Made by a program: the position numbers and the translations under genes. Positions 1-64,000 of a stretch of DNA of 64,000 bases are shown here, piece by piece. The DNA lies in contig NZ_CP097121.1 in NCBI RefSeq assembly GCF_024029675.1, forward strand, positions 186,001-250,000. Reading direction: 5' to 3'. The number at the start of each line of letters is the position of its first letter. The stretch's first letter is position 1. The stretch comes from Fructilactobacillus carniphilus (GTDB taxonomy: Bacteria; Bacillota; Bacilli; Lactobacillales; Lactobacillaceae). The notes under the pieces were generated by a model, which saw only the letters and a program-made list of their open reading frames with translations, searched no databases and was not told where the DNA came from.

Positions 1-236
1 CTGACTACGTGATGTTTGACGCTAGTCGCGGCCGAGGCCAAGCTCCCACGCAATTTGAAGCACATCATTTAGCTAAACCAGAAATTTTATCCGGTGGCAT
101 CACCTTAACTAACGTTCGGGAAGCCGTGGAAATCGTAAAGCCTGCGGTCGTGGACGTTTCGAGTGGGGTGGAAACCAACGGACAGAAGGATGTAACGAAA
201 ATGCAAGCACTAACGGACTTAGTGCACCAGTTATAG
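1..236 (+). CDS. trpF: Phosphoribosylanthranilate isomerase, C-terminal part (cut by window start)
   Basis: Only the last 78 codons or so are present; the reading frame is open to the window edge. TrpF converts N-phosphoribosylanthranilate to the carboxyphenylamino-deoxyribulose phosphate in cytosolic tryptophan synthesis. The visible end carries the family's C-terminal phosphate-binding signature: a FDAS loop near the start, the LSGGI loop, and the closing DVSSGVET segment that completes the last strands of the TIM barrel. The stop lies 12 bases before trpB, and the trpB ribosome-binding site overlaps the stop, so the genes are in one operon. The trpF-trpB-trpA order is the usual Firmicutes one. 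Identification is firm; the start is outside the window. Confidence 0.95.
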   Translation, partial: DYVMFDASRGRGQAPTQFEAHHLAKPEILSGGITLTNVREAVEIVKPAVVDVSSGVETNGQKDVTKMQALTDLVHQL

Positions 237-248
237 GAGGAAATCAGG

Positions 249-1436
249 ATGACAACCAACGGTAAATTTGGCGGGTACGGGGGGCAATTTGTTCCGGAAA
301 CCCTGATGCAGGAACTGCATGAAATTGAAACCACCTATTTAAAATTACGCGAGGACCCGAAGTTCCAACGGGAATTACACGACTTATTGGATAACTACGC
401 CAATCGGCCGTCGCTGTTATATCACGCTCAGCACATGACGGAAAAATTAGGGGGCGCTCAGATTTACTTTAAACGGGAAGATCTGAATCATACTGGAGCC
501 CACAAGATTAACAACGTCCTGGGGCAAGCCCTAGTGGCGCGCTACATGGGCAAGCGCAAGCTAATTGCTGAAACCGGAGCCGGCCAGCACGGCGTCGCGA
601 CCGCAACGGTAGCCGCTTTGCTAGGGATGGATTGTGAAATTTACATGGGGAAAGAAGACACTGAACGGCAACGCTTGAACGTGTTTCGGATGGAATTGTT
701 GGGTGCTCAGGTCCACGCGGTGACCAGCGGTTCGATGGTCCTGAAGGACGCGGTCAACGCGGCCATGCAAGCTTGGGTCGCTGATGTAACTGATACGTTC
801 TACGTATTGGGATCTGCGGTGGGCCCTCATCCGTTTCCCATGATGGTCCGGGATTTTCAAAGCGTGATTAGCATTGAAGCCAAACGACAGATTCTGGAAG
901 CCACCGGGAAGCTGCCGGATGCCGTGGTGGCTTGTGTTGGTGGTGGAAGTAACGCGATTGGGAGTTTTGCTGCTTTTCTGGATGACGAAACGGTTCAATT
1001 AATCGGGTGTGAAGCAGCCGGCAAGGGTGTGCACACGAAGCAACAAGCAGCCACGATTACCAACGGAACCGATGGAATTTTTCATGGAATGAAGTCTAAG
1101 TTTCTACAAAACCAAGCCGGGCAAATTGATGAGGTGTATTCGATTTCGGCCGGTCTGGATTATCCGGGGATTGGCCCTGAACATGCAGCACTAGCCCAGT
1201 CCGGGCGGGCCCAGTACGTGCCGATTACGGATGACCAAGCCGTGCAGGCCTTTGAATTTATTGCCAGAACGGAAGGAATCATCGCGGCAATTGAAAGTTC
1301 GCACGCGGTTGCTTACGTGGAAAAATTAGCACCAACGATGCGACCGGACCAGACGATTATTTGCACGCTGTCCGGGCGGGGTGACAAGGATGTCGCTGCG
1401 ATTGCACGCTACAAAGGGGTGAAGATTGATGAGTAA
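249..1436 (+). CDS. trpB: Tryptophan synthase beta chain
   Basis: TrpB condenses indole with L-serine to give tryptophan, using pyridoxal phosphate, in complex with TrpA. The 395-residue length is normal. The N-terminus has the family [10 protein letters not shown] motif. The PLP lysine is K86 in HKINN, the catalytic glutamate sits in AETGAGQHG (107-115), and the phosphate-binding loop is GGGSNAIG (231-238). The ATG start follows AGGAGG at 235-240 with eight bases between. The gene runs directly into trpA with an 8-base overlap, so translation of the two subunits is probably coupled. No feature looks damaged. Confidence 0.98.
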
Positions 1437-2199
1437 AGTGAAACAGATTTTTGCAAACCACAAGGCGTTTGTTGGGTTTGTTGTGGCCGGAGATCCGAGC
1501 TTGGACGCGACCGTGGATAACATTCTGGCACTTGCCGCTGGCGGGGCGGATCTGATCGAAATTGGGATTCCATTCTCGGACCCGGTTGCAGACGGTCCGG
1601 TGATTGCAGCAGCCGATAAGCGCGCGCTGGACCGGCAGGTGACGACGGATGACGTCTTTGCTGTGATTCGGCGGGTCCGGGAGCAGTCGAACGTGCCGTT
1701 GGTCTTTTTGACCTACGCTAACTTGGTTTATCAGGTTGGGTATCAGGAATTTTGCCGCCGGTGTGCGGAATTAAACGTGGCCGGAATGATTATTCCAGAC
1801 TTACCGTACGAAGAACAGGATGAGTTACTGGCAGCCACACAGGAATTTGATCTAGATCTGATTCAATTGGTGGCGCCGACTTCTAAGTCACGAATTAAAA
1901 AGATTGCGCAACGGGCGACCGGTTTTATCTACGTGGTTTCGTCCATGGGAACTACTGGAACACGGGATAACTTTCAAACTGATTTGCGGGCGGTGACAGA
2001 TGAGATTCGTCAGTACACGGATACTCCCGTTGCAATTGGTTTTGGGATTCATACACCGGAACAGGCCCACGCTATGAGTCAAGTGGCCGACGGGGTAATT
2101 GTCGGGAGTCAAATCGTGGAACTGATTGAGAAGGCGGGTGACCAAGCACCGGAGCAATTAACGGCCTACGTGCGGGAAATGAAACGCGCGATTGATTAA
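1429..2199 (+). CDS. trpA: Tryptophan synthase alpha chain
   Basis: TrpA cleaves indole-3-glycerol phosphate to indole and glyceraldehyde 3-phosphate and channels indole to TrpB. The 256-residue protein shows the TIM-barrel landmarks: catalytic E44 in [11 protein letters not shown] and catalytic D55 in DPVADGP, then the GFGI loop near residue 205 for phosphate binding. I place the start at ATG 1429, not the TTG three bases earlier, because it is best spaced from AAGGGGTGAAG at 1414-1424. It is the last trp gene; no clear intrinsic terminator follows, and the next 100 bases belong to the control region of the following pair. Confidence 0.97.
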
Positions 2200-2231
2200 C
2201 CGTTTTAAGTCATAAATAAACCACTTTGGTT

Positions 2232-2275
2232 ATACAATCGTTGTATTTAAAATGTTAAAATTATACAATTGTTGA
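2232..2275 (+). promoter_or_regulatory. Tandem operator-like repeats before the toxin-antitoxin-like pair
   Basis: ATACAATCGTTGTAT at 2232-2246 is a perfect 6-bp inverted repeat around three bases. A second copy, ATACAATTGTTGAAC at 2263-2277, matches the first 12 bases at 11 positions. The two start 31 bases apart, about three helical turns, so a repressor could bind the same face twice. TTGTAT (2241-2246) and TATACA (2262-2267) could serve as a -35/-10 pair with a short 15-base spacer. This layout is typical of autoregulated antitoxin operators, which is inferred here. Confidence 0.6.
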
Positions 2276-2301
2276 ACAAATGAATGGGATGGTGGTTTAT
2301 T

Positions 2302-2454
2302 ATGAATAACTTTAAATATATAGATAAATCTAATACGATTATTGTTAATAATCGTGATAGTTTTAACCGGATTAAAAATAATTTTATTGAATCAAAGCCC
2401 CATGATAAAAAGATCGTTAATGAAGCATTAAAAAAATTGGAAGTTAAAAGATAA
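2302..2454 (+). CDS. Small basic protein, candidate antitoxin partner of the GNAT protein
   Basis: A 50-codon ORF starts with ATG after GGATGGTGG and ends in TAATG, so its stop overlaps the start of the acetyltransferase by one base. The product begins MNNFKYIDKSNTIIVNN and ends in a lysine-rich helix-like tail (EALKKLEVKR). I recognise no named domain. A small protein encoded directly upstream of a TacT/AtaT-like acetyltransferase, with stop-start overlap and palindromic operators, is what is expected of a type II antitoxin. It is shorter than the usual DUF1778/ribbon-helix-helix antitoxins (about 90 residues), so it may be a different family or a reduced form. Composition is strongly AT-rich compared with the trp genes. 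Confidence 0.6.
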   Translation: MNNFKYIDKSNTIIVNNRDSFNRIKNNFIESKPHDKKIVNEALKKLEVKR

Positions 2455-3053
2455 TGGGTTTTTGTTATGGTGGAGCGATTACAGCGACTCTATTTAACTT
2501 AAATTTGCATAAATTCGATTGTGGTGAAGCAAAATTAAATAAATTTCTTTGTAAATATGCGATAGATGATAGTTTGAAATTTCTATCTACTACGAATGTC
2601 TGGATTGAAAAGGATTTTGAGCGATTGGCTGGCTTTTGTACTAATAAAGTTAGTAATTTAGAATTAAAGCTGGAGAAGAATAAGGATGATATTAGTTATT
2701 TAATGCAAATGCCTTGGAATTCTGGTTTAGATTTTGAAAAATTTAATTTTGAATCGCTTAATTTCCCAGTTTTAGAAATCTGTGATTTAGCTGTTGACCA
2801 AGAATATCAAAATAAAGGTCTAGGAACTAAGATTATAAATGACTTATTCTTCAAATTTTTAAAATTGATTTCAAATGATGTTTGTGTCAATTTTATTTTC
2901 GTTAAAGCATTAGATGATTCGAGATACTTTTATGAGAAAAATGGATTTCAATATGTTGAACATAGTGATAAATCTGATTTGTATCAAATTGAAAGACCAT
3001 ACTATCCAATGTATATAAATTTTGATGGAATAATAGATAATGCCTTTAAGTAA
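2454..3053 (+). CDS. GNAT-family N-acetyltransferase, TacT/AtaT-like candidate toxin
   Basis: The 199-residue protein has the acetyl-CoA binding motif QNKGLG at 119-124 after the LAVDQEYQ strand, and the C-terminal FYEKNGF motif at 159-165 whose tyrosine usually acts in GNAT catalysis. The N-terminal FDCG...LNKFL pattern (21-32) resembles the start of TacT-type toxins, which acetylate the amino group of aminoacyl-tRNA; that substrate is inferred. A longer insert around residues 60-105 is unlike the shortest TacT proteins. It overlaps the upstream small ORF by one base. The AT-rich sequence suggests horizontal acquisition. It could instead be an ordinary acetyltransferase. Confidence 0.75.
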   Translation: MGFCYGGAITATLFNLNLHKFDCGEAKLNKFLCKYAIDDSLKFLSTTNVWIEKDFERLAGFCTNKVSNLELKLEKNKDDISYLMQMPWNSGLDFEKFNFESLNFPVLEICDLAVDQEYQNKGLGTKIINDLFFKFLKLISNDVCVNFIFVKALDDSRYFYEKNGFQYVEHSDKSDLYQIERPYYPMYINFDGIIDNAFK

Positions 3054-3084
3054 ATGTTTATAAAGGTGCTTATTGAATAAAACA

Positions 3085-3120
3085 AAAAATCCAGAAAGCC
3101 AATGTGGTTTTCTGGATTTT
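3085..3120. terminator. Bidirectional intrinsic terminator
   Basis: A-rich stem AAAATCCAGAAAGCC pairs with GGTTTTCTGGATTTT around a five-base loop. It sits between the converging GNAT gene (plus) and the membrane protein gene (minus) and can end both. Confidence 0.85.
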
Positions 3121-3138
3121 GCTGTTTAAATTGAAAAA

Positions 3139-4209
3139 TTAACCATTCCACTTCATGATGTCAATTTTTTCCACTGCATTGTTGACCTCATAACTATTTT
3201 GTTTGGAATTGATTTTAGAACTATCGACGTTATTAATGCTGTCTCCCACTTTGAGAACGGCAGTTTTACCATTATTAATTTCCCAGATCTGACCGTCACT
3301 CATGGTCACAGATTGGTGGGGAGCAATTTCAGTTTTGTCCCAATTGTTATAGTCATTATTGATGGCATCATCAATTGCGTTACTAGCATCGTCAGGATCC
3401 TGCATGCTTGCGAATTCCATGGTTCCAAAGATTTTTGGGGCTGGTTTTTCTGAGCCGGAATCCTTTTCGTAAACGTTGATTTGATTATCTTCCAAAATTT
3501 GCTTTGGAGTTAGAGTTTGATCAGTATTGTTAGTAATTTTATACATAAAAATCATGCCCAATTTACCATGCGTAGTTTTTCCGGAAGCCTCTTTTAAGAC
3601 TTCAATTTTACCTTTAGGAGTCATGATTACGTTGTTGCTAAAGTGAATTAAATCTTTGTTTTTCTTTTGTAATTTTGGATTCTTTTCGGTATTTTTTTCG
3701 GCCTCTTTGGTTAAATTAGGCGTATTTTTATTTTGTTGATCGCTGGCATTTTGATCTTGATTAGCGGAAACTGCTGCAAAAACAAACAGGAGCACTGCTA
3801 AAATAGTTAAAAGCAAGACCCACCACGTTTTGTACCAGACCTTTTTAACAGGAGTTTTGGTGGGAGATTTAACTTTATTAATAAATTCAAAAACCGCCGC
3901 AATAATTAAAAGAACGAAGGCGGGCAATGCAAACAAAGGTGCAATTAAAAATAAACAGTTTCCAATGATCCCTAAAATAGCGCCTACGATTGAAACGTTC
4001 CAACGGCGACATTGTTGGAGTTGCACCAGATGGAGAATTAATCCCAAACAAGCCAACAAAGCTAGGAAAATTCTGATGCTAGCTAAATCTGAGGTTTTAT
4101 CAAAAGCATCAGAAAAGGATGCTCCTAAGATTAAAAACCAAGATACAATAAAAACGCAGGCATTGATGATGTCATCAACGGCAACCCAATAGTTAAGCTT
4201 AAGTTTCAT
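3139..4209 (-). CDS. Membrane protein with extracellular DUF5067-like C-terminal domain
   Basis: The 356-residue protein has four likely membrane segments in its first 150 residues (about 11-31, 48-64, 73-103 and 130-148). A low-complexity, Asn/Lys/Gln-rich linker (150-190) follows, then an exported globular domain. That domain, with its HFSNNVIMTPKGKIEV start and MIFMYKITNNTDQTLTP strand, resembles the immunoglobulin-like DUF5067/DUF5068 domains common on lactobacillar surface proteins. This is recognition by eye. No catalytic residues are evident. It stands alone, with terminators on both sides. The function is unknown; a cell-surface role is inferred. Confidence 0.7.
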   Translation of the reverse strand: MKLKLNYWVAVDDIINACVFIVSWFLILGASFSDAFDKTSDLASIRIFLALLACLGLILHLVQLQQCRRWNVSIVGAILGIIGNCLFLIAPLFALPAFVLLIIAAVFEFINKVKSPTKTPVKKVWYKTWWVLLLTILAVLLFVFAAVSANQDQNASDQQNKNTPNLTKEAEKNTEKNPKLQKKNKDLIHFSNNVIMTPKGKIEVLKEASGKTTHGKLGMIFMYKITNNTDQTLTPKQILEDNQINVYEKDSGSEKPAPKIFGTMEFASMQDPDDASNAIDDAINNDYNNWDKTEIAPHQSVTMSDGQIWEINNGKTAVLKVGDSINNVDSSKINSKQNSYEVNNAVEKIDIMKWNG

Positions 4210-4335
4210 AAAACAAAAGTCTCCTTGAAATTAATAATAGTTATAAAATAGTTGAGCGTTTTTCATTTTAACAATAAATTAAGCAAAAGTTAAGTTTTTG
4301 CAAAGAAATTTTTAAATAATTGACTAGTTAACCGC

Positions 4336-4371
4336 AAAAAAGTCGAGAAGCACCGAGCTCCTCGACTTTTT
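4336..4371 (-). terminator. Intrinsic terminator after the cystathionine lyase-type gene
   Basis: AAAAAGTCGAG at 4336-4346 pairs with CTCGACTTTTT at 4361-4371. On the minus strand this ends the gene at 4390-5532; the symmetric A/T tracts would also work on the plus strand, which has no gene here. Confidence 0.8.
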
Positions 4372-4389
4372 CATTATCTAGCTAGTTTT

Positions 4390-5532
4390 TTAGTGATTCA
4401 AACTACGCAACGCCGTTTGCAAATCCTCAATCAAATCCGCTTGATCTTCAATTCCGACCGACAGCCGAATCAAGTTGTCCTGAATTCCATCCTTAATCCG
4501 TTCTTCACGCGGAATGGCACCGTGGGTCATGATGGATGGAACCTCAATCAGACTATCCACGCCACCCAGGCTTTCAGCGAGGGTAATCAACTGCAGATGA
4601 TCGATAAACTGTTTGGGTTCGTACTCCGGCTTGAGTTCAAACGACAACATGGCACCAAAGCCCCGCATCTGCCGCTTGGCAGTCGCATAGCCCGGATTGT
4701 TGGGATCACCTGGGTAGTAAATCTTGCTAATGTGGTCATCCTGACTGAGGAACTGGAAAATTGCTTGGGTGTTTTCTTCATGAATTCGCATCCGCGCTCC
4801 CAGCGTCTTAATTCCTCGTTGCAACAGCCATGCTTCTTCCGGTGCCAGAACGCTCCCAATCGAATTTTGTAGGAAGCCGATTCGTTCCGCTAACTGGTCA
4901 TCATTGGTCACCGCAATTCCGGCAATCAAATCACTGTGACCACCGAGGTACTTGGTCCCGGAAGCCACCACGATGTCAGCACCCAGCGTCAACGGTTGTT
5001 GGTTGTAGGGCGTTGCAAAGGTATTGTCCACGATGGTGTAAGCCCCGTGTTGTTGGGCAATCTGACTCAAGGCCACTAAATCGGAAACCCGCAGCAATGG
5101 ATTAGTGGGCGTTTCGAGGTACAGGGCCTTGGTATTATCTTGAAAGGCCGCTTTAACCGCATCCAAATCAGTGGTATCGACGGTTGAAAACTCGAGACCA
5201 AAGCGCTTCATCACTTGGTTGATGAGACGGAAGGTCCCGCCATAAATGTCGTTTCCCACGATAATGTGATCACCGGCAGAAAATAATGACAGCACCGCGT
5301 GAATGGCGGCGGAACCGGAACTAAAGGCAAAACCCGCGGTCCCCACCTCTAAGTCAGCCATCAAAGCTTCTAAGGCCTGACGGGTCGGATTCCCCGTCCG
5401 GGAGTATTCCCAGTCGGGGTGACCAAGTTCCTTTTGGTGAAAGGTGCTGGCCCGGTAGATGGGCATCGAAACGGCACCCGTAGTCGGGTCTTCGCTGATT
5501 CCACCGTGCAATAACTTCGTATCAAATTTCAT
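4390..5532 (-). CDS. Cystathionine beta/gamma-lyase or gamma-synthase family PLP enzyme
   Basis: A cytosolic Cys/Met-metabolism PLP enzyme of 380 residues. The PLP lysine is K194 in SGTKYLGGHSD. YSRTGNPTR (43-51) is the phosphate and subunit-contact motif, and VDNTFATP (168-175) holds the aspartate that binds the pyridine nitrogen. Sequence alone cannot separate beta-lyase, gamma-lyase and gamma-synthase activities, and lactobacillar members are often promiscuous. I use ATG 5532, with AAAGGAGT six bases upstream, rather than the in-frame TTG 18 bases earlier. It has its own promoter and an inverted repeat in its 5' leader. A role in making or breaking cystathionine fits the sulfur genes at 13-18 kb. 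Confidence 0.85.
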   Translation of the reverse strand: MKFDTKLLHGGISEDPTTGAVSMPIYRASTFHQKELGHPDWEYSRTGNPTRQALEALMADLEVGTAGFAFSSGSAAIHAVLSLFSAGDHIIVGNDIYGGTFRLINQVMKRFGLEFSTVDTTDLDAVKAAFQDNTKALYLETPTNPLLRVSDLVALSQIAQQHGAYTIVDNTFATPYNQQPLTLGADIVVASGTKYLGGHSDLIAGIAVTNDDQLAERIGFLQNSIGSVLAPEEAWLLQRGIKTLGARMRIHEENTQAIFQFLSQDDHISKIYYPGDPNNPGYATAKRQMRGFGAMLSFELKPEYEPKQFIDHLQLITLAESLGGVDSLIEVPSIMTHGAIPREERIKDGIQDNLIRLSVGIEDQADLIEDLQTALRSLNH

Positions 5533-5557
5533 GATAAACTCCTTTAGCAAGTTACAA

Positions 5558-5630
5558 ATTAATTAGGACGTTAATTAATGGTTATTTTCTTATTATTAGT
5601 AAGTATAAATATCCAACTTACGGGTGTCAA
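5558..5630 (-). promoter_or_regulatory. Promoter and leader inverted repeat for the cystathionine lyase-type gene
   Basis: On the minus strand, TTGACA (5630-5625) is followed after 17 bases by TATACT (5607-5602). Downstream of the predicted start point lies an 8-bp perfect inverted repeat, ATTAATTA-6-TAATTAAT, at 5558-5579, just before the ribosome-binding site. Its position suggests an operator that blocks elongation; the regulator is not identifiable. Confidence 0.7.
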
Positions 5631-5649
5631 TTATGACGGCAAATAAAAA

Positions 5650-5680
5650 GACCCATCCTCAAGGGGACAGGTCATTTTAT
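5650..5680 (-). terminator. Intrinsic terminator after gntK
   Basis: On the minus strand GACC..TCC pairs with GGA..GGTC around a six-base loop with one 2x2 internal mismatch, followed by TTTTTA. Confidence 0.7.
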
Positions 5681-5683
5681 CAA

Positions 5684-7240
5684 TTACTTTCGCTCATCGT
5701 CATGGTTGTTTTCACTTTGCCGCTGGAACGTGGCAATGTTCTTGTATTCTGGTTGTAAAGCCCGACTTAACCGAATGTAAATTGGAACTAATTCTCGGTA
5801 AGCCTTGTAATTTTCGGGGTTCGGTTTGTGCGTGTTGGTAACACCAACAAACTTGTCAACGTCATACAGGCTGTCAATCATCTTGAGGCTGTACATTCCT
5901 AACACAGCAGCTCCCAAGGCCGTTCCTTCCACGCTTTCAGGGATGTTAACGTCTTGTTCAAAGACATCGGCTAACATTTGGCGCCAGAGTTCGGAACGGG
6001 CGAAACCACCGGTAGCCTGAATCTTAGTTGGCTCACCCACCACTTCGGAAAGGGCCAGCATTACAGTGTACAGGTTGTAGACGATTCCTTCGAGAGCGGC
6101 CCGAATCATGTTCGCCCGCGTGTGTTGCCGGGTTAAACCGAAGAAGGTTCCGCGCGCGTCGGCATCCCAAATTGGAGCTCGTTCTCCACCTAAGAAGGGA
6201 AGGAAGATCAAGCCGTCAGAACCAGCTGGAATGGAGGAAGCAATCTTGGTTAACAAGTCGTAAGCATCGAGGTTCATCTCTTCAGCCGTCACTTTTTCTG
6301 GCAAGCAGATTTGGTCCCGAATCCAACGGAAGACGATTCCACCGTTATTAACGGGTCCCCCGATTACCCACATGTCCTTAGCAAGGTAGTAACAGAATAC
6401 CCGGGCCTTCGGGTCAATCCGGGGCTTGTCGCTAACAACTCGGACGGCACCAGAAGTTCCGATTGTAACGGCAACGACACCAGGTTTGATGGCATCCACC
6501 CCGAGGTTTGCCAACGGACCATCAGAAGCTCCGATTACGAACGGAATATCCTTGTCGATGCCAATCATGTTAGCGTAGCGTTCGTTCATACCTTGGAATT
6601 GGTAGGTGGTGTCCACTAATTCAGGTAACTGGTCGCGCGTTACCCCGGCAACTGACATGGCTTGGTCGTCCCAGTCCATGTTAAAGATGTTGAAGAGGGC
6701 CGTGGCGTTTGCAATCGAGTAGTCTTCTTTTAACGTGCCGAAGAGTTTGTAGTTCACGTACTCTTTGATGCCCACAAAGTATCGGGTCTTTTTGTAGATT
6801 TCAGGGCGTTCGTTACGAATCCACATAATCTTGGTCAGTGGGGTCATTGGGTGCACCGGAACTCCCGTTTTTTTGTAAAGTTCCATGCCGATGCCGTTGT
6901 TTTTCAGTTCGTCAGCATATTGAACGGCCCGGTTATCGGCCCACGTAATTGCGCGGGTGAGGGGTTTGTAGTTTTCATCCAGACAAATTAAACTGTGCAT
7001 GGCACAAGAGTATGAAACGCCCTTGAGTTCACCCGGTTTGAGGTCTGCTTTTTCGATCACCTTGGATAGCCCAGAGATGATGGCACTGAAAATTTCTTCT
7101 GGATCTTCTTCGGCCATGTCTGGAGTATCTTGATACAAGTTGTACAAGTCGTTGGAGTAGCCGCGGACCTTTCCTGCTTCGTCGTAGAGCACCGTTTTGG
7201 TACTGGTGGTTCCAATGTCAAGCCCAATTACGTATTCCAT
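5684..7240 (-). CDS. gntK: Gluconokinase (FGGY carbohydrate kinase)
   Basis: Phosphorylates gluconate to 6-phosphogluconate with ATP, feeding the phosphoketolase/pentose phosphate route. The 518-residue length matches the FGGY family. The N-terminal ATPase motif DIGTTSTKT is at 8-16, ITWADNRA near residue 98 is a typical sugar-contact loop, and the C-terminal domain has VTIGTSGA, NNGG and the ATGGFARSELWRQ signature. It closely resembles lactobacillar GntK proteins rather than glycerol or xylulose kinases. It is transcribed alone. The gluconate permease gene is about 20 kb away at 27277. The promoter carries a cre-like palindrome, consistent with sugar-dependent repression. Confidence 0.9.
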   Translation of the reverse strand: MEYVIGLDIGTTSTKTVLYDEAGKVRGYSNDLYNLYQDTPDMAEEDPEEIFSAIISGLSKVIEKADLKPGELKGVSYSCAMHSLICLDENYKPLTRAITWADNRAVQYADELKNNGIGMELYKKTGVPVHPMTPLTKIMWIRNERPEIYKKTRYFVGIKEYVNYKLFGTLKEDYSIANATALFNIFNMDWDDQAMSVAGVTRDQLPELVDTTYQFQGMNERYANMIGIDKDIPFVIGASDGPLANLGVDAIKPGVVAVTIGTSGAVRVVSDKPRIDPKARVFCYYLAKDMWVIGGPVNNGGIVFRWIRDQICLPEKVTAEEMNLDAYDLLTKIASSIPAGSDGLIFLPFLGGERAPIWDADARGTFFGLTRQHTRANMIRAALEGIVYNLYTVMLALSEVVGEPTKIQATGGFARSELWRQMLADVFEQDVNIPESVEGTALGAAVLGMYSLKMIDSLYDVDKFVGVTNTHKPNPENYKAYRELVPIYIRLSRALQPEYKNIATFQRQSENNHDDERK

Positions 7241-7297
7241 AATAATTCCCCTTAGCTGCGTATTTTGGCTGGGTCAGCCAACTAGTTGTTGATTTAT

Positions 7298-7338
7298 TGT
7301 AACGCTTACATTATATGGGAAATCGGGGAGCACTTCAA
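7298..7338 (-). promoter_or_regulatory. gntK promoter with cre-like palindrome
   Basis: Minus-strand TTGAAG (7338-7333), a 17-base spacer, then TATAAT (7315-7310). The perfect palindrome TGTAAGCGTTACA covers 7298-7310 directly downstream of the -10 box, where bound protein would block initiation. It looks like a CcpA cre site but is 13 rather than 14 bases long. Confidence 0.7.
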
Positions 7339-7406
7339 GCGAGAGCACGCCAATCATGGTAAGATAAGGGTACCAAAAACGAAGTGGATGGGGATGGAGA
7401 AACACA

Positions 7407-8186
7407 GTGAAGCGAACCGATTATCATCGCAGTCAGCAACATAAGCATCGCCTGGTGACCCTTGGCATCATGGCCGTGCTCCTGATAGCAGGAGGACTCG
7501 TTTTCAACCTGGTTCTCAATCGCCATCAACGCCAACAGGCCTTTTTACGCAACTACCCGGTGCGTGGTGTGATGTTAGACCAGACGGATGAGTATGCCGA
7601 CTTTAACCAGTTGCAAACGAACGGGATGAAGTACGTTTACATCCGCGCCACCCAGGGAGCCACGTTTACTGATGATGACTTTAACGATAATTACACCCGG
7701 AGCATTGGTTCGGGGCTGAAGGTGGGCGTTTATCACCAGTACAGTTTTAGTAGTTCGATTCCAGACCAGGAACAAAACCTGAAACGAACGTTGGGCAATA
7801 ACATCGGTGATCTGCCCATTATGATTAACGTGTCCTATTACAACGATTATAACGCGGAAAATGTGGATCAAAAGCGCTTGAAACGACGTTTGCGAGAACT
7901 GGTCGCCTGGACGGCGCGTTATTCCAACCGTCCGGTCCTCATTAAGACTAGTTTTGCGAACTACCGCACGCTACGTGACCTACCCGATACGGAATTCATG
8001 CTACCACGGACTAAAACCGGCAAAAACGTGACCTTTGCCAGTTTAACCAAGCAGGATCAGCTTTATAATAACGGTAAGGGTAGCGATTTTCGGATGACGG
8101 CCTTTCACGGGAGTAAGGTACAATGGAATCAGTACCTGCAAGTGTTAAAACAAAATGAAAGCAGAAAGAGTGATTTAAATGATTAA
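7407..8186 (+). CDS. Membrane-anchored GH25 (lysozyme-like) protein, catalytic residues not conserved
   Basis: A 259-residue protein with a GTG start, a short basic N-terminus and one membrane segment at about 17-37, so the rest is outside the cell. The fold signature of GH25 muramidases is clear: GVMLDQTDEYADFNQL, then YVYIRATQGATFTDDDFNDN and GLKVGVYHQYSF. The residues that normally catalyse cleavage of peptidoglycan are absent: the first aspartate (GVD) is GVM, and the usual LPxVxDxE reads LPIMINVS. It may bind rather than cut the wall, or use a different arrangement. It overlaps the next gene by eight bases, so the two are co-translated. Confidence 0.75.
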   Translation: MKRTDYHRSQQHKHRLVTLGIMAVLLIAGGLVFNLVLNRHQRQQAFLRNYPVRGVMLDQTDEYADFNQLQTNGMKYVYIRATQGATFTDDDFNDNYTRSIGSGLKVGVYHQYSFSSSIPDQEQNLKRTLGNNIGDLPIMINVSYYNDYNAENVDQKRLKRRLRELVAWTARYSNRPVLIKTSFANYRTLRDLPDTEFMLPRTKTGKNVTFASLTKQDQLYNNGKGSDFRMTAFHGSKVQWNQYLQVLKQNESRKSDLND

Positions 8187-9183
8187 ACTAGGAACGATTG
8201 GTACCAACTGGATTACGGAACGCATGATCGAAGCGGCCCATGCCACCGGGGACTACCTGTTGACGGCCGTTTATTCCCGTCACGAAGCTAGCGGTGAAAA
8301 GATTGCGAACGGACACGGGGACGTGACGGTTTATACTGACCTAGACCAATTTTTATCGGCGGATGACGTGGATGTGATTTACATTGCTTCACCAAACGTT
8401 TTGCACCATTCTCAAATTATCCAAGTAATTCAACACGATAAGAACGTGATTGTGGAAAAACCGGCGGTCTTAACCCAATACCAATTCCAAAACATTTTGG
8501 ATGAGTTAGCTCTGCATCCACAAGCCCACTTTTTTGAAGCCGCTCGCAACGTTCACATGCCGGCCTTTCAAGTGGTGGCTGACTATCTGAACGATGTTGA
8601 TGGAATTGACGGGGCTGACTTTACCTTTAGCCAGTACTCATCCCGTTACGACAAGGTCTTAAACGGAGAAACGCCCAACGTCTTTAATCCGCAATTCGGG
8701 GGTGGCGCGTTAGCAGACCTCGGAGTGTACCCAGTTTATGATGCCGTCGGCTTGTTTGGAGTTCCCGAACGCTTGGCCTACTACCCAACCATGATTTCTA
8801 CCGGCGTGGATGGGAAAGGAACCGCAGTCTTAAACTACGGGGATTTTGACGTCACGTTGAACTTCAGTAAAATCTCGGCTTCGACCCATAATTCTGAAAT
8901 TTATCACGGCCGCGAAATCATCACGTTTGATAGCGCGGGGGAAGTAACGGAATCCTCCATCATTCGCGAAAACCAACGTCAGATTTTGAGTCCCTTGTAC
9001 GGGAAGAACCCGATGATTCCGGAAATGAGTGACTTTGCCCGGGTTCTGAATGGTCCTGATAACGAACAGAACCAGGCGGACTACCACCGTTGGTTAGAAC
9101 AAATGCAAAACGTGAACCTGGTCTTGAACCGCCTGGCTAACTTTGCTGGAATCGAATACCCCACTAAACTGGAGGAAGATTAA
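8179..9183 (+). CDS. Gfo/Idh/MocA-family NAD(P)-dependent oxidoreductase
   Basis: The 334-residue protein opens with a Rossmann strand (MIKLGTIGTNWIT), has the VIYIASPNVLHHSQI segment (about 74-88) and the family VEKPAV motif (about 95-100) whose lysine contributes to catalysis. The C-terminal half has the GGGALADLGVYPV helix of the GFO_IDH_MocA C-terminal domain. Substrate cannot be assigned; relatives oxidise sugars, inositol or biliverdin-like compounds. It overlaps the GH25-like gene and is followed two bases later by the helicase gene, so the three form one operon. Confidence 0.85.
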   Translation: MIKLGTIGTNWITERMIEAAHATGDYLLTAVYSRHEASGEKIANGHGDVTVYTDLDQFLSADDVDVIYIASPNVLHHSQIIQVIQHDKNVIVEKPAVLTQYQFQNILDELALHPQAHFFEAARNVHMPAFQVVADYLNDVDGIDGADFTFSQYSSRYDKVLNGETPNVFNPQFGGGALADLGVYPVYDAVGLFGVPERLAYYPTMISTGVDGKGTAVLNYGDFDVTLNFSKISASTHNSEIYHGREIITFDSAGEVTESSIIRENQRQILSPLYGKNPMIPEMSDFARVLNGPDNEQNQADYHRWLEQMQNVNLVLNRLANFAGIEYPTKLEED

Positions 9184-9185
9184 TC

Positions 9186-10472
9186 GTGTTAGAACAATTT
9201 GCCACTCGCTTTAACCAACTGGGATATGTTGCGCCCACGGCAATTCAGAAGGCCGTCTACGAACCGATGATTGACGGCGGAACTGACATCGTAGGGCTTT
9301 CGCCAACCGGTTCGGGGAAGACGGTTGCCTTTTTAATGCCCATTTTGGCGAATCTGATGCCCGGCGAAGGGCCCCAAGCCATTGTGTTAGAACCCTCGCA
9401 GGAATTGGCGATGCAGGTGACGAATGTTATCCGAGACTGGGGAGCACCGTTTCATGCCAAGGTGTTACCCATCATTGGGGGCGCGAACGTCAAGCGCCAA
9501 CAGGAAAAATTGAAAAAACGGCCCGAAATCATTGTGGGAACCCCCGGACGAGTGTTGAGTCTCTTACAAGACCACAAGCTCAAGGTGCAAGGGATTGAAA
9601 CCGTGGTCGTCGATGAAGCGGATGACTTACTCCAGGATGATTCCTTAGAAAAAGTGCGCCAAATCATTGCCATGGTGCCTCGGGATTCCCAGGTTGCCTA
9701 CTTTTCGGCGACCGATAGTGAGATTCTTCACCACCTCGATGAGGAAATGGGAAAACCGGCTGACATTATTGACGTGCGTGCTCAAGACCAAAGTCGGGGT
9801 GAAGTGCGCCACGGCCAATTCCAAGTCTCGCGGGGGAAACGAAACGACGTCTTAAACCGGCTCACCAAGTTACTAAACTTTAAGGCGTTGGTCTTTTTCA
9901 ACCAAACCACGGAGTTAAACCGGGCCTATAACTTCTTTAAGCACCAGGGCTACTCACCGGCAGAAAAGCTGAGTGGAACGGAAAACAAACTCCAACGGGA
10001 ACGGGCGCTCAAGGCCTTTCGTAAGGGGCAGATCAAGCTCTTGCTAACGACTGACGTGGCGGCCCGGGGCTTGGATATTCCGAAGCTACCGTCGGTCATT
10101 AACTATGACCTGCCGGATGACGCCACGACTTACGTGCACCGGGTGGGTCGGACCGGTCGGATGGGGGAACCAGGCCTGGTCATCAACTTTGGTGATGATC
10201 ACGATCTCCGGGATCTAAAGAAGCTCTTGAAAGACACGGAGTACGACCTCCAACCGATTTACTACTACCGCGGTAAGTTAGTGGACCACGTGGACGCACT
10301 GTCAGTTTCGCCGGTAAAACCCAAGAAAACGACACCGATAGCTAGAGCAGCACAGCAACAGACTGCGCAACCAGCGGCCACGGACCGCCCGGTTTCCAAC
10401 CCACCTAAGCAACGCAAGCGGAAGAAAAACCGGAAACGAGACCGAAAGAATAAGGGGAAGCCGCGCCGTTAA
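9186..10472 (+). CDS. DEAD-box RNA helicase
   Basis: An ATP-dependent RNA helicase of 428 residues. Visible motifs in order: a Q-motif region FNQLGYVAPTAIQ, motif I SPTGSGKT (about 39-46), Ib TPGR, motif II DEAD in VVDEADDLL (about 141-149), III SAT, V TTDVAARGLDIP and VI HRVGRTGRMG. The C-terminal 40 residues are extremely basic (RKRKKNRKRDRKNKGK), a common RNA-binding tail. Start is GTG 9186 with GGAGGAAG seven bases upstream. Likely roles are ribosome assembly or mRNA decay, as for CshA/CshB-type proteins; the exact orthologue is not decided. Confidence 0.92.
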   Translation: MLEQFATRFNQLGYVAPTAIQKAVYEPMIDGGTDIVGLSPTGSGKTVAFLMPILANLMPGEGPQAIVLEPSQELAMQVTNVIRDWGAPFHAKVLPIIGGANVKRQQEKLKKRPEIIVGTPGRVLSLLQDHKLKVQGIETVVVDEADDLLQDDSLEKVRQIIAMVPRDSQVAYFSATDSEILHHLDEEMGKPADIIDVRAQDQSRGEVRHGQFQVSRGKRNDVLNRLTKLLNFKALVFFNQTTELNRAYNFFKHQGYSPAEKLSGTENKLQRERALKAFRKGQIKLLLTTDVAARGLDIPKLPSVINYDLPDDATTYVHRVGRTGRMGEPGLVINFGDDHDLRDLKKLLKDTEYDLQPIYYYRGKLVDHVDALSVSPVKPKKTTPIARAAQQQTAQPAATDRPVSNPPKQRKRKKNRKRDRKNKGKPRR

Positions 10473-10521
10473 TGACCTTTACGAAACTAAAATTTCATGA
10501 GAAAATAACCAGGAAGCTTTT

Positions 10522-10594
10522 GGCCCCATAGCACAACTGGATAGGGCATCCGCCTCCTAAGCGGCAGATCTCAGTTCGAGTCTGAGTGGGGTCA
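10522..10594 (+). tRNA. tRNA-Arg (CCT anticodon)
   Basis: GGCCCCA acceptor pairs with TGGGGTC (one G-T pair), and the anticodon loop CTCCTAA gives CCT, reading AGG. T-arm TCAGTTCGAGTCTGA is intact. No CCA is encoded. It stands alone after the helicase gene. Confidence 0.95.
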
Positions 10595-10629
10595 TTCAGC
10601 ATCCGGTTTTTTTCTGGAATTATCTAACT

Positions 10630-10665
10630 AAAAAACACGAAACTCAGTTGAGTTTCGTGTTTTTT
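10630..10665. terminator. Bidirectional intrinsic terminator
   Basis: AAAAAACACGAAACTCA pairs with TGAGTTTCGTGTTTTTT, a long perfect stem. It ends the helicase/tRNA-Arg transcript and the converging dehydrogenase gene. Confidence 0.9.
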
Positions 10666-10672
10666 GCTTGGG

Positions 10673-11605
10673 TTAGTGAACCGGCCATTGTGGTTGTTCA
10701 CCAGCAGCGACGCGGATGATTTCTTTAGCGGCATCCGTGGCCATTCGGTCGTTACATTCCACGGTGTTGGCAGCAATGTGTGGTGTCATTAAAACGTTAT
10801 CGAGTTGGTACAACGGACTATTTAGCGGCAATGGTTCCTCGTCAAAGACGTCGAGGGCGGCCCCGCTAATGCTGCCGGTTTGGAGCGCCGTGATTAAATC
10901 AGGCGTGTTGATAATTGCTCCCCGCGAAAAATTAACCAAGACGGCGGAATCTTTCATCAGGTTGAATTCGCGTGCGGCAATCGAGTGCTTGGTTGCTGGT
11001 AAGACCGGCATGTGAAGTGTGACCACATCTGCTTCTTGTAGCAGGGTATCGCGATCGACCACGGTTCCGTACTCCGCTTTTGTGGCGTGGGGTGAACTGA
11101 CTAAAATCCGCATGTCGAGGGCGCTCATCTTCTTTTCGACCATTTTACCAATCCGGCCGTAACCGATGATCCCTAGGGTTTTACCAGCGAGGTCGAAGCC
11201 GACGTGGCTACGCGCTTCGGTCCAATGACCTGCCCGCATTTCGTTAGTAGCGGGAACTAGGTGCTTAGACAACGCTAGAATCGAGGCCATCGTGGTTTCG
11301 GCGACCGTGCTGGCATTCGCAAGTGGCGTGATGGTAACGAAGATTCCATGCTTGTTTAAGTACGGAACGTCAAGGTTGTCATAACCCACTCCGTAGCGTG
11401 CGAGGATTTTGAGGTCCGGCATGTGTTCAATTGTATCGTTCGGGAAGGGAGCTGAATAGAGAATCACTCCAAAGGCATCCGGAGCTAGTTTAAGTAAGGT
11501 GCTCGTCTTTTGGTCGGGGAGTTCAACAATTGTAAAGCCGTGTTCCTTTAAGAGCTGTTTTCCTGCGGGTTCAAGGTTTTTTGGAATCGCAATTTTTTTC
11601 GGCAT
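10673..11605 (-). CDS. D-isomer-specific 2-hydroxyacid dehydrogenase (phosphoglycerate dehydrogenase-like)
   Basis: An NAD-dependent 2-hydroxyacid dehydrogenase of 310 residues. The nucleotide-binding GYGRIG motif sits in TLGIIGYGRIGKMVEKK, followed by the catalytic triad pieces: arginine in NFSRGAI, glutamate in FDEEP and histidine in PHIAAN. The N-terminal part with ILARYGVGYDNLD is close to the SerA/HprA group. I use ATG 11605 with GAAGGA upstream, not the longer ORF from 11641. No serine-pathway genes are adjacent, so the substrate (3-phosphoglycerate, glyoxylate or another 2-oxoacid) is undetermined. Confidence 0.85.
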   Translation of the reverse strand: MPKKIAIPKNLEPAGKQLLKEHGFTIVELPDQKTSTLLKLAPDAFGVILYSAPFPNDTIEHMPDLKILARYGVGYDNLDVPYLNKHGIFVTITPLANASTVAETTMASILALSKHLVPATNEMRAGHWTEARSHVGFDLAGKTLGIIGYGRIGKMVEKKMSALDMRILVSSPHATKAEYGTVVDRDTLLQEADVVTLHMPVLPATKHSIAAREFNLMKDSAVLVNFSRGAIINTPDLITALQTGSISGAALDVFDEEPLPLNSPLYQLDNVLMTPHIAANTVECNDRMATDAAKEIIRVAAGEQPQWPVH

Positions 11606-11787
11606 GATGATCCTTCTTTCACGAAATTTAAAGTAGTTCAACGGTTCTATTTTACAAGAGAAGTCATAAGAACGGAACGAAGCTGCTTAACTCTTTTTTA
11701 ACCAAGATCATGAGAAACTTTCCACCGGAAACCATCAACTGGTGCTATACTAAATAAATATAAAATAGAGTAGAAGGGGTGGACGTC

Positions 11788-12393
11788 GTGGAAACGTTCA
11801 AAAAATACCGTAAACGAATTGGGATTGGTCTCCTAATTCTAGTGGTTGTGATTGTGGGGATTTTAACCGGAGTCAATCGATATCAGCTTTATCAGGAGCA
11901 AACCAAAGCGGATAATTTGCATACCAAGTATCACATGTTGAAAAAATCATACGATGAAATGACGACTGATGACGTAACGTACCAGGAGAATTTGACGTAT
12001 GAAAACGTGAAGACGATTGCACAAACTAACAACGACGTTTTGAAAAAGGTCATGCAGGAGACGTTTGGCAATTATCCGACTGACGATGCTAAGCAAAAGG
12101 CGATTAAAACCGTCCAAAAGCAATACATGTCAAATGCTGATGCAACCGCTTTAATTAACTCGGTGCCGGGCACGACCCAATTAAATAACGTCAGCATCTA
12201 TAACTACAGTAGCCCCGAGGCACGGAACGGGCATTACTACTACTCCAACGTAACGGTTACCTTTTACGGCCGGCACCATCGGCGCTTACACACCAACCGG
12301 TACTTATTTAAAGTGGACTTAAATAAGGGCGATCTGAACTCAAACAAGGTTCGGTTCCACCTCATCCAAATCTTTAAGGAGCAGAGACGATGA
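11788..12393 (+). CDS. Membrane-anchored protein of unknown function
   Basis: A 201-residue protein with one N-terminal membrane helix (about 13-33) and an extracellular part that starts with a helical stretch rich in Lys/Asp/Thr and ends in a beta-rich segment (YYYSNVTVTFYGRHHRR). No domain is recognised. I place the start at GTG 11788, eight bases after GAAGGGG, rather than the in-frame GTG at 11779. It overlaps the next small membrane protein by four bases (ATGA), so the two are translationally coupled and probably act together at the envelope. Confidence 0.7.
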   Translation: METFKKYRKRIGIGLLILVVVIVGILTGVNRYQLYQEQTKADNLHTKYHMLKKSYDEMTTDDVTYQENLTYENVKTIAQTNNDVLKKVMQETFGNYPTDDAKQKAIKTVQKQYMSNADATALINSVPGTTQLNNVSIYNYSSPEARNGHYYYSNVTVTFYGRHHRRLHTNRYLFKVDLNKGDLNSNKVRFHLIQIFKEQRR

Positions 12394-12647
12394 TGAAAAA
12401 GTTAAAGCAAATTGTGACTCCCGCCCGGATAATCGTGGTGGTTGCTGTGGTTATTTTAGCTGGCTTGGTAACTTGGAACGTTTCAATTTATAATCAGCGA
12501 AAAGAAGCCCAGGCGGATGCCACTACGACCCAGCAAAAAATTGACAAAGTTAGTAAAGACTTTACGCCCAAGTATAAAAAGACAGAAGCTCAGGCGAAAA
12601 AAGAATTTCGTGCGACGCATAGTGATCCTTTAAACCCTGGTAATTAG
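12390..12647 (+). CDS. Small single-pass membrane protein
   Basis: An 85-residue protein with a basic N-terminus, one membrane helix (about 13-32) and a short charged outer part with coiled-coil character (residues 33-75, Gln/Lys/Ala-rich). It is coupled by a 4-base overlap to the preceding anchored protein and resembles a shortened version of it: helix, then an RKEAQADA segment parallel to QEQTKADN upstream. The pair may have arisen by duplication; this is inferred from the similar layout only. A terminator follows. Confidence 0.65.
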   Translation: MMKKLKQIVTPARIIVVVAVVILAGLVTWNVSIYNQRKEAQADATTTQQKIDKVSKDFTPKYKKTEAQAKKEFRATHSDPLNPGN

Positions 12648-12653
12648 ACGATT

Positions 12654-12688
12654 AAAAGAGTTCATCACAAGGTGGTGGACTCTTTTTT
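12654..12688 (+). terminator. Intrinsic terminator
   Basis: AAAAGAGTTCATCAC pairs (with G-T pairs) with GTGGTGGACTCTTTT, followed by T residues. Confidence 0.85.
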
Positions 12689-12711
12689 TGCCATTAATTT
12701 GAATTTCCTGG

Positions 12712-13027
12712 TTGACAAAATATCCGAACTATATATAATAAATACCAACAATTAAATGTAAAACATAAACAAAAAGAACGGGATAGTAACAAACGTTCGA
12801 TAGTTCAGAAAGTCTACGGTTGCTGTGAGTAGATCGAATCGACGTTTGCGAATATGGCCCGCAAATTGGCAGCATTGAGATTTAAATGCTGATGGGGTGG
12901 CAACCATTATTCACTGCACGCGTTAATTTTTGACGTTGGCGAGGATAGGTGCGTAAGTAGCTATCAAAGTAGAATGGTACCGTGGAGAAATCCGCTTCTA
13001 GTTAATGACTAGGAGCGGATTTTTTTG
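12712..13027 (+). promoter_or_regulatory. Promoter and T-box leader (probably methionine-specific) of the luxS operon
   Basis: Promoter TTGACA (12712-12717), 16 bases, TATAAT (12734-12739). The leader has the T-box parts in order. Stem I base CGGG (12779-12782) pairs with CCCG (12858-12861). AGTA lies on the 5' side of the specifier loop and GAA-T-ATG on the 3' side (ATG 12854-12856), closed above by AAACGT/ACGTTT. The T-box element TGGTACCGTG is at 12975-12984. The terminator AAATCCGCTTCTAGT/ACTAGGAGCGGATTT plus Ts runs 12988-13027. ATG as specifier means Met, which fits the genes downstream; a one-base shift (TAT) would be Tyr. Uncharged tRNA should favour readthrough. Confidence 0.9.
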
Positions 13028-13095
13028 TTTTCCCGGCTTTTGTGGCGCGTTTAATTGGAAAATTGGTTGATTAAGATTTGAAAGGAGTTTTTTTG

Positions 13096-13569
13096 ATGAC
13101 AAAAGTAGAAAGTTTCACGTTAGATCACACGCAGGTACAGGCTCCATATGTACGGTTGATTGCAGCTGAGGAGGGAACCCAGGGTGATGTGATTTCTAAC
13201 TTCGATTTACGACTGGTGCAACCCAACGCCAATGCGATTCCGACGGCCGGTTTGCACACGATTGAACATTTACTAGCCGGACTGCTACGGGATCGTCTCG
13301 ATGGGGTGATTGATTGTTCGCCGTTTGGATGTCGAACCGGGTTTCACCTGATTGTGTGGGGCACCCCGACGACCGCGGAAGTAGCACAAGCCCTCAAAGC
13401 AGCTCTCACAGAAATTCGAGATGAGATTGAATGGGACGACGTGCAGGGAACCGACAAATATAGCTGTGGGAACTATCGCGACCACTCGTTGTTCTCGGCT
13501 AAGGAATGGTCCCGTGCCATTTTAGCCCAAGGCATTAGTTCTGACCCGTACGAACGGAAATTAGTTTAG
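13096..13569 (+). CDS. luxS: S-ribosylhomocysteine lyase (AI-2 synthesis)
   Basis: LuxS splits S-ribosylhomocysteine to homocysteine and 4,5-dihydroxy-2,3-pentanedione, the precursor of AI-2, completing the activated methyl cycle. The 157-residue protein has the metal ligands H54 and H58 in HTIEH and C124 in YSCGNY, and the catalytic cysteine C79 in FGCRTGFHL. Start is ATG 13096, eight bases after AAAGGAG. As first gene behind the T-box it should respond to methionine supply, placing homocysteine recovery with the MetE-like enzyme 12 bases downstream. Confidence 0.97.
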
Positions 13570-13581
13570 GAGGATTTAATT

Positions 13582-14712
13582 ATGACAGCGACCCATTTTG
13601 ATATTGTAGGCAGTTTTTTACGACCGGAACGCTTAAAGCAGGCCCGCGCCGATCGGCAAGCAGGCAACATTAGTGACCATGACTTAACGGACGTGGAAAA
13701 TCAGGAAATTGCTGATTTAGTTCAAAAGGAAGTCCAAGTGGGCTTAAAAACCGTGACTGACGGTGAATTCCGCCGTAGTTACTGGCACTTAGATACCTTC
13801 TGGGGCTTTGATGGGATCAAGCACACCCACCAGGAACACGGCTACCAGTTTCATGGAGTAGAAACCCGAAACGACTCGGCTCAGGTGGAAGGCAAGATCA
13901 AGTTTAATCCTAACCATCCCGACTTACAGGCCTTTTGTTACTTACAATCGGTAGTAAAAAACTATCCAGGCATCACCGCACGGCAAAGCATTCCGTCTCC
14001 CGCGCAACTATACGCCGAATTGGTTCGTGGTCCCGAAAACATTGCGGCGGTCCAAAAGTATTATCCGAATCATCAGGACTTAGTGCATGACATTGGAACA
14101 GCCTATCGGGACCTGATCTTAGCGTTGTACGAAGCTGGCTGTCGGGACGTGAAGCTCGATGATTGTACCTGGGGAATGTTAGCGGATCATGATTTCTGGA
14201 AGTTAATGACGGATCAAGCCGAAGACATTGAGCAGTTGCAACAGGAATACGTGGCCTTTAACAACGCTGCACTCGTGGACTTGCCGGCGGATTTACGGAC
14301 CAGCACGCACGTGTGTCGCGGAAACTACGCTTCAACCTGGGCCGCTCAAGGAGGTTACCAACCAGTGGCCAAGACGTTGTTTAACAAGGAAAACGTGGAA
14401 AATTACTACCTCGAATTTGATGACAAGCGGTCCGGGGACTTCCAACCATTGGCGGAAGTGCCAGCCACGAAGAACGTGGTGCTGGGCTTAGTAACTTCCA
14501 AACGACCAGAATTAGAAAAGCCAGAAACGCTGAAGGAACGCATAAAAGAAGCCAGTCGGTACGTCGATTTAGACCGGTTGGGCTTGAGTACTCAGTGTGG
14601 TTTTGCTTCAACGGAAGAAGGAAATCACCTTACGGAAGCTCAACAGTGGGACAAAATTAAACTTGTGATTGAAACGGCCAACCAAATTTGGCCGGAAAAG
14701 AAGGAGGACTAA
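13582..14712 (+). CDS. MetE C-terminal-domain-like methyltransferase (YxjG/YxjH type)
   Basis: A 376-residue protein homologous to the C-terminal catalytic half of cobalamin-independent methionine synthase, without the N-terminal half. Zinc and thiol ligands are visible as H243 and C245 in STHVCRGNY and C339 in STQCGFAST; DGEFRRSYW (60-68) is the conserved substrate region. Stand-alone proteins of this kind in Bacillus (YxjG/YxjH) are linked to methionine synthesis from homocysteine; the methyl donor here is unknown. It lies between luxS, which makes homocysteine, and an SDR gene in the T-box operon, a strong hint that it methylates homocysteine. Confidence 0.88.
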   Translation: MTATHFDIVGSFLRPERLKQARADRQAGNISDHDLTDVENQEIADLVQKEVQVGLKTVTDGEFRRSYWHLDTFWGFDGIKHTHQEHGYQFHGVETRNDSAQVEGKIKFNPNHPDLQAFCYLQSVVKNYPGITARQSIPSPAQLYAELVRGPENIAAVQKYYPNHQDLVHDIGTAYRDLILALYEAGCRDVKLDDCTWGMLADHDFWKLMTDQAEDIEQLQQEYVAFNNAALVDLPADLRTSTHVCRGNYASTWAAQGGYQPVAKTLFNKENVENYYLEFDDKRSGDFQPLAEVPATKNVVLGLVTSKRPELEKPETLKERIKEASRYVDLDRLGLSTQCGFASTEEGNHLTEAQQWDKIKLVIETANQIWPEKKED

Positions 14713-14714
14713 CG

Positions 14715-15491
14715 ATGCCGAAAAAAGTAGCAATTATTACCGGGAGCGGTCGCGGGATTGGAGCTGCGATTGCTAAGCAATTAGCCGGAGAAGGTTATGC
14801 GATTGCGGTATCAGACATTGATTCAGACACTGCAGATCAAGTCGCTAATGATATCAATCAGCAAGACAATCAAACCGCCCGTTCGTACGTGGTCGACGTG
14901 GCAGAACGTGACGAGGTCTTTCGCTTAGTCAACGAGGTGGTGCAGGATTTCGGCCAATTGGATTTATTTGTCAACAACGCCGGAATCGCCTTCATTGCGT
15001 CCATCGTGGACAGTAATCCAGAGGAGGTTAAACGGTTGTTGAACGTTAACCTGCTGGGAACCTTCTGGGGGATTCAAGCGGCAGCCACCCAGTTTAAAAA
15101 GCAGGGCACCGGCGGCAAGATTATTAACGCTGCTTCCCTAGCTTCCGTGGAGGGATCCGCCTTACAAGGAGCCTACTCAGCTTCAAAGTTCGCAATTCGA
15201 GGACTGGGACAGTCGGCAGCCAAGGAACTGGCGCCGGATCACATCACCGTGAATGCCTATGATCCCGGAATTGTGTTGACTCCATTACGGGACGGGATTG
15301 ACGAAACAACTGCGAAACTAAAAAATACGACTTTCGATGAACAACGCCAGGGAGTAGTGGATGAAATTGCCTTAAAACGGGCCGCTACTCCCGAGGACGT
15401 CGCTCAGGTGATTTCCTTTCTAGCTTCACCCAATGCCGATTACATTACCGGCCAATCCATTCTGATTGACGGAGGGATGCGCTTCCACTAG
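14715..15491 (+). CDS. Short-chain dehydrogenase/reductase, acetoin/diacetyl reductase-like
   Basis: A 258-residue NAD(P)-dependent SDR with the TGxxxGIG cofactor motif at 9-16 (TGSGRGIG), NNAG (about 87-90), catalytic S141, Y154 and K158 (YSASK), and the PGIV segment after the active site. Overall it is closest to the ButA diacetyl/acetoin reductase group, but SDR substrate calls from sequence are weak. Start is ATG 14715 with AAGGAGG seven bases upstream, two bases after the previous stop. Its presence in a methionine T-box operon is unexpected: it may handle the AI-2 precursor dione made by LuxS, which is a speculative idea. Confidence 0.82.
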   Translation: MPKKVAIITGSGRGIGAAIAKQLAGEGYAIAVSDIDSDTADQVANDINQQDNQTARSYVVDVAERDEVFRLVNEVVQDFGQLDLFVNNAGIAFIASIVDSNPEEVKRLLNVNLLGTFWGIQAAATQFKKQGTGGKIINAASLASVEGSALQGAYSASKFAIRGLGQSAAKELAPDHITVNAYDPGIVLTPLRDGIDETTAKLKNTTFDEQRQGVVDEIALKRAATPEDVAQVISFLASPNADYITGQSILIDGGMRFH

Positions 15492-15526
15492 TTGCGAGGT
15501 AAAAAACTAGAAGGGAGAGTATTTTC

Positions 15527-16387
15527 ATGAAAAAAGGAAGAATCATTGGAATTGGGATCGTCCTCGTAGTGGTGATCCTGGGAGTGTGGACCTTTTGGGG
15601 GCATGCCCACCAGCAAAAGGATGAAATTACGTTAGGAACAATTGGTTCGGATGCTAAAATTTGGAATTACATTGCCAAGCAACCGGCCACGAAAAAAGCG
15701 CACATCAAGTTGCAAGTTAAGAGTTTCACCGACGGAGTGGCGCTTAACACGGCCACGGCACAGGGCAAAGTGAACGTGAATGCCTTTCAATCGGATGCTT
15801 ACTTGCAGGCCTATAACCAGAAGAATCCGAAGCAGCAACTCGACGTCATCGGAACCACGTACCTGGAACCGTTGGGGATTTATTCCACGAAATACAAGCA
15901 ACTCAACCAAATTCCGGATGGCAGCACAATTGCGATTGCGGATAATCCCGCTAATACCGCCCGGGGCTTGAAGTTACTGGCTCAAGCCGGCTTAATTAAG
16001 TTGAAGCCCAACTTTAGCACGTTGTCGGGGCTGAACGGAATTGCAAGTAATCCGCATCAATTTAAGTTCCAGGAAATCGATGATACGACCGGCCCCCGGG
16101 TAATTAAGGATCAGAAGGTGGCCGCGGCGTTGATTAGTAACACGATTGCGCTGGAGGGGCATTTGAACGTGTTGACTGATTCCTTGTACCATGAGCAGGT
16201 CAACCAGTCGACCAAGGCCAATATTAACGTGCTAGCGACCGCCAAAAATGCCTCAAAGCAACAGAAACACCAGTACAAAAAACTGTTGCAGATTTATCAC
16301 AGTAAAACCGTGCAAAAATACGTTCAGCGTGAATTTGATGGAACTAAGATTGAGGTCCAGAAACCAGTCAGTTATTTACGCAACTAG
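15527..16387 (+). CDS. NlpA/MetQ-family substrate-binding protein with uncleaved membrane anchor
   Basis: The 286-residue protein follows the MetQ pattern: LGTIGSDAKIWNYIA near the start, VNVNAFQSDAYLQ in the middle, the domestic signature IAIADNPANTARGLKLL, and VAAALISNTIA near the C-terminus. MetQ-like proteins deliver methionine to MetNI importers. The N-terminal helix (about 5-24) lacks any cysteine, so it cannot be a lipoprotein and is probably held by its membrane helix. It ends the T-box operon, and methionine or a related compound is the likely ligand. No metN or metI gene lies in the window. Confidence 0.85.
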   Translation: MKKGRIIGIGIVLVVVILGVWTFWGHAHQQKDEITLGTIGSDAKIWNYIAKQPATKKAHIKLQVKSFTDGVALNTATAQGKVNVNAFQSDAYLQAYNQKNPKQQLDVIGTTYLEPLGIYSTKYKQLNQIPDGSTIAIADNPANTARGLKLLAQAGLIKLKPNFSTLSGLNGIASNPHQFKFQEIDDTTGPRVIKDQKVAAALISNTIALEGHLNVLTDSLYHEQVNQSTKANINVLATAKNASKQQKHQYKKLLQIYHSKTVQKYVQREFDGTKIEVQKPVSYLRN

Positions 16388-16417
16388 GTTGGCTAATCCC
16401 AAAAGGAGTGAGAAATC

Positions 16418-16564
16418 ATGATGTTACTGTTAAAAATAATTGCATTGATCGCTTTCTGGCTCCTATATTTTTGGGTGGCTGCCTGGGCTTTTCGTGTCGA
16501 TATTATTCGGGAAATCAAGCTTAAATTTAAAGAAAAATTAAAAAAGTTTGGCTTTAGTCAATGA
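16418..16564 (+). CDS. Small membrane peptide (48 residues)
   Basis: An ORF starting ATGATG after AAAAGGAG at 16401-16408 encodes a 48-residue peptide with one membrane helix (residues 3-26, rich in Leu/Ile/Trp) and a basic amphipathic tail (REIKLKFKEKLKKF). It follows the binding-protein gene by 30 bases, so it is probably the last gene of the T-box operon. The promoter of the next leader appears to lie in its final codons. No family is recognised; a peptide regulator or a small transporter subunit are possible. Confidence 0.55.
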   Translation: MMLLLKIIALIAFWLLYFWVAAWAFRVDIIREIKLKFKEKLKKFGFSQ

Positions 16565-16808
16565 TTCGTGTTATACTTATTAAAAATTAGTAAAGGAGAT
16601 CCGTGGAGAATGTTAATGTTAATGTCAATGTGTTGTTGTTCAATGCTTAACTAATCAATGCTGAAAGCCGATGGATTTTCTCGTTGATTAGTGGTGACGC
16701 TGGATTTTTGGGAAAATTCATATTGAACTAGAACACATTTTCGCGGATTTACTTGTCAACCTACGAAAAAGGGGTCGCTGTCAGTATGAATTGACAGGAC
16801 CTTTTTTG
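16548..16808 (+). promoter_or_regulatory. Transcription attenuator with a Met/Cys-rich leader peptide
   Basis: TTGGCT (16548-16553) and TATACT (16572-16577) form a promoter with an 18-base spacer. A 14-codon leader ORF follows. Hairpin CTAATCAA (16651-16658)/TTGATTAG (16684-16691) begins at the leader stop codon. A strong intrinsic terminator occupies 16766-16808: GGTC-G-CTGTCA pairs with TGACAG-GACC, then TTTTTT. TTGTCAA-containing segment 16752-16759 is complementary over eight bases (one G-T) to 16791-16798, the 3' half of the terminator, so it can act as antiterminator. How leader translation selects between the two is not clear from the sequence. Confidence 0.75.
16610..16654 (+). CDS. 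Leader peptide MLMLMSMCCCSMLN
   Basis: Fourteen codons, of which five are Met and three consecutive are Cys, preceded by AAAGGAG at 16592-16598. Such a composition is expected of a leader whose translation slows when charged tRNA-Cys or tRNA-Met is scarce. The stop codon overlaps the first arm of a hairpin, and an intrinsic terminator lies about 110 bases downstream, before the two binding-protein genes. The peptide itself is not expected to have a function. Not too certain is the start: spacing to the ribosome-binding site is 11 bases, and ATG 16616 could also be used. Confidence 0.7.
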   Translation: MLMLMSMCCCSMLN

Positions 16809-16824
16809 TTTGAGGAGGATTACA

Positions 16825-16881
16825 ATGAATCAAAAATTAGTTACGTTACTAGGAAAATATCGCGGTGGCCAAGCCTGTTAA
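16825..16881 (+). CDS. Second short ORF, MNQKLVTLLGKYRGGQAC
   Basis: An 18-codon ORF beyond the terminator, with a perfect AGGAGG (16813-16818) six bases before its ATG. Its last sense codon is the only Cys codon. Codons 13-15 contain GCGGTGG (16862-16868), complementary to CCACCGC at 16901-16907, 20 bases after the stop. No T tract follows, so the hairpin is not a terminator. A ribosome paused near the terminal Cys codon would open the hairpin. This may be a second Cys-responsive step acting on translation of the gene at 16943, or simply a small peptide gene. Confidence 0.55.
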   Translation: MNQKLVTLLGKYRGGQAC

Positions 16882-16942
16882 CATTGTTACTAGATTTGAA
16901 CCACCGCAGAAACTGGTAATTAAATAAAGGGGTCTCATTATA

Positions 16943-17764
16943 ATGAAGAAAAAGTACATTATCAGCGGAATTATTGTTATTTTCGCCCTAATCTTTGTGT
17001 TTACGTTTATCATCAAACCCAAGCAGGATGACTCGAAGACGATTCGGTTAGCTTCTTCGCCCGGTCCTTACAGTGAATTATTCCTGAAGGGAGTGAAGCC
17101 AATCCTCGAAAAGGAAGGCTACAAAGTTAAGAATCAGTCCTTTAGTGACCTTTCCTTAGCCGACGTGGCCATTAATAACGGCGAAGCTGACCTGAACGTG
17201 GACCAACACACGGCTTACATGAACAACTTCAATCATGAAAAGCATGCTCATTTAGCTGCTTTGACTAAGATTCCGACGGTTCCGACTGGAATTTATCCCG
17301 CCAAGAAACATAGTCTAAAGGAAGTTAGTGACGGAGATAAAGTAGCCATTCCTAATGATCCGTCCAACATGGCACGGGCCTATAACGTGTTAGTTAAGGC
17401 TGGCTGGATTACTTTGAAACCGGGGGTTGACCCAATCAAAGCGACTAGCAAGGACATTGCTACAAACAAATACAATTTAAAGATTACAGAAATGCAAGAC
17501 GTGCAGATTCCACGATCACGGTCTGATTTTGACTACGTAATTTTACCAGGTTCAACTGCTTATCCAGCTAAGATTTCCACGAAGACGATGTTATTGCCGG
17601 AAGATATTAAACCGGACTACTACCTCGTGGCCGCTGTAGATAAGAAGAGTGAAAACAAGAAGTGGGCCAAAGCGGTTAAAAAGGCTTACCACTCTAAAGA
17701 ATTTAAACAGTACCTGAAGGATCACAACAAGCAGAGTTTCTGGAAGACGCCGAAGGGTTACTAA
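16943..17764 (+). CDS. NlpA/MetQ-family substrate-binding protein, no lipobox
   Basis: A 273-residue relative of the protein at 15527 with the MetQ pattern: IRLASSPGPYSELF, ADLNVDQHTAYMNNF, VAIPNDPSNMARAYNVL and DYVILPGSTAYPAK. The N-terminal helix (residues 5-25) again has no cysteine, so it is anchored by the helix and not by lipid. Expression is governed by the Met/Cys leader upstream, so a sulfur amino acid or peptide is the likely ligand. It is followed 46 bases later by another binding-protein gene, and no permease or ATPase gene is nearby. Confidence 0.85.
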   Translation: MKKKYIISGIIVIFALIFVFTFIIKPKQDDSKTIRLASSPGPYSELFLKGVKPILEKEGYKVKNQSFSDLSLADVAINNGEADLNVDQHTAYMNNFNHEKHAHLAALTKIPTVPTGIYPAKKHSLKEVSDGDKVAIPNDPSNMARAYNVLVKAGWITLKPGVDPIKATSKDIATNKYNLKITEMQDVQIPRSRSDFDYVILPGSTAYPAKISTKTMLLPEDIKPDYYLVAAVDKKSENKKWAKAVKKAYHSKEFKQYLKDHNKQSFWKTPKGY

Positions 17765-17810
17765 GCTAAAGGAAAAACTAGGTTAAGCATAATTTAATGG
17801 AGGATGGTTC

Positions 17811-18584
17811 ATGAAAAAGAAGTGGCCCCTGATTTTAATGGCTGGATTAGCTGCGTTCGTATTAGCTGCTTGTGGCCAGAAGAAAGCTGAAACTAAGACT
17901 CCACATGTTTTAACAATCGGGCTGGAAGGAACATATGCGCCATATTCTTACCGACAAAATGGAAAACTAACGGGATTTGAAGTTGATTTAGCAAAAGAAA
18001 CCGCTAAGCGGATGGACTTAAAGCCTAAGTTTGTGACGACCGGCTGGGATTCGTTGATTGCTGGTTTGAACTCTAATAATTACGATGTAGTTTTCAATAA
18101 TTTGGCGGAAAACTCAGAACGGCAAAAAAAGTTCCGCTTTGCTACCCCGTATGTTTATTCTAAGTCTGTGATTATCACGAAAAAGAATGGTGCGATTAAA
18201 GCTCCCCAGGATTTAAAGGGGAAGAAAGTTGCTGAAGGAACGGGAACTGATAACTGGAATAACGCTAAAAAGTTAGGTGCTAATCCAATTTCTTCACCTG
18301 AATTTCAAACCTCAATGGACATGATTAACCAGGGTCGAGTAGTGGGAGCAGTTAACTCAAGAGAAGCCTTTGAATATTGGAAGAAGAGTCATTCGAATAC
18401 CGATTTGACTTACATTGAAATTCCTGAAAATGTTACTAAACCCAGTGCAATCGCACCAATGATGAATAAGAAGAATGCTAAACTTCAGGCTAAAATGGAT
18501 AAGGCCATCCAATCAGAACGTAAAGATGGGACTTTGAAACGACTTTCGCTGAAATATTTTGGAACTAACATTACGGAAAAATAA
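17811..18584 (+). CDS. Amino-acid ABC transporter binding lipoprotein, cystine-type candidate
   Basis: A 257-residue family-3 solute-binding protein with a true lipobox (VLAAC, cysteine 21). After the signal come LTIGLEGTYAPYSY and LTGFEVDLAKETAKRM, the typical start of polar amino-acid/cystine binding domains, and GTGTDNWN, where a threonine-rich loop normally holds the ligand. It is the last gene behind the Met/Cys leader, which supports cystine as ligand; sequence alone would also allow other amino acids. The permease and ATPase must be encoded elsewhere. Confidence 0.87.
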   Translation: MKKKWPLILMAGLAAFVLAACGQKKAETKTPHVLTIGLEGTYAPYSYRQNGKLTGFEVDLAKETAKRMDLKPKFVTTGWDSLIAGLNSNNYDVVFNNLAENSERQKKFRFATPYVYSKSVIITKKNGAIKAPQDLKGKKVAEGTGTDNWNNAKKLGANPISSPEFQTSMDMINQGRVVGAVNSREAFEYWKKSHSNTDLTYIEIPENVTKPSAIAPMMNKKNAKLQAKMDKAIQSERKDGTLKRLSLKYFGTNITEK

Positions 18585-18638
18585 AGGTAAGTAAACCTTG
18601 AAGTGATTCAAAAACTTAAATAAAGCCAATCTAATTTG

Positions 18639-18688
18639 ATGGATAGAATGAAGTCGATGCAATTCCGACTTCATTCTATCCATTTTTT
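18639..18688 (+). terminator. Strong intrinsic terminator
   Basis: An 18-bp perfect stem, ATGGATAGAATGAAGTCG with its complement, eight to nine bases of loop, then TTTTTT. It ends the binding-protein operon. Confidence 0.95.
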
Positions 18689-18836
18689 ATGTAGTTGTGG
18701 CTGTTAACGGGTAGTTGCGCATTTGCAACGCAGAATTGCGGGGTGAAACGAAGCTGCAACCGCTAAAATCAGAAAAATGCTTTGCAAATGAAAGCTAATT
18801 CGGAATAATGAGATTAACCTGGAAGGAAGTGAAACA

Positions 18837-19175
18837 ATGGAAAATCATTTTGCTAGTCAGTTAAAAAAATTACGAACGAAACAGGGGTTCTCACAGGAAG
18901 ATTTAGCCCAGCAGCTGTTTATTTCCCGCCAAGCAGTTTCACGGTGGGAAGCAGGAACCGCCACACCGGATTTAAACACGTTGATTAAACTAACCCAGCT
19001 TTTGGATTGTTCGTTGGATGAGTTGGTTTTTGCCCAACCGGCCTCTGAACCACAGAAAACTAAAGCAACGGGCATGAACTTTTGGGAATTCATTCATCTA
19101 GATTGGTGGTTAGTTTTTGCGTTCGGCGGTTTTTTCATTTGGATGTTGCGGGCAATTGTAAGATTATTTTCGTAA
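18837..19175 (+). CDS. XRE-family regulator with C-terminal membrane helix
   Basis: A 112-residue protein with an N-terminal helix-turn-helix domain (residues 5-60: LKKLRTKQGFSQEDLAQQL then ISRQAVSRWE) and a C-terminal hydrophobic helix (about 88-108). Membrane-tethered XRE proteins of this size are common in lactobacilli and Bacillus; their signals are mostly unknown. The 150-base upstream region holds a GTTGC-6-GCAAC inverted repeat near 18713-18728 that might be its operator. The next gene is an exporter with its own operator and regulator, so this protein probably acts elsewhere. Confidence 0.85.
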   Translation: MENHFASQLKKLRTKQGFSQEDLAQQLFISRQAVSRWEAGTATPDLNTLIKLTQLLDCSLDELVFAQPASEPQKTKATGMNFWEFIHLDWWLVFAFGGFFIWMLRAIVRLFS

Positions 19176-19235
19176 CTAAAGTAAGTCAGGTGCTCAGCTA
19201 AGCACTTGACTTTTTTGCTGGAAATGGTTGTCTTT

Positions 19236-19271
19236 TATATTGTTTTAATGTATATTAACAATATTAATATA
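19236..19271 (+). promoter_or_regulatory. Operator-like inverted repeat before the MFS-padR operon
   Basis: TATATTGTT and AACAATATTAATATA face each other around TTAATGTATATT (19236-19271), giving a long AT-rich imperfect palindrome directly before the exporter's ribosome-binding site. PadR repressors usually bind such AT-rich dyads, and a padR gene lies downstream of the exporter. Confidence 0.55.
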
Positions 19272-19285
19272 AAAGGAGCAAATTA

Positions 19286-20869
19286 ATGACAGCCAAACTA
19301 ATTAAGCAACTCGTGTTCATGAGCGGGATTTTCATCTGCATGTTAGATACCACGGTGATGAACGTGGCTCTGCCGACCATCGCAACCTCACTGCACGTGG
19401 AGCTGAACACCTTATCGTGGGCGCTAAACATCTATACAATTCTCTTTGCGGCCCTCACGATTCCGCTAACGAAACTGGGGGAAGTAGTTGGGGAAGAACG
19501 ACTTTACGGGCTCGGAATCGTAACCTTTGGAATCGGATCGCTATTGTCAGGATGTGCGTCGACCACTGGCTTTTTGATTGCCAGTCGTGCCGTGCAAAGT
19601 ATCGGGGCAGCCGTGGTGTTTCCGCTTTCGATGACGCTTGGGATTAAATCCGTGGGTAACGGCGACCGGACCAAGATCATTGCGGCGCTCGGGGTTACGC
19701 AGGGACTAGCTGCAGCCATTGGACCGGTGATTGGCGGGGTAATTACCAACTACTGGAGCTGGCGGTGGATTTTCTGGATTAATCTCCCGATTGTAGCCAT
19801 GATGTTAGTGGTTTGTGCCTGGAATTTACGGCAGCAACAACCACGAGACCGGCATTCAGTTGTCCAGATTGATTGGCTCGGGGCGTTGTTAATCATGATC
19901 GGCATTTTAAGCTTTACTACCGCCCTAGTGAACGGTCGGGACTGGGGCTGGTGGTCTGCTACGACGCTGACTTTATTGGTAAGCTCGTTGGTAGCGGGAT
20001 TACTATTAATCGGAGTTGAAAAATGGGTGGCAGCCGACCCCATTATTCCGTTGGCGTTATTTCAAAAGCAGCAGTTTCGCGGGGCGGCAGTCGTGTTAAT
20101 CCTTAGTAATTTATTATTAGTGGCGGTGACGGTCATTCTCCCGACCTACTACGTTAGTCTGGAACACTATAGTTCGTTAAAGGCATCCCTGTTGCTCTTG
20201 CCAATTACGCTGATGATTTTTATCAGTGCGCCGGTAGCGGGCTTGCTTTTGAAACGGATCGGGGCACGCTGGCTGGTGACAATCGGATTTTTCTTGATTT
20301 TTGTGAGTTACCTGGGCTTTGCAACGCATGCTTTACAGCAGCTTAGTGGCGCCATCCTGGCGGGAATGTTTTTGGGAACTGGTTTTGGCTTAATTACCGG
20401 ACCAATTACGATTATTGCAGCTGCTGATTTTCAGGGGAAACTGTTGAATGCCTCGCAAAGCGTTGCTGGGGTGCTCCGCCAAGTAGGGGTCGTGTTAGCC
20501 GTGGCCATTTTCGTAACGGCGCTACACACCAATTTACTACAAGCCCAACAAAAATCGATTATGGATGCCAACCGGCGGATTGAGCGGTTACAATTTCCCA
20601 TATCTGTCACGCACGTAATTGAACGGCAAATCCAACAAGCAATTCGACACCAGCAACCGTCGCTCACCGCGCGGTCAGTTCCTGATCCACGGCTGCAACA
20701 CCAAATTGGTTTGATTAAAAAGGAAACGAAGGCTAACTTTGTGAGCGCCTTTCAACGGCTGTACCAACGAACATTACCAGTGAGTGGTCTGGCAATTTTA
20801 ACCGGATTCTTATTTAAGCGTTCTCAGGTTAGAAAAAAGTTTTTCTTTTCCCGACAAAGACGCTTATAA
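19286..20869 (+). CDS. MFS drug exporter, DHA2 (14-helix) family
   Basis: A 527-residue integral membrane protein of the EmrB/QacA type, driven by proton antiport. The first helix contains LDTTVMNVALPTI, the hallmark of DHA2 exporters, helix 4 has ASRAVQSIGAAVVFPLS, and helix 5 shows the antiporter motif region GVTQGLAAAIGPVIGGVI with WSWRWIFWINLPI after it. Length and spacing fit 14 helices. The C-terminus ends in a basic tail. It is followed 35 bases later by a padR-type repressor gene, the usual arrangement for inducible efflux. The substrate is unknown. Confidence 0.9.
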   Translation: MTAKLIKQLVFMSGIFICMLDTTVMNVALPTIATSLHVELNTLSWALNIYTILFAALTIPLTKLGEVVGEERLYGLGIVTFGIGSLLSGCASTTGFLIASRAVQSIGAAVVFPLSMTLGIKSVGNGDRTKIIAALGVTQGLAAAIGPVIGGVITNYWSWRWIFWINLPIVAMMLVVCAWNLRQQQPRDRHSVVQIDWLGALLIMIGILSFTTALVNGRDWGWWSATTLTLLVSSLVAGLLLIGVEKWVAADPIIPLALFQKQQFRGAAVVLILSNLLLVAVTVILPTYYVSLEHYSSLKASLLLLPITLMIFISAPVAGLLLKRIGARWLVTIGFFLIFVSYLGFATHALQQLSGAILAGMFLGTGFGLITGPITIIAAADFQGKLLNASQSVAGVLRQVGVVLAVAIFVTALHTNLLQAQQKSIMDANRRIERLQFPISVTHVIERQIQQAIRHQQPSLTARSVPDPRLQHQIGLIKKETKANFVSAFQRLYQRTLPVSGLAILTGFLFKRSQVRKKFFFSRQRRL

Positions 20870-20904
20870 TAACAACAACGAAGTAACACAGGAGGGCCGA
20901 TGGA

Positions 20905-21420
20905 ATGAAGGGAAAAGAAATAATTTTGGGATTGCTTGACACCCGAGGACCGCTAACTGGCTATGAAATTAACGAAATCATTCAACAGCAGTTAAACCAC
21001 TTCTATGATGGTAGTTATGGAATGATTTATCCCACACTGCGCAAGCTCGAAGAAGAGGGATTAGTAACCAAGCAGCAGGTTAACCAAACGGAAAAGCCCA
21101 ATAAAAACGTCTTCTCGATTCAGCCGGCGGGAAAAAAGGTCTTTCAAAAGGCGTTGCATGCTGATTTAAAGGGTGAGACCTTTAAGTCGGATTTCTTGTT
21201 AAAGCTGTACTTTGGGGATCAACTCACTAAGCAGCAACAACGGAATTTATTGCAACAAGAATTAGATTTTAAGCAGCTCAAGCTGGATGCGCTCCATGCT
21301 AACCGCGATGAATGGCAGCAAAATGGCATTACGGCCAATCAACAGTTTACCGTTGATTACGGGATTGCAACTTATGCAGCTCAAATCAAGGTGTTACAAC
21401 AAGCATTACAGCGTTTATAG
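20905..21420 (+). CDS. PadR-family transcriptional regulator
   Basis: A 171-residue regulator with the PadR winged helix at residues 1-80 (ILGLLDTRGPLTGYEINEII, YGMIYPTLRKLEEEGLV) and a C-terminal helical dimerisation domain (about 90-171). The arrangement downstream of a DHA2 exporter suggests it represses that exporter until a substrate or related phenolic compound binds. The candidate operator is at 19236-19271. Start ATG follows AGGAGGG. A bidirectional terminator follows. Confidence 0.92.
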   Translation: MKGKEIILGLLDTRGPLTGYEINEIIQQQLNHFYDGSYGMIYPTLRKLEEEGLVTKQQVNQTEKPNKNVFSIQPAGKKVFQKALHADLKGETFKSDFLLKLYFGDQLTKQQQRNLLQQELDFKQLKLDALHANRDEWQQNGITANQQFTVDYGIATYAAQIKVLQQALQRL

Positions 21421-21427
21421 CCCAACT

Positions 21428-21460
21428 AAAAACCTCGCCACAATCGTGACGAGGCTTTTT
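21428..21460. terminator. Bidirectional intrinsic terminator
   Basis: AAAAACCTCGCCAC pairs with GTGACGAGGCTTTTT (one mismatch, AATC loop) between the converging padR and aminotransferase genes. Confidence 0.85.
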
Positions 21461-22633
21461 CTATTCGTTGCGGTTTAAGTATGCTTGGATTCTTTCCATT
21501 GCTGCTTGTAGATTGTCCATGGAAGTGGCGTAACTAATCCGGACGTAACCTTCTCCACCAGGTCCAAAGGCTTTCCCAGGCACGACCGCTACTTTACCTT
21601 TACGTGCTAAGTCGTAGCTGAATTCAAAGCTATCTTGAATTTGATCTGACGGGATTTTGGCGAAGATGTAGAAAGCGCCATCGGGATTAGCTAATTCAAA
21701 GCCCATGTCCTGGAGTGCGGGAACGATGAAGTTCCGTCGTCTTTCGTACTCGGCCTTCATGGCAGCCGTGTCTGCTGCTCCGTTTTGGAGGGCCTCGGTC
21801 GCGGCCGCTTGGGCGTTGGTTGTGGTAGACGTAATTGTAAATTGATCAATTTTTTCAAGTTGATCGGTGATGTCCTTAGGCGCAGCCATGATGCCGATTC
21901 TCCAGCCGGTCATCGCGTGAGACTTAGAGACTCCGTTAAGTAGGATGGTTTGGTCGGGCAGGAGGCTCGCGATCGAAACGTGGGGGCCGCTGTAAGTTAG
22001 TTCGCTGTAAATTTCGTCGGAAATGACGAAGATGTTGTGCTGCTTGATAATCTTAGCTAATTTTTCTAAAGCAGCGCGATCATAGGTTTTTCCCGTCGGG
22101 TTGGATGGGAAGTTTAAGACGATAGCTTTAGTGTTGGGATGCGCTGCTAGCGTTTCTTCAAGCTGTTCGGGGGTCAGTACAAAACCGGTCCTAGAGGTGT
22201 CCATGAAGACGGGGTGGGCGCCGCGTAACTGGGTAACTGGAATGTAAAGCGGAAAGATGGGAGTGGGAATCAAAACGTCATCACCAGGATTTAGAATCGA
22301 GGTGAGGGCTGCGTAAATTCCGCCAGTTGCCCCAGCGGTCATGATAATTTCGGTTTCCGGATCGTAATTCAAGCCGTAGCGTTGGTGCAAAAAGTCGGCT
22401 GCGGCCTGCCGGAGTGCCGCGGTTCCCCGGGTAGGAGCGTAGTGGCTTTCGTCATTGTTAATGCTGGCAATGGCCGCTTGTTTAACATGTTCGGGGGTCG
22501 GAAAATCAGGTTCCCCGAGGGTCAAAGGAATCAGATCAGGAATTTGGCTTACGTCGTCATTGAATTTTAAAATGGCGGAGGGTGACAGTTCGAGCATTTC
22601 ATAGTTCATGTGGTTCACTAATGGATTAGGCAT
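21461..22633 (-). CDS. Class I/II aminotransferase (aromatic/PatA-like)
   Basis: A 390-residue PLP aminotransferase of fold type I. The PLP lysine is K237 in NGVSKSHAMTGWRIG, where the arginine that follows helps hold the cofactor phosphate. NFPSNPTGKT (174-183), DEIYSEL (206-212) and the C-terminal YVRISYA are also family landmarks. By general similarity it belongs with PatA/AraT enzymes acting on aromatic and other neutral amino acids. The gene is second in an operon behind a leader peptide packed with Phe, Tyr and Trp codons, independent support for an aromatic role such as the last step of Phe/Tyr synthesis from phenylpyruvate. Confidence 0.87.
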   Translation of the reverse strand: MPNPLVNHMNYEMLELSPSAILKFNDDVSQIPDLIPLTLGEPDFPTPEHVKQAAIASINNDESHYAPTRGTAALRQAAADFLHQRYGLNYDPETEIIMTAGATGGIYAALTSILNPGDDVLIPTPIFPLYIPVTQLRGAHPVFMDTSRTGFVLTPEQLEETLAAHPNTKAIVLNFPSNPTGKTYDRAALEKLAKIIKQHNIFVISDEIYSELTYSGPHVSIASLLPDQTILLNGVSKSHAMTGWRIGIMAAPKDITDQLEKIDQFTITSTTTNAQAAATEALQNGAADTAAMKAEYERRRNFIVPALQDMGFELANPDGAFYIFAKIPSDQIQDSFEFSYDLARKGKVAVVPGKAFGPGGEGYVRISYATSMDNLQAAMERIQAYLNRNE

Positions 22634-22653
22634 GGTAAAATCTCCTTTTAAAA

Positions 22654-23697
22654 TTATTGGTAATCAATGTGAAAATCTTCGGCCGTTTGCAGATGGAGCT
22701 TGTCAGTAAAGAGGTAGCGACTGAGAAATGCGAGCGCAACCGGTAAGACGATGAATAATAATAGACTCACGATGATGGCACTTCCCGTGGCATGCGGATG
22801 GGCGTCTAAATTGGCCAGCGGTCCAACTAAGCCAGAAAGGCCGAATCCGGCACTGACTGGAGTTCCTTTGACGTTGAACAGCGCCCCGATGCTTCCCACG
22901 ATGGCGGCATTAATTATGGAAGGAATAAACAACTTCGGTTTCTTTAACACGTTGGCCATCTGAATTTTGGGGGTTCCGACGAAATGAGAAATGGTGGTCC
23001 CCAGGGAATTCACCGATGAGCCCGCGATGGCAACGGTGAAGGCGGCGGCCGTAATTCCCAGGTTGGCAGAACCAGCGGCAATACCAGAAATTTCAATTGC
23101 AGTGGCAATTCCTACCGAGCTAATCGGGGAAAGGACGAGAATCGCAAAACAGATGCCCATGAGGGCGCCCATGATTAACGGTTGTAAACCCGTGAACTGC
23201 ATGATTAGTTTTCCAATGGCCGTGGTAAAGGCGGTCACTGGTCCAAGGGTCACGAGTCCAATCTCACCGCCAATCAGTAACGTTAGAGTGGGCAATAACA
23301 GAATTGTGTAACCTTTAAGGCGTTTGCCCACGAAAATGATGAGGGCATAGGCTATCGCGATGGTAATTCCGATGTTTAAAACGTTTCCGCTCCCGGTTAC
23401 AGCGATTTGTCCTTGGTTAAAGTGGGCGTTTCCAGCTCCAACTGCGGCTGCAAGGGCTAAACAAGTAGTCTGAATCGGCGTGAACTTGGCCAGCATCCCG
23501 ACACAAACGGCACTGGTGGCCGGCAGTAGCATGGCCGCAATCCCGGTCATAGCGAGGATGATGCTTAAAAAGGGGGCGTGGGGTACCAACGGTTTCACAA
23601 TGGCATTCAGGATGGCACCCGGTACGAGGGCCACAATTAATCCAATCGAGATTCCGTTTAAAATATTATTGGTGGCAGTTTTGAGCGAAGTTGGCAT
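22654..23697 (-). CDS. EIIC-like (PTS_EIIC_2 family) membrane protein, candidate aromatic amino-acid transporter
   Basis: A 347-residue polytopic protein with about nine or ten membrane helices and Gly/Ala/Ser-rich segments (AAAVGAGNAHFN, VTGSGNVLN, VAIAGSSVNSLGTTI). It looks like the PF13303-type EIIC proteins, which lack the attached IIA/IIB domains and the phosphorylation sites of ordinary PTS permeases; recognition is by eye. No IIA, IIB or enzyme I gene lies nearby. It is the first gene behind the aromatic leader attenuator, 20 bases before the aminotransferase. I infer transport of an aromatic amino acid or its keto acid; the alternative is an unrelated function with misleading regulation. 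Confidence 0.75.
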   Translation of the reverse strand: MPTSLKTATNNILNGISIGLIVALVPGAILNAIVKPLVPHAPFLSIILAMTGIAAMLLPATSAVCVGMLAKFTPIQTTCLALAAAVGAGNAHFNQGQIAVTGSGNVLNIGITIAIAYALIIFVGKRLKGYTILLLPTLTLLIGGEIGLVTLGPVTAFTTAIGKLIMQFTGLQPLIMGALMGICFAILVLSPISSVGIATAIEISGIAAGSANLGITAAAFTVAIAGSSVNSLGTTISHFVGTPKIQMANVLKKPKLFIPSIINAAIVGSIGALFNVKGTPVSAGFGLSGLVGPLANLDAHPHATGSAIIVSLLLFIVLPVALAFLSRYLFTDKLHLQTAEDFHIDYQ

Positions 23698-23726
23698 AAG
23701 CGGTCCTTTCTAAATTAAACAATGCT

Positions 23727-23981
23727 AAACAAAAAGCCTAGTTAGAACCGAGATTCTAACTAGGCTAGTTTTTCCAGAAAATTCCAATCCAAACGGACCA
23801 ACCTAGTTAAAATCGTTTCAGATCTAACTAGGCAACCAAAAATTACCTTACTTAGATCTGCGCGGATTCCAAGTAAAGTAAAAATAAAAGCTGGTTGGTC
23901 GAAGTGACTGACTGGTCATGATGAATTTTCCTTTCTAAGTTAAGTTGGCTTAATTAAACAATGATTAGGCGGAACTGTCAA
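23727..23981 (-). promoter_or_regulatory. Five-segment aromatic amino-acid attenuator
   Basis: Minus strand: TTGACA (23981-23976), 17 bases, TTTAAT (23958-23953), then a 23-codon leader ORF. Segment 1 (23860-23852) is inside its last codons. Segment 2 (23834-23819) pairs with 1 over nine bases. Segment 3 (23814-23800) pairs with 2 over eight or more bases and with segment 4 (23766-23754) over 13 bases including two G-T pairs. Segment 5 (23747-23735) forms a perfect 13-bp terminator stem with 4, followed by TTTTT. A ribosome stalled on the aromatic codons leaves segment 1 free, giving 1:2 and 3:4 and readthrough; a ribosome at the stop covers 1, giving 2:3 and 4:5 and termination. Confidence 0.85.
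23848..23919 (-). CDS. Aromatic leader peptide (23 residues, contains FYFYFTW)
   Basis: ATG 23919 is preceded by AGAAAGGA with nine bases spacing. Codons 11-17 read Phe-Tyr-Phe-Tyr-Phe-Thr-Trp, six aromatic residues in seven. The remaining residues are mostly Ser, Arg, Pro and Thr. Codons 20-23 form segment 1 of the attenuator, and the stop codon follows at once. Stalls on codons 11-15 leave segment 1 clear of the ribosome, while a stall on the Trp codon would partly cover it, so Phe and Tyr should be sensed better than Trp. It is a regulatory peptide in the style of trpL and pheL, not a structural gene. Confidence 0.85.
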   Translation of the reverse strand: MTSQSLRPTSFYFYFTWNPRRSK

Positions 23982-23989
23982 GGGTAAAT

Positions 23990-24991
23990 TTAAAGAACCG
24001 CATTCGGACAAGTTCCAGTAGCAATGGTTGTGGCAAAATTTTGATAACTAATGCTAATCATGTCTTTTAAAGCTGGTTCCGTAAAGGAGCCGACGTGGGG
24101 AGTGATAATGGCATTCGGAAATTGCTGGCTTAGCTGGAGCACTTCTTGATTGGGGAGTGCGGCTAAATGATCGAATTCCTTTCCAAAAATTTGGGCTTCA
24201 TCAACCACTACATCGGCACCATAGCCCCCAATCACTTGATTGGCTAGGGCCCAATTAACGGCAGGTAAGTTAACAACCTGAGACCGAGCGGTATTGATTA
24301 GGATTGCATCTGATTTCATAGCTTGTAATTCAGCTTGATCAATGAGATTTTCCGTTTTCCCAGGAATTAAGGGCACGTGGAGCGAAACAATATCCGCCTT
24401 TGCGAGTAATTCGGGAAGCCCAACGAGTGTAATTCCATTTTTTTGGTGGGGATCAGCTGAGTTGGGATCATAACCAATTACAGTGGCTCCCATTCCAGCA
24501 TATAATTTGCCTTCCGCGGATCCAATCCGACCACAGCCAATGATTCCTACCGTGGAACTATGAATTTCTTTACTAAAATAGTGATCCAAAACTTTAAAGT
24601 TCCCGTTATGGGTATTAGTAATTTCTGGAGCTACCTTCCGAAATAAAGTCATTCCCAGCGTTAAAGCTAGCTCTGCTACGGCGTAAGGGGAATAGGCGGG
24701 AACCCGGGCTACCTTTAACCCTAGTTCTTTGGTAGCGGTCAAATCTAGGTGATCAACTCCGACGGTTCGGGTGAAGACGTATTTAATTCCCCACGCTTTA
24801 AATTTTTCGAGGTTAGTCCGATCGCCTAAACAATTTCCCCGCAGTAAAACACCAGTTGATCCCCGTGCCGCAGTGGCGTTTTCGTGGTCTAGTAGTTCTG
24901 GAACAAGGTTCAATTCATAATCATGGGTATTTAATTCTTTAAAATAGGCAACTTCAATGGGGCGAACCCCGTATGCAGTGATTTTTACCAT
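23990..24991 (-). CDS. D-2-hydroxyacid dehydrogenase (D-lactate dehydrogenase family)
   Basis: A 333-residue NAD-dependent dehydrogenase with the lactobacillar D-LDH/HicDH pattern: MVKITAYGVRPIEVAYF at the N-terminus, the nucleotide motif GCGRIG in VGIIGCGRIGSAEG, catalytic arginine in NTARSQ, an acidic residue in VVVDEA and catalytic histidine in PHVGSFTEPA. The usual DTYE segment is altered to DVVVDEAQ and the FYTE motif to SFTE, suggesting a substrate other than pyruvate, possibly bulkier 2-oxoacids such as phenylpyruvate. It follows the AEC transporter gene by 14 bases, so they form one operon. It ends only nine bases before the aromatic leader's promoter. Confidence 0.85.
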   Translation of the reverse strand: MVKITAYGVRPIEVAYFKELNTHDYELNLVPELLDHENATAARGSTGVLLRGNCLGDRTNLEKFKAWGIKYVFTRTVGVDHLDLTATKELGLKVARVPAYSPYAVAELALTLGMTLFRKVAPEITNTHNGNFKVLDHYFSKEIHSSTVGIIGCGRIGSAEGKLYAGMGATVIGYDPNSADPHQKNGITLVGLPELLAKADIVSLHVPLIPGKTENLIDQAELQAMKSDAILINTARSQVVNLPAVNWALANQVIGGYGADVVVDEAQIFGKEFDHLAALPNQEVLQLSQQFPNAIITPHVGSFTEPALKDMISISYQNFATTIATGTCPNAVL

Positions 24992-25005
24992 GGTGGTTTT
25001 CCTTT

Positions 25006-26085
25006 CTATTTCAGTAGTCCCGTGCTATTGATTACTTGTAGAAGTGCAATCCAAATCGGCATCATGATTACGGCTAAGACCGTGGAAATCAGAGAGGCAT
25101 TGGAAGCTAGGATAGCATTGCGATTAAAGCTAATGGCGTACGCAGAGGCAACGGTTGCAGTTGGAGTGGCCATCATAATGACCATCGTAGCGATGGCGAT
25201 AAAGCTCATGGGCAGGATTCCCAGTGCAGAGAGGCCACCGGCTAGGACTAACGTTACTAATGGAACCAGAATTACTTTGTTAAAACCGTAGTACCAAGAA
25301 ATTTTGCTGCCGGCTGCTTGTTTGAAAGAAAGAGAACCGAGGGTTACCCCAATTGAAAGCCATGCTAATGGTGAAGCTAATTGGGCCAGGTAGTTAAGTG
25401 GAGTCCACAGCCACAATGCAGTTTGATCGATTCGGAAGAATGCTACCGAATGAGTTCCTGCGCTTTGATCAATAACGCCTTTTACGAAAGTAGGAACCGT
25501 TACGTGAGGAACGTAGTCTTGAATTAACCATAAAATCAAACCTAGGAAAGTAGCAATTACGACAGGATTAAGCAACATCTTTTTGACGTTCTTTAATTCC
25601 ATTTTGAGGCCAGACATTTTGATGTAGGCGTATGAATACAAGAAAACCCGATAGCCGATGTTAAAGATGGAACTATACATAATTCCTTTGGGGCCTAGCA
25701 CTGCGCCCACAATGGGAATTCCGAAGAAGGTCGTGGAACCAAAGGTGGTTAGGATTCCCATTACGTCCCGTTCTGATTTAGGTAACTTAATGTAAAGAAA
25801 GGGAGCGACAATGAGGAAAATAATGATGATTAAAAAGCCCCAAATTAAGACACTCATTCCTTCTGATAACGTTTTTCCGTCAATGGGTGCCATGAAGGAG
25901 TTAAGGGCTAAAGCAGGGATGGCAACGGTAAGGGTCACCTTGGCTAAGGTTTTTCCAAATTGTTCGGAAAAGATGTTCTTTTTCCGCAAAAAGAACCCTA
26001 GTAAAATAATAAAAATCGTTGAAGTGATGGCACTAACAATACTGGGATTAGTTAGAGTCTTCACGAATGCATCAGTAATAGTCAT
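25006..26085 (-). CDS. AEC-family transporter (malate permease-like)
   Basis: A 359-residue membrane protein with about ten helices in two halves joined by a polar loop. The auxin efflux carrier family hallmarks are the FGSTTFFGIPIVGAVLG segment in the first half and the TPTATVASAYA segment in the second. Lactic acid bacterial relatives include malate/citrate permeases (MleP type). Here the downstream partner is a D-2-hydroxyacid dehydrogenase, so exchange or export of a hydroxy acid is likely. The start ATG follows TGGAGGA. The direction of transport is not inferable. Confidence 0.85.
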   Translation of the reverse strand: MTITDAFVKTLTNPSIVSAITSTIFIILLGFFLRKKNIFSEQFGKTLAKVTLTVAIPALALNSFMAPIDGKTLSEGMSVLIWGFLIIIIFLIVAPFLYIKLPKSERDVMGILTTFGSTTFFGIPIVGAVLGPKGIMYSSIFNIGYRVFLYSYAYIKMSGLKMELKNVKKMLLNPVVIATFLGLILWLIQDYVPHVTVPTFVKGVIDQSAGTHSVAFFRIDQTALWLWTPLNYLAQLASPLAWLSIGVTLGSLSFKQAAGSKISWYYGFNKVILVPLVTLVLAGGLSALGILPMSFIAIATMVIMMATPTATVASAYAISFNRNAILASNASLISTVLAVIMMPIWIALLQVINSTGLLK

Positions 26086-26223
26086 ACAATCCTCCAGATT
26101 AGATTAAAGCTATTCTAAGCTTATGCGTTAATATCAAACGATTTTTATTTTAGCATGAATTTCTAATGTTTGTGAATGTTTTTTCAAATTTTACTTTTAC
26201 ACCTTAGCTTGATTACTAACTAA

Positions 26224-26256
26224 AAAGCATCGCCAGATACTATCTGGCGATGCTTT
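26224..26256. terminator. Intrinsic terminator after the zinc-ribbon protein gene
   Basis: AAAGCATCGCCAGATA pairs perfectly with TATCTGGCGATGCTTT; on the minus strand it is followed by TTT and lies eight bases beyond the stop at 26264. Confidence 0.85.
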
Positions 26257-26263
26257 GATTTAA

Positions 26264-27121
26264 TTATTTAGTTCGACTATTCAACGATACGTTTCCCTTG
26301 TCCACCTGTAAAATTGGTTGGCCGGTATCATCACGCACCACCTTAATGTTTGAGTAATCATCGTTGCCAGTGGAATTATTGCTAATTTCTTTGGAAATGG
26401 TCTGTAAGGCCTTGACGGCGGTGTCCCAAACTTGCGGGGATGAAGAATCGACACTCTTGACGATAGGGGAAGAAGCTGGGATGTTCACGTTAACCGTTTG
26501 GGCATTTGGATCCCAAGTAGCATTTGTTCCTTCACTATTTGGGACTTTATCGACGACCTTTTGTACGGCTTGGGCCGCATCTTGTCCCGACTCGTATTTG
26601 TTGTTTTGGGTAAAGGACTTCACGATTTCAACAATGTTGTTTTGTGGTTTACTTTGGTTGTCCTGATCTTTCGTATTAGTAGTTTTACCAGTTTGAGCCT
26701 GATTGGCTTGATTTTGGGATTGCACTTGACTGTTGTGATAGTTCTGATACGTGAAGAAGGCAATTACAGCCAGTAAAATTACCACTAACAGCACGATGAC
26801 GTTACGCCAGAAATGAGATTTGCGGGGACGAGGTTGATGATTTGTCGTATTCTTAGTTTGCGCTTTAGCGGGTTGGTCAGTTTGTTGCTGATTGGAATTA
26901 CTCTGACTTCTTGTTTGCGGTTCGTCACAGTAGGGACAGTACGAAACCCCATCGGGAATCAAATTTTTACACCGGGGACATTGGTGGGTTCGCACGTCAC
27001 TCCGGTTTAGATAAGTAGGTTCTAAGCTAGGTTGTTTGGTATTACAATATGGGCAGTATTGGGCGGTTTGCGGGATTTCTTTACCACAGTTAGTGCAAAA
27101 TTTCTTGTTTTCTGAATTCAT
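26264..27121 (-). CDS. Membrane-anchored double zinc-ribbon protein
   Basis: A 285-residue protein with two CxxC...CxxC zinc ribbons at the N-terminus (CTNCGKEIPQTAQYCPYC, residues 9-26, and CPRCKNLIPDGVSYCPYC, about 48-65), a Gln/Asn-rich linker, one membrane helix (about 107-126), another polar linker and an extracellular domain of roughly 120 residues. The layout (cytoplasmic ribbons, helix, exterior domain) is widespread in lactobacilli and has no firm function. It stands alone, divergent from gntP. Confidence 0.8.
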   Translation of the reverse strand: MNSENKKFCTNCGKEIPQTAQYCPYCNTKQPSLEPTYLNRSDVRTHQCPRCKNLIPDGVSYCPYCDEPQTRSQSNSNQQQTDQPAKAQTKNTTNHQPRPRKSHFWRNVIVLLVVILLAVIAFFTYQNYHNSQVQSQNQANQAQTGKTTNTKDQDNQSKPQNNIVEIVKSFTQNNKYESGQDAAQAVQKVVDKVPNSEGTNATWDPNAQTVNVNIPASSPIVKSVDSSSPQVWDTAVKALQTISKEISNNSTGNDDYSNIKVVRDDTGQPILQVDKGNVSLNSRTK

Positions 27122-27192
27122 GGGACTCTCCTTTGTAATTTTACTTTCATTTTACCATATTAATAACATTGACAAAATTAATAATAAAAAGC

Positions 27193-27221
27193 TTGAAATA
27201 CGCAATGAAAACGCATACAAT
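27193..27221 (+). promoter_or_regulatory. gntP promoter with consensus cre site
   Basis: TTGAAA (27193-27198), 17 bases, TACAAT (27216-27221). ATGAAAACGCATACA at 27205-27219 fits the cre consensus WTGNAANCGNWNNCW at every position and overlaps spacer and -10, so CcpA binding would exclude RNA polymerase. Confidence 0.8.
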
Positions 27222-27276
27222 ATACTTTGTGCTAAAAATGGTACCGATTAAAAAGAAAGAGAAGAGGAACTAGAAT

Positions 27277-28632
27277 ATGATGCCGTTTATAGTTTTAATT
27301 TTAGGAATCATGTTATTGCTATTTTTGATTATCAAACTCAAACTTAATACGTTTGTATCCTTAATCGTAGTAGCAATTTTGGTAGCTTTGGGGCTTGGAA
27401 TGAATCCAGCTTCGATTGCTTCCTCCATTAAGTTGGGAATTGGAAATACGCTGGGAGAACTAGCGGTCGTCTTCGGGTTTGGAGCCATGATTGGGCGACT
27501 CGTTTCTGATTCTGGTGGTTCGTATCGGATTGCCCAAACTCTAATTCAAAAGTTTGGGAAGAAACGGTTACAACTGGCCATTGTGGTGGCTTCCTTTATC
27601 ATCGGGATGTCATTATTCTTCGAAGTAGGATTGGTATTATTAACTCCAATCGTCTTCGCGGTTGCTTTGGAAGCTGATGTACCGTTCCTATACCTGGGAA
27701 TTCCGATGGCTGCTGCTTTGTCTGCCACGCAAGGATTCTTACCACCACAACCCGCTCCAACGGCGGTTGCGACAGCTTTAGGCGCTAACATTGGTCAAGT
27801 GCTGCTGTTTGGGATTATCGTAGCGATTCCTTGTGTGATCGTTGCTGGTCCATTGTGGACAAAGGTTGTGAGGCGCTTCTTCCCGAATGCATTCGTGGTT
27901 AAGAAAAGTTTGCCGGCCTTTGGTGAAGTGAAACAATACGATTTAAAGGATACGCCTAGTTTTGGGTTATCCGCTTTGACCTCATTATTACCAGCCATCT
28001 TTATGGCATTGAACACGATTTATCAATTAGTGGTTCATGGTGGAAAAGAAGTTAAAAATCCACAAGGGTTCGATGCTGTAATTTCCATGCTGGGGAACCC
28101 GATGATTGCGATGGTAATTGCCTTGCTCTTTGCCATCTGGTCCATGGGATTCCATCGTGGTCGCGACATGAAGCAAATTTCTGCTAGTATCGCTGATGCC
28201 GTTAAATCAATTGCAATGTTACTGTTAGTTATCGCCGGTGGTGGTGCTTTCAAACAAGTTTTGATTGATGGTGGGGTAGGGAATGCCGTTAAGGGATTAA
28301 TGATGCACTCCAGCCTGTCCCCAATCCTCTTAGGTTGGTTAGTTGCTGTGATTCTCCGGGTTTCGCTGGGATCGGCAACGGTGGCCGGAATGACGGCTGC
28401 TGGATTGGTAATGCCATTAATGTCATCTTTAAACGTAAATCCTGTAATGATGGCTTTGGCCATCGGAGCTGGTTCGTTGGCTGCATCGCACGTGAACGAT
28501 GCCGGCTTCTGGATGTTCAAAGAATACTTTGACTTAGACATCAAACAAACATTAGGAATTTGGACCACGCTCGAAACCGTGATTTCGGTAACGGGACTAA
28601 TTGTGGTGCTCTTGCTGAATATGGTTGTTTAA
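27277..28632 (+). CDS. gntP: Gluconate:H+ symporter
   Basis: A 451-residue GntP-family permease with about 12-14 helices. Diagnostic segments include GFGAMIGRLVSDSGG (about 70-84), FFEVGLVLLTPIV, ATQGFLPPQPAPTAVA with the double proline and ALAIGAGSLAASHVNDAGFWMFKEYF near the C-terminus. Members import gluconate and some relatives take related aldonates. Gluconokinase is encoded at 5684-7240, so uptake and phosphorylation are both in this window but in separate transcription units. The start is the first of two ATG codons, eight bases after AGAGGA. Confidence 0.93.
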   Translation: MMPFIVLILGIMLLLFLIIKLKLNTFVSLIVVAILVALGLGMNPASIASSIKLGIGNTLGELAVVFGFGAMIGRLVSDSGGSYRIAQTLIQKFGKKRLQLAIVVASFIIGMSLFFEVGLVLLTPIVFAVALEADVPFLYLGIPMAAALSATQGFLPPQPAPTAVATALGANIGQVLLFGIIVAIPCVIVAGPLWTKVVRRFFPNAFVVKKSLPAFGEVKQYDLKDTPSFGLSALTSLLPAIFMALNTIYQLVVHGGKEVKNPQGFDAVISMLGNPMIAMVIALLFAIWSMGFHRGRDMKQISASIADAVKSIAMLLLVIAGGGAFKQVLIDGGVGNAVKGLMMHSSLSPILLGWLVAVILRVSLGSATVAGMTAAGLVMPLMSSLNVNPVMMALAIGAGSLAASHVNDAGFWMFKEYFDLDIKQTLGIWTTLETVISVTGLIVVLLLNMVV

Positions 28633-28647
28633 AAATCAATTATAAAT

Positions 28648-28680
28648 AAAAGGGTAATCCGATTGCGGGGTACCCTTTTT
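28648..28680 (+). terminator. Intrinsic terminator after gntP
   Basis: AAAAGGGTA pairs with TACCCTTTTT, with a short inner CC/GG pairing in the loop. Confidence 0.8.
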
Positions 28681-28720
28681 GCTTGGTTAAAAAACGGATT
28701 ATCACTTCCACCAAACGTGA

Positions 28721-28804
28721 CTCAGTGTCCTTTTTGTAATTGTGTGGTTGCTGATTTTAGGTTATGCAATTAAATCCATTTGGCACGATTATCACAACCG
28801 CCAC
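28721..28804 (+). other. Possible decayed small membrane-protein ORF
   Basis: An open stretch without a start codon encodes LFVIVWLLILGYAIKSIW followed by HDYHNRH and a stop, a plausible membrane helix with polar tail. A preceding stretch in another frame (28683-28739) encodes VKKRIITSTKRDSVSFL; adding one T to the T5 run at 28731-28735 would join the two. This may be a broken gene or chance. The rest of 28681-28860 shows nothing else that I can support. Confidence 0.25.
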
Positions 28805-28864
28805 TAATTAATTCAGGAAAGATCTATCTTTTTGGTCAGATTTTTAGTATGATTTGCTTTAATT

Positions 28865-29063
28865 CAGAACTAAAGCTCTCATCTGGGAATGTTAGTTCTG
28901 TAAAAACCGAATTTTAACTTAAAGGAGTCCAAACCAATGGTGAAAAAAAGATCCCAAGCATAATGGGACTAATTAAAACTAAACATTGCTGATTATGTCA
29001 GCAAAATCAGTCCCATTTTAAATCAAACTAATGAAAATGATTGATTTAATTGAGAAAGGGACT
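28865..29063 (+). promoter_or_regulatory. Leader with mutually exclusive hairpins before the ABC exporter
   Basis: First comes a 9-bp hairpin, CAGAACTAA (28865-28873)/TTAGTTCTG (28892-28900). Then an 8-codon ORF (28937-28963). Arm A, AATGGGACT (28962-28970), starts inside its stop codon. Arm B, AGTCCCATT (29009-29017), pairs perfectly with A. Arm C, AAAGGGACT (29055-29063), contains the exporter's ribosome-binding site and pairs with B at eight of nine positions. A and B enclose a GCTGA/TCAGC hairpin. A ribosome finishing the leader would cover A and let B hide the ribosome-binding site; an early stall would let A:B form and expose it. Only TTTT follows arm B, so it is a weak terminator at best. 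Confidence 0.65.
28937..28963 (+). CDS. Leader peptide MVKKRSQA
   Basis: An 8-codon ORF with AAAGGAG (28921-28927) nine bases before its ATG, a better initiation site than many genes here. The stop codon overlaps arm A of the hairpin switch controlling the ABC exporter. Its basic residues (Lys-Lys-Arg-Ser) are unlike amino-acid-sensing leaders, so a response to ribosome-targeting compounds or general translation state is more likely. This is inferred by analogy to erm-type translational attenuators. Confidence 0.6.
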   Translation: MVKKRSQA

Positions 29064-29068
29064 TTTTG

Positions 29069-29977
29069 ATGCCAAAAATTGAATTACACACACCACGGCT
29101 GGGTTATTCTGCCACCCAGGTGGTGTTACGCGACGTGGATTTAACGTTGACCGGCGGAAATTTTTACGCTCTTGTCGGTTCTAATGGAGCCGGTAAATCA
29201 ACCCTCATGAAGATCATGGTGGGAGTGCTAAAACCGCTCTCGGGCAGAGTCCGAATGACAGTTACAGATGCTAAGCAACCAGTCTTTGGACAAATTGGTT
29301 TTTGTCCGCAGTTTCCGTTAGTCGATTGGTACACGCGGGTCCGCGATAACGTGCGCCTTGGACCACTTTTAGCAGGCCAATCCTGGAAGACTAGTCGGAA
29401 GAACGTGCAGGCTAGTTTGCGACTACTAGGAATTGAACGGTTGCAAAAGGCAGCCATGGATCACATTTCGGGTGGTCAGCAGCAACGGGTTCAGTTAGCT
29501 CGCGAATTGGCCAAGCAACCAGCCATTTATTTGCTGGACGAACCGACCACGGGGCTGGACGTGGAAACGATTGAAAAGTTATTTACTTACTTGCACGCTC
29601 GTGCTGAAGCCGGCGCATTGGTGTTAATTGCTAGTCACGATTTAACCAGCGTGGAAGCATACGCCAATCAGCTGATTTTGCTGGATCAGGGCCAAGTTCA
29701 ATACCAAGGTTCGTTAGCCACGTTCATCAATAACGGTAAGACTGCATCTACTGTGCAGGTCACGATAGCAAATGAAAATGCTTCGAGAATGCTACCCCAA
29801 GCGGGATATCAGGTTACTTCGGATGGCACGATTACGGTATCACAAGGTGAGTTACTGGAGCTGTTGCAATTTCTAACGGATCACCAGTTAGCAGTCGACA
29901 AAATCGAAACCATTCAACCAAATCTGCGTACCCGGTATCTCCAGTTCAAACGGGAGGAGGCCGCTGATGAATCCTAG
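29069..29977 (+). CDS. ABC exporter ATP-binding protein
   Basis: A 302-residue cytosolic ATPase. Walker A is GSNGAGKST (about 37-45), the signature HISGGQQQRVQLA (about 132-144), Walker B IYLLDEPTTGLD (about 155-166) and the switch histidine in IASHDLTS. The C-terminal 80 residues form an extra domain found in DrrA/CcmA-like exporters. Start is ATG 29069 with AAAGGG eight bases upstream; that site is part of the leader's hairpin switch. The permease gene overlaps its end by 11 bases. The exported substrate is unknown; drug or lantibiotic export is common for this group. Confidence 0.88.
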   Translation: MPKIELHTPRLGYSATQVVLRDVDLTLTGGNFYALVGSNGAGKSTLMKIMVGVLKPLSGRVRMTVTDAKQPVFGQIGFCPQFPLVDWYTRVRDNVRLGPLLAGQSWKTSRKNVQASLRLLGIERLQKAAMDHISGGQQQRVQLARELAKQPAIYLLDEPTTGLDVETIEKLFTYLHARAEAGALVLIASHDLTSVEAYANQLILLDQGQVQYQGSLATFINNGKTASTVQVTIANENASRMLPQAGYQVTSDGTITVSQGELLELLQFLTDHQLAVDKIETIQPNLRTRYLQFKREEAADES

Positions 29978-30764
29978 TTAATTTCGCCGCCAATCCTTGG
30001 AACTACGGGGATTACTAGTGGTGGTTCTCAACGAGATTCAAGCCTTTCGCAGTAACTTAGGTCTGTTGGTGTCCATGACGATGCAACCCATTCTGTATTT
30101 TGCCTTTTTGGTGATGGGGATTTCGGCAACGACTGGTTCCGTTCAGTATGCCGGGCACCGAATTTCGTACGCAATGTATGCTGTGATGGGAGTCATTGGC
30201 TTAATCATGATGACACAGATGTCACAGGCGATTTACCGGAGCACCGTGGACAAACAATTTGGCTTGCTGGCGGTTAAGTTTATGAGTGGAGTCCGTCCCG
30301 GTTATTACATTATGGGGATGAGCATTTTTCCCATTCTAGGCTACTTTTACCAGTGCGCTATCTTAACGTTATTAGCGCTTGCCATTGGAATTGGAATTAA
30401 GCTCGCTGATTTTAGCATGGCAATCCTCGTCGGATCCTTCTTTTTGTTGTTTTGGAGTTCGTTAGGAATTATTTGCAGTGCGTGGTTTAAGAACTATCAA
30501 CAGCGGGACGTGGTGATGCAACTGGTATTTTCTCCGATTGCCTTCACAGCGCCGTCGTTTTACGTGGACGGGCATGGACCCGCTTATCTACGGCTATTAG
30601 CTAATCTTAATCCGTTAACGTATCAGCTCCGGGCGTTACGCTCGGTGGCGTACGGTAATTTTGATTTAGCGGTGTTATTAGTGGGATTACTACCCACCGT
30701 TTTGATGCTGATACTGGCGACGGTGATTTTAAAGCATCTACCGTTAACTCTACAGGAACACTAA
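29967..30764 (+). pseudogene. ABC-2 type permease with in-frame stop at codon 5
   Basis: The natural start is ATG 29967, eight bases after GGGAGGAGG and overlapping the ATPase gene. The frame reads Met-Asn-Pro-Ser and then TAA (29979-29981), after which it stays open for 261 codons. From TTG 29997 a 255-residue protein with about six helices is intact, including the FSPIAFTAPSFY and LNPLTYQLRALR segments typical of ABC-2 permeases. Only the cytoplasmic N-terminus is affected, so reinitiation at TTG 29997 could still give a working protein, though no ribosome-binding site precedes it. It may be a recent inactivation, a sequencing error or a natural readthrough site. Confidence 0.7.
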
Positions 30765-30766
30765 CC

Positions 30767-30800
30767 AAAACAACCACTCGCATTTGCGGGTGGTTGTTTT
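30767..30800. terminator. Bidirectional intrinsic terminator
   Basis: AAAACAACCACTCGC pairs with GCGGGTGGTTGTTTT (one G-T) between the ABC permease and the converging arcA gene. Confidence 0.9.
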
Positions 30801-30821
30801 AATTTGCTTGGGATTAAATGG

Positions 30822-32021
30822 TTAAAGCTCATCTCGCCACAACGGCTGTGACATACAACGAGCACCACCGCGACCGCGAGCTAGTTCCGAAGAGGGGATT
30901 TCGTGGACGGTCAATCCGTGCGACCGCATCAATTGAATGGAGCGGTAGTTCCGGTCATAGGTGATGACCTCGCCGGGAGCAATTGCCAGGTTATTTGACC
31001 CGTCGTTCCACTGTTCCCGTGGTGCAATGATTGCGTCACCACCGCCAGTTTCAATCAGGTCGATTTCACTGAGCCCAAGGGCTTCCTTTAAGACCGGTTG
31101 TAAATGATGCGCCTGTTTAATTTTTACGCCTTCTTTCCCGTTGGGACGCAAGATTTCAATGTTTAATTGATAATCCTGGTCCATAATACCAGGGAAAATG
31201 GTAAATTGATCGCGATTAACCATCGTAAACACGGTATCCAGATGCATCATAGCGTGATTGTGGGGGATGTGTATGGCAATGACTGTTTCAAATGTTGATG
31301 CTGGATCGTTAAAGAGATGCTCCGCCAGAGTAAGCGCCGCTTCGCTAGTGGTTCTTTCTGAAATCCCAAGTGCCAGAGTGTGCTGATTGAGCACTAGTTC
31401 GTCACCACCTTCTAAGTGGGTCGGAAGGGTAGGTTGTAACCAGGTAGGAGTATCGTGAAAGCGCGGATGATGGTCGACAATCCAGGAGAAGATGAAGGAT
31501 TCTGGTTTTCGGGCCGCAAAGGTCATCGGATTAATGGTAAATCCGTTGCCGAGGGTGGCCTGCGGATCCCGGGTAAAATAAGCGTTCGGGAGGGGAGGCA
31601 AGACGAATGGTTGGTGGTAGTCTTCCGGCAGTTCGACTGTTTCACTCCGTAAGCCGGCGTAGACGGTTGTGGCTAACTCCGCAGCTGGTAATGTTTGTAG
31701 ATAAGCAGCAGTTGCTTGAATTTGAACGGGATCGAGTGCAAATTGAGCCAGATAATCTTGGATAAAGCCAGTTTTTACGGCCTCATTGCGAAGGATTTCC
31801 TTTAGTAAGCGTTCGATGTAGACGGGCTTAACGTGATGTTGTTTTAATAGCGCGGTGAACTGATCGTGTTCCTGCTGCGCAATTTTTAAAAAGGGCACGT
31901 CGTCGAAAAGTAAGTCTTTCATGGTATCCGGTGTAATGTTTTCTAACTCCGGTCCGGGACGATGAACCAGCACCTCTCGTAGGGTGCCAATTTCTGAGTT
32001 AACCTGTAAGTGGTTGGGCAT
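30822..32021 (-). CDS. arcA: Arginine deiminase
   Basis: Hydrolyses arginine to citrulline and ammonia, the first step of the arginine deiminase pathway, giving acid resistance. The 399-residue protein has NSEIGTLREVLVHRPG at the N-terminus, the FTRDPQATLGNGF loop, EGGDELVLN, HLDTVFTMV containing the catalytic histidine, and the nucleophilic cysteine C389 in GGARCMSQPL. Start is ATG 32021 with AGGAGG six bases upstream. Terminators flank it on both sides, and arcB (ornithine carbamoyltransferase), arcC (carbamate kinase) and arcD are not adjacent as they usually are. Confidence 0.94.
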   Translation of the reverse strand: MPNHLQVNSEIGTLREVLVHRPGPELENITPDTMKDLLFDDVPFLKIAQQEHDQFTALLKQHHVKPVYIERLLKEILRNEAVKTGFIQDYLAQFALDPVQIQATAAYLQTLPAAELATTVYAGLRSETVELPEDYHQPFVLPPLPNAYFTRDPQATLGNGFTINPMTFAARKPESFIFSWIVDHHPRFHDTPTWLQPTLPTHLEGGDELVLNQHTLALGISERTTSEAALTLAEHLFNDPASTFETVIAIHIPHNHAMMHLDTVFTMVNRDQFTIFPGIMDQDYQLNIEILRPNGKEGVKIKQAHHLQPVLKEALGLSEIDLIETGGGDAIIAPREQWNDGSNNLAIAPGEVITYDRNYRSIQLMRSHGLTVHEIPSSELARGRGGARCMSQPLWRDEL

Positions 32022-32115
32022 GGGAATCCTCCTAGGTAATTGGTGACACAAATCATTTTTAGCATACTGCGTTTAACCACGAGAACCTAGGTTTAATGTG
32101 AGGTTAGATTACATC

Positions 32116-32150
32116 AAAAAAAGCAGATTACTAATTGTAATCTGCTTTTT
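32116..32150. terminator. Intrinsic terminator after the AAC(3)-family gene
   Basis: AAAAAAGCAGATTAC pairs with GTAATCTGCTTTTT; on the minus strand it follows the stop at 32163. Confidence 0.88.
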
Positions 32151-32162
32151 GCATTAATACCA

Positions 32163-32975
32163 CTATTCCTTTGTTTGAAAATGCCGATAAGCCGTTTCTA
32201 CGACGGTTCGAAAATCATAAACCTCCGCATCTCCCTGGTAAATTGGTTCGGATTGATAGGGGGACTGGGCTTGGTATTCGGACTGAATTTCTAAAAAATC
32301 ATCGTAGAGATCCATATCAATATCTTTGTATTGTTTGGTAACCTTGTGACCGTCCTCTAAGACATTAACTAGCTGAGTCACGGTTGGACGGTGTAACCAA
32401 TATTCAGCCAAATGAATGGAGGTATTGGTTTCAAAGTTCGTCCCAATCATGAGAATTTTGGCAGGCACCTGTTTAGAAAAGAGGGTTCCTAGTGGTGAAT
32501 CTGGACCTAAGCCATAGTCAAAACCGTGGTGAGCCAACTCTGCCTGTCGTGCACCGTAAATGGCGAACGAATAAAGCGGGTGATTAGTACGCACCACCCC
32601 CGGATACTTGCGAAAGGTCTCGGGGATAATGCCAAGCCCTTTAGAAACCGGAGTCGTGAGCGGATTGTACGGAATTTGATTGTCCCGAATAAATTGCCAA
32701 TCAGCTGGATCAGCTGGGGGATATTCCCAGGTTCCCGGGTCGCTAAGCTCCACGGATTGGGTCGGTAGCATTAGCGTGCCCGTTGAACCCACAGTCTCCA
32801 GCAACGATTGAATGACCGCTTCCGGACCTCCAATTACAAAGCCCAGTGACTTGAGTGAGGAATGGACGATGACCGTGTCTCCCGTTTGGATCCCTAGGCG
32901 TTGCCATAGTTGAACGAGCGATGACTTGGTGACAATTGGGCGACCGTTGATTTCGGATTTAATTGTCTCTGGCAT
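32163..32975 (-). CDS. AAC(3)-family N-acetyltransferase
   Basis: A 270-residue protein of the aminoglycoside 3-N-acetyltransferase fold (antibiotic_NAT). Visible motifs are VIVHSSLKSLGFVIGG (acetyl-CoA binding), GTLMLPTQS, VVRTNHPLYSF with the family histidine, and ILMIGTNFETNTSIHLAEY. Chromosomal members such as YokD-like proteins occur in many Firmicutes without causing resistance, so an aminoglycoside role is not implied. I use ATG 32975, preceded by GGGAG, rather than the ATG 12 bases upstream. The gene is single. Confidence 0.87.
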   Translation of the reverse strand: MPETIKSEINGRPIVTKSSLVQLWQRLGIQTGDTVIVHSSLKSLGFVIGGPEAVIQSLLETVGSTGTLMLPTQSVELSDPGTWEYPPADPADWQFIRDNQIPYNPLTTPVSKGLGIIPETFRKYPGVVRTNHPLYSFAIYGARQAELAHHGFDYGLGPDSPLGTLFSKQVPAKILMIGTNFETNTSIHLAEYWLHRPTVTQLVNVLEDGHKVTKQYKDIDMDLYDDFLEIQSEYQAQSPYQSEPIYQGDAEVYDFRTVVETAYRHFQTKE

Positions 32976-33018
32976 GATAGCTCCCATCTGCTGTAATGGT
33001 TAAGCAATGGTAAGTGAC

Positions 33019-33462
33019 TTAGTGGGACTGTTCTTCTTTCTTGCGAAAGGAAACCAAAATAGCCCAAAAGTAATTGAGAATAATCACCACGATGTTTTGG
33101 ACCACGTTGACTAGGTTTTTTCCTAGGCTGGAATCAAACTTCAGAACGCTAACTCCAAACATTAAGATTCCCGCTCCGATGATGAAGGTTAAAAAACGGC
33201 CGGCAAAAAAGGTGGCCATTTGGTACCAAAACTCTTTAGTGGAGTGATGTTGGTTGTGAAAAACAAAGTATTTATTGGTATAAAACGCAAATAACACGGT
33301 AATGACCCACGCCACGGAGTAGTTAATGACGTAGTTTAAACTAGTGTATTTATCCAAAAGATAAAAGCTTACCAGGTTTACGACCGTGGCCGCTACCCCC
33401 CAGAATAAATAGGGGATAACATCCTTGTGATTCCGGTAAAGCTGCATTACTTTTTCAATCAT
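33019..33462 (-). CDS. GtrA-family membrane protein
   Basis: A 147-residue protein with four membrane helices and the GtrA signature: YLFWGVAATVVNLVSFYLL in helix 1, NYSVAWVITVLFAFYTNKYFVF in helix 2 and a basic C-terminus. GtrA proteins are thought to flip polyprenyl-linked sugars made by a partner GtrB-type glycosyltransferase. The gene overlaps the upstream glycosyltransferase gene by four bases (ATGA), so the two are coupled and should act in one wall- or teichoic-acid-glycosylation pathway. Confidence 0.9.
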   Translation of the reverse strand: MIEKVMQLYRNHKDVIPYLFWGVAATVVNLVSFYLLDKYTSLNYVINYSVAWVITVLFAFYTNKYFVFHNQHHSTKEFWYQMATFFAGRFLTFIIGAGILMFGVSVLKFDSSLGKNLVNVVQNIVVIILNYFWAILVSFRKKEEQSH

Positions 33463-34397
33463 TCTTGCTCCTCGATAATGTATTGCGGCCGGTGTTTAGC
33501 TTCTAAGTAGATTTTGCCGATGTATTTGCCGACGATTCCTAAACAAAAGAGTTGGATTCCACCCATTAACAGGATGATGGAAACGAGAGACGGCCAGCCG
33601 GCGACCGCATCTCCGAAGAAGAGGGCCCGCACGACGACAATCAGGATGCCAATCATAGCTAAGAAGCAGGAAAAGCCACCAACAAAGGTTGCAATCCGTA
33701 ACGGGGCATCCGAAAAGTCCACGATGCCTTCAATGGAGTATTCGAATAGTTGGAACATGGACCAGTGCGTTTCACCAGCGGCCCGTTCCCGACCTTGATA
33801 CTTAATGTACTTGGTCTGGAACCCGACCCAACTAAAGATTCCTTTTGAAAACCGGTTATATTCGGTTAGCTCGTTCACGGCTTGAACGTAGCGTCGGGTC
33901 ATTAAACGATAGTCCCGGACGTTGGGTTTGATTTTAACGTCAGATAAACTGTCGATGACTTTGTAAAAACTAGCGGATAAAAAGGCCCGGATGGGGTTTT
34001 GTTTCCGACTGGTCTGGATACAACCCACACAGTCGTACGGTTCAGTATTAATGATGTGCAACATCTCTGGTAACAATTCCGGCGGATCCTGTAAGTCGAC
34101 ATCCATTAGGGCGACGTAATCACCCTTGGCGTTTCTTAAGCCGGCCGCCATTGCCGCTTCCTTTCCAAAGTTACGGGAAAAGGAGATGAAGTGGACGGTA
34201 TCAGGGTGAGCTTTGTGCAGTTCGCGAATGATTTTGATGGTATCATCACTCGAACCATCATTAATGAAGAGATAGTCCGGTTGATATTGCTTGGTTTCGG
34301 CGTTCATTTGGTGAAAAACTTTTTCCACCGTTTCAAAAAATAGTTGAATTGATGCTTGTTCGTTATAACAAGGGACAATCAAACTGATTGTTTCCAA
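33459..34397 (-). CDS. Polyprenyl-phosphate glycosyltransferase (GtrB/DPM1-like, GT2)
   Basis: A 312-residue family-2 glycosyltransferase. The catalytic domain has SLIVPCYNEQ at the N-terminus, NDGSSDDT, the DVDLQDPPE metal-binding motif (about 98-106) and YKVID and FSKGIFSWVGF in the acceptor region. Two C-terminal membrane helices (about 232-255 and 268-290) anchor it. Members transfer glucose or another hexose from a nucleotide sugar to undecaprenyl phosphate on the inner membrane face. It is coupled to the GtrA gene. The product sugar probably decorates teichoic acid, a role inferred from known GtrB/CsbB systems. Confidence 0.92.
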   Translation of the reverse strand: METISLIVPCYNEQASIQLFFETVEKVFHQMNAETKQYQPDYLFINDGSSDDTIKIIRELHKAHPDTVHFISFSRNFGKEAAMAAGLRNAKGDYVALMDVDLQDPPELLPEMLHIINTEPYDCVGCIQTSRKQNPIRAFLSASFYKVIDSLSDVKIKPNVRDYRLMTRRYVQAVNELTEYNRFSKGIFSWVGFQTKYIKYQGRERAAGETHWSMFQLFEYSIEGIVDFSDAPLRIATFVGGFSCFLAMIGILIVVVRALFFGDAVAGWPSLVSIILLMGGIQLFCLGIVGKYIGKIYLEAKHRPQYIIEEQE

Positions 34398-34558
34398 ATT
34401 AGTTCCTCCTTGATACTCTTCAAACGATGATTGAAAAGGATAAAATACTTATTTCATTCTAGCATTAATTAAGTTAATGCGGAATGTGAATTTCTGCTAC
34501 AATGGTACTTAATTGTTTAATTAATTTTTAACTAATTAACCATAAGGGAGGACCCTCA

Positions 34559-35464
34559 ATGGCAACCCGGAAACAACGTCTCATTCAGTTTTTAAAGATT
34601 CTTTTGAAACGCTATACGCTTGGAAACGTGTCTGATTCGGCCGTTGTCTTTGCTTACTACGTTTTGTTCTCACTGTTCCCGATTTTAATCATTGTTGGGG
34701 GAATTATTCGGCTGACGAACTCGAACGTTAATCACGTCCTAGCGTTGATTCAGTCTGCAGTTCCAGACTCGATTTATCAGGGAATCGCCCCGATTGCAAA
34801 ATCGATCTTTACCGGCGACGGAGGGAGTATTCTGTCAATTGGGATTATCATTGTGATCTGGTCGGCTAGTAGTTCAATGGCGGCCTTTCAACGGACCATT
34901 AACCGGATTTATGGGGTAACGGAACAAAGTACACTGATGAATCGGTTGACTTCCTTTATCTGGATGTTGTTACTGGTCGTCCTATTATTTGTGTTGATTG
35001 TGTTAATGGGATTTGGACGCGTACTCTTGAACTTTGCTCACCATGATTTGCACGTACCCATGAGTATCATTAATCTGCTGAACGCCGCACGGCTTCCAGT
35101 AACTTTAGGGATTTCAATCGTTATTTTAACCTTGTTGTACTACTTCGTTCCTAGTGTGGAAACAAAGCTCAAGTATACGGTGTGGGGTGCCATTGTGGCC
35201 TTAATCGGCCTGTTGGCGTTGACCCAAGTCTTTTCGTTAATCATTAGTTCCTTTTTCCATAACATTTCGGCCTACAAAACTTTAGGAACCGTGATGGTCT
35301 TGATGCTATGGCTTAACTTTACTGGCACAATTCTTTTGTTTGGAGCGGTGGTCAATGCGAGTCTGCAGGAGTACTTTGGTGGATCGTTGCCAGAATCAAT
35401 GGCCCAAACATCCTTAAAAGCGCTCTATGAAAAAAGCCCGCACCGAAACCGGCAGGGCAAATGA
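34559..35464 (+). CDS. YihY/BrkB-family membrane protein
   Basis: A 301-residue protein with six membrane helices and the YihY/virulence factor BrkB pattern: DSAVVFAYYVLFSLFPILI in the first helix, WSASSSMAAFQRTINRIYGV in the middle and LMLWLNFTGTILLFGAVVNA near the end. Family members were once called ribonuclease BN by mistake; the real function is unknown, with transport proposed. ATG follows GGGAGGA. It converges on the flavodoxin gene with only eight bases between the stops. Confidence 0.87.
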   Translation: MATRKQRLIQFLKILLKRYTLGNVSDSAVVFAYYVLFSLFPILIIVGGIIRLTNSNVNHVLALIQSAVPDSIYQGIAPIAKSIFTGDGGSILSIGIIIVIWSASSSMAAFQRTINRIYGVTEQSTLMNRLTSFIWMLLLVVLLFVLIVLMGFGRVLLNFAHHDLHVPMSIINLLNAARLPVTLGISIVILTLLYYFVPSVETKLKYTVWGAIVALIGLLALTQVFSLIISSFFHNISAYKTLGTVMVLMLWLNFTGTILLFGAVVNASLQEYFGGSLPESMAQTSLKALYEKSPHRNRQGK

Positions 35465-35472
35465 AAAAGGAG

Positions 35473-35928
35473 TTAACCTTGTTGATGGGCATTATCCACG
35501 AGCGTTTGGGAAAACTGATCCAACGTTTCGATGTCAGCTTCGTCAGGATCAAGGTTAATTTTGACGTTGGGAGCGCCTTGCTTAGCCCCCGTATTTTTGA
35601 GGGCATCTGCAAACTTATCAACAGCGACGTTGTAAAATTCTTGATAGAAAACATCCCCAGAACCAGCAACGCCAAACGTTTTCCCGCTAAGATCAAGATC
35701 AGCAAGATCATCGAAGAAATCTAGCCCTTCTTCGGGGAGATTTCCTTCATCATAAGTATAGGGACAGATAACCACGATGTCTGCATCTTGCAGTTCCGCG
35801 GCATCCGTTTGTGAAATTTCGGTTTCTTGCACCACGATACCTAGGTCTTCTAAGCCCTCGGTCACAATGTCTGCAATGTCTTCGTTGTTCCCGGTGATGG
35901 TTGCAAAAACCACGTGTGCTTTAGTCAT
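35473..35928 (-). CDS. Flavodoxin
   Basis: A 151-residue FMN electron carrier. The phosphate-binding loop is ATITGNNEDIADIV at residues 9-22, with the T/S-G-N pattern of the family, and the CPYTYDEGNLPEE loop (around residues 55-67) and GSGDVFYQEF near residue 90 border the isoalloxazine ring. The protein is very acidic, as usual. I use ATG 35928 with GGAAG upstream; the longer ORF start has no support. It diverges from recX, and their promoters share the 78-base gap. Confidence 0.9.
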   Translation of the reverse strand: MTKAHVVFATITGNNEDIADIVTEGLEDLGIVVQETEISQTDAAELQDADIVVICPYTYDEGNLPEEGLDFFDDLADLDLSGKTFGVAGSGDVFYQEFYNVAVDKFADALKNTGAKQGAPNVKINLDPDEADIETLDQFSQTLVDNAHQQG

Positions 35929-36006
35929 TGAGGCACTTCCTTCGATTTTTCTTTTTAGTATAGCAGAACCGTTCGTGATTGTGAATTTTAGAAAGGACGC
36001 GATCTG

Positions 36007-36819
36007 ATGGCCGAACAAAGCCAGTTACACAAAGTGACCAAGGTGGAAGCCCAGCAACGCCCGGGTCGCTATAACATTTACCTAGACGGTGAATACGCCT
36101 TTCCCGTGAGTGAGGAGGTCTTAATTCAGTACCATCTCTTTAAGGCACAAACGCTGACAAAGGCGTTGGTACAAACGATTCAGGCAGCAGATCAACAGTC
36201 AAAACTGTTTGCCAAGGCCGTTGACTTCATTTCGTATCAGAGTCGTACGGAAGCAGAAGTCCGTACCAAATTACAGGGGTTGTCTGAGGATGCGGATCAA
36301 GTTGAGGCCGTTTTAACGCACCTGCAACAACTAGACCTTATTAATGACCAGCAGTACGCCCAACGTTACGTGCAGCAAGCAGCTTTAGCAGGCAAGAAAG
36401 GGCCAACCGCAGCCGTTCGCTACCTAATGCAAAAGGGAATTAGTGAAGATTTAGCGCAAACGATGGTGGCCCAGTTTTATGCGGAGGACCGAGCGGCAAC
36501 AAACGCACGGCCATTGGCGCAAAAAGCGTTTGACCAGTATGCACGTTACCCATATAATAAAAGAATTGAGAAGACCAAGTTGAGTTTAGTCCGGAAGGGG
36601 TTTTCCTTTGCAACGATTGACGAAGCTATTACTGAACTAGACGATACGGTGGATGAGACTGAACAAACTGCGTTATTGGAAAAGGCGGGAAACAAGGCCT
36701 GGCATCGTTATCGCGGAGCTGAACGGTTTCAAAGAGTGCAAAAGGTCAAGCAAGCACTCATGCGGCAGGGTTTTTCCTTCGCTGACATTGACCAATTTTT
36801 AGATAACATAGAGGAGTAG
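36007..36819 (+). CDS. recX: RecX regulatory protein
   Basis: A 270-residue protein with the three-helix RecX repeats: FISYQSRTEAEVRTKLQ (about 78-94), YLMQKGISEDLAQTM and KTKLSLVRKGFSFATIDEAI, the last motif repeated at the C-terminus as VKQALMRQGFSFADIDQFL. RecX modulates RecA filaments. The length is at the long end because the repeat unit occurs several times, as in other lactobacillar RecX proteins. It is followed two bases later by the AI-2E-family gene. ATG follows AAAGGA. Confidence 0.92.
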   Translation: MAEQSQLHKVTKVEAQQRPGRYNIYLDGEYAFPVSEEVLIQYHLFKAQTLTKALVQTIQAADQQSKLFAKAVDFISYQSRTEAEVRTKLQGLSEDADQVEAVLTHLQQLDLINDQQYAQRYVQQAALAGKKGPTAAVRYLMQKGISEDLAQTMVAQFYAEDRAATNARPLAQKAFDQYARYPYNKRIEKTKLSLVRKGFSFATIDEAITELDDTVDETEQTALLEKAGNKAWHRYRGAERFQRVQKVKQALMRQGFSFADIDQFLDNIEE

Positions 36820-36821
36820 CA

Positions 36822-37937
36822 ATGAAAAACGTGAAAGGCAACCGACTACTATTTTGGACGCTCGAAGTCCTTCTGGTGGTCGCCATTATTTATGGTTGTA
36901 CCAAAATTGATTTTATTTTTCGACCCATTGGGATTTTTATTTCGACCATCTTCGCTCCGTTATTAATCGCGGGCTTTTTGTACTACATGTTAAACCCAAT
37001 TTTGGAACTTTTGATGAAGGTTCCGATTACTAAAACCAAACGGATTAGTCGTTCGGGAGGGACTGCCATTATTTTTGTGGTTCTATTGGGATTGATTGTT
37101 TTCTTGTTGGTTTCTTTTATTCCTCGGCTAGTGTCGCAAATTGCAAACATGGCTAGCAACATGCCCCAGTTTGCCGCCCACCAAGAGGAATCTTTAACTA
37201 AACTAACGAAGCATGGCTTTTTAAAGAACATTAACTGGGATCCAATTATTGCTAAGGTTCAGAGTGAGTACTCTGCTTATCTCAAAACGTTACTAGCCCA
37301 TTTGTCGTCTAGTGCTGGGAATATTATTTCAATGGCTGCCAGCGTGGTCGTAACCATCATTACGGCACCAATTATTTTGTTCTACATGCTTAAGGATGGG
37401 GATAAATTAGTGCCTAGCCTTGAAAAGATGTTACCCGGTCTGTCCGACAGACACCGCAAACAAACCCGGATTTTATTAAGAAAAATGAACCAAACCCTTT
37501 CCCACTACATTGGTGGTCAGGTGATTGAATGTCTATTTGTGGGAACGTTTACTTCGATTGGTTATTTTCTAATCGGTCAAAAATATGCCCTGCTTCTCGG
37601 AGTGTTTGCGGGATTTTGTAACCTGATTCCATACGTGGGTCCCTACATTGGGATTTTACCAGCGCTTTTGGTGGCCATTACGGTGAGTCCAGTGCAAGCC
37701 ATCTGGACGATTGTGGTGGTGATCATCGTGCAACAAGTTGATGGAAACTTCGTATACCCGAATGTGATTGGGAAGAGTTTGAACATTCATCCGTTAACCA
37801 TCATTATTATCCTGTTAGCGGCCGGAAACATTGCCGGACTGTTAGGAATGATTTTGGCAATTCCAATTTATGCCATCGTCAAAGTCGTGATTGGCTTCTT
37901 TTATCACATTTGGCAATTACAACATGATGAACATTAA
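36822..37937 (+). CDS. AI-2E/PerM-family transporter
   Basis: A 371-residue membrane protein with about eight helices. The family pattern is clear: two N-terminal helices, a helical soluble segment (about 100-150), MLKDGDKLVPS, and the C-terminal half with GVFAGFCNLIPYVGPYIGILPALLVA and ILLAAGNIAGLLGMILAIPIYAI. The family was named from E. coli TqsA but most Gram-positive members are not proven AI-2 exporters; some act in sodium or proton exchange. It ends with a strong terminator. luxS is in this window, but no physical linkage supports an AI-2 role. Confidence 0.87.
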   Translation: MKNVKGNRLLFWTLEVLLVVAIIYGCTKIDFIFRPIGIFISTIFAPLLIAGFLYYMLNPILELLMKVPITKTKRISRSGGTAIIFVVLLGLIVFLLVSFIPRLVSQIANMASNMPQFAAHQEESLTKLTKHGFLKNINWDPIIAKVQSEYSAYLKTLLAHLSSSAGNIISMAASVVVTIITAPIILFYMLKDGDKLVPSLEKMLPGLSDRHRKQTRILLRKMNQTLSHYIGGQVIECLFVGTFTSIGYFLIGQKYALLLGVFAGFCNLIPYVGPYIGILPALLVAITVSPVQAIWTIVVVIIVQQVDGNFVYPNVIGKSLNIHPLTIIIILLAAGNIAGLLGMILAIPIYAIVKVVIGFFYHIWQLQHDEH

Positions 37938-37939
37938 CC

Positions 37940-37966
37940 AAAAAATCCGGATTTCCGGATTTTTTT
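37940..37966 (+). terminator. Intrinsic terminator
   Basis: AAAAAATCCGGA pairs with TCCGGATTTTTTT just after the AI-2E-family gene. Confidence 0.9.
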
Positions 37967-38004
37967 GCTAGTTGACTAGAAGATCATTGTAACAGGAGGA
38001 AAAG

Positions 38005-39582
38005 ATGCAAAAACAACAGTTACAGGCAGAGGTAGATAAGCGTCGGACCTTTGCAATTATTTCGCACCCGGATGCTGGGAAAACCACGATTACCGAGCAG
38101 TTACTCCTGTTTGGAGGAATCGTCCGGGAAGCCGGAACCGTTAAGGCCAAGAAGAGTGGGAACTTTGCCAAATCGGATTGGATGGAAATTGAACAAAAAC
38201 GGGGGATTTCCGTGACAAGTTCGGTGATGCAGTTTGATTATGCGGGTAAGCGAGTTAACATTTTGGATACACCCGGACACGAAGATTTTTCGGAAGATAC
38301 CTACCGAACTCTGATGGCCGTTGATTCAGCCGTGATGGTGATTGACGCCGCCAAGGGGATTGAGCCCCAGACCAAGAAACTCTTTCAAATTTGTAAGATG
38401 CGGGGGATTCCCATCTTTACCTTTATGAACAAGTTGGACCGGGATAGCCGACCACCGATGGAACTGGTGGATCAACTCGAAGACGTACTGGGCATTGAAG
38501 CATATCCGATGAACTGGCCAATCGGATCAGGGCGAATTTTCAAGGGTCTGTATGACCGTTACAACCACCGAATTGAAAAATTCCAACCGGAATCAGACGG
38601 GCGGACGTTCTTACCACTCAACGACGACGGTGAAATTACGGAACCCAATGATTTAGCGGGCGACGACATTTATCAAGAAGCCAAAGATGAGATGGACTTG
38701 ATTTCTGAAGCGGGGAACCAGTTTGATCCAGAAAAAATTGCACATGGGGACCAAACACCGGTCTTCTTTGGTTCGGCCTTAGTGAACTTTGGGGTGCAAA
38801 CCTTTTTAGATGCGTACCTGAAGTTAGCCCCGGCTCCTGGACCTCACCGGACGACTGATGGGACCAAGGTGGAACCTACGGCCGATGAATTTTCAGGCTT
38901 TGCCTTTAAGATTCAGGCCAACATGAATCCGCAACACCGGGATCGGATTGCGTTTGTTCGGATTTGTTCGGGTGAATTTACTCGAGGGATGGACGTGACC
39001 TTAAATCGGACCCAAAAAGCGATTCGACTCTCGAATGTGACCGAATTTATGGCGAACACGCGTGAAAACGTGCAGACTGCGGTTGCTGGTGATATCATTG
39101 GGTTGTACGATACCGGAAACTTTCAAATTGGAGATACGATTTACACCGGAAAACAGGCATTGCAGTTTGAAAAGTTGCCACAGTTTACCCCGGAACTCTT
39201 CATGCGGGTTTCTCCCAAGAACGTAATGAAACAGAAGTCCTTTCACAAGGGAATTCAACAGTTGGTTCAGGAAGGAGCCATTCAACTCTATACCACCTAC
39301 GATACCGGTCAATACATTTTAGGGGCCGTGGGACAACTGCAGTTTGATGTCTTTCAGTTCCGGATGCAAAACGAGTACAACTCGGACGTCTTAATGGAAC
39401 CAATGGGACATAAGATTGCGTGTTGGATTGATCCAGATCAACTGGATGAAAAGATGTCTTCTTCACGAAACATTTTGGTGAAGGACTTGCAGGGAGATCC
39501 GCTATTCCTCTTTGAAAATCAATTTGCGGAACGCTGGTTCCAAAGTAAGTATCCGGATGTGAAGTTAACGGCGAAGTTATAA
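38005..39582 (+). CDS. prfC: Peptide chain release factor 3
   Basis: A 525-residue translational GTPase that recycles RF1/RF2 from the ribosome. G-domain motifs are HPDAGKTT (21-28), [11 protein letters not shown] (G3), NKLDRD (G4) and GSALVNFG (G5 region). The switch-I region contains the typical [15 protein letters not shown] and [11 protein letters not shown] segments that separate RF3 from EF-G. Length equals the family norm. ATG has AGGAGG upstream. The next gene, a dipeptidase, starts 19 bases later. Confidence 0.96.
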
Positions 39583-39601
39583 GCAACGGAGGGGTTTTAT
39601 C

Positions 39602-41029
39602 ATGAAACATTTATCAGCATGTACCAGTGTGATGGTCGGGAAGAATGCCAGTGTGGACGGATCTACCATGATTGCACGAAACGATGATACGTTTTTACCC
39701 CTGACACCCCAACGATTTACGGTCGTGCCAGCGTACCACCAATCAAACAAGACCTGGCAATCTAACCAAAATGATTTTAGGATGGGGTTGCCCACGGATG
39801 GATATCGGTATTTAGCGACGCCCAATGCAGACGTGGAGCACGCCGGCGTGTTTGCTGAAAGCGGATTTAACGAAAAAAACGTGGCGATGAGTGCTACCGA
39901 AAGTGTCTATGGGAATCCCCGGGCATTGTCACACGATCCATGGGTTCCGAATGGAATCGCCGAAGATTCCCTCCAATCAGTGGTATTACCTTACATTAAT
40001 TCCGCGCGCGAAGGGGTAGAATACCTCGGTAACCTGATTAAGCAATATGGCTCTCCCGAAGGAAACGGGGTGCTATTTGCAGATGCCAATGACGTGTGGT
40101 ACATGGAAATCGTAACGGGACACCACTGGGTGGCTGAACGGATTCCTGATGATTGCTACGCCGTGGTTGCCAACCAAGTTGCCATTCAAGAGGTTGACTT
40201 TGATGATTCAGGTCAATTCATGTATTCAGACGGAATTCAAGAATTTGTCGAGAAGTACCATTTAAATCCAACGGTGGACGACGGTTTTAATTTCCGCAGA
40301 ATCTTTGGGACTTGCAACGAAAAGGACCGCCACTACAACACGCCTCGGGTTTGGTACGGACAAAAGATTCTTAATCCTGAGGTAGAACAGTCACCGGTGT
40401 CTAACGATTTACCATTCTTGCGCAAGTCCAGTCGGAAAATCACGGTGATGGACGTGGAAAGCATCTTAAGTTCCCATTACAACGAAACAGACTATGATCC
40501 GTTAGGCAATGGACCCAAGGAATTAAAGACGAAGTTCCGGCCGGTCTCCATGAACCGGACGCAAAATTCACACGTGTTGCAATTCCGTAATGACGCCGAG
40601 AATCCGCAGTGGGCGGCAATTATGTGGCTAAACTTTGGAGTACCGGCCTTTAGTCCGTATGTGCCGTTCTTTGCAAACGTTGAGCACACCCCAGCAACCT
40701 ACGAAACTACGCCGTTAACGATGGATGATCAAAGTGCGTACTGGATGTACCGGAAACTGTCGATGATTGTAGAATCACATTATCCGCAGTTTATCCAAAT
40801 GGCCCGGGATTTTAAGACAGAAGCCAACCAGATGTTCTTAACCCACTTGGAAAACACCATCTACCAAGCCCGGCACCTGGAAGAAGCGGAAGTTCCGACT
40901 TTCTTGGAAAAACAAAATCAGAGTTTAACAAACGAAATGCGCGATCGGGTGCACGAGTTTATGAACACCCTGATGTCTAAGGGCTTAACCCTATCGAAGT
41001 TAACCTATGACATGGATAAAAATTTGTAA
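39602..41029 (+). CDS. C69-family dipeptidase (PepD-like)
   Basis: A 475-residue Ntn-hydrolase-type peptidase. The candidate nucleophile is C7 in HLSACTSVMVGKNASVDGST, followed by the family MIARNDD segment; in this family maturation may expose the cysteine. Further landmarks are AESGFNEKNVAMSATESV and EGNGVLFADANDVWYMEIVTGHHW. Such enzymes cleave a broad range of dipeptides inside lactic acid bacteria, supplying amino acids from imported peptides. There is no signal peptide, so it is cytosolic. A terminator follows. Confidence 0.92.
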   Translation: MKHLSACTSVMVGKNASVDGSTMIARNDDTFLPLTPQRFTVVPAYHQSNKTWQSNQNDFRMGLPTDGYRYLATPNADVEHAGVFAESGFNEKNVAMSATESVYGNPRALSHDPWVPNGIAEDSLQSVVLPYINSAREGVEYLGNLIKQYGSPEGNGVLFADANDVWYMEIVTGHHWVAERIPDDCYAVVANQVAIQEVDFDDSGQFMYSDGIQEFVEKYHLNPTVDDGFNFRRIFGTCNEKDRHYNTPRVWYGQKILNPEVEQSPVSNDLPFLRKSSRKITVMDVESILSSHYNETDYDPLGNGPKELKTKFRPVSMNRTQNSHVLQFRNDAENPQWAAIMWLNFGVPAFSPYVPFFANVEHTPATYETTPLTMDDQSAYWMYRKLSMIVESHYPQFIQMARDFKTEANQMFLTHLENTIYQARHLEEAEVPTFLEKQNQSLTNEMRDRVHEFMNTLMSKGLTLSKLTYDMDKNL

Positions 41030-41033
41030 GCAC

Positions 41034-41065
41034 AAAGGCTTCAGCTAGCAGCTGAAGCCTTTTTT
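41034..41065 (+). terminator. Intrinsic terminator after pepD
   Basis: AAAGGCTTCAGCT pairs with AGCTGAAGCCTTTTTT. Confidence 0.9.
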
Positions 41066-41094
41066 GGTGCGCTTAGATTGAAATTTTAACCACA

Positions 41095-41126
41095 AAAAAA
41101 CCCGTAACTCATCAGAGCTGCGGGTT
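41095..41126 (-). terminator. Intrinsic terminator after clpL
   Basis: On the minus strand AAAACCCGCAGCTCTG pairs imperfectly with AGTTACGGGTTTT, followed by TTT; it lies just past the clpL stop. Confidence 0.75.
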
Positions 41127-41135
41127 TTGCGGTCA

Positions 41136-43148
41136 TTATTGAGCGGCAACGTGAATTTGATCGTCCTCAACATCGGCTACCAATTTCTTGGTGTCTGGGT
41201 GGTCTAAGAGGTATCCCGCCGTTGGGTCTTCAATTTGTTCTTGAATGACCCGCCGTAATGGCCGTGCTCCCATGGCTGGATCGTAACCTAATTCCACTAA
41301 TTTTTGCTTAGCAGGTTGGGTAACCGCCACGTTAATACCAGCGTCTTGCAGGTTCTGGTTCATGTCATCTAACATGAGGTCCACAATCTTAACTAAGTTG
41401 CTCTGACTTAACTGGTTAAACTCAACGATGCCGTCAAACCGGTTCAAGAATTCCGGTTTGAAGTAAGCACCCAGTTTGTCTAAGACAGAGTGAGTCTTGC
41501 CACTTGCTTCAGCACCAAAGCCGACGTTTGAACCAGCGTTGGTCCCGGCGTTACTGGTCATGATGATGACCGTGTCCTTAAAGGAAACCGTCCGACCTTG
41601 CGAATCGGTTAACCGACCGTCATCTAACACCTGTAAGAAGGTGTGCAGAACGTCTGGATGAGCTTTTTCAATTTCATCGAACAGAATCAAGCTGTATGGG
41701 TGTCGCCGGACTTTTTCGGTTAGCTGACCGGCTTCGTCGTATCCAACGTAACCCGGTGCCGCTCCAATTAACTTGGCAACCGATTGTGGTTCTCGGTATT
41801 CAGACATGTCAAACCGAATCAAAGCATCCTTGGAGCCAAAGAGCTGGTTGGCTAATTGTTTAGCTAACTCGGTCTTTCCGACTCCGGTTGGTCCGACGAA
41901 GAGGAAGGATCCAATCGGACGACCAGACTTGTTGAAGCCGATTCGGTTTCTCTGAATGGCCTTGGCCACTTGGGAAACCGCTTGGTTTTGTCCAATCACG
42001 TGCTCCTCTAGGTTGTGATCTAACTGTTTGAGTTGTTCTTTTTCTTGGTCTTCCAAGTCACCTACGGGAATGTCAGTAATTTCTTCGACCACTTGTTGCA
42101 TGTCTTTTTCCGTAACCGTGTTGTTATTGGTGTTGTAGTTTTTCGCCCCCCGCTCCCGTTTGGCTTCTAGCTGTTTTTCTTGATCGCGGTAGAAAGCAGC
42201 TTGTTCGTAATCTTCCTTATGAAGAGCAGCTTCCTTTTGCTTCTCCGCTTGGGCAATCTCTTTTTCAATCGCCTGGGGGTCAATGATGTTGAGCGTTAAG
42301 TTCTTTCGTGAGCCCGTTTCGTCCATTAAATCGATGGCCTTATCTGGTAAGAACCGATCGTGAATGTAACGGTTGGAAAGGTTCACGGCTGCTTCGATGG
42401 CCTTATCCGTGTAGTGAACGAGGTGGTAATCTTCGTAGTTCTTTTGCAAGCCCCGTAAAATCTTAATGGCTTGTTCTTGACTTGGTTCGTTGACCATAAT
42501 TGGTTGGAACCGCCGGGCCAGGGCTGAATCTTTTTCAATTTCGCGGTATTCTTTGAGCGTGGTGGAACCAATTAACTGAAAGTCACCTCTGGCTAGGGAT
42601 GGTTTCAAAACGTTACCGGCATCCAAGCCACCTTCAGAATTACCTGCTCCAATGATTTCATGAATTTCATCAATGAAGAGAATAATGTTGGGATCAGCTT
42701 TGACCTCTTTAATTAGTTGTTGCATTTTCTTTTCAAATTGACCTCTAATTCCGGTTCCTTGAATAATCGAAACCATGTCAATCTGAATGATCCGCTTGCT
42801 TTGCAATTTCTGCGGTACCGTTCCATCGGCAATTTTTTGGGCTAAGCCTTCCACAATCGCCGTTTTTCCGACTCCCGCTTCTCCAATTAAAACAGGGTTA
42901 TTCTTAGAACGTCGGTTTAAGACCTCAATGGCCCGGGCTGTCTGTTCATCCCGGCCAATCACAGGATCTAACTTTCCTGCCCGTGCGAGTTTGGTTAAAT
43001 CAGTTCCGTAAGTTGCTAAAATTCCTTTTTGACCGTTGTTACCGTTACTGCTTTGCGTTCCGGTAGCCCCGTTTTGATTACTTCCTTGCATGGAGCGAAT
43101 TAAATCATCAAGATTTCCAAATCCGTATGCACCTTGTTGTCCTTCCAT
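41136..43148 (-). CDS. clpL: ATP-dependent Clp chaperone ClpL
   Basis: A 670-residue AAA+ disaggregase with two ATPase domains: Walker A GEAGVGKT (89-96) and GPTGVGKT (419-426), Walker [11 protein letters not shown] and [11 protein letters not shown], and a middle coiled region (about 295-335) carrying a UVR-like segment. It lacks the N-terminal zinc finger of ClpE and the double N domain of ClpC, and starts with a short Gly/Asn/Gln-rich tail, all typical of ClpL. ClpL protects lactobacilli against heat and other stresses without needing ClpP. The promoter carries a CtsR box. Confidence 0.93.
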
Positions 43149-43178
43149 GGTACAACCTCCTTTTGATCAATGATCATT

Positions 43179-43239
43179 TTTGACCTTTGTTGACTTTTAT
43201 TTGTGTTTATTATTATACTCACCTCGAGTTTGGTTTCAA
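43179..43239 (-). promoter_or_regulatory. clpL promoter with CtsR operator
   Basis: Minus strand: TTGAAA (43239-43234), 16 bases, TATAAT (43217-43212), then the tandem heptad AGTCAAC-AAA-GGTCAAA (43195-43179), an excellent CtsR box located over the predicted early transcribed region. Heat-inducible release of CtsR is expected. Confidence 0.88.
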
Positions 43240-43313
43240 GGATTTACATCTCTGGGAAAATTGGTGAGCAACTATGGTAAAATAAATGAGGAAACGGAAA
43301 GGAAGCGAATCCA

Positions 43314-43508
43314 ATCGAAGCAACGAAGGAAGCGTTTACAGAACAACTAGAACAGCTGCAAAACGGAACCATTCAGGAGCTCACCGTGCAACCGGATCAG
43401 TTCTTTGTTTTCCAGCAGGCTTTTATGGATTATCCGACGCGCAAACGAGTAGTGGGGACCGCGTTTGAAAACGGCGTGGTGGTGTACCACTATGCAGCGG
43501 ATAATTAA
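43314..43508 (+). CDS. Small conserved-looking protein with apparent ATC start
   Basis: An open frame runs from a stop at 43287 to the stop at 43508. The encoded end, from EATKEAFTEQLEQLQNG through FMDYPTRKRVVGTA to VVVYHYAADN, looks like a real, globular 64-residue protein and is not a shadow of another gene. No ATG, GTG or TTG lies in the frame before codon 20 or so. ATC 43314 is eight bases after AAGGAAG, exactly where a start is expected. Either ATC is used, as happens rarely, or the start was mutated. It diverges from clpL. An extended -10 element (TGGTAAAAT) precedes it at 43275-43283. Confidence 0.55.
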   Translation: MEATKEAFTEQLEQLQNGTIQELTVQPDQFFVFQQAFMDYPTRKRVVGTAFENGVVVYHYAADN

Positions 43509-43610
43509 GGAAAGCTTAATAATCTGCGCTAAGGCGCAAAAACTTGTATTTTGACCGATATATTGGTACTCTTAGAGTATAAATATGGTTAACAAAGGGG
43601 TGCGTTTATT

Positions 43611-43877
43611 ATGGAAAAACGTCAATTTAAAATCACTGCAGAAACTGGGATTCATGCTCGTCCGGCTACTTTTTTGGTGCAAACCGCTAGTAAATTCGAC
43701 TCTAACATTACGCTAGAATACGAAGATAAGACGGTGAACCTGAAGTCTATCATGGGAGTTATGTCACTTGGGGTCGGCCAAAACGCAGTGATTACCATTA
43801 CTGCTGATGGTGACGATGCTAAGGATGCTTTAGAAGCTATCGCTAAAACCATGAAAGAAGAAGGATTAATCGAATAG
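43611..43877 (+). CDS. ptsH: HPr phosphocarrier protein
   Basis: An 88-residue HPr. Both key sites are intact: H15 in GIHARPA (phosphorylated by enzyme I for sugar transport) and S46 in [11 protein letters not shown] (phosphorylated by HPr kinase, for CcpA co-repression). In most lactobacilli ptsI follows at once; here a terminator follows the stop and the next gene belongs to glycolipid synthesis. HPr may therefore serve mainly as the CcpA partner, which agrees with the cre-like sites before gntP and gntK. Confidence 0.96.
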
Positions 43878-43893
43878 TCGATTTTGAGGTTCC

Positions 43894-43918
43894 AAGAGTT
43901 GCTCCGGCAACTCTTTTT
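43894..43918 (+). terminator. Intrinsic terminator after ptsH
   Basis: AAGAGTTGC-TCCG-GCAACTCTT followed by Ts, a compact and strong terminator. Confidence 0.92.
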
Positions 43919-44001
43919 CTTTAGGGTCATAGTTTGCAAACTACCTGGGAAACCAATATAATTTAGTTGTTTATCGTCAATTTGAAAGGGAGAACCGGCG
44001 C

Positions 44002-45168
44002 TTGAATATCGGCTTATTTACAGATACATATTTCCCCCAAGTTAGTGGAGTGGCAACTTCCATTAAAACGTTAAAGGATGAATTAGAACGACGGGGCAAT
44101 CATGTCTATATTTTTACGACCACAGACCCAAATGCGGATGAGGAACGGGAAGCAGGCATTTATCGCTTTTCTAGCATTCCATTTATTTCGTTTACAGAAC
44201 GACGGATTGCAGTTCGGGGGCTTTTTCAGGCCACCCAAATTGCGAAGGGATTAAATCTAGACCTGGTGCACACCCAAACTGAGTTTTCGATGGGAGTGAT
44301 TGGCAAGTTTGTGGCGCGTAATCTTAACATTCCATGTGTGCACACGTACCACACCATGTACGAAGATTACCTTCATTACGTGGCCAACGGTCATTTACTT
44401 AAACCAATTCACGTTAAAGAGGGGACGCTGGCCTTTTGCCGTCATTTAGATGGGATTGTAGCCCCAAGTAAACGCGTGCTAGATAAACTAACTGACTATG
44501 GCGTAAAAAGTCCAATTCGCATCATTCCAACGGGAGTCGATTTACATCATTATGAAGATGGCGGGAATGTAGCAGAATTACGGAAGAAACTGGGAATCAC
44601 TCCAGACCAACCAGTTTTACTGTCGTTAAGTCGATTAGCGTATGAAAAAGACATTGATACGTTGATTGGGCAAATGCCGACGATTCTAGAAGCGGTTCCG
44701 GATGCCCATCTTGTCATTGTGGGGGACGGACCAGCAGCAGATGATTTGCACCAACAGGTGGCTCGGTCTGGCTTGCAAGCCCATGTGACTTTTGCCGGTG
44801 AGATCAATAATCAAAAGGTCAACGCCTACTATCGAATGGCGGATTTATTTGTGTCAACGTCGAACTCTGAATCTCAGGGATTAACCTATATTGAAGCGAT
44901 GGCCGCCGATACCAAAGTAGTGGTGGCTGCTAGTCCCTATACGAATGATTTGATTACTGATCCATCTTTAGGGAAAACGTTCACCACGTTAACAGAATTT
45001 AGTAACGATGTGATTGAATACCTACAGCATCCCACTGCTTACTTGGATAACTCTGAACTACGGCAGCAAAAATTGCATGACATTTCGGCCGATTACTTTG
45101 TGGATCAAATCGAAAGTTTTTATCGCGACGTTGTAGACCGTTACGTTAGCACTGACGATAAGGAGTAG
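44002..45168 (+). CDS. lafA: Diacylglycerol glucosyltransferase (LafA-like, GT4)
   Basis: A 388-residue family-4 glycosyltransferase. The N-terminus MNIGLFTDTYFPQVSGVATS, the acceptor-domain HTYHTMYEDYLHY and the nucleotide-sugar domain with the ESQGLTYIEAMA motif match 1,2-diacylglycerol 3-alpha-glucosyltransferases, which make the first sugar of the lipoteichoic-acid glycolipid anchor at the membrane's inner face. The start is TTG 44002, nine bases after AAAGGGAGA. It heads an operon of four genes ending with the LTA synthase, which strongly supports the role. Confidence 0.9.
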   Translation: MNIGLFTDTYFPQVSGVATSIKTLKDELERRGNHVYIFTTTDPNADEEREAGIYRFSSIPFISFTERRIAVRGLFQATQIAKGLNLDLVHTQTEFSMGVIGKFVARNLNIPCVHTYHTMYEDYLHYVANGHLLKPIHVKEGTLAFCRHLDGIVAPSKRVLDKLTDYGVKSPIRIIPTGVDLHHYEDGGNVAELRKKLGITPDQPVLLSLSRLAYEKDIDTLIGQMPTILEAVPDAHLVIVGDGPAADDLHQQVARSGLQAHVTFAGEINNQKVNAYYRMADLFVSTSNSESQGLTYIEAMAADTKVVVAASPYTNDLITDPSLGKTFTTLTEFSNDVIEYLQHPTAYLDNSELRQQKLHDISADYFVDQIESFYRDVVDRYVSTDDKE

Positions 45169-45169
45169 A

Positions 45170-46231
45170 ATGACGATGCTCAAAATTGACATGTTTTCAA
45201 CGGCGACCAAAGTCAAAGGTCAGGGAGTAGGAAGCGCCTATCTGGAATTAATCCGGTTATTACGTGACCGTTTTCCGACGGAATTTCAAATTGAAGTGAA
45301 CCAGTATCGTCCTGCTGATATTAGTCACTATCACACCATTAATCCTACTTTTTACCTGTCGACGTTTAGTAAACATCGGGGGCGTAAAATTGGCTACGTG
45401 CACTTTCTGCCAGAAACTCTGGAGGAAAGTTTGCAACTACCCCTGGGAATTAAGCAATTGTTTTATCGGTATGTGATTGCATTTTACAAACGGATGGATC
45501 AAATTGTGGTGGTGAATCCGACCTTTATTCCCGAATTGGAAAAGTATGGGATTTCAGCCAAACGAGTAACTTACATTCCGAATTTTGTAAGCAAGACGGA
45601 ATTCCATCCGGTATCACCAAATCAGAAGCAAAGATTGCGTGATCAATATGGTTACGATCAGCATCGCTTCACGGTAATTTGTACGGGACAAGTACAAACC
45701 CGAAAGGGCGTGTTAGATTTTGCCAAGCTGGCTCAGGCAAATCCGATGTACCAATTTATCTGGGTGGGCGGTTTTTCGTTTGGTGGCATGACTGCAGGTT
45801 ATTCAGAACTCAAAAAGTTGGTTGAAAATCCACCGGCGAACCTGAGTTTTCCGGGGATTGTGGACCGCAAGCAGCTGGTTGACTACTATGATTTGGCGGA
45901 TGTCTTTTTACTGCCATCCTATAATGAGCTATTTCCAATGTCAGTGTTAGAAGCCTTTTCTTGCGGGTTGCCGGTGATTTTACGGGATTTACCGCTATAC
46001 CAACAAATCATTGCTGGTTATTATGCGCCTGCTAAGGATGAGCCAGATATGAATCAGTGGTTACATCAATTGGCGGATGATCCTGAGCAGTTGGCGGAGT
46101 ATGTTCATAAAGCAGAAACGGCTTCTGATTATTATTCTGAGGATCACTTAGCCCAGATTTGGCATGATTTTTACATCCAGCAAGCCCAAATACAGGCGGA
46201 AAACGGGAGGTCTCATGTCCAGAAGAAATAA
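45170..46231 (+). CDS. lafB: Glycolipid galactosyltransferase (LafB-like, GT4)
   Basis: A 353-residue GT4 protein that would add the second hexose (galactose in known LafB proteins) to glucosyl-diacylglycerol. It starts MLKIDMFSTATKVKGQGVGS, typical for LafB, and has VICTGQVQTRKGVLDF at the start of the C-terminal domain and the PSYNELFPMSVLEAFSCG motif that holds the nucleotide sugar. The gene begins one base after the lafA stop and overlaps the following membrane protein by 17 bases. The substrate sugar is inferred from the family. Confidence 0.88.
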   Translation: MTMLKIDMFSTATKVKGQGVGSAYLELIRLLRDRFPTEFQIEVNQYRPADISHYHTINPTFYLSTFSKHRGRKIGYVHFLPETLEESLQLPLGIKQLFYRYVIAFYKRMDQIVVVNPTFIPELEKYGISAKRVTYIPNFVSKTEFHPVSPNQKQRLRDQYGYDQHRFTVICTGQVQTRKGVLDFAKLAQANPMYQFIWVGGFSFGGMTAGYSELKKLVENPPANLSFPGIVDRKQLVDYYDLADVFLLPSYNELFPMSVLEAFSCGLPVILRDLPLYQQIIAGYYAPAKDEPDMNQWLHQLADDPEQLAEYVHKAETASDYYSEDHLAQIWHDFYIQQAQIQAENGRSHVQKK

Positions 46232-47258
46232 AATTTCGTTACTACTCATGGTGGCCATTGGATTGCTAATCTCGTGGTACGCTGTGCGTGACATTAAATT
46301 TAGCGTGCTAATTAATGACCTTTCTTCCGTCAACTTAGGGTGGCTAACCGTCGCTCTGGGTTGTATTTTACTGTATTTTTTCTTTGAATCGGTCGTGACC
46401 TATCTTTTGGTGAAGAGTAGTACGCCAACATTTTCGTTTCGGGATGCAATTCGGGTTCCCCTGGTTGAACAACTCTTTAACGGGATTACTCCGTTTTCTA
46501 GTGGGGGTCAACCTGCGCAATTGGTGGTGCTCCTTCAAGCTGGTGTTGATGGAGGGAAGGCCAGCTCGGCCCTGTTAATGAAGTTTGTCATCTATCAAGC
46601 AATGATTGTCCTGAATTTTGTGGTGAGCTTGATCATTGGCTTTCGCTACCTGGTTGATACTGTCCACTCGTTAGCTATTTTTGTAGTGTTCGGGTTTTTG
46701 ATTCACCTGGTGGTGATTGTGGGACTGTTGATGATCATGTACTGGTATTCGATGACAAAAAAGCTAGTCAACGGCTGTTTTAAAGTGGTGGGCTGGTTTG
46801 TCAACGAAAACAAATACCAACGTTGGAAACGAACTTTGAACCAAAAAATTGATAATTTCCACGATGAAAGTATTCGGATTGGGCACGAAGGGAAACTAAT
46901 GGCCAAGGTCTGCATCTTGACCTTTTTACAACTGTTTTTCTACTACCTCATTCCGTATTTTGTGATGCTGTCGTTAGGTTATCATAATGCGAACGTCGTA
47001 ATGGTTACTAGCCTGGACGTTTTGATCTTCTTAGTAATTTCAATGTTTCCTATTCCGGGAGGAGCGGGGGGAGCCGAATATAGCTTTGAAAAGTTATTCC
47101 GTAGCTACATTCATAGCTCCAGCAAATTAGCGTTGGCCATGATTTTATGGCGATTATTGACCTACTATCTCGGTCTGTTCTTAGGGCTGGTTGCCTTGAT
47201 GATCAAGCCCCGGCGCGTTCACGCGCAAAATAATAAAGCGGAAAGTATGGAGGAATAA
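46215..47258 (+). CDS. YbhN/LPG-synthase-domain flippase-like membrane protein
   Basis: A 347-residue protein with about eight membrane helices. The motif ITPFSSGGQPAQL (about 87-99) and the later FPIPGGAGGAEYSFEKLF are the hallmarks of the lysylphosphatidylglycerol-synthase transmembrane region (YbhN/AglD family); the catalytic lysyl-transfer domain is absent. Start is ATG 46215 with GGGAGG upstream. In this operon position, between the glycolipid glycosyltransferases and LtaS, it may move the glycolipid anchor across the membrane. That is an inference; a lipid-modifying role is also possible. Confidence 0.85.
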   Translation: MSRRNKISLLLMVAIGLLISWYAVRDIKFSVLINDLSSVNLGWLTVALGCILLYFFFESVVTYLLVKSSTPTFSFRDAIRVPLVEQLFNGITPFSSGGQPAQLVVLLQAGVDGGKASSALLMKFVIYQAMIVLNFVVSLIIGFRYLVDTVHSLAIFVVFGFLIHLVVIVGLLMIMYWYSMTKKLVNGCFKVVGWFVNENKYQRWKRTLNQKIDNFHDESIRIGHEGKLMAKVCILTFLQLFFYYLIPYFVMLSLGYHNANVVMVTSLDVLIFLVISMFPIPGGAGGAEYSFEKLFRSYIHSSSKLALAMILWRLLTYYLGLFLGLVALMIKPRRVHAQNNKAESMEE

Positions 47259-47260
47259 GC

Positions 47261-49321
47261 ATGGCTGCTTTTTGGAAGCGAATCCGCCAATTTTTTAATA
47301 CAACGATTGGATTTTACGTCCTGGTTGTCTTACTGTTTTGGCTGAAAACTTATTATTGTTATAAAACGGACTTTACCCTTGGAGTATCCGGTGGGATGCA
47401 AGAATTCCTGCTAGCGGTTAACCCACTGCCGTCTGCTCTACTCTTGTTCGGAATTGCCCTGTATTTTCGGGGGAAGTTGTCCTACTGGTTGATGCTAATT
47501 ATCGATTTCTTACAGTCCACGTGGATTTTTGCCAATATTTTGTATTACCGAGAATTTTCGGATTTCTTGTCCATGGGAATTATTCAGGGAACGGGGAACG
47601 TACAAAATAACCTGGGAAAAAGTTTCTTGGAAATCCTGCGTCCCACTGATTTTATTGTGTATTTGGACATCGTGATTTTAATCTTACTGTTACTGTTCGG
47701 AGTAATTAAGATTAGCAAGAAGCCGTTGAAGTTACGGTACGCAGTGGGCATTACCATTCTATCCCTAGTCTTGATGTTTGCCGAATACAACGTGGCTAAT
47801 GCCGATCGCTCGGGATTATTGACACGAACTTTTGATAATAATTACATTGTGAAGTACTTGGGGTTGAACGAGTACGCCGCCTTTAGTGCTTATCAAACTC
47901 ATCAAGAATCGAAAACGAGATCACAGGCAAAGGCGAAGGACTTAAAGAGCGTAGAAAAGTTCGTTAAACAGAACTACGCTAGTCCGAACGTGAGTTACTA
48001 TGGAAAAGAAAAGGGCAAAAACGTCTTTATCATTCACTTGGAAAGTTTCCAACAGTTCCTAATTGACTATAAGGTGAACGGAAAAGAAGTTACGCCTAAC
48101 ATTAATAAGTTTTACCATGATCAACATACGCTGTCCTTTGATAACTTCTACCACCAAGTCGCGCAGGGAAAGACTTCTGACGCGGAAATGATGCTTGAAA
48201 ACTCACTGTATGGTTTGCCGCAGGGTTCGGCGATGGTAACCTATGGGGGACAAAATACTTATCAAGCGGCTCCATCGATTTTGGATCAGAAGGGATACAC
48301 AACGGCAGCCTTTCATGGCGATGTTCCAACTTTTTGGAACCGAAACAACGCCTACAAATCGTGGGGATATGACTACTTCTTTAGTGAGGCATACTACAAA
48401 AATAAGCCAAGCTACAACATTGGTTACGGGATGAAGGATAAAATTTTCTTCAAGCAGAGTATTCCATACATTCAACAGTTACCGCAGCCTTTCTATGCGA
48501 AGTTGATTACGTTAACGAACCACTACCCGTATGAGTTGGATAAACAAAACACGGACTTTCCAGCTACCACTACTGGGGATAATACGGTTGATCCATACGT
48601 GCAAACTGCGCATTACCTGGACCAGGCTTTTGGAGAATTTGAAGCCTACTTACAAAAGAGTGGATTAGCGAAGAACAGTGTCGTGGTTCTTTATGGGGAT
48701 CATTACGGAATTTCGAATAACCATCGTCCGGCCATTGCTAAGCTCTTGAATAAGAAGAGTGTTAATAAGTATGATCTGGCTCAATTCCAGAAGGTACCGT
48801 TCATGATTAATGGTGCTAATATTCAAGGTGGAGTTAACCATACTTATGGGGGAGAAATTGATGTCTTACCTACCTTGCTGCACTTACTCGGAGTTAATAA
48901 TCAGAACATGATTCAATTTGGACAGGATTTGATGAGTAAGGATAATAACCAAATTGTGCCGTTTAGAAATGGTGACTTTGTTAGTCCGAAGTATACGAAA
49001 GTGGGATCCACCGTTTATGATACTAAGACCGGTTCGGAGCTCAAGCTTAATAATGAACAGAAGCAAGAAGTGGCGAAGATTCAAAGTTACGTCGATAATT
49101 CGTTATCTAATTCTGATAAGGTTGTGTATGGTGACTTGCTTCGCTTCCACAAGGTACCTGGATATCATGATGTTAATAAGAAGTCGTTTAACTACAACAA
49201 AAAGGACGCTTTGAAAAAGTTGAAACAAACCGATCAAAAGCAAAAGAATGATTTAGTCGATCAAAATGGCGGCAAGTCAACTGAATCTGACTTTCAAACT
49301 GACGCGCCCGAATTGAAATAA
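47261..49321 (+). CDS. ltaS: Lipoteichoic acid synthase-family sulfatase-fold protein
   Basis: A 686-residue membrane enzyme with five N-terminal helices (within residues 15-180) and an extracellular alkaline-phosphatase-like domain. Active-site residues are E261 in IIHLESFQQF, the nucleophile T305 in GKTSDAEMM, and the LYGDHYG metal site near residue 486. It transfers glycerol phosphate from phosphatidylglycerol to the glycolipid anchor. The end is a polar, Lys/Gln-rich tail. The gene closes the lafA-lafB-ybhN-ltaS operon, with two bases separating it from the preceding gene. A terminator follows. It could be a primase-type paralogue rather than the main synthase. Confidence 0.92.
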   Translation: MAAFWKRIRQFFNTTIGFYVLVVLLFWLKTYYCYKTDFTLGVSGGMQEFLLAVNPLPSALLLFGIALYFRGKLSYWLMLIIDFLQSTWIFANILYYREFSDFLSMGIIQGTGNVQNNLGKSFLEILRPTDFIVYLDIVILILLLLFGVIKISKKPLKLRYAVGITILSLVLMFAEYNVANADRSGLLTRTFDNNYIVKYLGLNEYAAFSAYQTHQESKTRSQAKAKDLKSVEKFVKQNYASPNVSYYGKEKGKNVFIIHLESFQQFLIDYKVNGKEVTPNINKFYHDQHTLSFDNFYHQVAQGKTSDAEMMLENSLYGLPQGSAMVTYGGQNTYQAAPSILDQKGYTTAAFHGDVPTFWNRNNAYKSWGYDYFFSEAYYKNKPSYNIGYGMKDKIFFKQSIPYIQQLPQPFYAKLITLTNHYPYELDKQNTDFPATTTGDNTVDPYVQTAHYLDQAFGEFEAYLQKSGLAKNSVVVLYGDHYGISNNHRPAIAKLLNKKSVNKYDLAQFQKVPFMINGANIQGGVNHTYGGEIDVLPTLLHLLGVNNQNMIQFGQDLMSKDNNQIVPFRNGDFVSPKYTKVGSTVYDTKTGSELKLNNEQKQEVAKIQSYVDNSLSNSDKVVYGDLLRFHKVPGYHDVNKKSFNYNKKDALKKLKQTDQKQKNDLVDQNGGKSTESDFQTDAPELK

Positions 49322-49329
49322 TTAAATTA

Positions 49330-49372
49330 AAGACTAGCCCATACGATAATTTCGTGATGGCTAGTCTTTTTT
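49330..49372 (+). terminator. Intrinsic terminator after ltaS
   Basis: AAGACTAGCC pairs with GGCTAGTCTT, with an inner imperfect hairpin, then TTTTT. Confidence 0.85.
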
Positions 49373-49386
49373 TCTGCAAAAAAGTA

Positions 49387-49546
49387 TTGACGAACCCTAG
49401 ATAAGTTGATAGTATAATTCATGTTGTTAAGAGCGATTGATAGAGCACTATAATGAATTAAAAAAGTGTTTGACTTCTTCCTCTGAACATTGTATGATAA
49501 TTAAGTTGTCAAGTAACTGATGATTGGGTAGTTCTTTGAAAACTGA
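49387..49546 (+). promoter_or_regulatory. Ribosomal RNA operon promoters and boxA-like site
   Basis: The best promoter is TTGACT (49470-49475), 17 bases, TATGAT (49493-49498). Upstream are TTGACG (49387-49392) with TATAAT at 49413-49418 (20-base spacer) and another TATAAT at 49449-49454, so two or three tandem starts are likely. GTTCTTTGAAAACT at 49531-49544 is a boxA-like antitermination signal and is repeated before 23S at 51536-51549. Confidence 0.8.
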
Positions 49547-49666
49547 ACAAGATTTTGATTACAAAAAGTGTAAGGAATTTTTAAACTAGCGTTTAAAAAT
49601 TAAACATTTGCGAAGTCAATTCGCTTAAGAAACAAATAATAAAGTAGAGCTAGTAAAGTTCTCATT

Positions 49667-51249
<1,583 letters not shown>

Positions 51250-51327
51250 ATAATACGGAACTTTACACCGATCAAAGTCTTGTTTAGTTTTGAGAGAACT
51301 ACTCTCACAGTACCATCCGCGCTTTTT

Positions 51328-51402
<75 letters not shown>

Positions 51403-51434
51403 TCGCCGTTGTTACGGTATGATAATTGAATTTT

Positions 51435-51507
51435 GGGGAATTAGCTCAGCTGGGAGAGCACCTGCTTTGCAAGCAGGAGGTCAGCGGTTCGATCCCGCTA
51501 TTCTCCA
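51435..51507 (+). tRNA. tRNA-Ala (TGC), in the rRNA spacer
   Basis: GGGGAAT/ATTCTCC acceptor with one G-T pair, anticodon loop TTTGCAA. Confidence 0.97.
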
Positions 51508-51678
51508 TTGGTACTAGTATTTTTAGTACCGCTTGGTTCTTTGAAAACTAGATAATATTATTTTCTGTAAGAATTATATTGATTGATATAATTTTAACCG
51601 AGAAAACCATTGTGTAATTTGAGTTTTTTAATGTGTTTAATCGCTAAACTCAATAATTTATAATCCGTCGGATTATAG

Positions 51679-54595
<2,917 letters not shown>

Positions 54596-54663
54596 AAAAG
54601 CAGAATGGAAACTCAGCAGGAAATAATATTAGCTAGTTTTGAGGGAACGAAGTTCACTCAGAG

Positions 54664-54780
54664 TGTGGTGGCGATAGCCTAAAGGATACACCTGTTCCCA
54701 TGCCGAACACAGCAGTTAAGCTTTAGCACGCCAAAAGTAGTTGGGGGATCGCCCCCTGCGAGGATAGGACGTTGCCACGC
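54664..54780 (+). rRNA. rrf: 5S ribosomal RNA
   Basis: TGTGGTGGC at the start pairs with GTTGCCACGC at the end; CCGAACACAG and the AGTAGTTGGGGG segment are as expected. About 117 bases. Confidence 0.95.
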
Positions 54781-54785
54781 GAATT

Positions 54786-54858
54786 GGAAGATTAGCTCAG
54801 TTGGGAGAGCGTCTGCCTTACAAGCAGAGGGTCACAGGTTCGAGCCCTGTATCTTCCA
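54786..54858 (+). tRNA. tRNA-Val (TAC)
   Basis: GGAAGAT/ATCTTCC acceptor, anticodon loop CTTACAA. First of 19 tRNAs after 5S. Confidence 0.96.
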
Positions 54859-54862
54859 TCTT

Positions 54863-54935
54863 GAGCCGTTAGCTCAGTCGGTAGAGCATCTGACTTTTAA
54901 TCAGAGGGTCGGCAGTTCGAACCTGCCACGGCTCA
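54863..54935 (+). tRNA. tRNA-Lys (TTT)
   Basis: GAGCCGT/ACGGCTC acceptor, anticodon loop CTTTTAA. Confidence 0.96.
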
Positions 54936-54952
54936 TTAATTATATAGCATAT

Positions 54953-55025
54953 GCCGACTTAGCTCAGTTGGCAGAGCACCTGTCTTGTAAACAGGGGGTC
55001 GGAGGTTCGAATCCTCTAGTCGGCA
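54953..55025 (+). tRNA. tRNA-Thr (TGT)
   Basis: GCCGACT/AGTCGGC acceptor, anticodon loop CTTGTAA. Confidence 0.96.
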
Positions 55026-55029
55026 TTAT

Positions 55030-55101
55030 GCGGAAGTAGTTCAGTGGTAGAACGCCACCTTGCCATGGTGGAGGTCGCGGGTTCGAATCCCGTCTTCCGC
55101 T
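55030..55101 (+). tRNA. tRNA-Gly (GCC)
   Basis: GCGGAAG/CTTCCGC acceptor, anticodon loop TTGCCAT. Confidence 0.96.
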
Positions 55102-55115
55102 TTGTACCACCTTTT

Positions 55116-55201
55116 GCCGGGGTGGCGGAATTGGCAGACGCACAGGACTTAAAATCCTGCGGTCAGTAATGACCGTACCGGTTCGATCCCGGTCCTCGGC
55201 A
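55116..55201 (+). tRNA. tRNA-Leu (TAA)
   Basis: GCCGGGG/CCTCGGC acceptor, anticodon loop CTTAAAA, with the long variable arm of class II tRNAs. Confidence 0.96.
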
Positions 55202-55206
55202 TTTAT

Positions 55207-55280
55207 GCACCTATAGCGCAATTGGATAGAGTGTCTGACTACGAATCAGAAGGTTGCAGGTTCGACTCCTGCTAGGTGCA
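55207..55280 (+). tRNA. tRNA-Arg (ACG)
   Basis: GCACCTA/TAGGTGC acceptor, anticodon loop CTACGAA; A34 is normally edited to inosine. Confidence 0.96.
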
Positions 55281-55286
55281 TTTGTT

Positions 55287-55360
55287 CGGGAAGTAGCTCA
55301 GCTTGGTAGAGCACCTGGTTTGGGACCAGGGGGTCGCAGGTTCGAATCCTGTCTTCCCGA
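55287..55360 (+). tRNA. tRNA-Pro (TGG)
   Basis: CGGGAAG/CTTCCCG acceptor, anticodon loop TTTGGGA. Confidence 0.96.
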
Positions 55361-55405
55361 TTAGATATTTTAATATCTATTTTTAGGTAATATTTGCCTA
55401 TTAAT

Positions 55406-55479
55406 CGCGGTGTAGCTCAGCTGGCTAGAGCGTTCGGTTCATACCCGAGAGGTCGGGGGTTCGATTCCCTCCGCCGCGA
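55406..55479 (+). tRNA. tRNA-Met (CAT), elongator type
   Basis: CGCGGTG/CGCCGCG acceptor fully paired, anticodon loop TTCATAC; body matches Gram-positive elongator tRNA-Met. Confidence 0.9.
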
Positions 55480-55488
55480 TTAGGTCTT

Positions 55489-55563
55489 GGATCTTTAGCT
55501 CAGTTGGTTTAGAGCAGACGGCTCATAACCGTCCGGTCGTAGGTTCGAGTCCTACAAGATCCA
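55489..55563 (+). tRNA. tRNA (CAT), probably tRNA-Ile2 read after lysidine modification
   Basis: GGATCTT/AAGATCC acceptor, anticodon loop CTCATAA. The body resembles the Firmicutes tRNA-Ile2 whose C34 is modified by TilS; a second elongator Met tRNA is the alternative. Confidence 0.8.
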
Positions 55564-55621
55564 TTTGTCAAATTATTGTTGACGGCCTTATATGTATATG
55601 CTATACTTGTTTCTGTTTGAC

Positions 55622-55711
55622 GGAGGATTACCCAAGTCTGGCTGAAGGGAACGGTCTTGAAAACCGTCAGGCGAGTCAAATCGCGCGAGAGTTCGAATCT
55701 CTCATCCTCCT
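55622..55711 (+). tRNA. tRNA-Ser (TGA)
   Basis: GGAGGAT/ATCCTCC acceptor, anticodon loop CTTGAAA, long variable arm. The discriminator base is T rather than the usual G of serine tRNAs. Confidence 0.94.
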
Positions 55712-55719
55712 TTTATTAT

Positions 55720-55793
<74 letters not shown>

Positions 55794-55796
55794 TTT

Positions 55797-55871
55797 GGTC
55801 CGTTGGTCCAGTCGGTTTAAGACGCCTGCCTGTCACGCAGGAGATCACGAGTTCGAGTCTCGTACGGACCG
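55797..55871 (+). tRNA. tRNA-Asp (GTC), copy 1
   Basis: GGTCCGT/ACGGACC acceptor, anticodon loop CTGTCAC, discriminator G. Confidence 0.96.
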
Positions 55872-55880
55872 CTTTGATAT

Positions 55881-55953
55881 GGCTCGGTAGCTCAGTTGGT
55901 AGAGCAACGGATTGAAGCTCCGTGTGTCGGCAGTTCGATTCTGTCCCGCGCCA
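55881..55953 (+). tRNA. tRNA-Phe (GAA) with an acceptor-stem mismatch
   Basis: GGCTCGG faces CCGCGCC, leaving a T4-C69 mismatch where relatives have GAGCC. The anticodon loop is TTGAAGC, with G37 in place of the usual A37. Other arms are intact. Confidence 0.9.
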
Positions 55954-55979
55954 CTTGTTTCATTAATTAAATATGTTAT

Positions 55980-56050
55980 GCGGGTGTAGTTTAGTGGTAA
56001 AACCATAGCCTTCCAAGCTATTGTCGCGAGTTCGATTCTCGTCACCCGCT
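55980..56050 (+). tRNA. tRNA-Gly (TCC)
   Basis: GCGGGTG/CACCCGC acceptor, anticodon loop CTTCCAA. Confidence 0.96.
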
Positions 56051-56058
56051 TTTATTTT

Positions 56059-56133
<75 letters not shown>

Positions 56134-56136
56134 TCT

Positions 56137-56224
56137 GGAGAAGTACTCAAGTGGCTGAAGAGGCGCCCCTGCTAAGGGTGTAGGTCGCGTAAGCGGCGCG
56201 AGAGTTCGAATCTCTCCTTCTCCG
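56137..56224 (+). tRNA. tRNA-Ser (GCT)
   Basis: GGAGAAG/CTTCTCC acceptor, anticodon loop CTGCTAA, long variable arm, discriminator G. Confidence 0.96.
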
Positions 56225-56230
56225 TTTTTT

Positions 56231-56303
56231 GACCCGTTGGTCAAGTGGTTTAAGACACTGCCCTTTCACGGCAGTAACATGGGTTCGAATCCCGTACGGG
56301 TCA
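56231..56303 (+). tRNA. tRNA-Glu (TTC)
   Basis: GACCCGT/ACGGGTC acceptor, anticodon loop CTTTCAC. Confidence 0.95.
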
Positions 56304-56322
56304 TTTTTTATTTGAATATTAT

Positions 56323-56396
<74 letters not shown>

Positions 56397-56399
56397 TTT

Positions 56400-56474
56400 G
56401 GTCCGTTGGTCCAGTCGGTTTAAGACGCCTGCCTGTCACGCAGGAGATCACGAGTTCGAGTCTCGTACGGACCG
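56400..56474 (+). tRNA. tRNA-Asp (GTC), copy 2
   Basis: Identical to 55797-55871; last tRNA of the cluster. Confidence 0.96.
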
Positions 56475-56476
56475 TT

Positions 56477-56511
56477 AAAAAAAGGAGATGAAAAATTCAT
56501 CTCCTTTTTTT
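56477..56511. terminator. Bidirectional terminator of the rRNA/tRNA operon
   Basis: AAAAAAAGGAGATGAA pairs with TTCATCTCCTTTTTTT. It also serves the converging gene at 56510-57016. Confidence 0.92.
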
Positions 56512-57016
56512 ATGCTTTAGGTTGAACTCGTTGATAACCAATCTCATGGTAGTTAGCACTAAAATCATTCTTAAAGGTTTGGTACGAAACAAAATCGTGT
56601 TGCTCACTTTGTTCCCATTTCATGCAATCATATTGCTGTTTCCAAAGGGTTAATAATATCCGACTGTCACTATTACCTTCGGCGGTTAGATAGTAAACAC
56701 CCGTCATTCCAGTAGGGGTATCCGGATTGCTCATAAAGTTGCTAACTTGAGCATCCAGAATTTGTCGCTGGTCTTTGCTCGGACTAATTTCGATGTAACT
56801 AATGTAGTGCTCCCAGTCATCATTACCCGCATGCGCTTTTACCTCGTAAACAACTGGCGAAGTGAAAACAGAATCTTCACCAGAATAATCCACTAATTGC
56901 ATTCCGTGAGCGTTGTTAGCAGCGGCAAATAGTGCCATGTGTCGTTCGGGATATTTCTTCATAATCTGTTCCAGAATGGCTTCTGATCCAAATGTTACGG
57001 AAATTTTTCTGATCAT
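56510..57016 (-). CDS. ABM-like (antibiotic biosynthesis monooxygenase fold) protein
   Basis: A 168-residue soluble protein. Its second half, with YISYIEISPSKDQRQILDAQVSNF and SRILLTLWKQQYDCMKWEQSEQHDF, follows the strand-helix-strand pattern of ferredoxin-like ABM domains, which include heme-degrading monooxygenases of the HmoB/IsdG kind. A catalytic Asn/His/Trp triad cannot be confirmed by eye, and the first half is less clear. No iron-uptake genes are adjacent. The call is tentative; it may be a regulatory or stress protein of the same fold. Confidence 0.55.
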   Translation of the reverse strand: MIRKISVTFGSEAILEQIMKKYPERHMALFAAANNAHGMQLVDYSGEDSVFTSPVVYEVKAHAGNDDWEHYISYIEISPSKDQRQILDAQVSNFMSNPDTPTGMTGVYYLTAEGNSDSRILLTLWKQQYDCMKWEQSEQHDFVSYQTFKNDFSANYHEIGYQRVQPKA

Positions 57017-57104
57017 GGTAATCCTCCAATCATTTTATCTACTTTTAGTTTAGAATAAAGTAGAGGAAGTTAAAAGAAAAAAGATTTTTAAATGAGGTTA
57101 AACA

Positions 57105-57845
57105 ATGAAATTAACTATTTTAGGTTATTATGGTGGTTATCCTTATCAAAACACGGCAACCAGTGGCTATTTGTTACAAGCAAAAGGCTTCAATTTGCTC
57201 TTAGATTGTGGCAGTGGAGTATTAATGGAGCTGGGGAACGTTTTAGATCCCTTACGCTTAGATGCGGTTTTATTATCGCACTATCATGCCGATCACGTGG
57301 CCGACGTTGGGGTTTTACAATACTACTGGCAATTACACCCGGAACGATATCAACATGAACTACTACCCATTTACGGGCATATTTTCGATCAAGCAGCGTT
57401 TGACGGCTTAGATTGGCCCACGGCAACGGAAAAGCGGGCCTATGATCCTGAAACGGTTAACCAGATTGGACCCTTTGAAATTAAATTCTTACGGACAGAA
57501 CATCCAGTGCCAGCGTTTGCAATGAGAATCAAAGAACGTGACACCGGAAAAGTTTTGGTTTATACTGCTGATTCAAAGGTTTTCCCCACACTGACAGAGT
57601 TTGCTCATGACGCAGACCTGTTGATTGCTGATACCAATTTCTTTGCTGATCAACCGGGGAAAATCTGGCACATGACTACCACTCAGGTTGGGGGAATGGC
57701 CCTAAATGCACACGTGCACTCGTTGCTAATTAGTCATTTGCCCCAAACAGCAGACCGCGACCGGTTATTACAAGAAACTACGGTGGCCAGTCACAACCAG
57801 CTTCCCGTGCAACTTCCGCACACAGGAATGGTAATTAATATTTAG
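57105..57845 (+). CDS. MBL-fold metallohydrolase (RNase Z-like/YhfI type)
   Basis: A 246-residue protein of the metallo-beta-lactamase fold. The metal motif HYHADH is at 59-64, preceded by LLLDCGSGVLMELG, with further ligands expected in RTEHPVPAFAMRI, ADTNFF and ISHLPQ. The domain matches RNase Z-like hydrolases but is shorter than true RNase Z and lacks its long exosite arm. A hydrolytic role on a small phosphoester or nucleic acid is likely; the substrate is unknown. It precedes mecA by 17 bases. Confidence 0.88.
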   Translation: MKLTILGYYGGYPYQNTATSGYLLQAKGFNLLLDCGSGVLMELGNVLDPLRLDAVLLSHYHADHVADVGVLQYYWQLHPERYQHELLPIYGHIFDQAAFDGLDWPTATEKRAYDPETVNQIGPFEIKFLRTEHPVPAFAMRIKERDTGKVLVYTADSKVFPTLTEFAHDADLLIADTNFFADQPGKIWHMTTTQVGGMALNAHVHSLLISHLPQTADRDRLLQETTVASHNQLPVQLPHTGMVINI

Positions 57846-57862
57846 ATTAAAGAGGGATCGTT

Positions 57863-58558
57863 TTGAAATTTGAAAAAACAAATGAAAATACGATTAAAGT
57901 TTGGGTCACTAACAAGGATTTACAAGAACGGCACGTTAATCTTTTAGATCTCATGGAAAATCAGGATGAGGTCGAACAATTCTTCTACCAAATCCTCGAA
58001 GAGGTTGACGTTGATCACGAGTTTCAGAATAACGACCTGGTTTCCTTTCAAGTTTTACCCGCCCACGATGGGTTTGAAATGATCATCAGTAAGGATGACC
58101 GGTTGGTTTCTCAACTGACGGAAGCCAACGTGAACTTCGCTTCGGAAGAATCCAAGGAAAAATTTACAAAAATGAAGCAAAAACAGCAGAGCAGCGATGT
58201 TTTTGATGCGGATCATTTAACCAGAGTGGTTCCGATTCGCTTTGCTAGTTTTGAAGAACTTTTGAACGGAATTCAGGCTGCCCAACGGCAACTCCGGATT
58301 CACGGGGTTAAATTGGCCACGGCGTTGTATAAGCGCGAAGACCAGTATTATCTAGTGCTTCGTTACCAATTGTTTCCGGACAACGTTGATCCTACTTGGG
58401 ATGAGATTAAAACTCAGTTAGATGCGATTGACGACCAGCTCAGTTTATTCTATGAATTTGGTGAGTTAAGTCCCATGCGCTCCGAGCAACTGGAACAATC
58501 AGCGCAACCTATCATTGCGCAACAAGCAGTTAAAACGTTGACCCATTACTTTAATTAA
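57863..58558 (+). CDS. mecA: Adaptor protein MecA
   Basis: MecA delivers substrates such as ComK, ComS or Spx to the ClpCP protease. The 231-residue protein begins MKFEKTNENTIKVWVTNKDL, as MecA does, has an acidic middle linker (about 100-125) and a C-terminal ClpC-binding domain with VPIRFASFEELL and YYLVLRYQLFPD. Start is TTG 57863 with AGAGGGA upstream. The neighbouring order mecA-coiA-spxH-relQ-nadK-rluA family mirrors the Bacillus yjb region, with pepF missing. Confidence 0.94.
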   Translation: MKFEKTNENTIKVWVTNKDLQERHVNLLDLMENQDEVEQFFYQILEEVDVDHEFQNNDLVSFQVLPAHDGFEMIISKDDRLVSQLTEANVNFASEESKEKFTKMKQKQQSSDVFDADHLTRVVPIRFASFEELLNGIQAAQRQLRIHGVKLATALYKREDQYYLVLRYQLFPDNVDPTWDEIKTQLDAIDDQLSLFYEFGELSPMRSEQLEQSAQPIIAQQAVKTLTHYFN

Positions 58559-58563
58559 ACTAA

Positions 58564-58594
58564 CCAAAAAGACCACAGAAACGTGGTCTTTTTT
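58564..58594 (+). terminator. Intrinsic terminator after mecA
   Basis: AAAAAGACCAC pairs with GTGGTCTTTTTT. Confidence 0.9.
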
Positions 58595-58613
58595 CGTATC
58601 TTCTACAAGGGTG

Positions 58614-59696
58614 ATGTGCTTGTTAATGGCAATGACGACTGACCAAAAACGAATCAATGCTTGCACCGCTGAACGGGGATTAACTTATTATTGTCCTAAC
58701 TGTGCGGCGACAGTCCTTTTACGCCGAGGTAGATTTAAGGTGGCTCATTTTGCCCATCGTCAAAATATCGGTTGCCATGTAGGGGAGCCAGAAACGAAGG
58801 AGCATCTAGCAGGGAAGTTCTTTTTATGGCAACAGAGTCAACAGGATGGGACCGCCCAGTTGGAATGGTATCTGGATGCAATTCACCAACGACCAGATGT
58901 GTTGGTGAACCACCACCTAGTGCTTGAATTTCAATGTAGTCCGCTTTCACTAACTCGGTTTTGCGAACGAATCCAAGGCTACCGAAGCCTAGAGCTTCAC
59001 TCCGAATGGCTATTAGGGCACGCGTATTACTTGCGGCGTAAAACTGCTGCCAGCGTGTTGAAGTTTTTGGCTTATCGACCAACGGTGGGCTATTACCTGC
59101 TCTTTCTTTTAGAGCAGCCGATGCGGTTCGTGATCCGTTATCAGCTTCGCTTGGTGGATCAGCGGTTGATTTTTTTGGAGCAATCGTTTAGCACCGGCGC
59201 GGCATTAATTCAGTTCTTGCAACATCCACAACTAACGCAGCCAACGGTGCCATCCTTGAGACTATTTCAAGGATGGGTAGAAAACCAGTTGCAACGGAAA
59301 AATCCGGCCGTGGTAAAACTGCAACAAACTTGCTATCAAAAGCGTCACTTATTACAAGGATGCCCGCTGGTTTGTCATGTTCCCCGTTCGGTTCCACCGT
59401 TGCAAACAGCGATTTGGTGGTTAAACTGGCGCATTCAGGTGCTATTGGAATTAGAAACGAAGCACACTGTTAACTTAACTGACTTAGTAATTCGGTTGGA
59501 ACACCAGCTTCAATTTCCGTTATTGGCTGATTTACATCAGCATGTATTTGTTATCGTTCAGCAATTTGCCAATCATCTAGTACAAGCTGGGATGGCGACC
59601 CAACGGAACCAACAGCTATACTGGCAAAAAAAGGAGCACTGGTTTGCGGACGGGGTTCAGAAAAAACGGGCCATTCAGGCTAAAGAAAAAGACTAG
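58614..59696 (+). CDS. coiA: Competence protein CoiA
   Basis: A 360-residue protein with the CoiA pattern: an N-terminal zinc-ribbon-like segment (YYCPNCAATVLLRRGRFKVAHFAH), then a PD-(D/E)XK-type nuclease core with RPDVLV and LEFQCSPLS. In Bacillus and Streptococcus CoiA acts in DNA processing during transformation. The start is unsure: ATG 58614 lies close to AAGGG, while TTG 58620, nine bases from it, gives an N-terminus (MLMAMT) more like other CoiA proteins. The ORF appears intact. Other competence genes are not in the window. Confidence 0.88.
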   Translation: MCLLMAMTTDQKRINACTAERGLTYYCPNCAATVLLRRGRFKVAHFAHRQNIGCHVGEPETKEHLAGKFFLWQQSQQDGTAQLEWYLDAIHQRPDVLVNHHLVLEFQCSPLSLTRFCERIQGYRSLELHSEWLLGHAYYLRRKTAASVLKFLAYRPTVGYYLLFLLEQPMRFVIRYQLRLVDQRLIFLEQSFSTGAALIQFLQHPQLTQPTVPSLRLFQGWVENQLQRKNPAVVKLQQTCYQKRHLLQGCPLVCHVPRSVPPLQTAIWWLNWRIQVLLELETKHTVNLTDLVIRLEHQLQFPLLADLHQHVFVIVQQFANHLVQAGMATQRNQQLYWQKKEHWFADGVQKKRAIQAKEKD

Positions 59697-59712
59697 CATT
59701 TGCTAGTCTTTT
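59686..59712. terminator. Bidirectional terminator between coiA and spxH
   Basis: AAAAGACTAGCA pairs with TGCTAGTCTTTT, overlapping both stops. Confidence 0.8.
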
Positions 59713-60268
59713 ACAGCACCCGCAAGTTAGGGGTGCCAGCTTCTTTTTGAATCTTGGCTTCCATCTCGGTACAGAGGGTATGTAAATGTTGATAGTCTAA
59801 ATCTTTAATCAAAAGACCGTTGGCACAACTTGCACAGTTGAAAATCACGAGGTTGTCGTGATCAGCTACGCCCATTTCCCGAATCAATTCTTGGTCGGAC
59901 TTAAAGGCCGATTGGGGAAGGTCAGATTCGCGATCTTCTTGAAACATCTCTAAGTCCAAACTAGTTTCCCGAGCTACTTGGTCGGCCAATGATTTAGAAT
60001 AAGTAGTTTGGTTCGTGATAATTTCTGTTTGCAACTGTTGCAAGAATTCTCGTCCTTTTTTGCATCCTTGAAAGAGAGCTGCTTTGTAGTCTAATGTAAT
60101 TTGGTAATCAAGTTGATGGTGCTCGTTGTTAATTATTCCAAGTTGAAGGTACGGAATGAACTTTACACGCACTTTTTGGGTTAAGTTATCAGCAACTTTA
60201 GTAACAGCTTGTTCCGCGGTTAAACAGGTGGAACAAGTTGGTTCTACAAATAAGTACATTTCAATCAT
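59711..60268 (-). CDS. spxH: SpxH/YjbH-like DsbA-family adaptor
   Basis: A 185-residue thioredoxin-fold protein. The CxxC motif is C12-S-T-C15 in VEPTCSTCLTAEQ, and a second cysteine pair occurs in NCASC. Length and the DsbA-like helical insert resemble YjbH/SpxH, which helps ClpXP degrade Spx in Firmicutes. I use ATG 60268, with AAAGGA nine bases upstream, because the longer ORF has no ribosome-binding site. Its location beside relQ and nadK, as in Bacillus, supports the assignment; divergence from the Bacillus protein is considerable. Confidence 0.82.
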   Translation of the reverse strand: MIEMYLFVEPTCSTCLTAEQAVTKVADNLTQKVRVKFIPYLQLGIINNEHHQLDYQITLDYKAALFQGCKKGREFLQQLQTEIITNQTTYSKSLADQVARETSLDLEMFQEDRESDLPQSAFKSDQELIREMGVADHDNLVIFNCASCANGLLIKDLDYQHLHTLCTEMEAKIQKEAGTPNLRVL

Positions 60269-60440
60269 TCCGCACAATCCTTTCTCGAAATTTAAACTTT
60301 TTAAGATAAACTTTATAAATAGACGCACTATTTAGAATACCAAACTTTAGTTAAATTTCAATGATTTTGTCTCTGGAACTGCCGAGCTGGAGTTCGGAAT
60401 ATGATAAGATGTTACTATCAAGTGTAAATGAGGTGGTTTT

Positions 60441-61073
60441 GTGAATGAAAACTGGGAGCAACTTTTATTTCCCTACCAACAAGCCGCAAAAGAATGGAAA
60501 GTAAAACTACGCGGGATGCGTAAGGAATTTCAGGTTAGAGGCGAACACTCGCCCATTGAATTTGTGACGAGTCGGATTAAATCGATTCCAAGCATCGAAG
60601 AAAAAATGCAACGGCGCCATATTACGGCAGAGCGGTTGACAGAAGATATGGAAGACCTTTGTGGACTACGAATTATGTGTCCCTTTTTGGACGATGTATC
60701 GGACGTGGTTCAGTTATTACGCCGCCGTAACGACGTAGAAATTGTTTCCGAGCGAGACTACGTTAATAACGAAAAGGAAAGTGGTTACCGCTCTTATCAC
60801 ATTGTATTTCGCTATCCGCTCCAACTATTGGATGGAGAACGGGAGATTCTCGTGGAAATTCAGGTGCGGACGTTAGCCATGAATTTCTGGGCCACGCTGG
60901 AACATTCGTTAAACTATAAACATCCCGGTGAATTTCCCGAGGACGTGCATCAGCGGTTGCAAGCGGCATCTGAGACAGCTTTTAAGCTCGATGAGGAAAT
61001 GTCGCAGATTCACCATGAGCTTTCCAACGCGGAAGCGCAACAAGACCAAGCAGACGACAAAGGAGAGAAATGA
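60441..61073 (+). CDS. relQ: Small alarmone synthetase RelQ
   Basis: A 210-residue synthetase-only protein that makes (p)ppGpp. It has [24 protein letters not shown], the [18 protein letters not shown] substrate region and [22 protein letters not shown], all characteristic of RelP/RelQ; no hydrolase or regulatory domains are present. The C-terminal helix is acidic and Gln-rich. GTG 60441 is the start, after GAGGTGG. The gene overlaps nadK by one base, linking alarmone production with NADP supply as in other Firmicutes. Confidence 0.94.
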
Positions 61074-61882
61074 TGCGGATTGCCATTTTTGGAAACGACA
61101 ACGCCTCCTCAACCACGGTGGCGACGGCGTTAGCCAAATTAATTAATCAATCAAACGAATTACAGCTCGATGAATTAAACCCAGAAGTTGTGATTTCAGT
61201 TGGTGGTGATGGGACGCTGTTATCGGCATTTCATCACTACAAAGATCTGGCCGAAAAAATTCGATTTGTAGGGGTCCATACCGGTCACTTAGGGTTTTAT
61301 ACTGACTGGCGGGATAATGAGGTCGAACAATTAGTTTCTAGTCTTGAACGCGATAACGGACAAAGCGTAAGCTATCCGTTGTTAGACATCAAGGTGGAGT
61401 ATTCTGATCAAGGGGAACCAGATTACATGCTGGCCCTCAATGAATCGACCGTCAAAAAGTTATTCGGGACGATGGTAGGGAAGGTCTACATCAAAGACCA
61501 ACTGTTTGAAAACTTTCGCGGTGACGGTTTGTGTATTTCAACGCCGACGGGATCAACGGCCTACAATAAATCAGTGGGAGGAGCCATCATTTCTCCGCGC
61601 TTTAATGCCGTGCAAATGGCTGAAATGGCTTCGATTAACAACCGGGTCTTTCGAACGATTGGCTCGCCCATCATCATTCCTCCTTCAGAAGAGCTGACGA
61701 TTGTTCCCAACGTTTCACTTCATAACGTGTTAACTTGTGATCAGTTAATGGTGAAGGACCGCCCGATTAAAGCGATTACCTACCGCATTTCGGAACGACG
61801 GATTTACTTTGCGAAGTACCGGCACACCCACTTCTGGAAGCGGGTCGGTAATTCCTTCATTGGTGAGGATATGAATGAGTAA
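61073..61882 (+). CDS. nadK: NAD kinase
   Basis: Phosphorylates NAD to NADP. The 269-residue protein has the GGDGTLL motif (about 44-50), the second conserved region [14 protein letters not shown] and the tetramer-contact C-terminus. Start ATG 61073 is six bases after AGGAGA; an ATG three bases earlier is less well placed. It overlaps the following pseudouridine synthase gene by eight bases, so relQ, nadK and the synthase are co-translated. Confidence 0.95.
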
Positions 61883-62777
61883 ATTTCAATGGACCAATCA
61901 ACAACCGAGTCCGCTTAAACTGCGGACTTTTTTGTTGCAGCACGGGGTGACCCGCTCCCTGTTAAAACGGGTGAAGTTTCATGGAGGCGAACTGCAGGTT
62001 AATCAAAAAGTTCGCTATCCGCACGAAGTAATTCAGCAGGGCGACGTGGTAACGGTCAGTTTGCCGCCCGAACCTCAAAATCCCCACTTGCAGGTTTCCG
62101 AGCTCCCGATTTCCATCTTATTTGAGGATGACAACTATTTAATTCTAAATAAACCAGCAACGGTAGCCACCGTTCCATCGGCGCTTTATCCGAATCACAC
62201 GCTGGTTAATCGGGTGCTCGGTTATTACATTCGCCAAGGTTATGCGAACCGGGTGATTCACGTGGTCAATCGCTTGGACAAGGGAACTAGCGGTCCAGTA
62301 ATTTTTGCCAAGAATAGTCTAGCCCATTCTTTGTTAGACCGGAAACTACAACGCCACGAGGTTCAAAAACATTACGTCTCGGTGTTAGACGGACAGGCGG
62401 TGAATGACCACGCCACCATTATTTTGCCGATTGGGCGACGGCCTGGTTCGTTTTTGGAACGAGCCGTTGTCAGTGGCGGTAAATTTGCGCAGACCGAATT
62501 TTGGTTGCTCGATCGGACCACGCACCATTCGCTAGTAAAGATTCGATTACATACCGGACGGACCCACCAAATTCGGGTACATTTTGCAGCGCTCGGCTTG
62601 CCGCTAGTGGGGGATTGGTTGTATAATCCCACCAATCATGAGCTTTCGCATCAGGCACTGCACTGCTACCGAATCTCCTTTTTTGACGCGTTAGCCCAGC
62701 GAACTGTAACCGTTACGGCACCGGTTCCTGCGTGTTTTTCGCAATTAATGCAACCTAAAAACGACTTCCTGGTTTAG
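61875..62777 (+). CDS. RluA-family pseudouridine synthase
   Basis: A 300-residue RNA pseudouridine synthase of the RluA/RluD family. The catalytic aspartate is D135 in [11 protein letters not shown], followed by HYVSVLDG and the [16 protein letters not shown] motif near residue 230. An N-terminal S4-like segment (residues 15-60) may assist RNA binding. In Bacillus the equivalent gene is yjbO. The target is probably 23S rRNA, but this paralogue group is not resolved by eye. Confidence 0.9.
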
Positions 62778-62789
62778 GAAGTCGTTTTT
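62757..62789. terminator. Bidirectional terminator
   Basis: AAAAACGACTTCCT pairs with AGGAAGTCGTTTTT between the pseudouridine synthase and the converging CutC-like gene. Confidence 0.9.
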
Positions 62790-62791
62790 GC

Positions 62792-63376
62792 CTAGTCAAC
62801 TAGTGGGGCAATGATGGTCGAGACATCGATCGTGGTGGCTACCGCTTGGGCAGCAGCGGTGGTTTCCGTAAGGGGCACCAATTGTAAGCTCGGAAAGGCT
62901 GGTAAGGCTTCCTGGAGCTCTGTTAAATGATCAGCAGCGACAATTCCCCGGAATTGGTGTTCGTCCAGCCACTGTAAGGCAGACGGCCATTCCGATGGGG
63001 GTAGTTTAGTAAACGTCGGGGAGAAAAAGGTTTCCATTCCTGCGGATGCCCCTAAAAAGACCTCGAGGGCTTCCTGATCTAACTGGTTTTCTTGAGTTAA
63101 AGCACCAAAAATGACGCCATCAACTCCTAGTTCCTGGCATTGAAAAAGGTCGTCTTCCATCAGGTTGATTTCTGCATCGTTCCAAGTGCTAGTTTTCGAA
63201 TCCGCACTAATCCACACGTCTAAACTTTGCTGATGTTCGTGGAGATAGGTGGTAGTTGCTGCAATTAATCCGCGACTGGGAGTCTGGTAGTGATTCGCAA
63301 GCGCCACCCGCACCAAAGCCTTTTCGCTCGCCGTATGGACCTCGTGAAAGGTCGAAATTAAGGGTTCAATTTGCAT
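62792..63376 (-). CDS. CutC-family protein (shortened)
   Basis: A 194-residue protein resembling CutC TIM-barrel proteins: RVALANHYQTPSRGLIAA near the N-terminus parallels the GGLTPS region, EINLMEDDLFQCQELGVDGVIFGALTQ is the central family signature, and TFTKLPPSEWPSALQWL follows the usual FHRAFD position, though without that exact motif. Bacterial CutC is about 210-250 residues, so the protein is short and misses some catalytic-looking residues. The copper-homeostasis role attached to the name is poorly supported. It stands alone. Confidence 0.7.
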   Translation of the reverse strand: MQIEPLISTFHEVHTASEKALVRVALANHYQTPSRGLIAATTTYLHEHQQSLDVWISADSKTSTWNDAEINLMEDDLFQCQELGVDGVIFGALTQENQLDQEALEVFLGASAGMETFFSPTFTKLPPSEWPSALQWLDEHQFRGIVAADHLTELQEALPAFPSLQLVPLTETTAAAQAVATTIDVSTIIAPLVD

Positions 63377-63494
63377 AATTCATCCTCCTTTGGCTTAATC
63401 TTACCATGCTTCGGTGCATTTGCCGCTCTGCACGAAATGCGAACAGGTGTGCTATAATAGACGTCTAAGTTGAAAATAGAAAGCGGAGAAATTT

Positions 63495-64000
63495 ATGACT
63501 AATCACATTGTTTTATTTGAACCTCTGATGCCGGCCAATACTGGAAACATTGCGCGGACCTGCGCCGGAACGGACACGGTTCTTGATTTGATTAAGCCCC
63601 TCGGCTTTTCAGTTGATGATAAACATCTTAAACGGGCCGGGCTAGATTATTGGAATAAGGTGGACATTCGCTATCATGACAACCTACCGGCTTTTTTAGA
63701 AACGGTTACAAATCCTGAAAACATGTTTTTAATTTCAAAGTTTGGAACACAAACCTACACGGACCCGGATTATCATGATTTTGACCAAGATTATTACTTT
63801 GTGTTTGGTAAGGAAACCACCGGATTACCCGAACGGTTTGAACAACAATACGCACGCCAGGCGTTACGGATTCCGCAAGATGATGAGCACATTCGAGCGC
63901 TGAACTTGTCTAACACCTGTGCAATTGTGATTTACGAGGCGCTACGCCAGCAATCATTTGCTGGATTAGAACGGGTGCATACGTATGAACACGATAAGTT
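63495..64000 (+). CDS. trmL: tRNA (cytidine/uridine-34 2'-O)-methyltransferase, N-terminal part (cut by window end)
   Basis: The frame is open to the window edge (168 codons seen; family length about 160-175). TrmL methylates the wobble ribose of some leucine tRNAs. The SPOUT fold is clear: HIVLFEPLMPANTGNIARTCAGT at the start, LIKPLGF, then FVFGKETTGLPE and IPQDDEHIRALNLSNTCAIV, where the SAM-binding knot lies. ATG 63495 follows AGCGGAG. It diverges from the CutC-like gene. Confidence 0.93.
   Translation, partial: MTNHIVLFEPLMPANTGNIARTCAGTDTVLDLIKPLGFSVDDKHLKRAGLDYWNKVDIRYHDNLPAFLETVTNPENMFLISKFGTQTYTDPDYHDFDQDYYFVFGKETTGLPERFEQQYARQALRIPQDDEHIRALNLSNTCAIVIYEALRQQSFAGLERVHTYEHDK

Follow-up and report, generated by a model that had tools for sequence, protein, structure and literature searches.

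The window analysed here is a 64,000-nucleotide stretch of the Fructilactobacillus carniphilus genome. Its minus strand carries, between 23981 and 23727, the whole set of parts named in an initial annotation: a promoter, a 23-codon open reading frame (ORF) with FYFYFTW, and a series of complementary RNA segments. The parts precede an operon that encodes a PTS_EIIC_2 family membrane protein (EIIC) and an aminotransferase. The features are as follows.

23953..23981, minus strand: promoter TTGACA - 17 nt - TTTAAT, read directly by eye
23929..23936, minus strand: Shine-Dalgarno AGAAAGGA of the leader ORF
23848..23919, minus strand: leader peptide ORF MTSQSLRPTSFYFYFTWNPRRSK, ATG start, 23 codons, from the ORF list
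23869..23889, minus strand: sensor codons Phe-Tyr-Phe-Tyr-Phe(-Thr-Trp)
23868..23881, minus strand: segment A, over the Tyr-Phe-Thr-Trp codons, pairing over 14 bp with 23843-23856 in the minimum free energy (MFE) fold and predicted to hide segment B when untranslated
23843..23856, minus strand: partner of segment A, overlapping segment B and the leader stop codon (MFE fold, alignment)
23852..23860, minus strand: segment B, CAGAUCUAA, pairs with C
23819..23832, minus strand: segment C, partner of B or D
23800..23814, minus strand: segment D, antiterminator strand, partner of C or E
23752..23766, minus strand: segment E, partner of D or F
23735..23747, minus strand: segment F, 3′ arm of the intrinsic terminator (terminator scan)
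23727..23735, minus strand: U tract of the terminator
22654..23697, minus strand: regulated gene 1, a 347-aa PTS_EIIC_2 family membrane protein (PF13303)
21461..22633, minus strand: regulated gene 2, a 390-aa class I/II aminotransferase (profile and PDB matches)

As in known leader-peptide attenuators, the short ORF and its ribosome-binding site lie close to the 5′ end of the transcript, whose start is deduced from the promoter. The promoter is missing from the list of a consensus scan, and its second hexamer has T at position 2. The best NCBIfam match of the aminotransferase is PRK07309, at 542.7 bits under a cut-off of 576, and its second-best PDB match, 1dju, is named as an aromatic aminotransferase. 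A search of solved structures returned none for EIIC. Aromatic substrates are probable for both proteins.

Genes for an AEC-type transporter and a D-2-hydroxyacid dehydrogenase occupy 23990-26085 on the minus strand, directly upstream of the promoter. The dehydrogenase gene ends 8 bases from the promoter on the same strand. The pair is found at the same place in F. sanfranciscensis (L037). Transcripts from the pair, if running through, would also meet the attenuator.

Alternative pairings and their conservation

The five segments of the initial annotation, its 1 to 5, correspond exactly to B to F: B:C has 9 bp, C:D has 10 bp, and E:F has 13 perfect bp. The D:E pairing is also present and was counted here as 15 bp with two G-U pairs, where thirteen had been given. 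That anatomy was incomplete, however, and missed the sixth, upstream segment A over the Tyr-Phe-Thr-Trp codons. With A included, A:B, C:D, and E:F constitute the terminating structure, and B:C and D:E the readthrough structure. Pairing counts and alignments show that terminator and antiterminator are mutually exclusive in the window leader, as in an attenuator. The terminator is the minus-strand site 23766-23735 of the terminator scan, which proves little by itself since it gave 10 terminator-like sites versus 7.2 expected in 21000-26500. The 234-nt leader folds at -73.6 kcal/mol compared to a mean of -48.4 kcal/mol for dinucleotide shuffles (z -6.24), and 0 of 200 shuffles are as stable.

EIIC was searched among species genomes (80 loci kept of 161), in 10 genomes of the genus (8 with a match), and in 201 genomes of the family (matches in 128 at E 0.001, with 30 loci retrieved). 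The nearest relatives by EIIC are Fructilactobacillus sanfranciscensis, F. lindneri, F. florum, and Lactobacillus sp. S2-2, whose proteins are 64-71% identical to that of the window, in agreement with the lactobacillus origin proposed earlier. Leaders were sought by script as Shine-Dalgarno-preceded ORFs of 8-60 codons, with at least four aromatic residues in seven and no overlap with ORFs of at least 110 codons. An aromatic-run leader precedes EIIC or its operon in 50 of the 80 loci, and 49 of these have at least five aromatic residues in seven. Elsewhere upstream in the 80 loci, one other 5-of-7 ORF (L086) and 15 more at 4 of 7 occur. Two of the 50 leader loci, in Faecalicatena (L095) and Jeotgalibaca (L100), lie outside Lactobacillaceae, as judged by record title. 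The script scan returned no such leader for 30 loci, some of them on short contigs; 21 are outside Lactobacillaceae (Clostridium, Exiguobacterium, Vagococcus, Listeria, Erysipelothrix, and others) and nine inside (L040, L043, L044, L055, L064, L066, L086, L096, and L114).

The gene order, read by BLAST against the window's proteins, varies among the relatives. The order leader-aminotransferase-dehydrogenase-EIIC is present in, for example, Lacticaseibacillus, Liquorilactobacillus, and L. salivarius, and leader-aminotransferase-EIIC in, for example, three Pediococcus, Paucilactobacillus, and L. delbrueckii, in the last of which the aminotransferase ORF is split in two pieces. F. sanfranciscensis and F. 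lindneri have leader-EIIC-aminotransferase-dehydrogenase. In F. florum, S2-2, bee-associated Lactobacillus, and others, the leader precedes EIIC and these enzymes do not adjoin it. The sensor residues differ between genera within F/Y/W, as illustrated by FYFYF, YYFGYF, FFSFYYW, and YYYFYFF.

A contig of Bifidobacterium xylocopae (L074) has an aromatic ORF at 4 of 7, which was left out of the leader count. The EIIC on this contig is 50% identical to that of the window over the best segment and was possibly transferred from bee lactobacilli.

The structures were compared in 57 leaders, comprising 50 from the 80 loci, that of the window, and six others; because leaders share ancestry within clades, their counts are not counts of independent events. 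A terminator is located 64-169 nt past the leader stop in all 57 leaders, in two of them placed by hand. A TTGAC box lies at most 80 nt 5′ of the leader start in 29 of the 57.

Seven Fructilactobacillus sequences were aligned, of which three are closely similar and two lack part of the 5′ side. In their terminating structure (A:B, C:D, and E:F), 96.1% of cells are paired, and both sides have changed in 8 pairs; the shuffle mean is 4.0, and 1 of 500 shuffles is as high. The readthrough structure (B:C and D:E) has 88.6% of cells paired and 4 double-sided changes, with a shuffle mean of 2.0 and 16 of 500 shuffles as high. Among individual segments, the helix of A has 92.9% of cells paired and 2 pairs changed on both sides, the pairing of B has 87.3% and 1, and that of F has 100% and 5. 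Compensatory changes exceed those of shuffles in Fructilactobacillus and are less clear in the other groups. In nine sequences of Pediococcus, Secundilactobacillus, Paucilactobacillus, and Lentilactobacillus (the Pediococcus group), the terminating structure has 94.1% of cells paired with 7 double-sided changes (6/500 shuffles), and the readthrough structure 96.0% with 1 (44/500 shuffles). In 11 sequences, mostly from bee lactobacilli, B:C and D:E are kept at 93.5%, yet do not exceed shuffles. Each group structure was drawn on one member of its group, which biases these values in its favour; sliding the partners by 1-3 columns lowers pairing to 16-57%.

Ten Liquorilactobacillus-type sequences were counted by ourselves with no control. 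The paired cells are 80/80 for B:C, 96/100 for C:D, 70/70 for D:E, 73/90 for E:F, 84/100 for F:G, and 115/120 for G:H, with few compensatory changes, which suggests a leader with one relay hairpin more. Between clades, the sequences diverge and the topology is kept. A segment A that covers the sensor codons and excludes B:C is present in Fructilactobacillus. The partner of A in the Pediococcus group lies 3′ of B, so that B is in the loop. The check proposed in the initial annotation, retention of aromatic codons and pairings in relatives, thus came out positive, and at the sequence level it upholds aromatic-codon sensing and the switching logic.

Computed dependence on ribosome position

To represent the ribosome, the RNA that it covers and all RNA 5′ of it were removed, and the remaining transcript was folded as far as segment D. 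In the window leader, computed at all 24 positions, the probability that D is held by C falls from 0.70-0.92 at the positions before the run to 0.14-0.44 on the seven F/Y/T/W codons, and rises again to 0.77-0.80 at the Asn after the run and all later positions up to the stop; it is 0.92 with no ribosome. Segment D is freed only with the ribosomal A site on these seven codons.

A clear dip is found in 22 of the 57 leaders. Fifteen minima fall on F/Y/W codons, where the codon share predicts 5.9; three lie on another residue of the run, and four on a stop or Cys codon (L037, L039, L087, and L076). Compared with dinucleotide shuffles of the region 5′ of C, 19 of the 57 leaders reach 0.05, where about 3 are expected. 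The window leader barely does so (2/60 as good), and three of the 19 have no useful drop (L039, L069, and L012). The automatic choice of segment D failed in several clades, and 17 leaders were redone by hand with no shuffle control. Eight of these have a dip at the sensor codons or next to them, L091 has a slight one, and another eight show no dip (L036, L038, L046, L063, L067, L018, L089, and L076). In total, the computed structure depends on where the ribosome stands in 26 of 57 leaders, those of the window and of 25 among its 56 relatives (18 by automatic placement, the window included, and 8 by hand), and the folds of the rest show no such dependence.

Twenty-three further leaders, described below, were also profiled. 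L174, L176, L180, and L191 dip clearly on sensor codons, which are Ser(-Trp) codons in the serine leaders L176 and L180 and Leu codons in the Leu/Ile leader L191. The dips on sensor codons are slight in L178, L181, L203, L207, L208, and L209. The other profiled leaders, including L182, L205, L188, L211, L212, L183, and L190, show no dip or a dip elsewhere. Three leaders stand outside the attenuator test: the script found no terminator for L213, its terminator for L177 is weak, and that for L192 falls within the first ORF.

The equilibrium fold up to segment E was uninformative as a test of switching in the window, where D:E wins at every ribosome position. The decision must therefore be kinetic, in the order of transcription.

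The reading we favour, with a probability of about 0.88, is a ribosome-mediated transcription attenuator sensing Phe/Tyr supply. When charged tRNA is sufficient, the ribosome would reach the stop codon and cover B; C:D and then E:F would form, and transcription would terminate before the EIIC-aminotransferase operon. If the leader is untranslated, A would hide B with the same outcome. When charged tRNA-Phe/Tyr is short, the ribosome would stall on FYFYF and open A, so that B stays free. B would then take C, D would take E, no terminator would form, and the operon would be read. From the observed parts, alternative pairings, conservation, compensatory changes, and computed ribosome-position dependence, we infer termination and readthrough in vivo with aminoacyl-tRNA as the signal. 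It is only the regulatory logic that points to salvage on starvation, in which the operon would gain aromatic amino acids by aminating 2-oxo acids, which perhaps derive from imported 2-hydroxy acids, and would not degrade them.

Exchange of sensor codons and downstream genes

The Pediococcus-type leader was turned into a covariance model, R1, which has matches at E ≤ 0.001 in 86 of 301 Lactobacillaceae genomes (15 of 40 genera); part of the matches were inspected. The model misses Fructilactobacillus and is thus not complete. Among 50 inspected places, the best 30 all have an aromatic leader. The 20 further places comprise 14 aromatic leaders, five serine leaders (e.g. MTNLLTNIVTSSSWSTDLSV), and one Leu/Ile-rich ORF.

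The five serine leaders contain an SSSWS run with Ser codons of the TCN type and come from five genomes of another Lactobacillaceae genus (L176, L178, L180, L181, and L182). The first gene after each passes the cut-off for phosphoserine transaminase (serC). The second is a 2-hydroxyacid dehydrogenase, with phosphoglycerate dehydrogenase as its best NCBIfam match in L180, below cut-off. Aromatic leaders precede aroE-DAHP synthase-aroB (L177, with a gene layout of similar appearance in L179) and transketolase-aroE-DAHP synthase (L188). Two further aromatic leaders precede genes for a TrpX-type binding protein, with a score below cut-off (L192), and for a weakly matched prephenate dehydratase (L174). 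In the window too, the codon run FYFYF(T)W probably matches the downstream pathway; the class of the run is kept in the relatives and changes together with the gene that follows, be it serC, a permease, or an aro gene.

A second covariance model (R2), built on the leader type of the window itself, was run against the 10 genus genomes. Seven of them contain a window-type leader, and seven a second copy with serine codons. In the window's own genome, this serine copy is at G000:C1:1438444-1438608 and encodes MNKLMQKLMSSSNSTWIA, with the motif MSSSNSTW (locus L203, G000:C1:1438144-1442600, leader at about 274; siblings L205-L209 and L214). In L207 the run is SSSSF. The gene after the serine leader is an amino-acid permease (AA_permease_2) in the five loci tested (L203, L205, L207, L208, and L214), and in L206 the ORF after it is in two pieces. 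The scaffold pattern, with at most three mismatches, occurs twice in the window's genome, at the aromatic and serine leaders only, and 0 times in a backwards control. Another R2 match in this genome, L204 (E 0.0017), is a bare terminator.

The serine copy also bears on the signal, for which the initial annotation had suggested tests under Phe, Tyr, and Trp limitation. Sensing of Phe/Tyr codons holds up by sequence, but Trp is probably not a dedicated signal, because the Thr-Trp pair is kept in the serine leader of the same genome. The Trp codon still falls within the positions that free segment D in the window leader by folding.

Three loci have other codon runs. The leader of L212 (at about 231; MTKLNFKIQLACCCTCYML) has Cys codons in the run ACCCTC and precedes an SDF-family symporter (R2 E 3.6e-5). 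That of L211 (at about 269; MKNSKMNRNKQNISVLISLIIIS) has the Val/Leu/Ile run SVLISLIII and precedes an EIIC_2 paralogue (R2 E 1.4e-5). L191 has the Leu/Ile run LLDLHLFLLII before an L-LDH-family gene. These are single cases with weak model scores and perhaps represent Cys, Val/Leu/Ile, and Leu/Ile versions of the leader. Aromatic leaders at weak R2 matches precede MFS-aroE-aroD (L213) and MFS-type ORFs with aroC (L210). The matches L210-L213 have E values of 1.4e-5 to 1e-4 in single genomes. Since bare terminators outside the genus reach E 3.2e-6, these four are judged by codon runs and matching genes, and not by score.

In L210, L213, and L215, an extra hairpin, seen by eye, separates the leader stop from segment B and looks like an inserted further relay step. 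All three are aromatic leaders before MFS-type genes, judged by eye only in L215, and aro genes follow in L210 and L213.

The tendency of R2 to match terminators as such is what a plain terminator with a chance ORF and chance complementarities would predict. The model also matches reverse complements, and in the 201 family genomes, seven of eight inspected weak matches outside the genus were bare terminators, the other being the aromatic leader L215. The ORF, the codon class, the pairings, and the position are, however, conserved in many genera, and the comparative data contradict this explanation, which we find hardly credible.

By sequence comparison, the RNA backbone appears to be kept while the sensor codons are exchanged within what would be one Lactobacillaceae family, and we regard this as the strongest evidence for the switch. 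A backbone that stays while codons and downstream genes change together is predicted by codon-starvation attenuation and not by a single-ligand arrest peptide.

A TnaC-like arrest peptide would stall through its nascent chain at abundant free aromatic amino acid, and the operon would be catabolic and induced by excess. Genes of this operon type are often regarded as catabolic, and residues beyond the sensor run do recur. The motif Q-x-N, mostly QLN, is present in 49 of 82 distinct leader peptides, compared to 12.3 expected from shuffled peptides and a maximum of 21 in 500 shuffles; the 82 are the 57 leaders and 30 picked later loci with duplicates merged, and their relatedness inflates the count. 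The motif usually occupies residues 6-11, usually ahead of the sensor codons, and occurs in leaders of different specificity. Its middle residue is Leu in 36 of 46 distinct cases and is spelled by five codons, so that selection points to the peptide. The other two codons are nearly fixed, with CAA for Gln in 44/46 and AAT for Asn in 41/46, and selection at the RNA level is also conceivable. The motif fits attenuation less well, and selection may have acted on the peptide, with an effect of the nascent chain on stalling. Against an arrest peptide, the sensor residues vary within F/Y/W between genera, and the same backbone has Ser codons where Ser genes follow. We consider it improbable.

Extending the attenuator reading to the whole family, we tentatively propose a modular relay RNA. 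Copies of it would have reached new operons and acquired other sensor codons there (aromatic and serine codons, perhaps also cysteine or branched-chain ones), and QLN would often tune the stall through the nascent chain. The aminotransferase-hydroxyacid dehydrogenase-EIIC operons would then serve starvation-induced aromatic salvage from 2-oxo or 2-hydroxy acids, and not catabolism. This wider proposal is possible rather than probable. The leader codons suggest aromatic substrates for the EIIC_2 transporter and serine for the permease and, in single cases, cysteine for the SDF symporter and Val/Leu/Ile for the EIIC paralogue.

Relation to known leader regulators

Leader-peptide attenuation is a textbook mechanism. 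The enteric his operon leader consists of six alternating segments, A-F, and resembles the present leader in its logic. In its untranslated and fully translated states, A:B, C:D, and E:F form and transcription terminates; on stalling, B:C and D:E give readthrough. The present leader differs in its aromatic codons, sequence, and Gram-positive host, and the Liquorilactobacillus version apparently has one relay hairpin more. Enteric pheA and trp leaders likewise carry cognate codons, Phe or Trp, in a short ORF before an intrinsic terminator, whereas the lactobacillus leaders have a mixed Phe/Tyr run, more segments, and other genes. Panina et al. reportedly treated aromatic genes of low-GC Gram-positives in 2003.

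Leader-peptide attenuation in Firmicutes is described in excerpts of several papers. Ribosome-mediated ilv-leu attenuators have experimental support in Listeria (Rli60, PMC5864092) and Staphylococcus aureus (PMC5794164); the latter paper also cites predicted ones in Lactococcus and Streptococcus. These have branched-chain codons and genes, and the likeness to the present leader is one of description and not of compared sequences. Histidine leader peptides replace T-boxes in Bacillales and other Firmicutes (PMC2965389, PMC9413887); they carry His codons, and the excerpt of PMC9413887 lists the his genes of Lactobacillales under T-boxes. The initial annotation had called such attenuation unusual for Gram-positives. 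This holds for aromatic genes, but not for branched-chain and histidine genes, for which the excerpts describe Firmicute leader attenuators (PMC5794164, PMC5864092, PMC9413887, PMC2965389). In the open-licence PMC literature, we found no description of an aromatic or serine leader attenuator in lactobacilli. What appears new is therefore the aromatic, broadly distributed, and codon-swapped family and not the mechanism.

Amino-acid gene control in lactobacilli is usually assigned to T-boxes, and a widespread codon-swapped leader-peptide family would change this T-box-centred picture. Phenyllactate is a food-preserving metabolite, and the family would also predict which way the pathway linked to it runs. 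With its set of naturally rewired sensors on a single RNA backbone, the family would provide material for studying switch evolution.

T-box leaders (RF00230; treated in PMC2494555) sense uncharged tRNA and work without the ribosome. A T-box, or another RNA that reads tRNA or a metabolite without the ribosome, would be a common device here, as 28 T-box matches at E ≤ 0.001 occur in the same genome, 5 of them over the cut-off. However, 23690-24010 contains no T-box or riboswitch match even at E 10, and the ORF, its ribosome-binding site, and the cognate codons would be left unexplained, which makes such an RNA highly improbable at this leader. With Rfam 15, no family exceeds its gathering score in 23690-24010; the eight matches below cut-off are six microRNAs, one sRNA, and one viral pseudoknot. 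Elsewhere in the window, a T-box leader is located at 12765-13002 on the plus strand, with 92.4 bits, just below Rfam's cut-off of 93.
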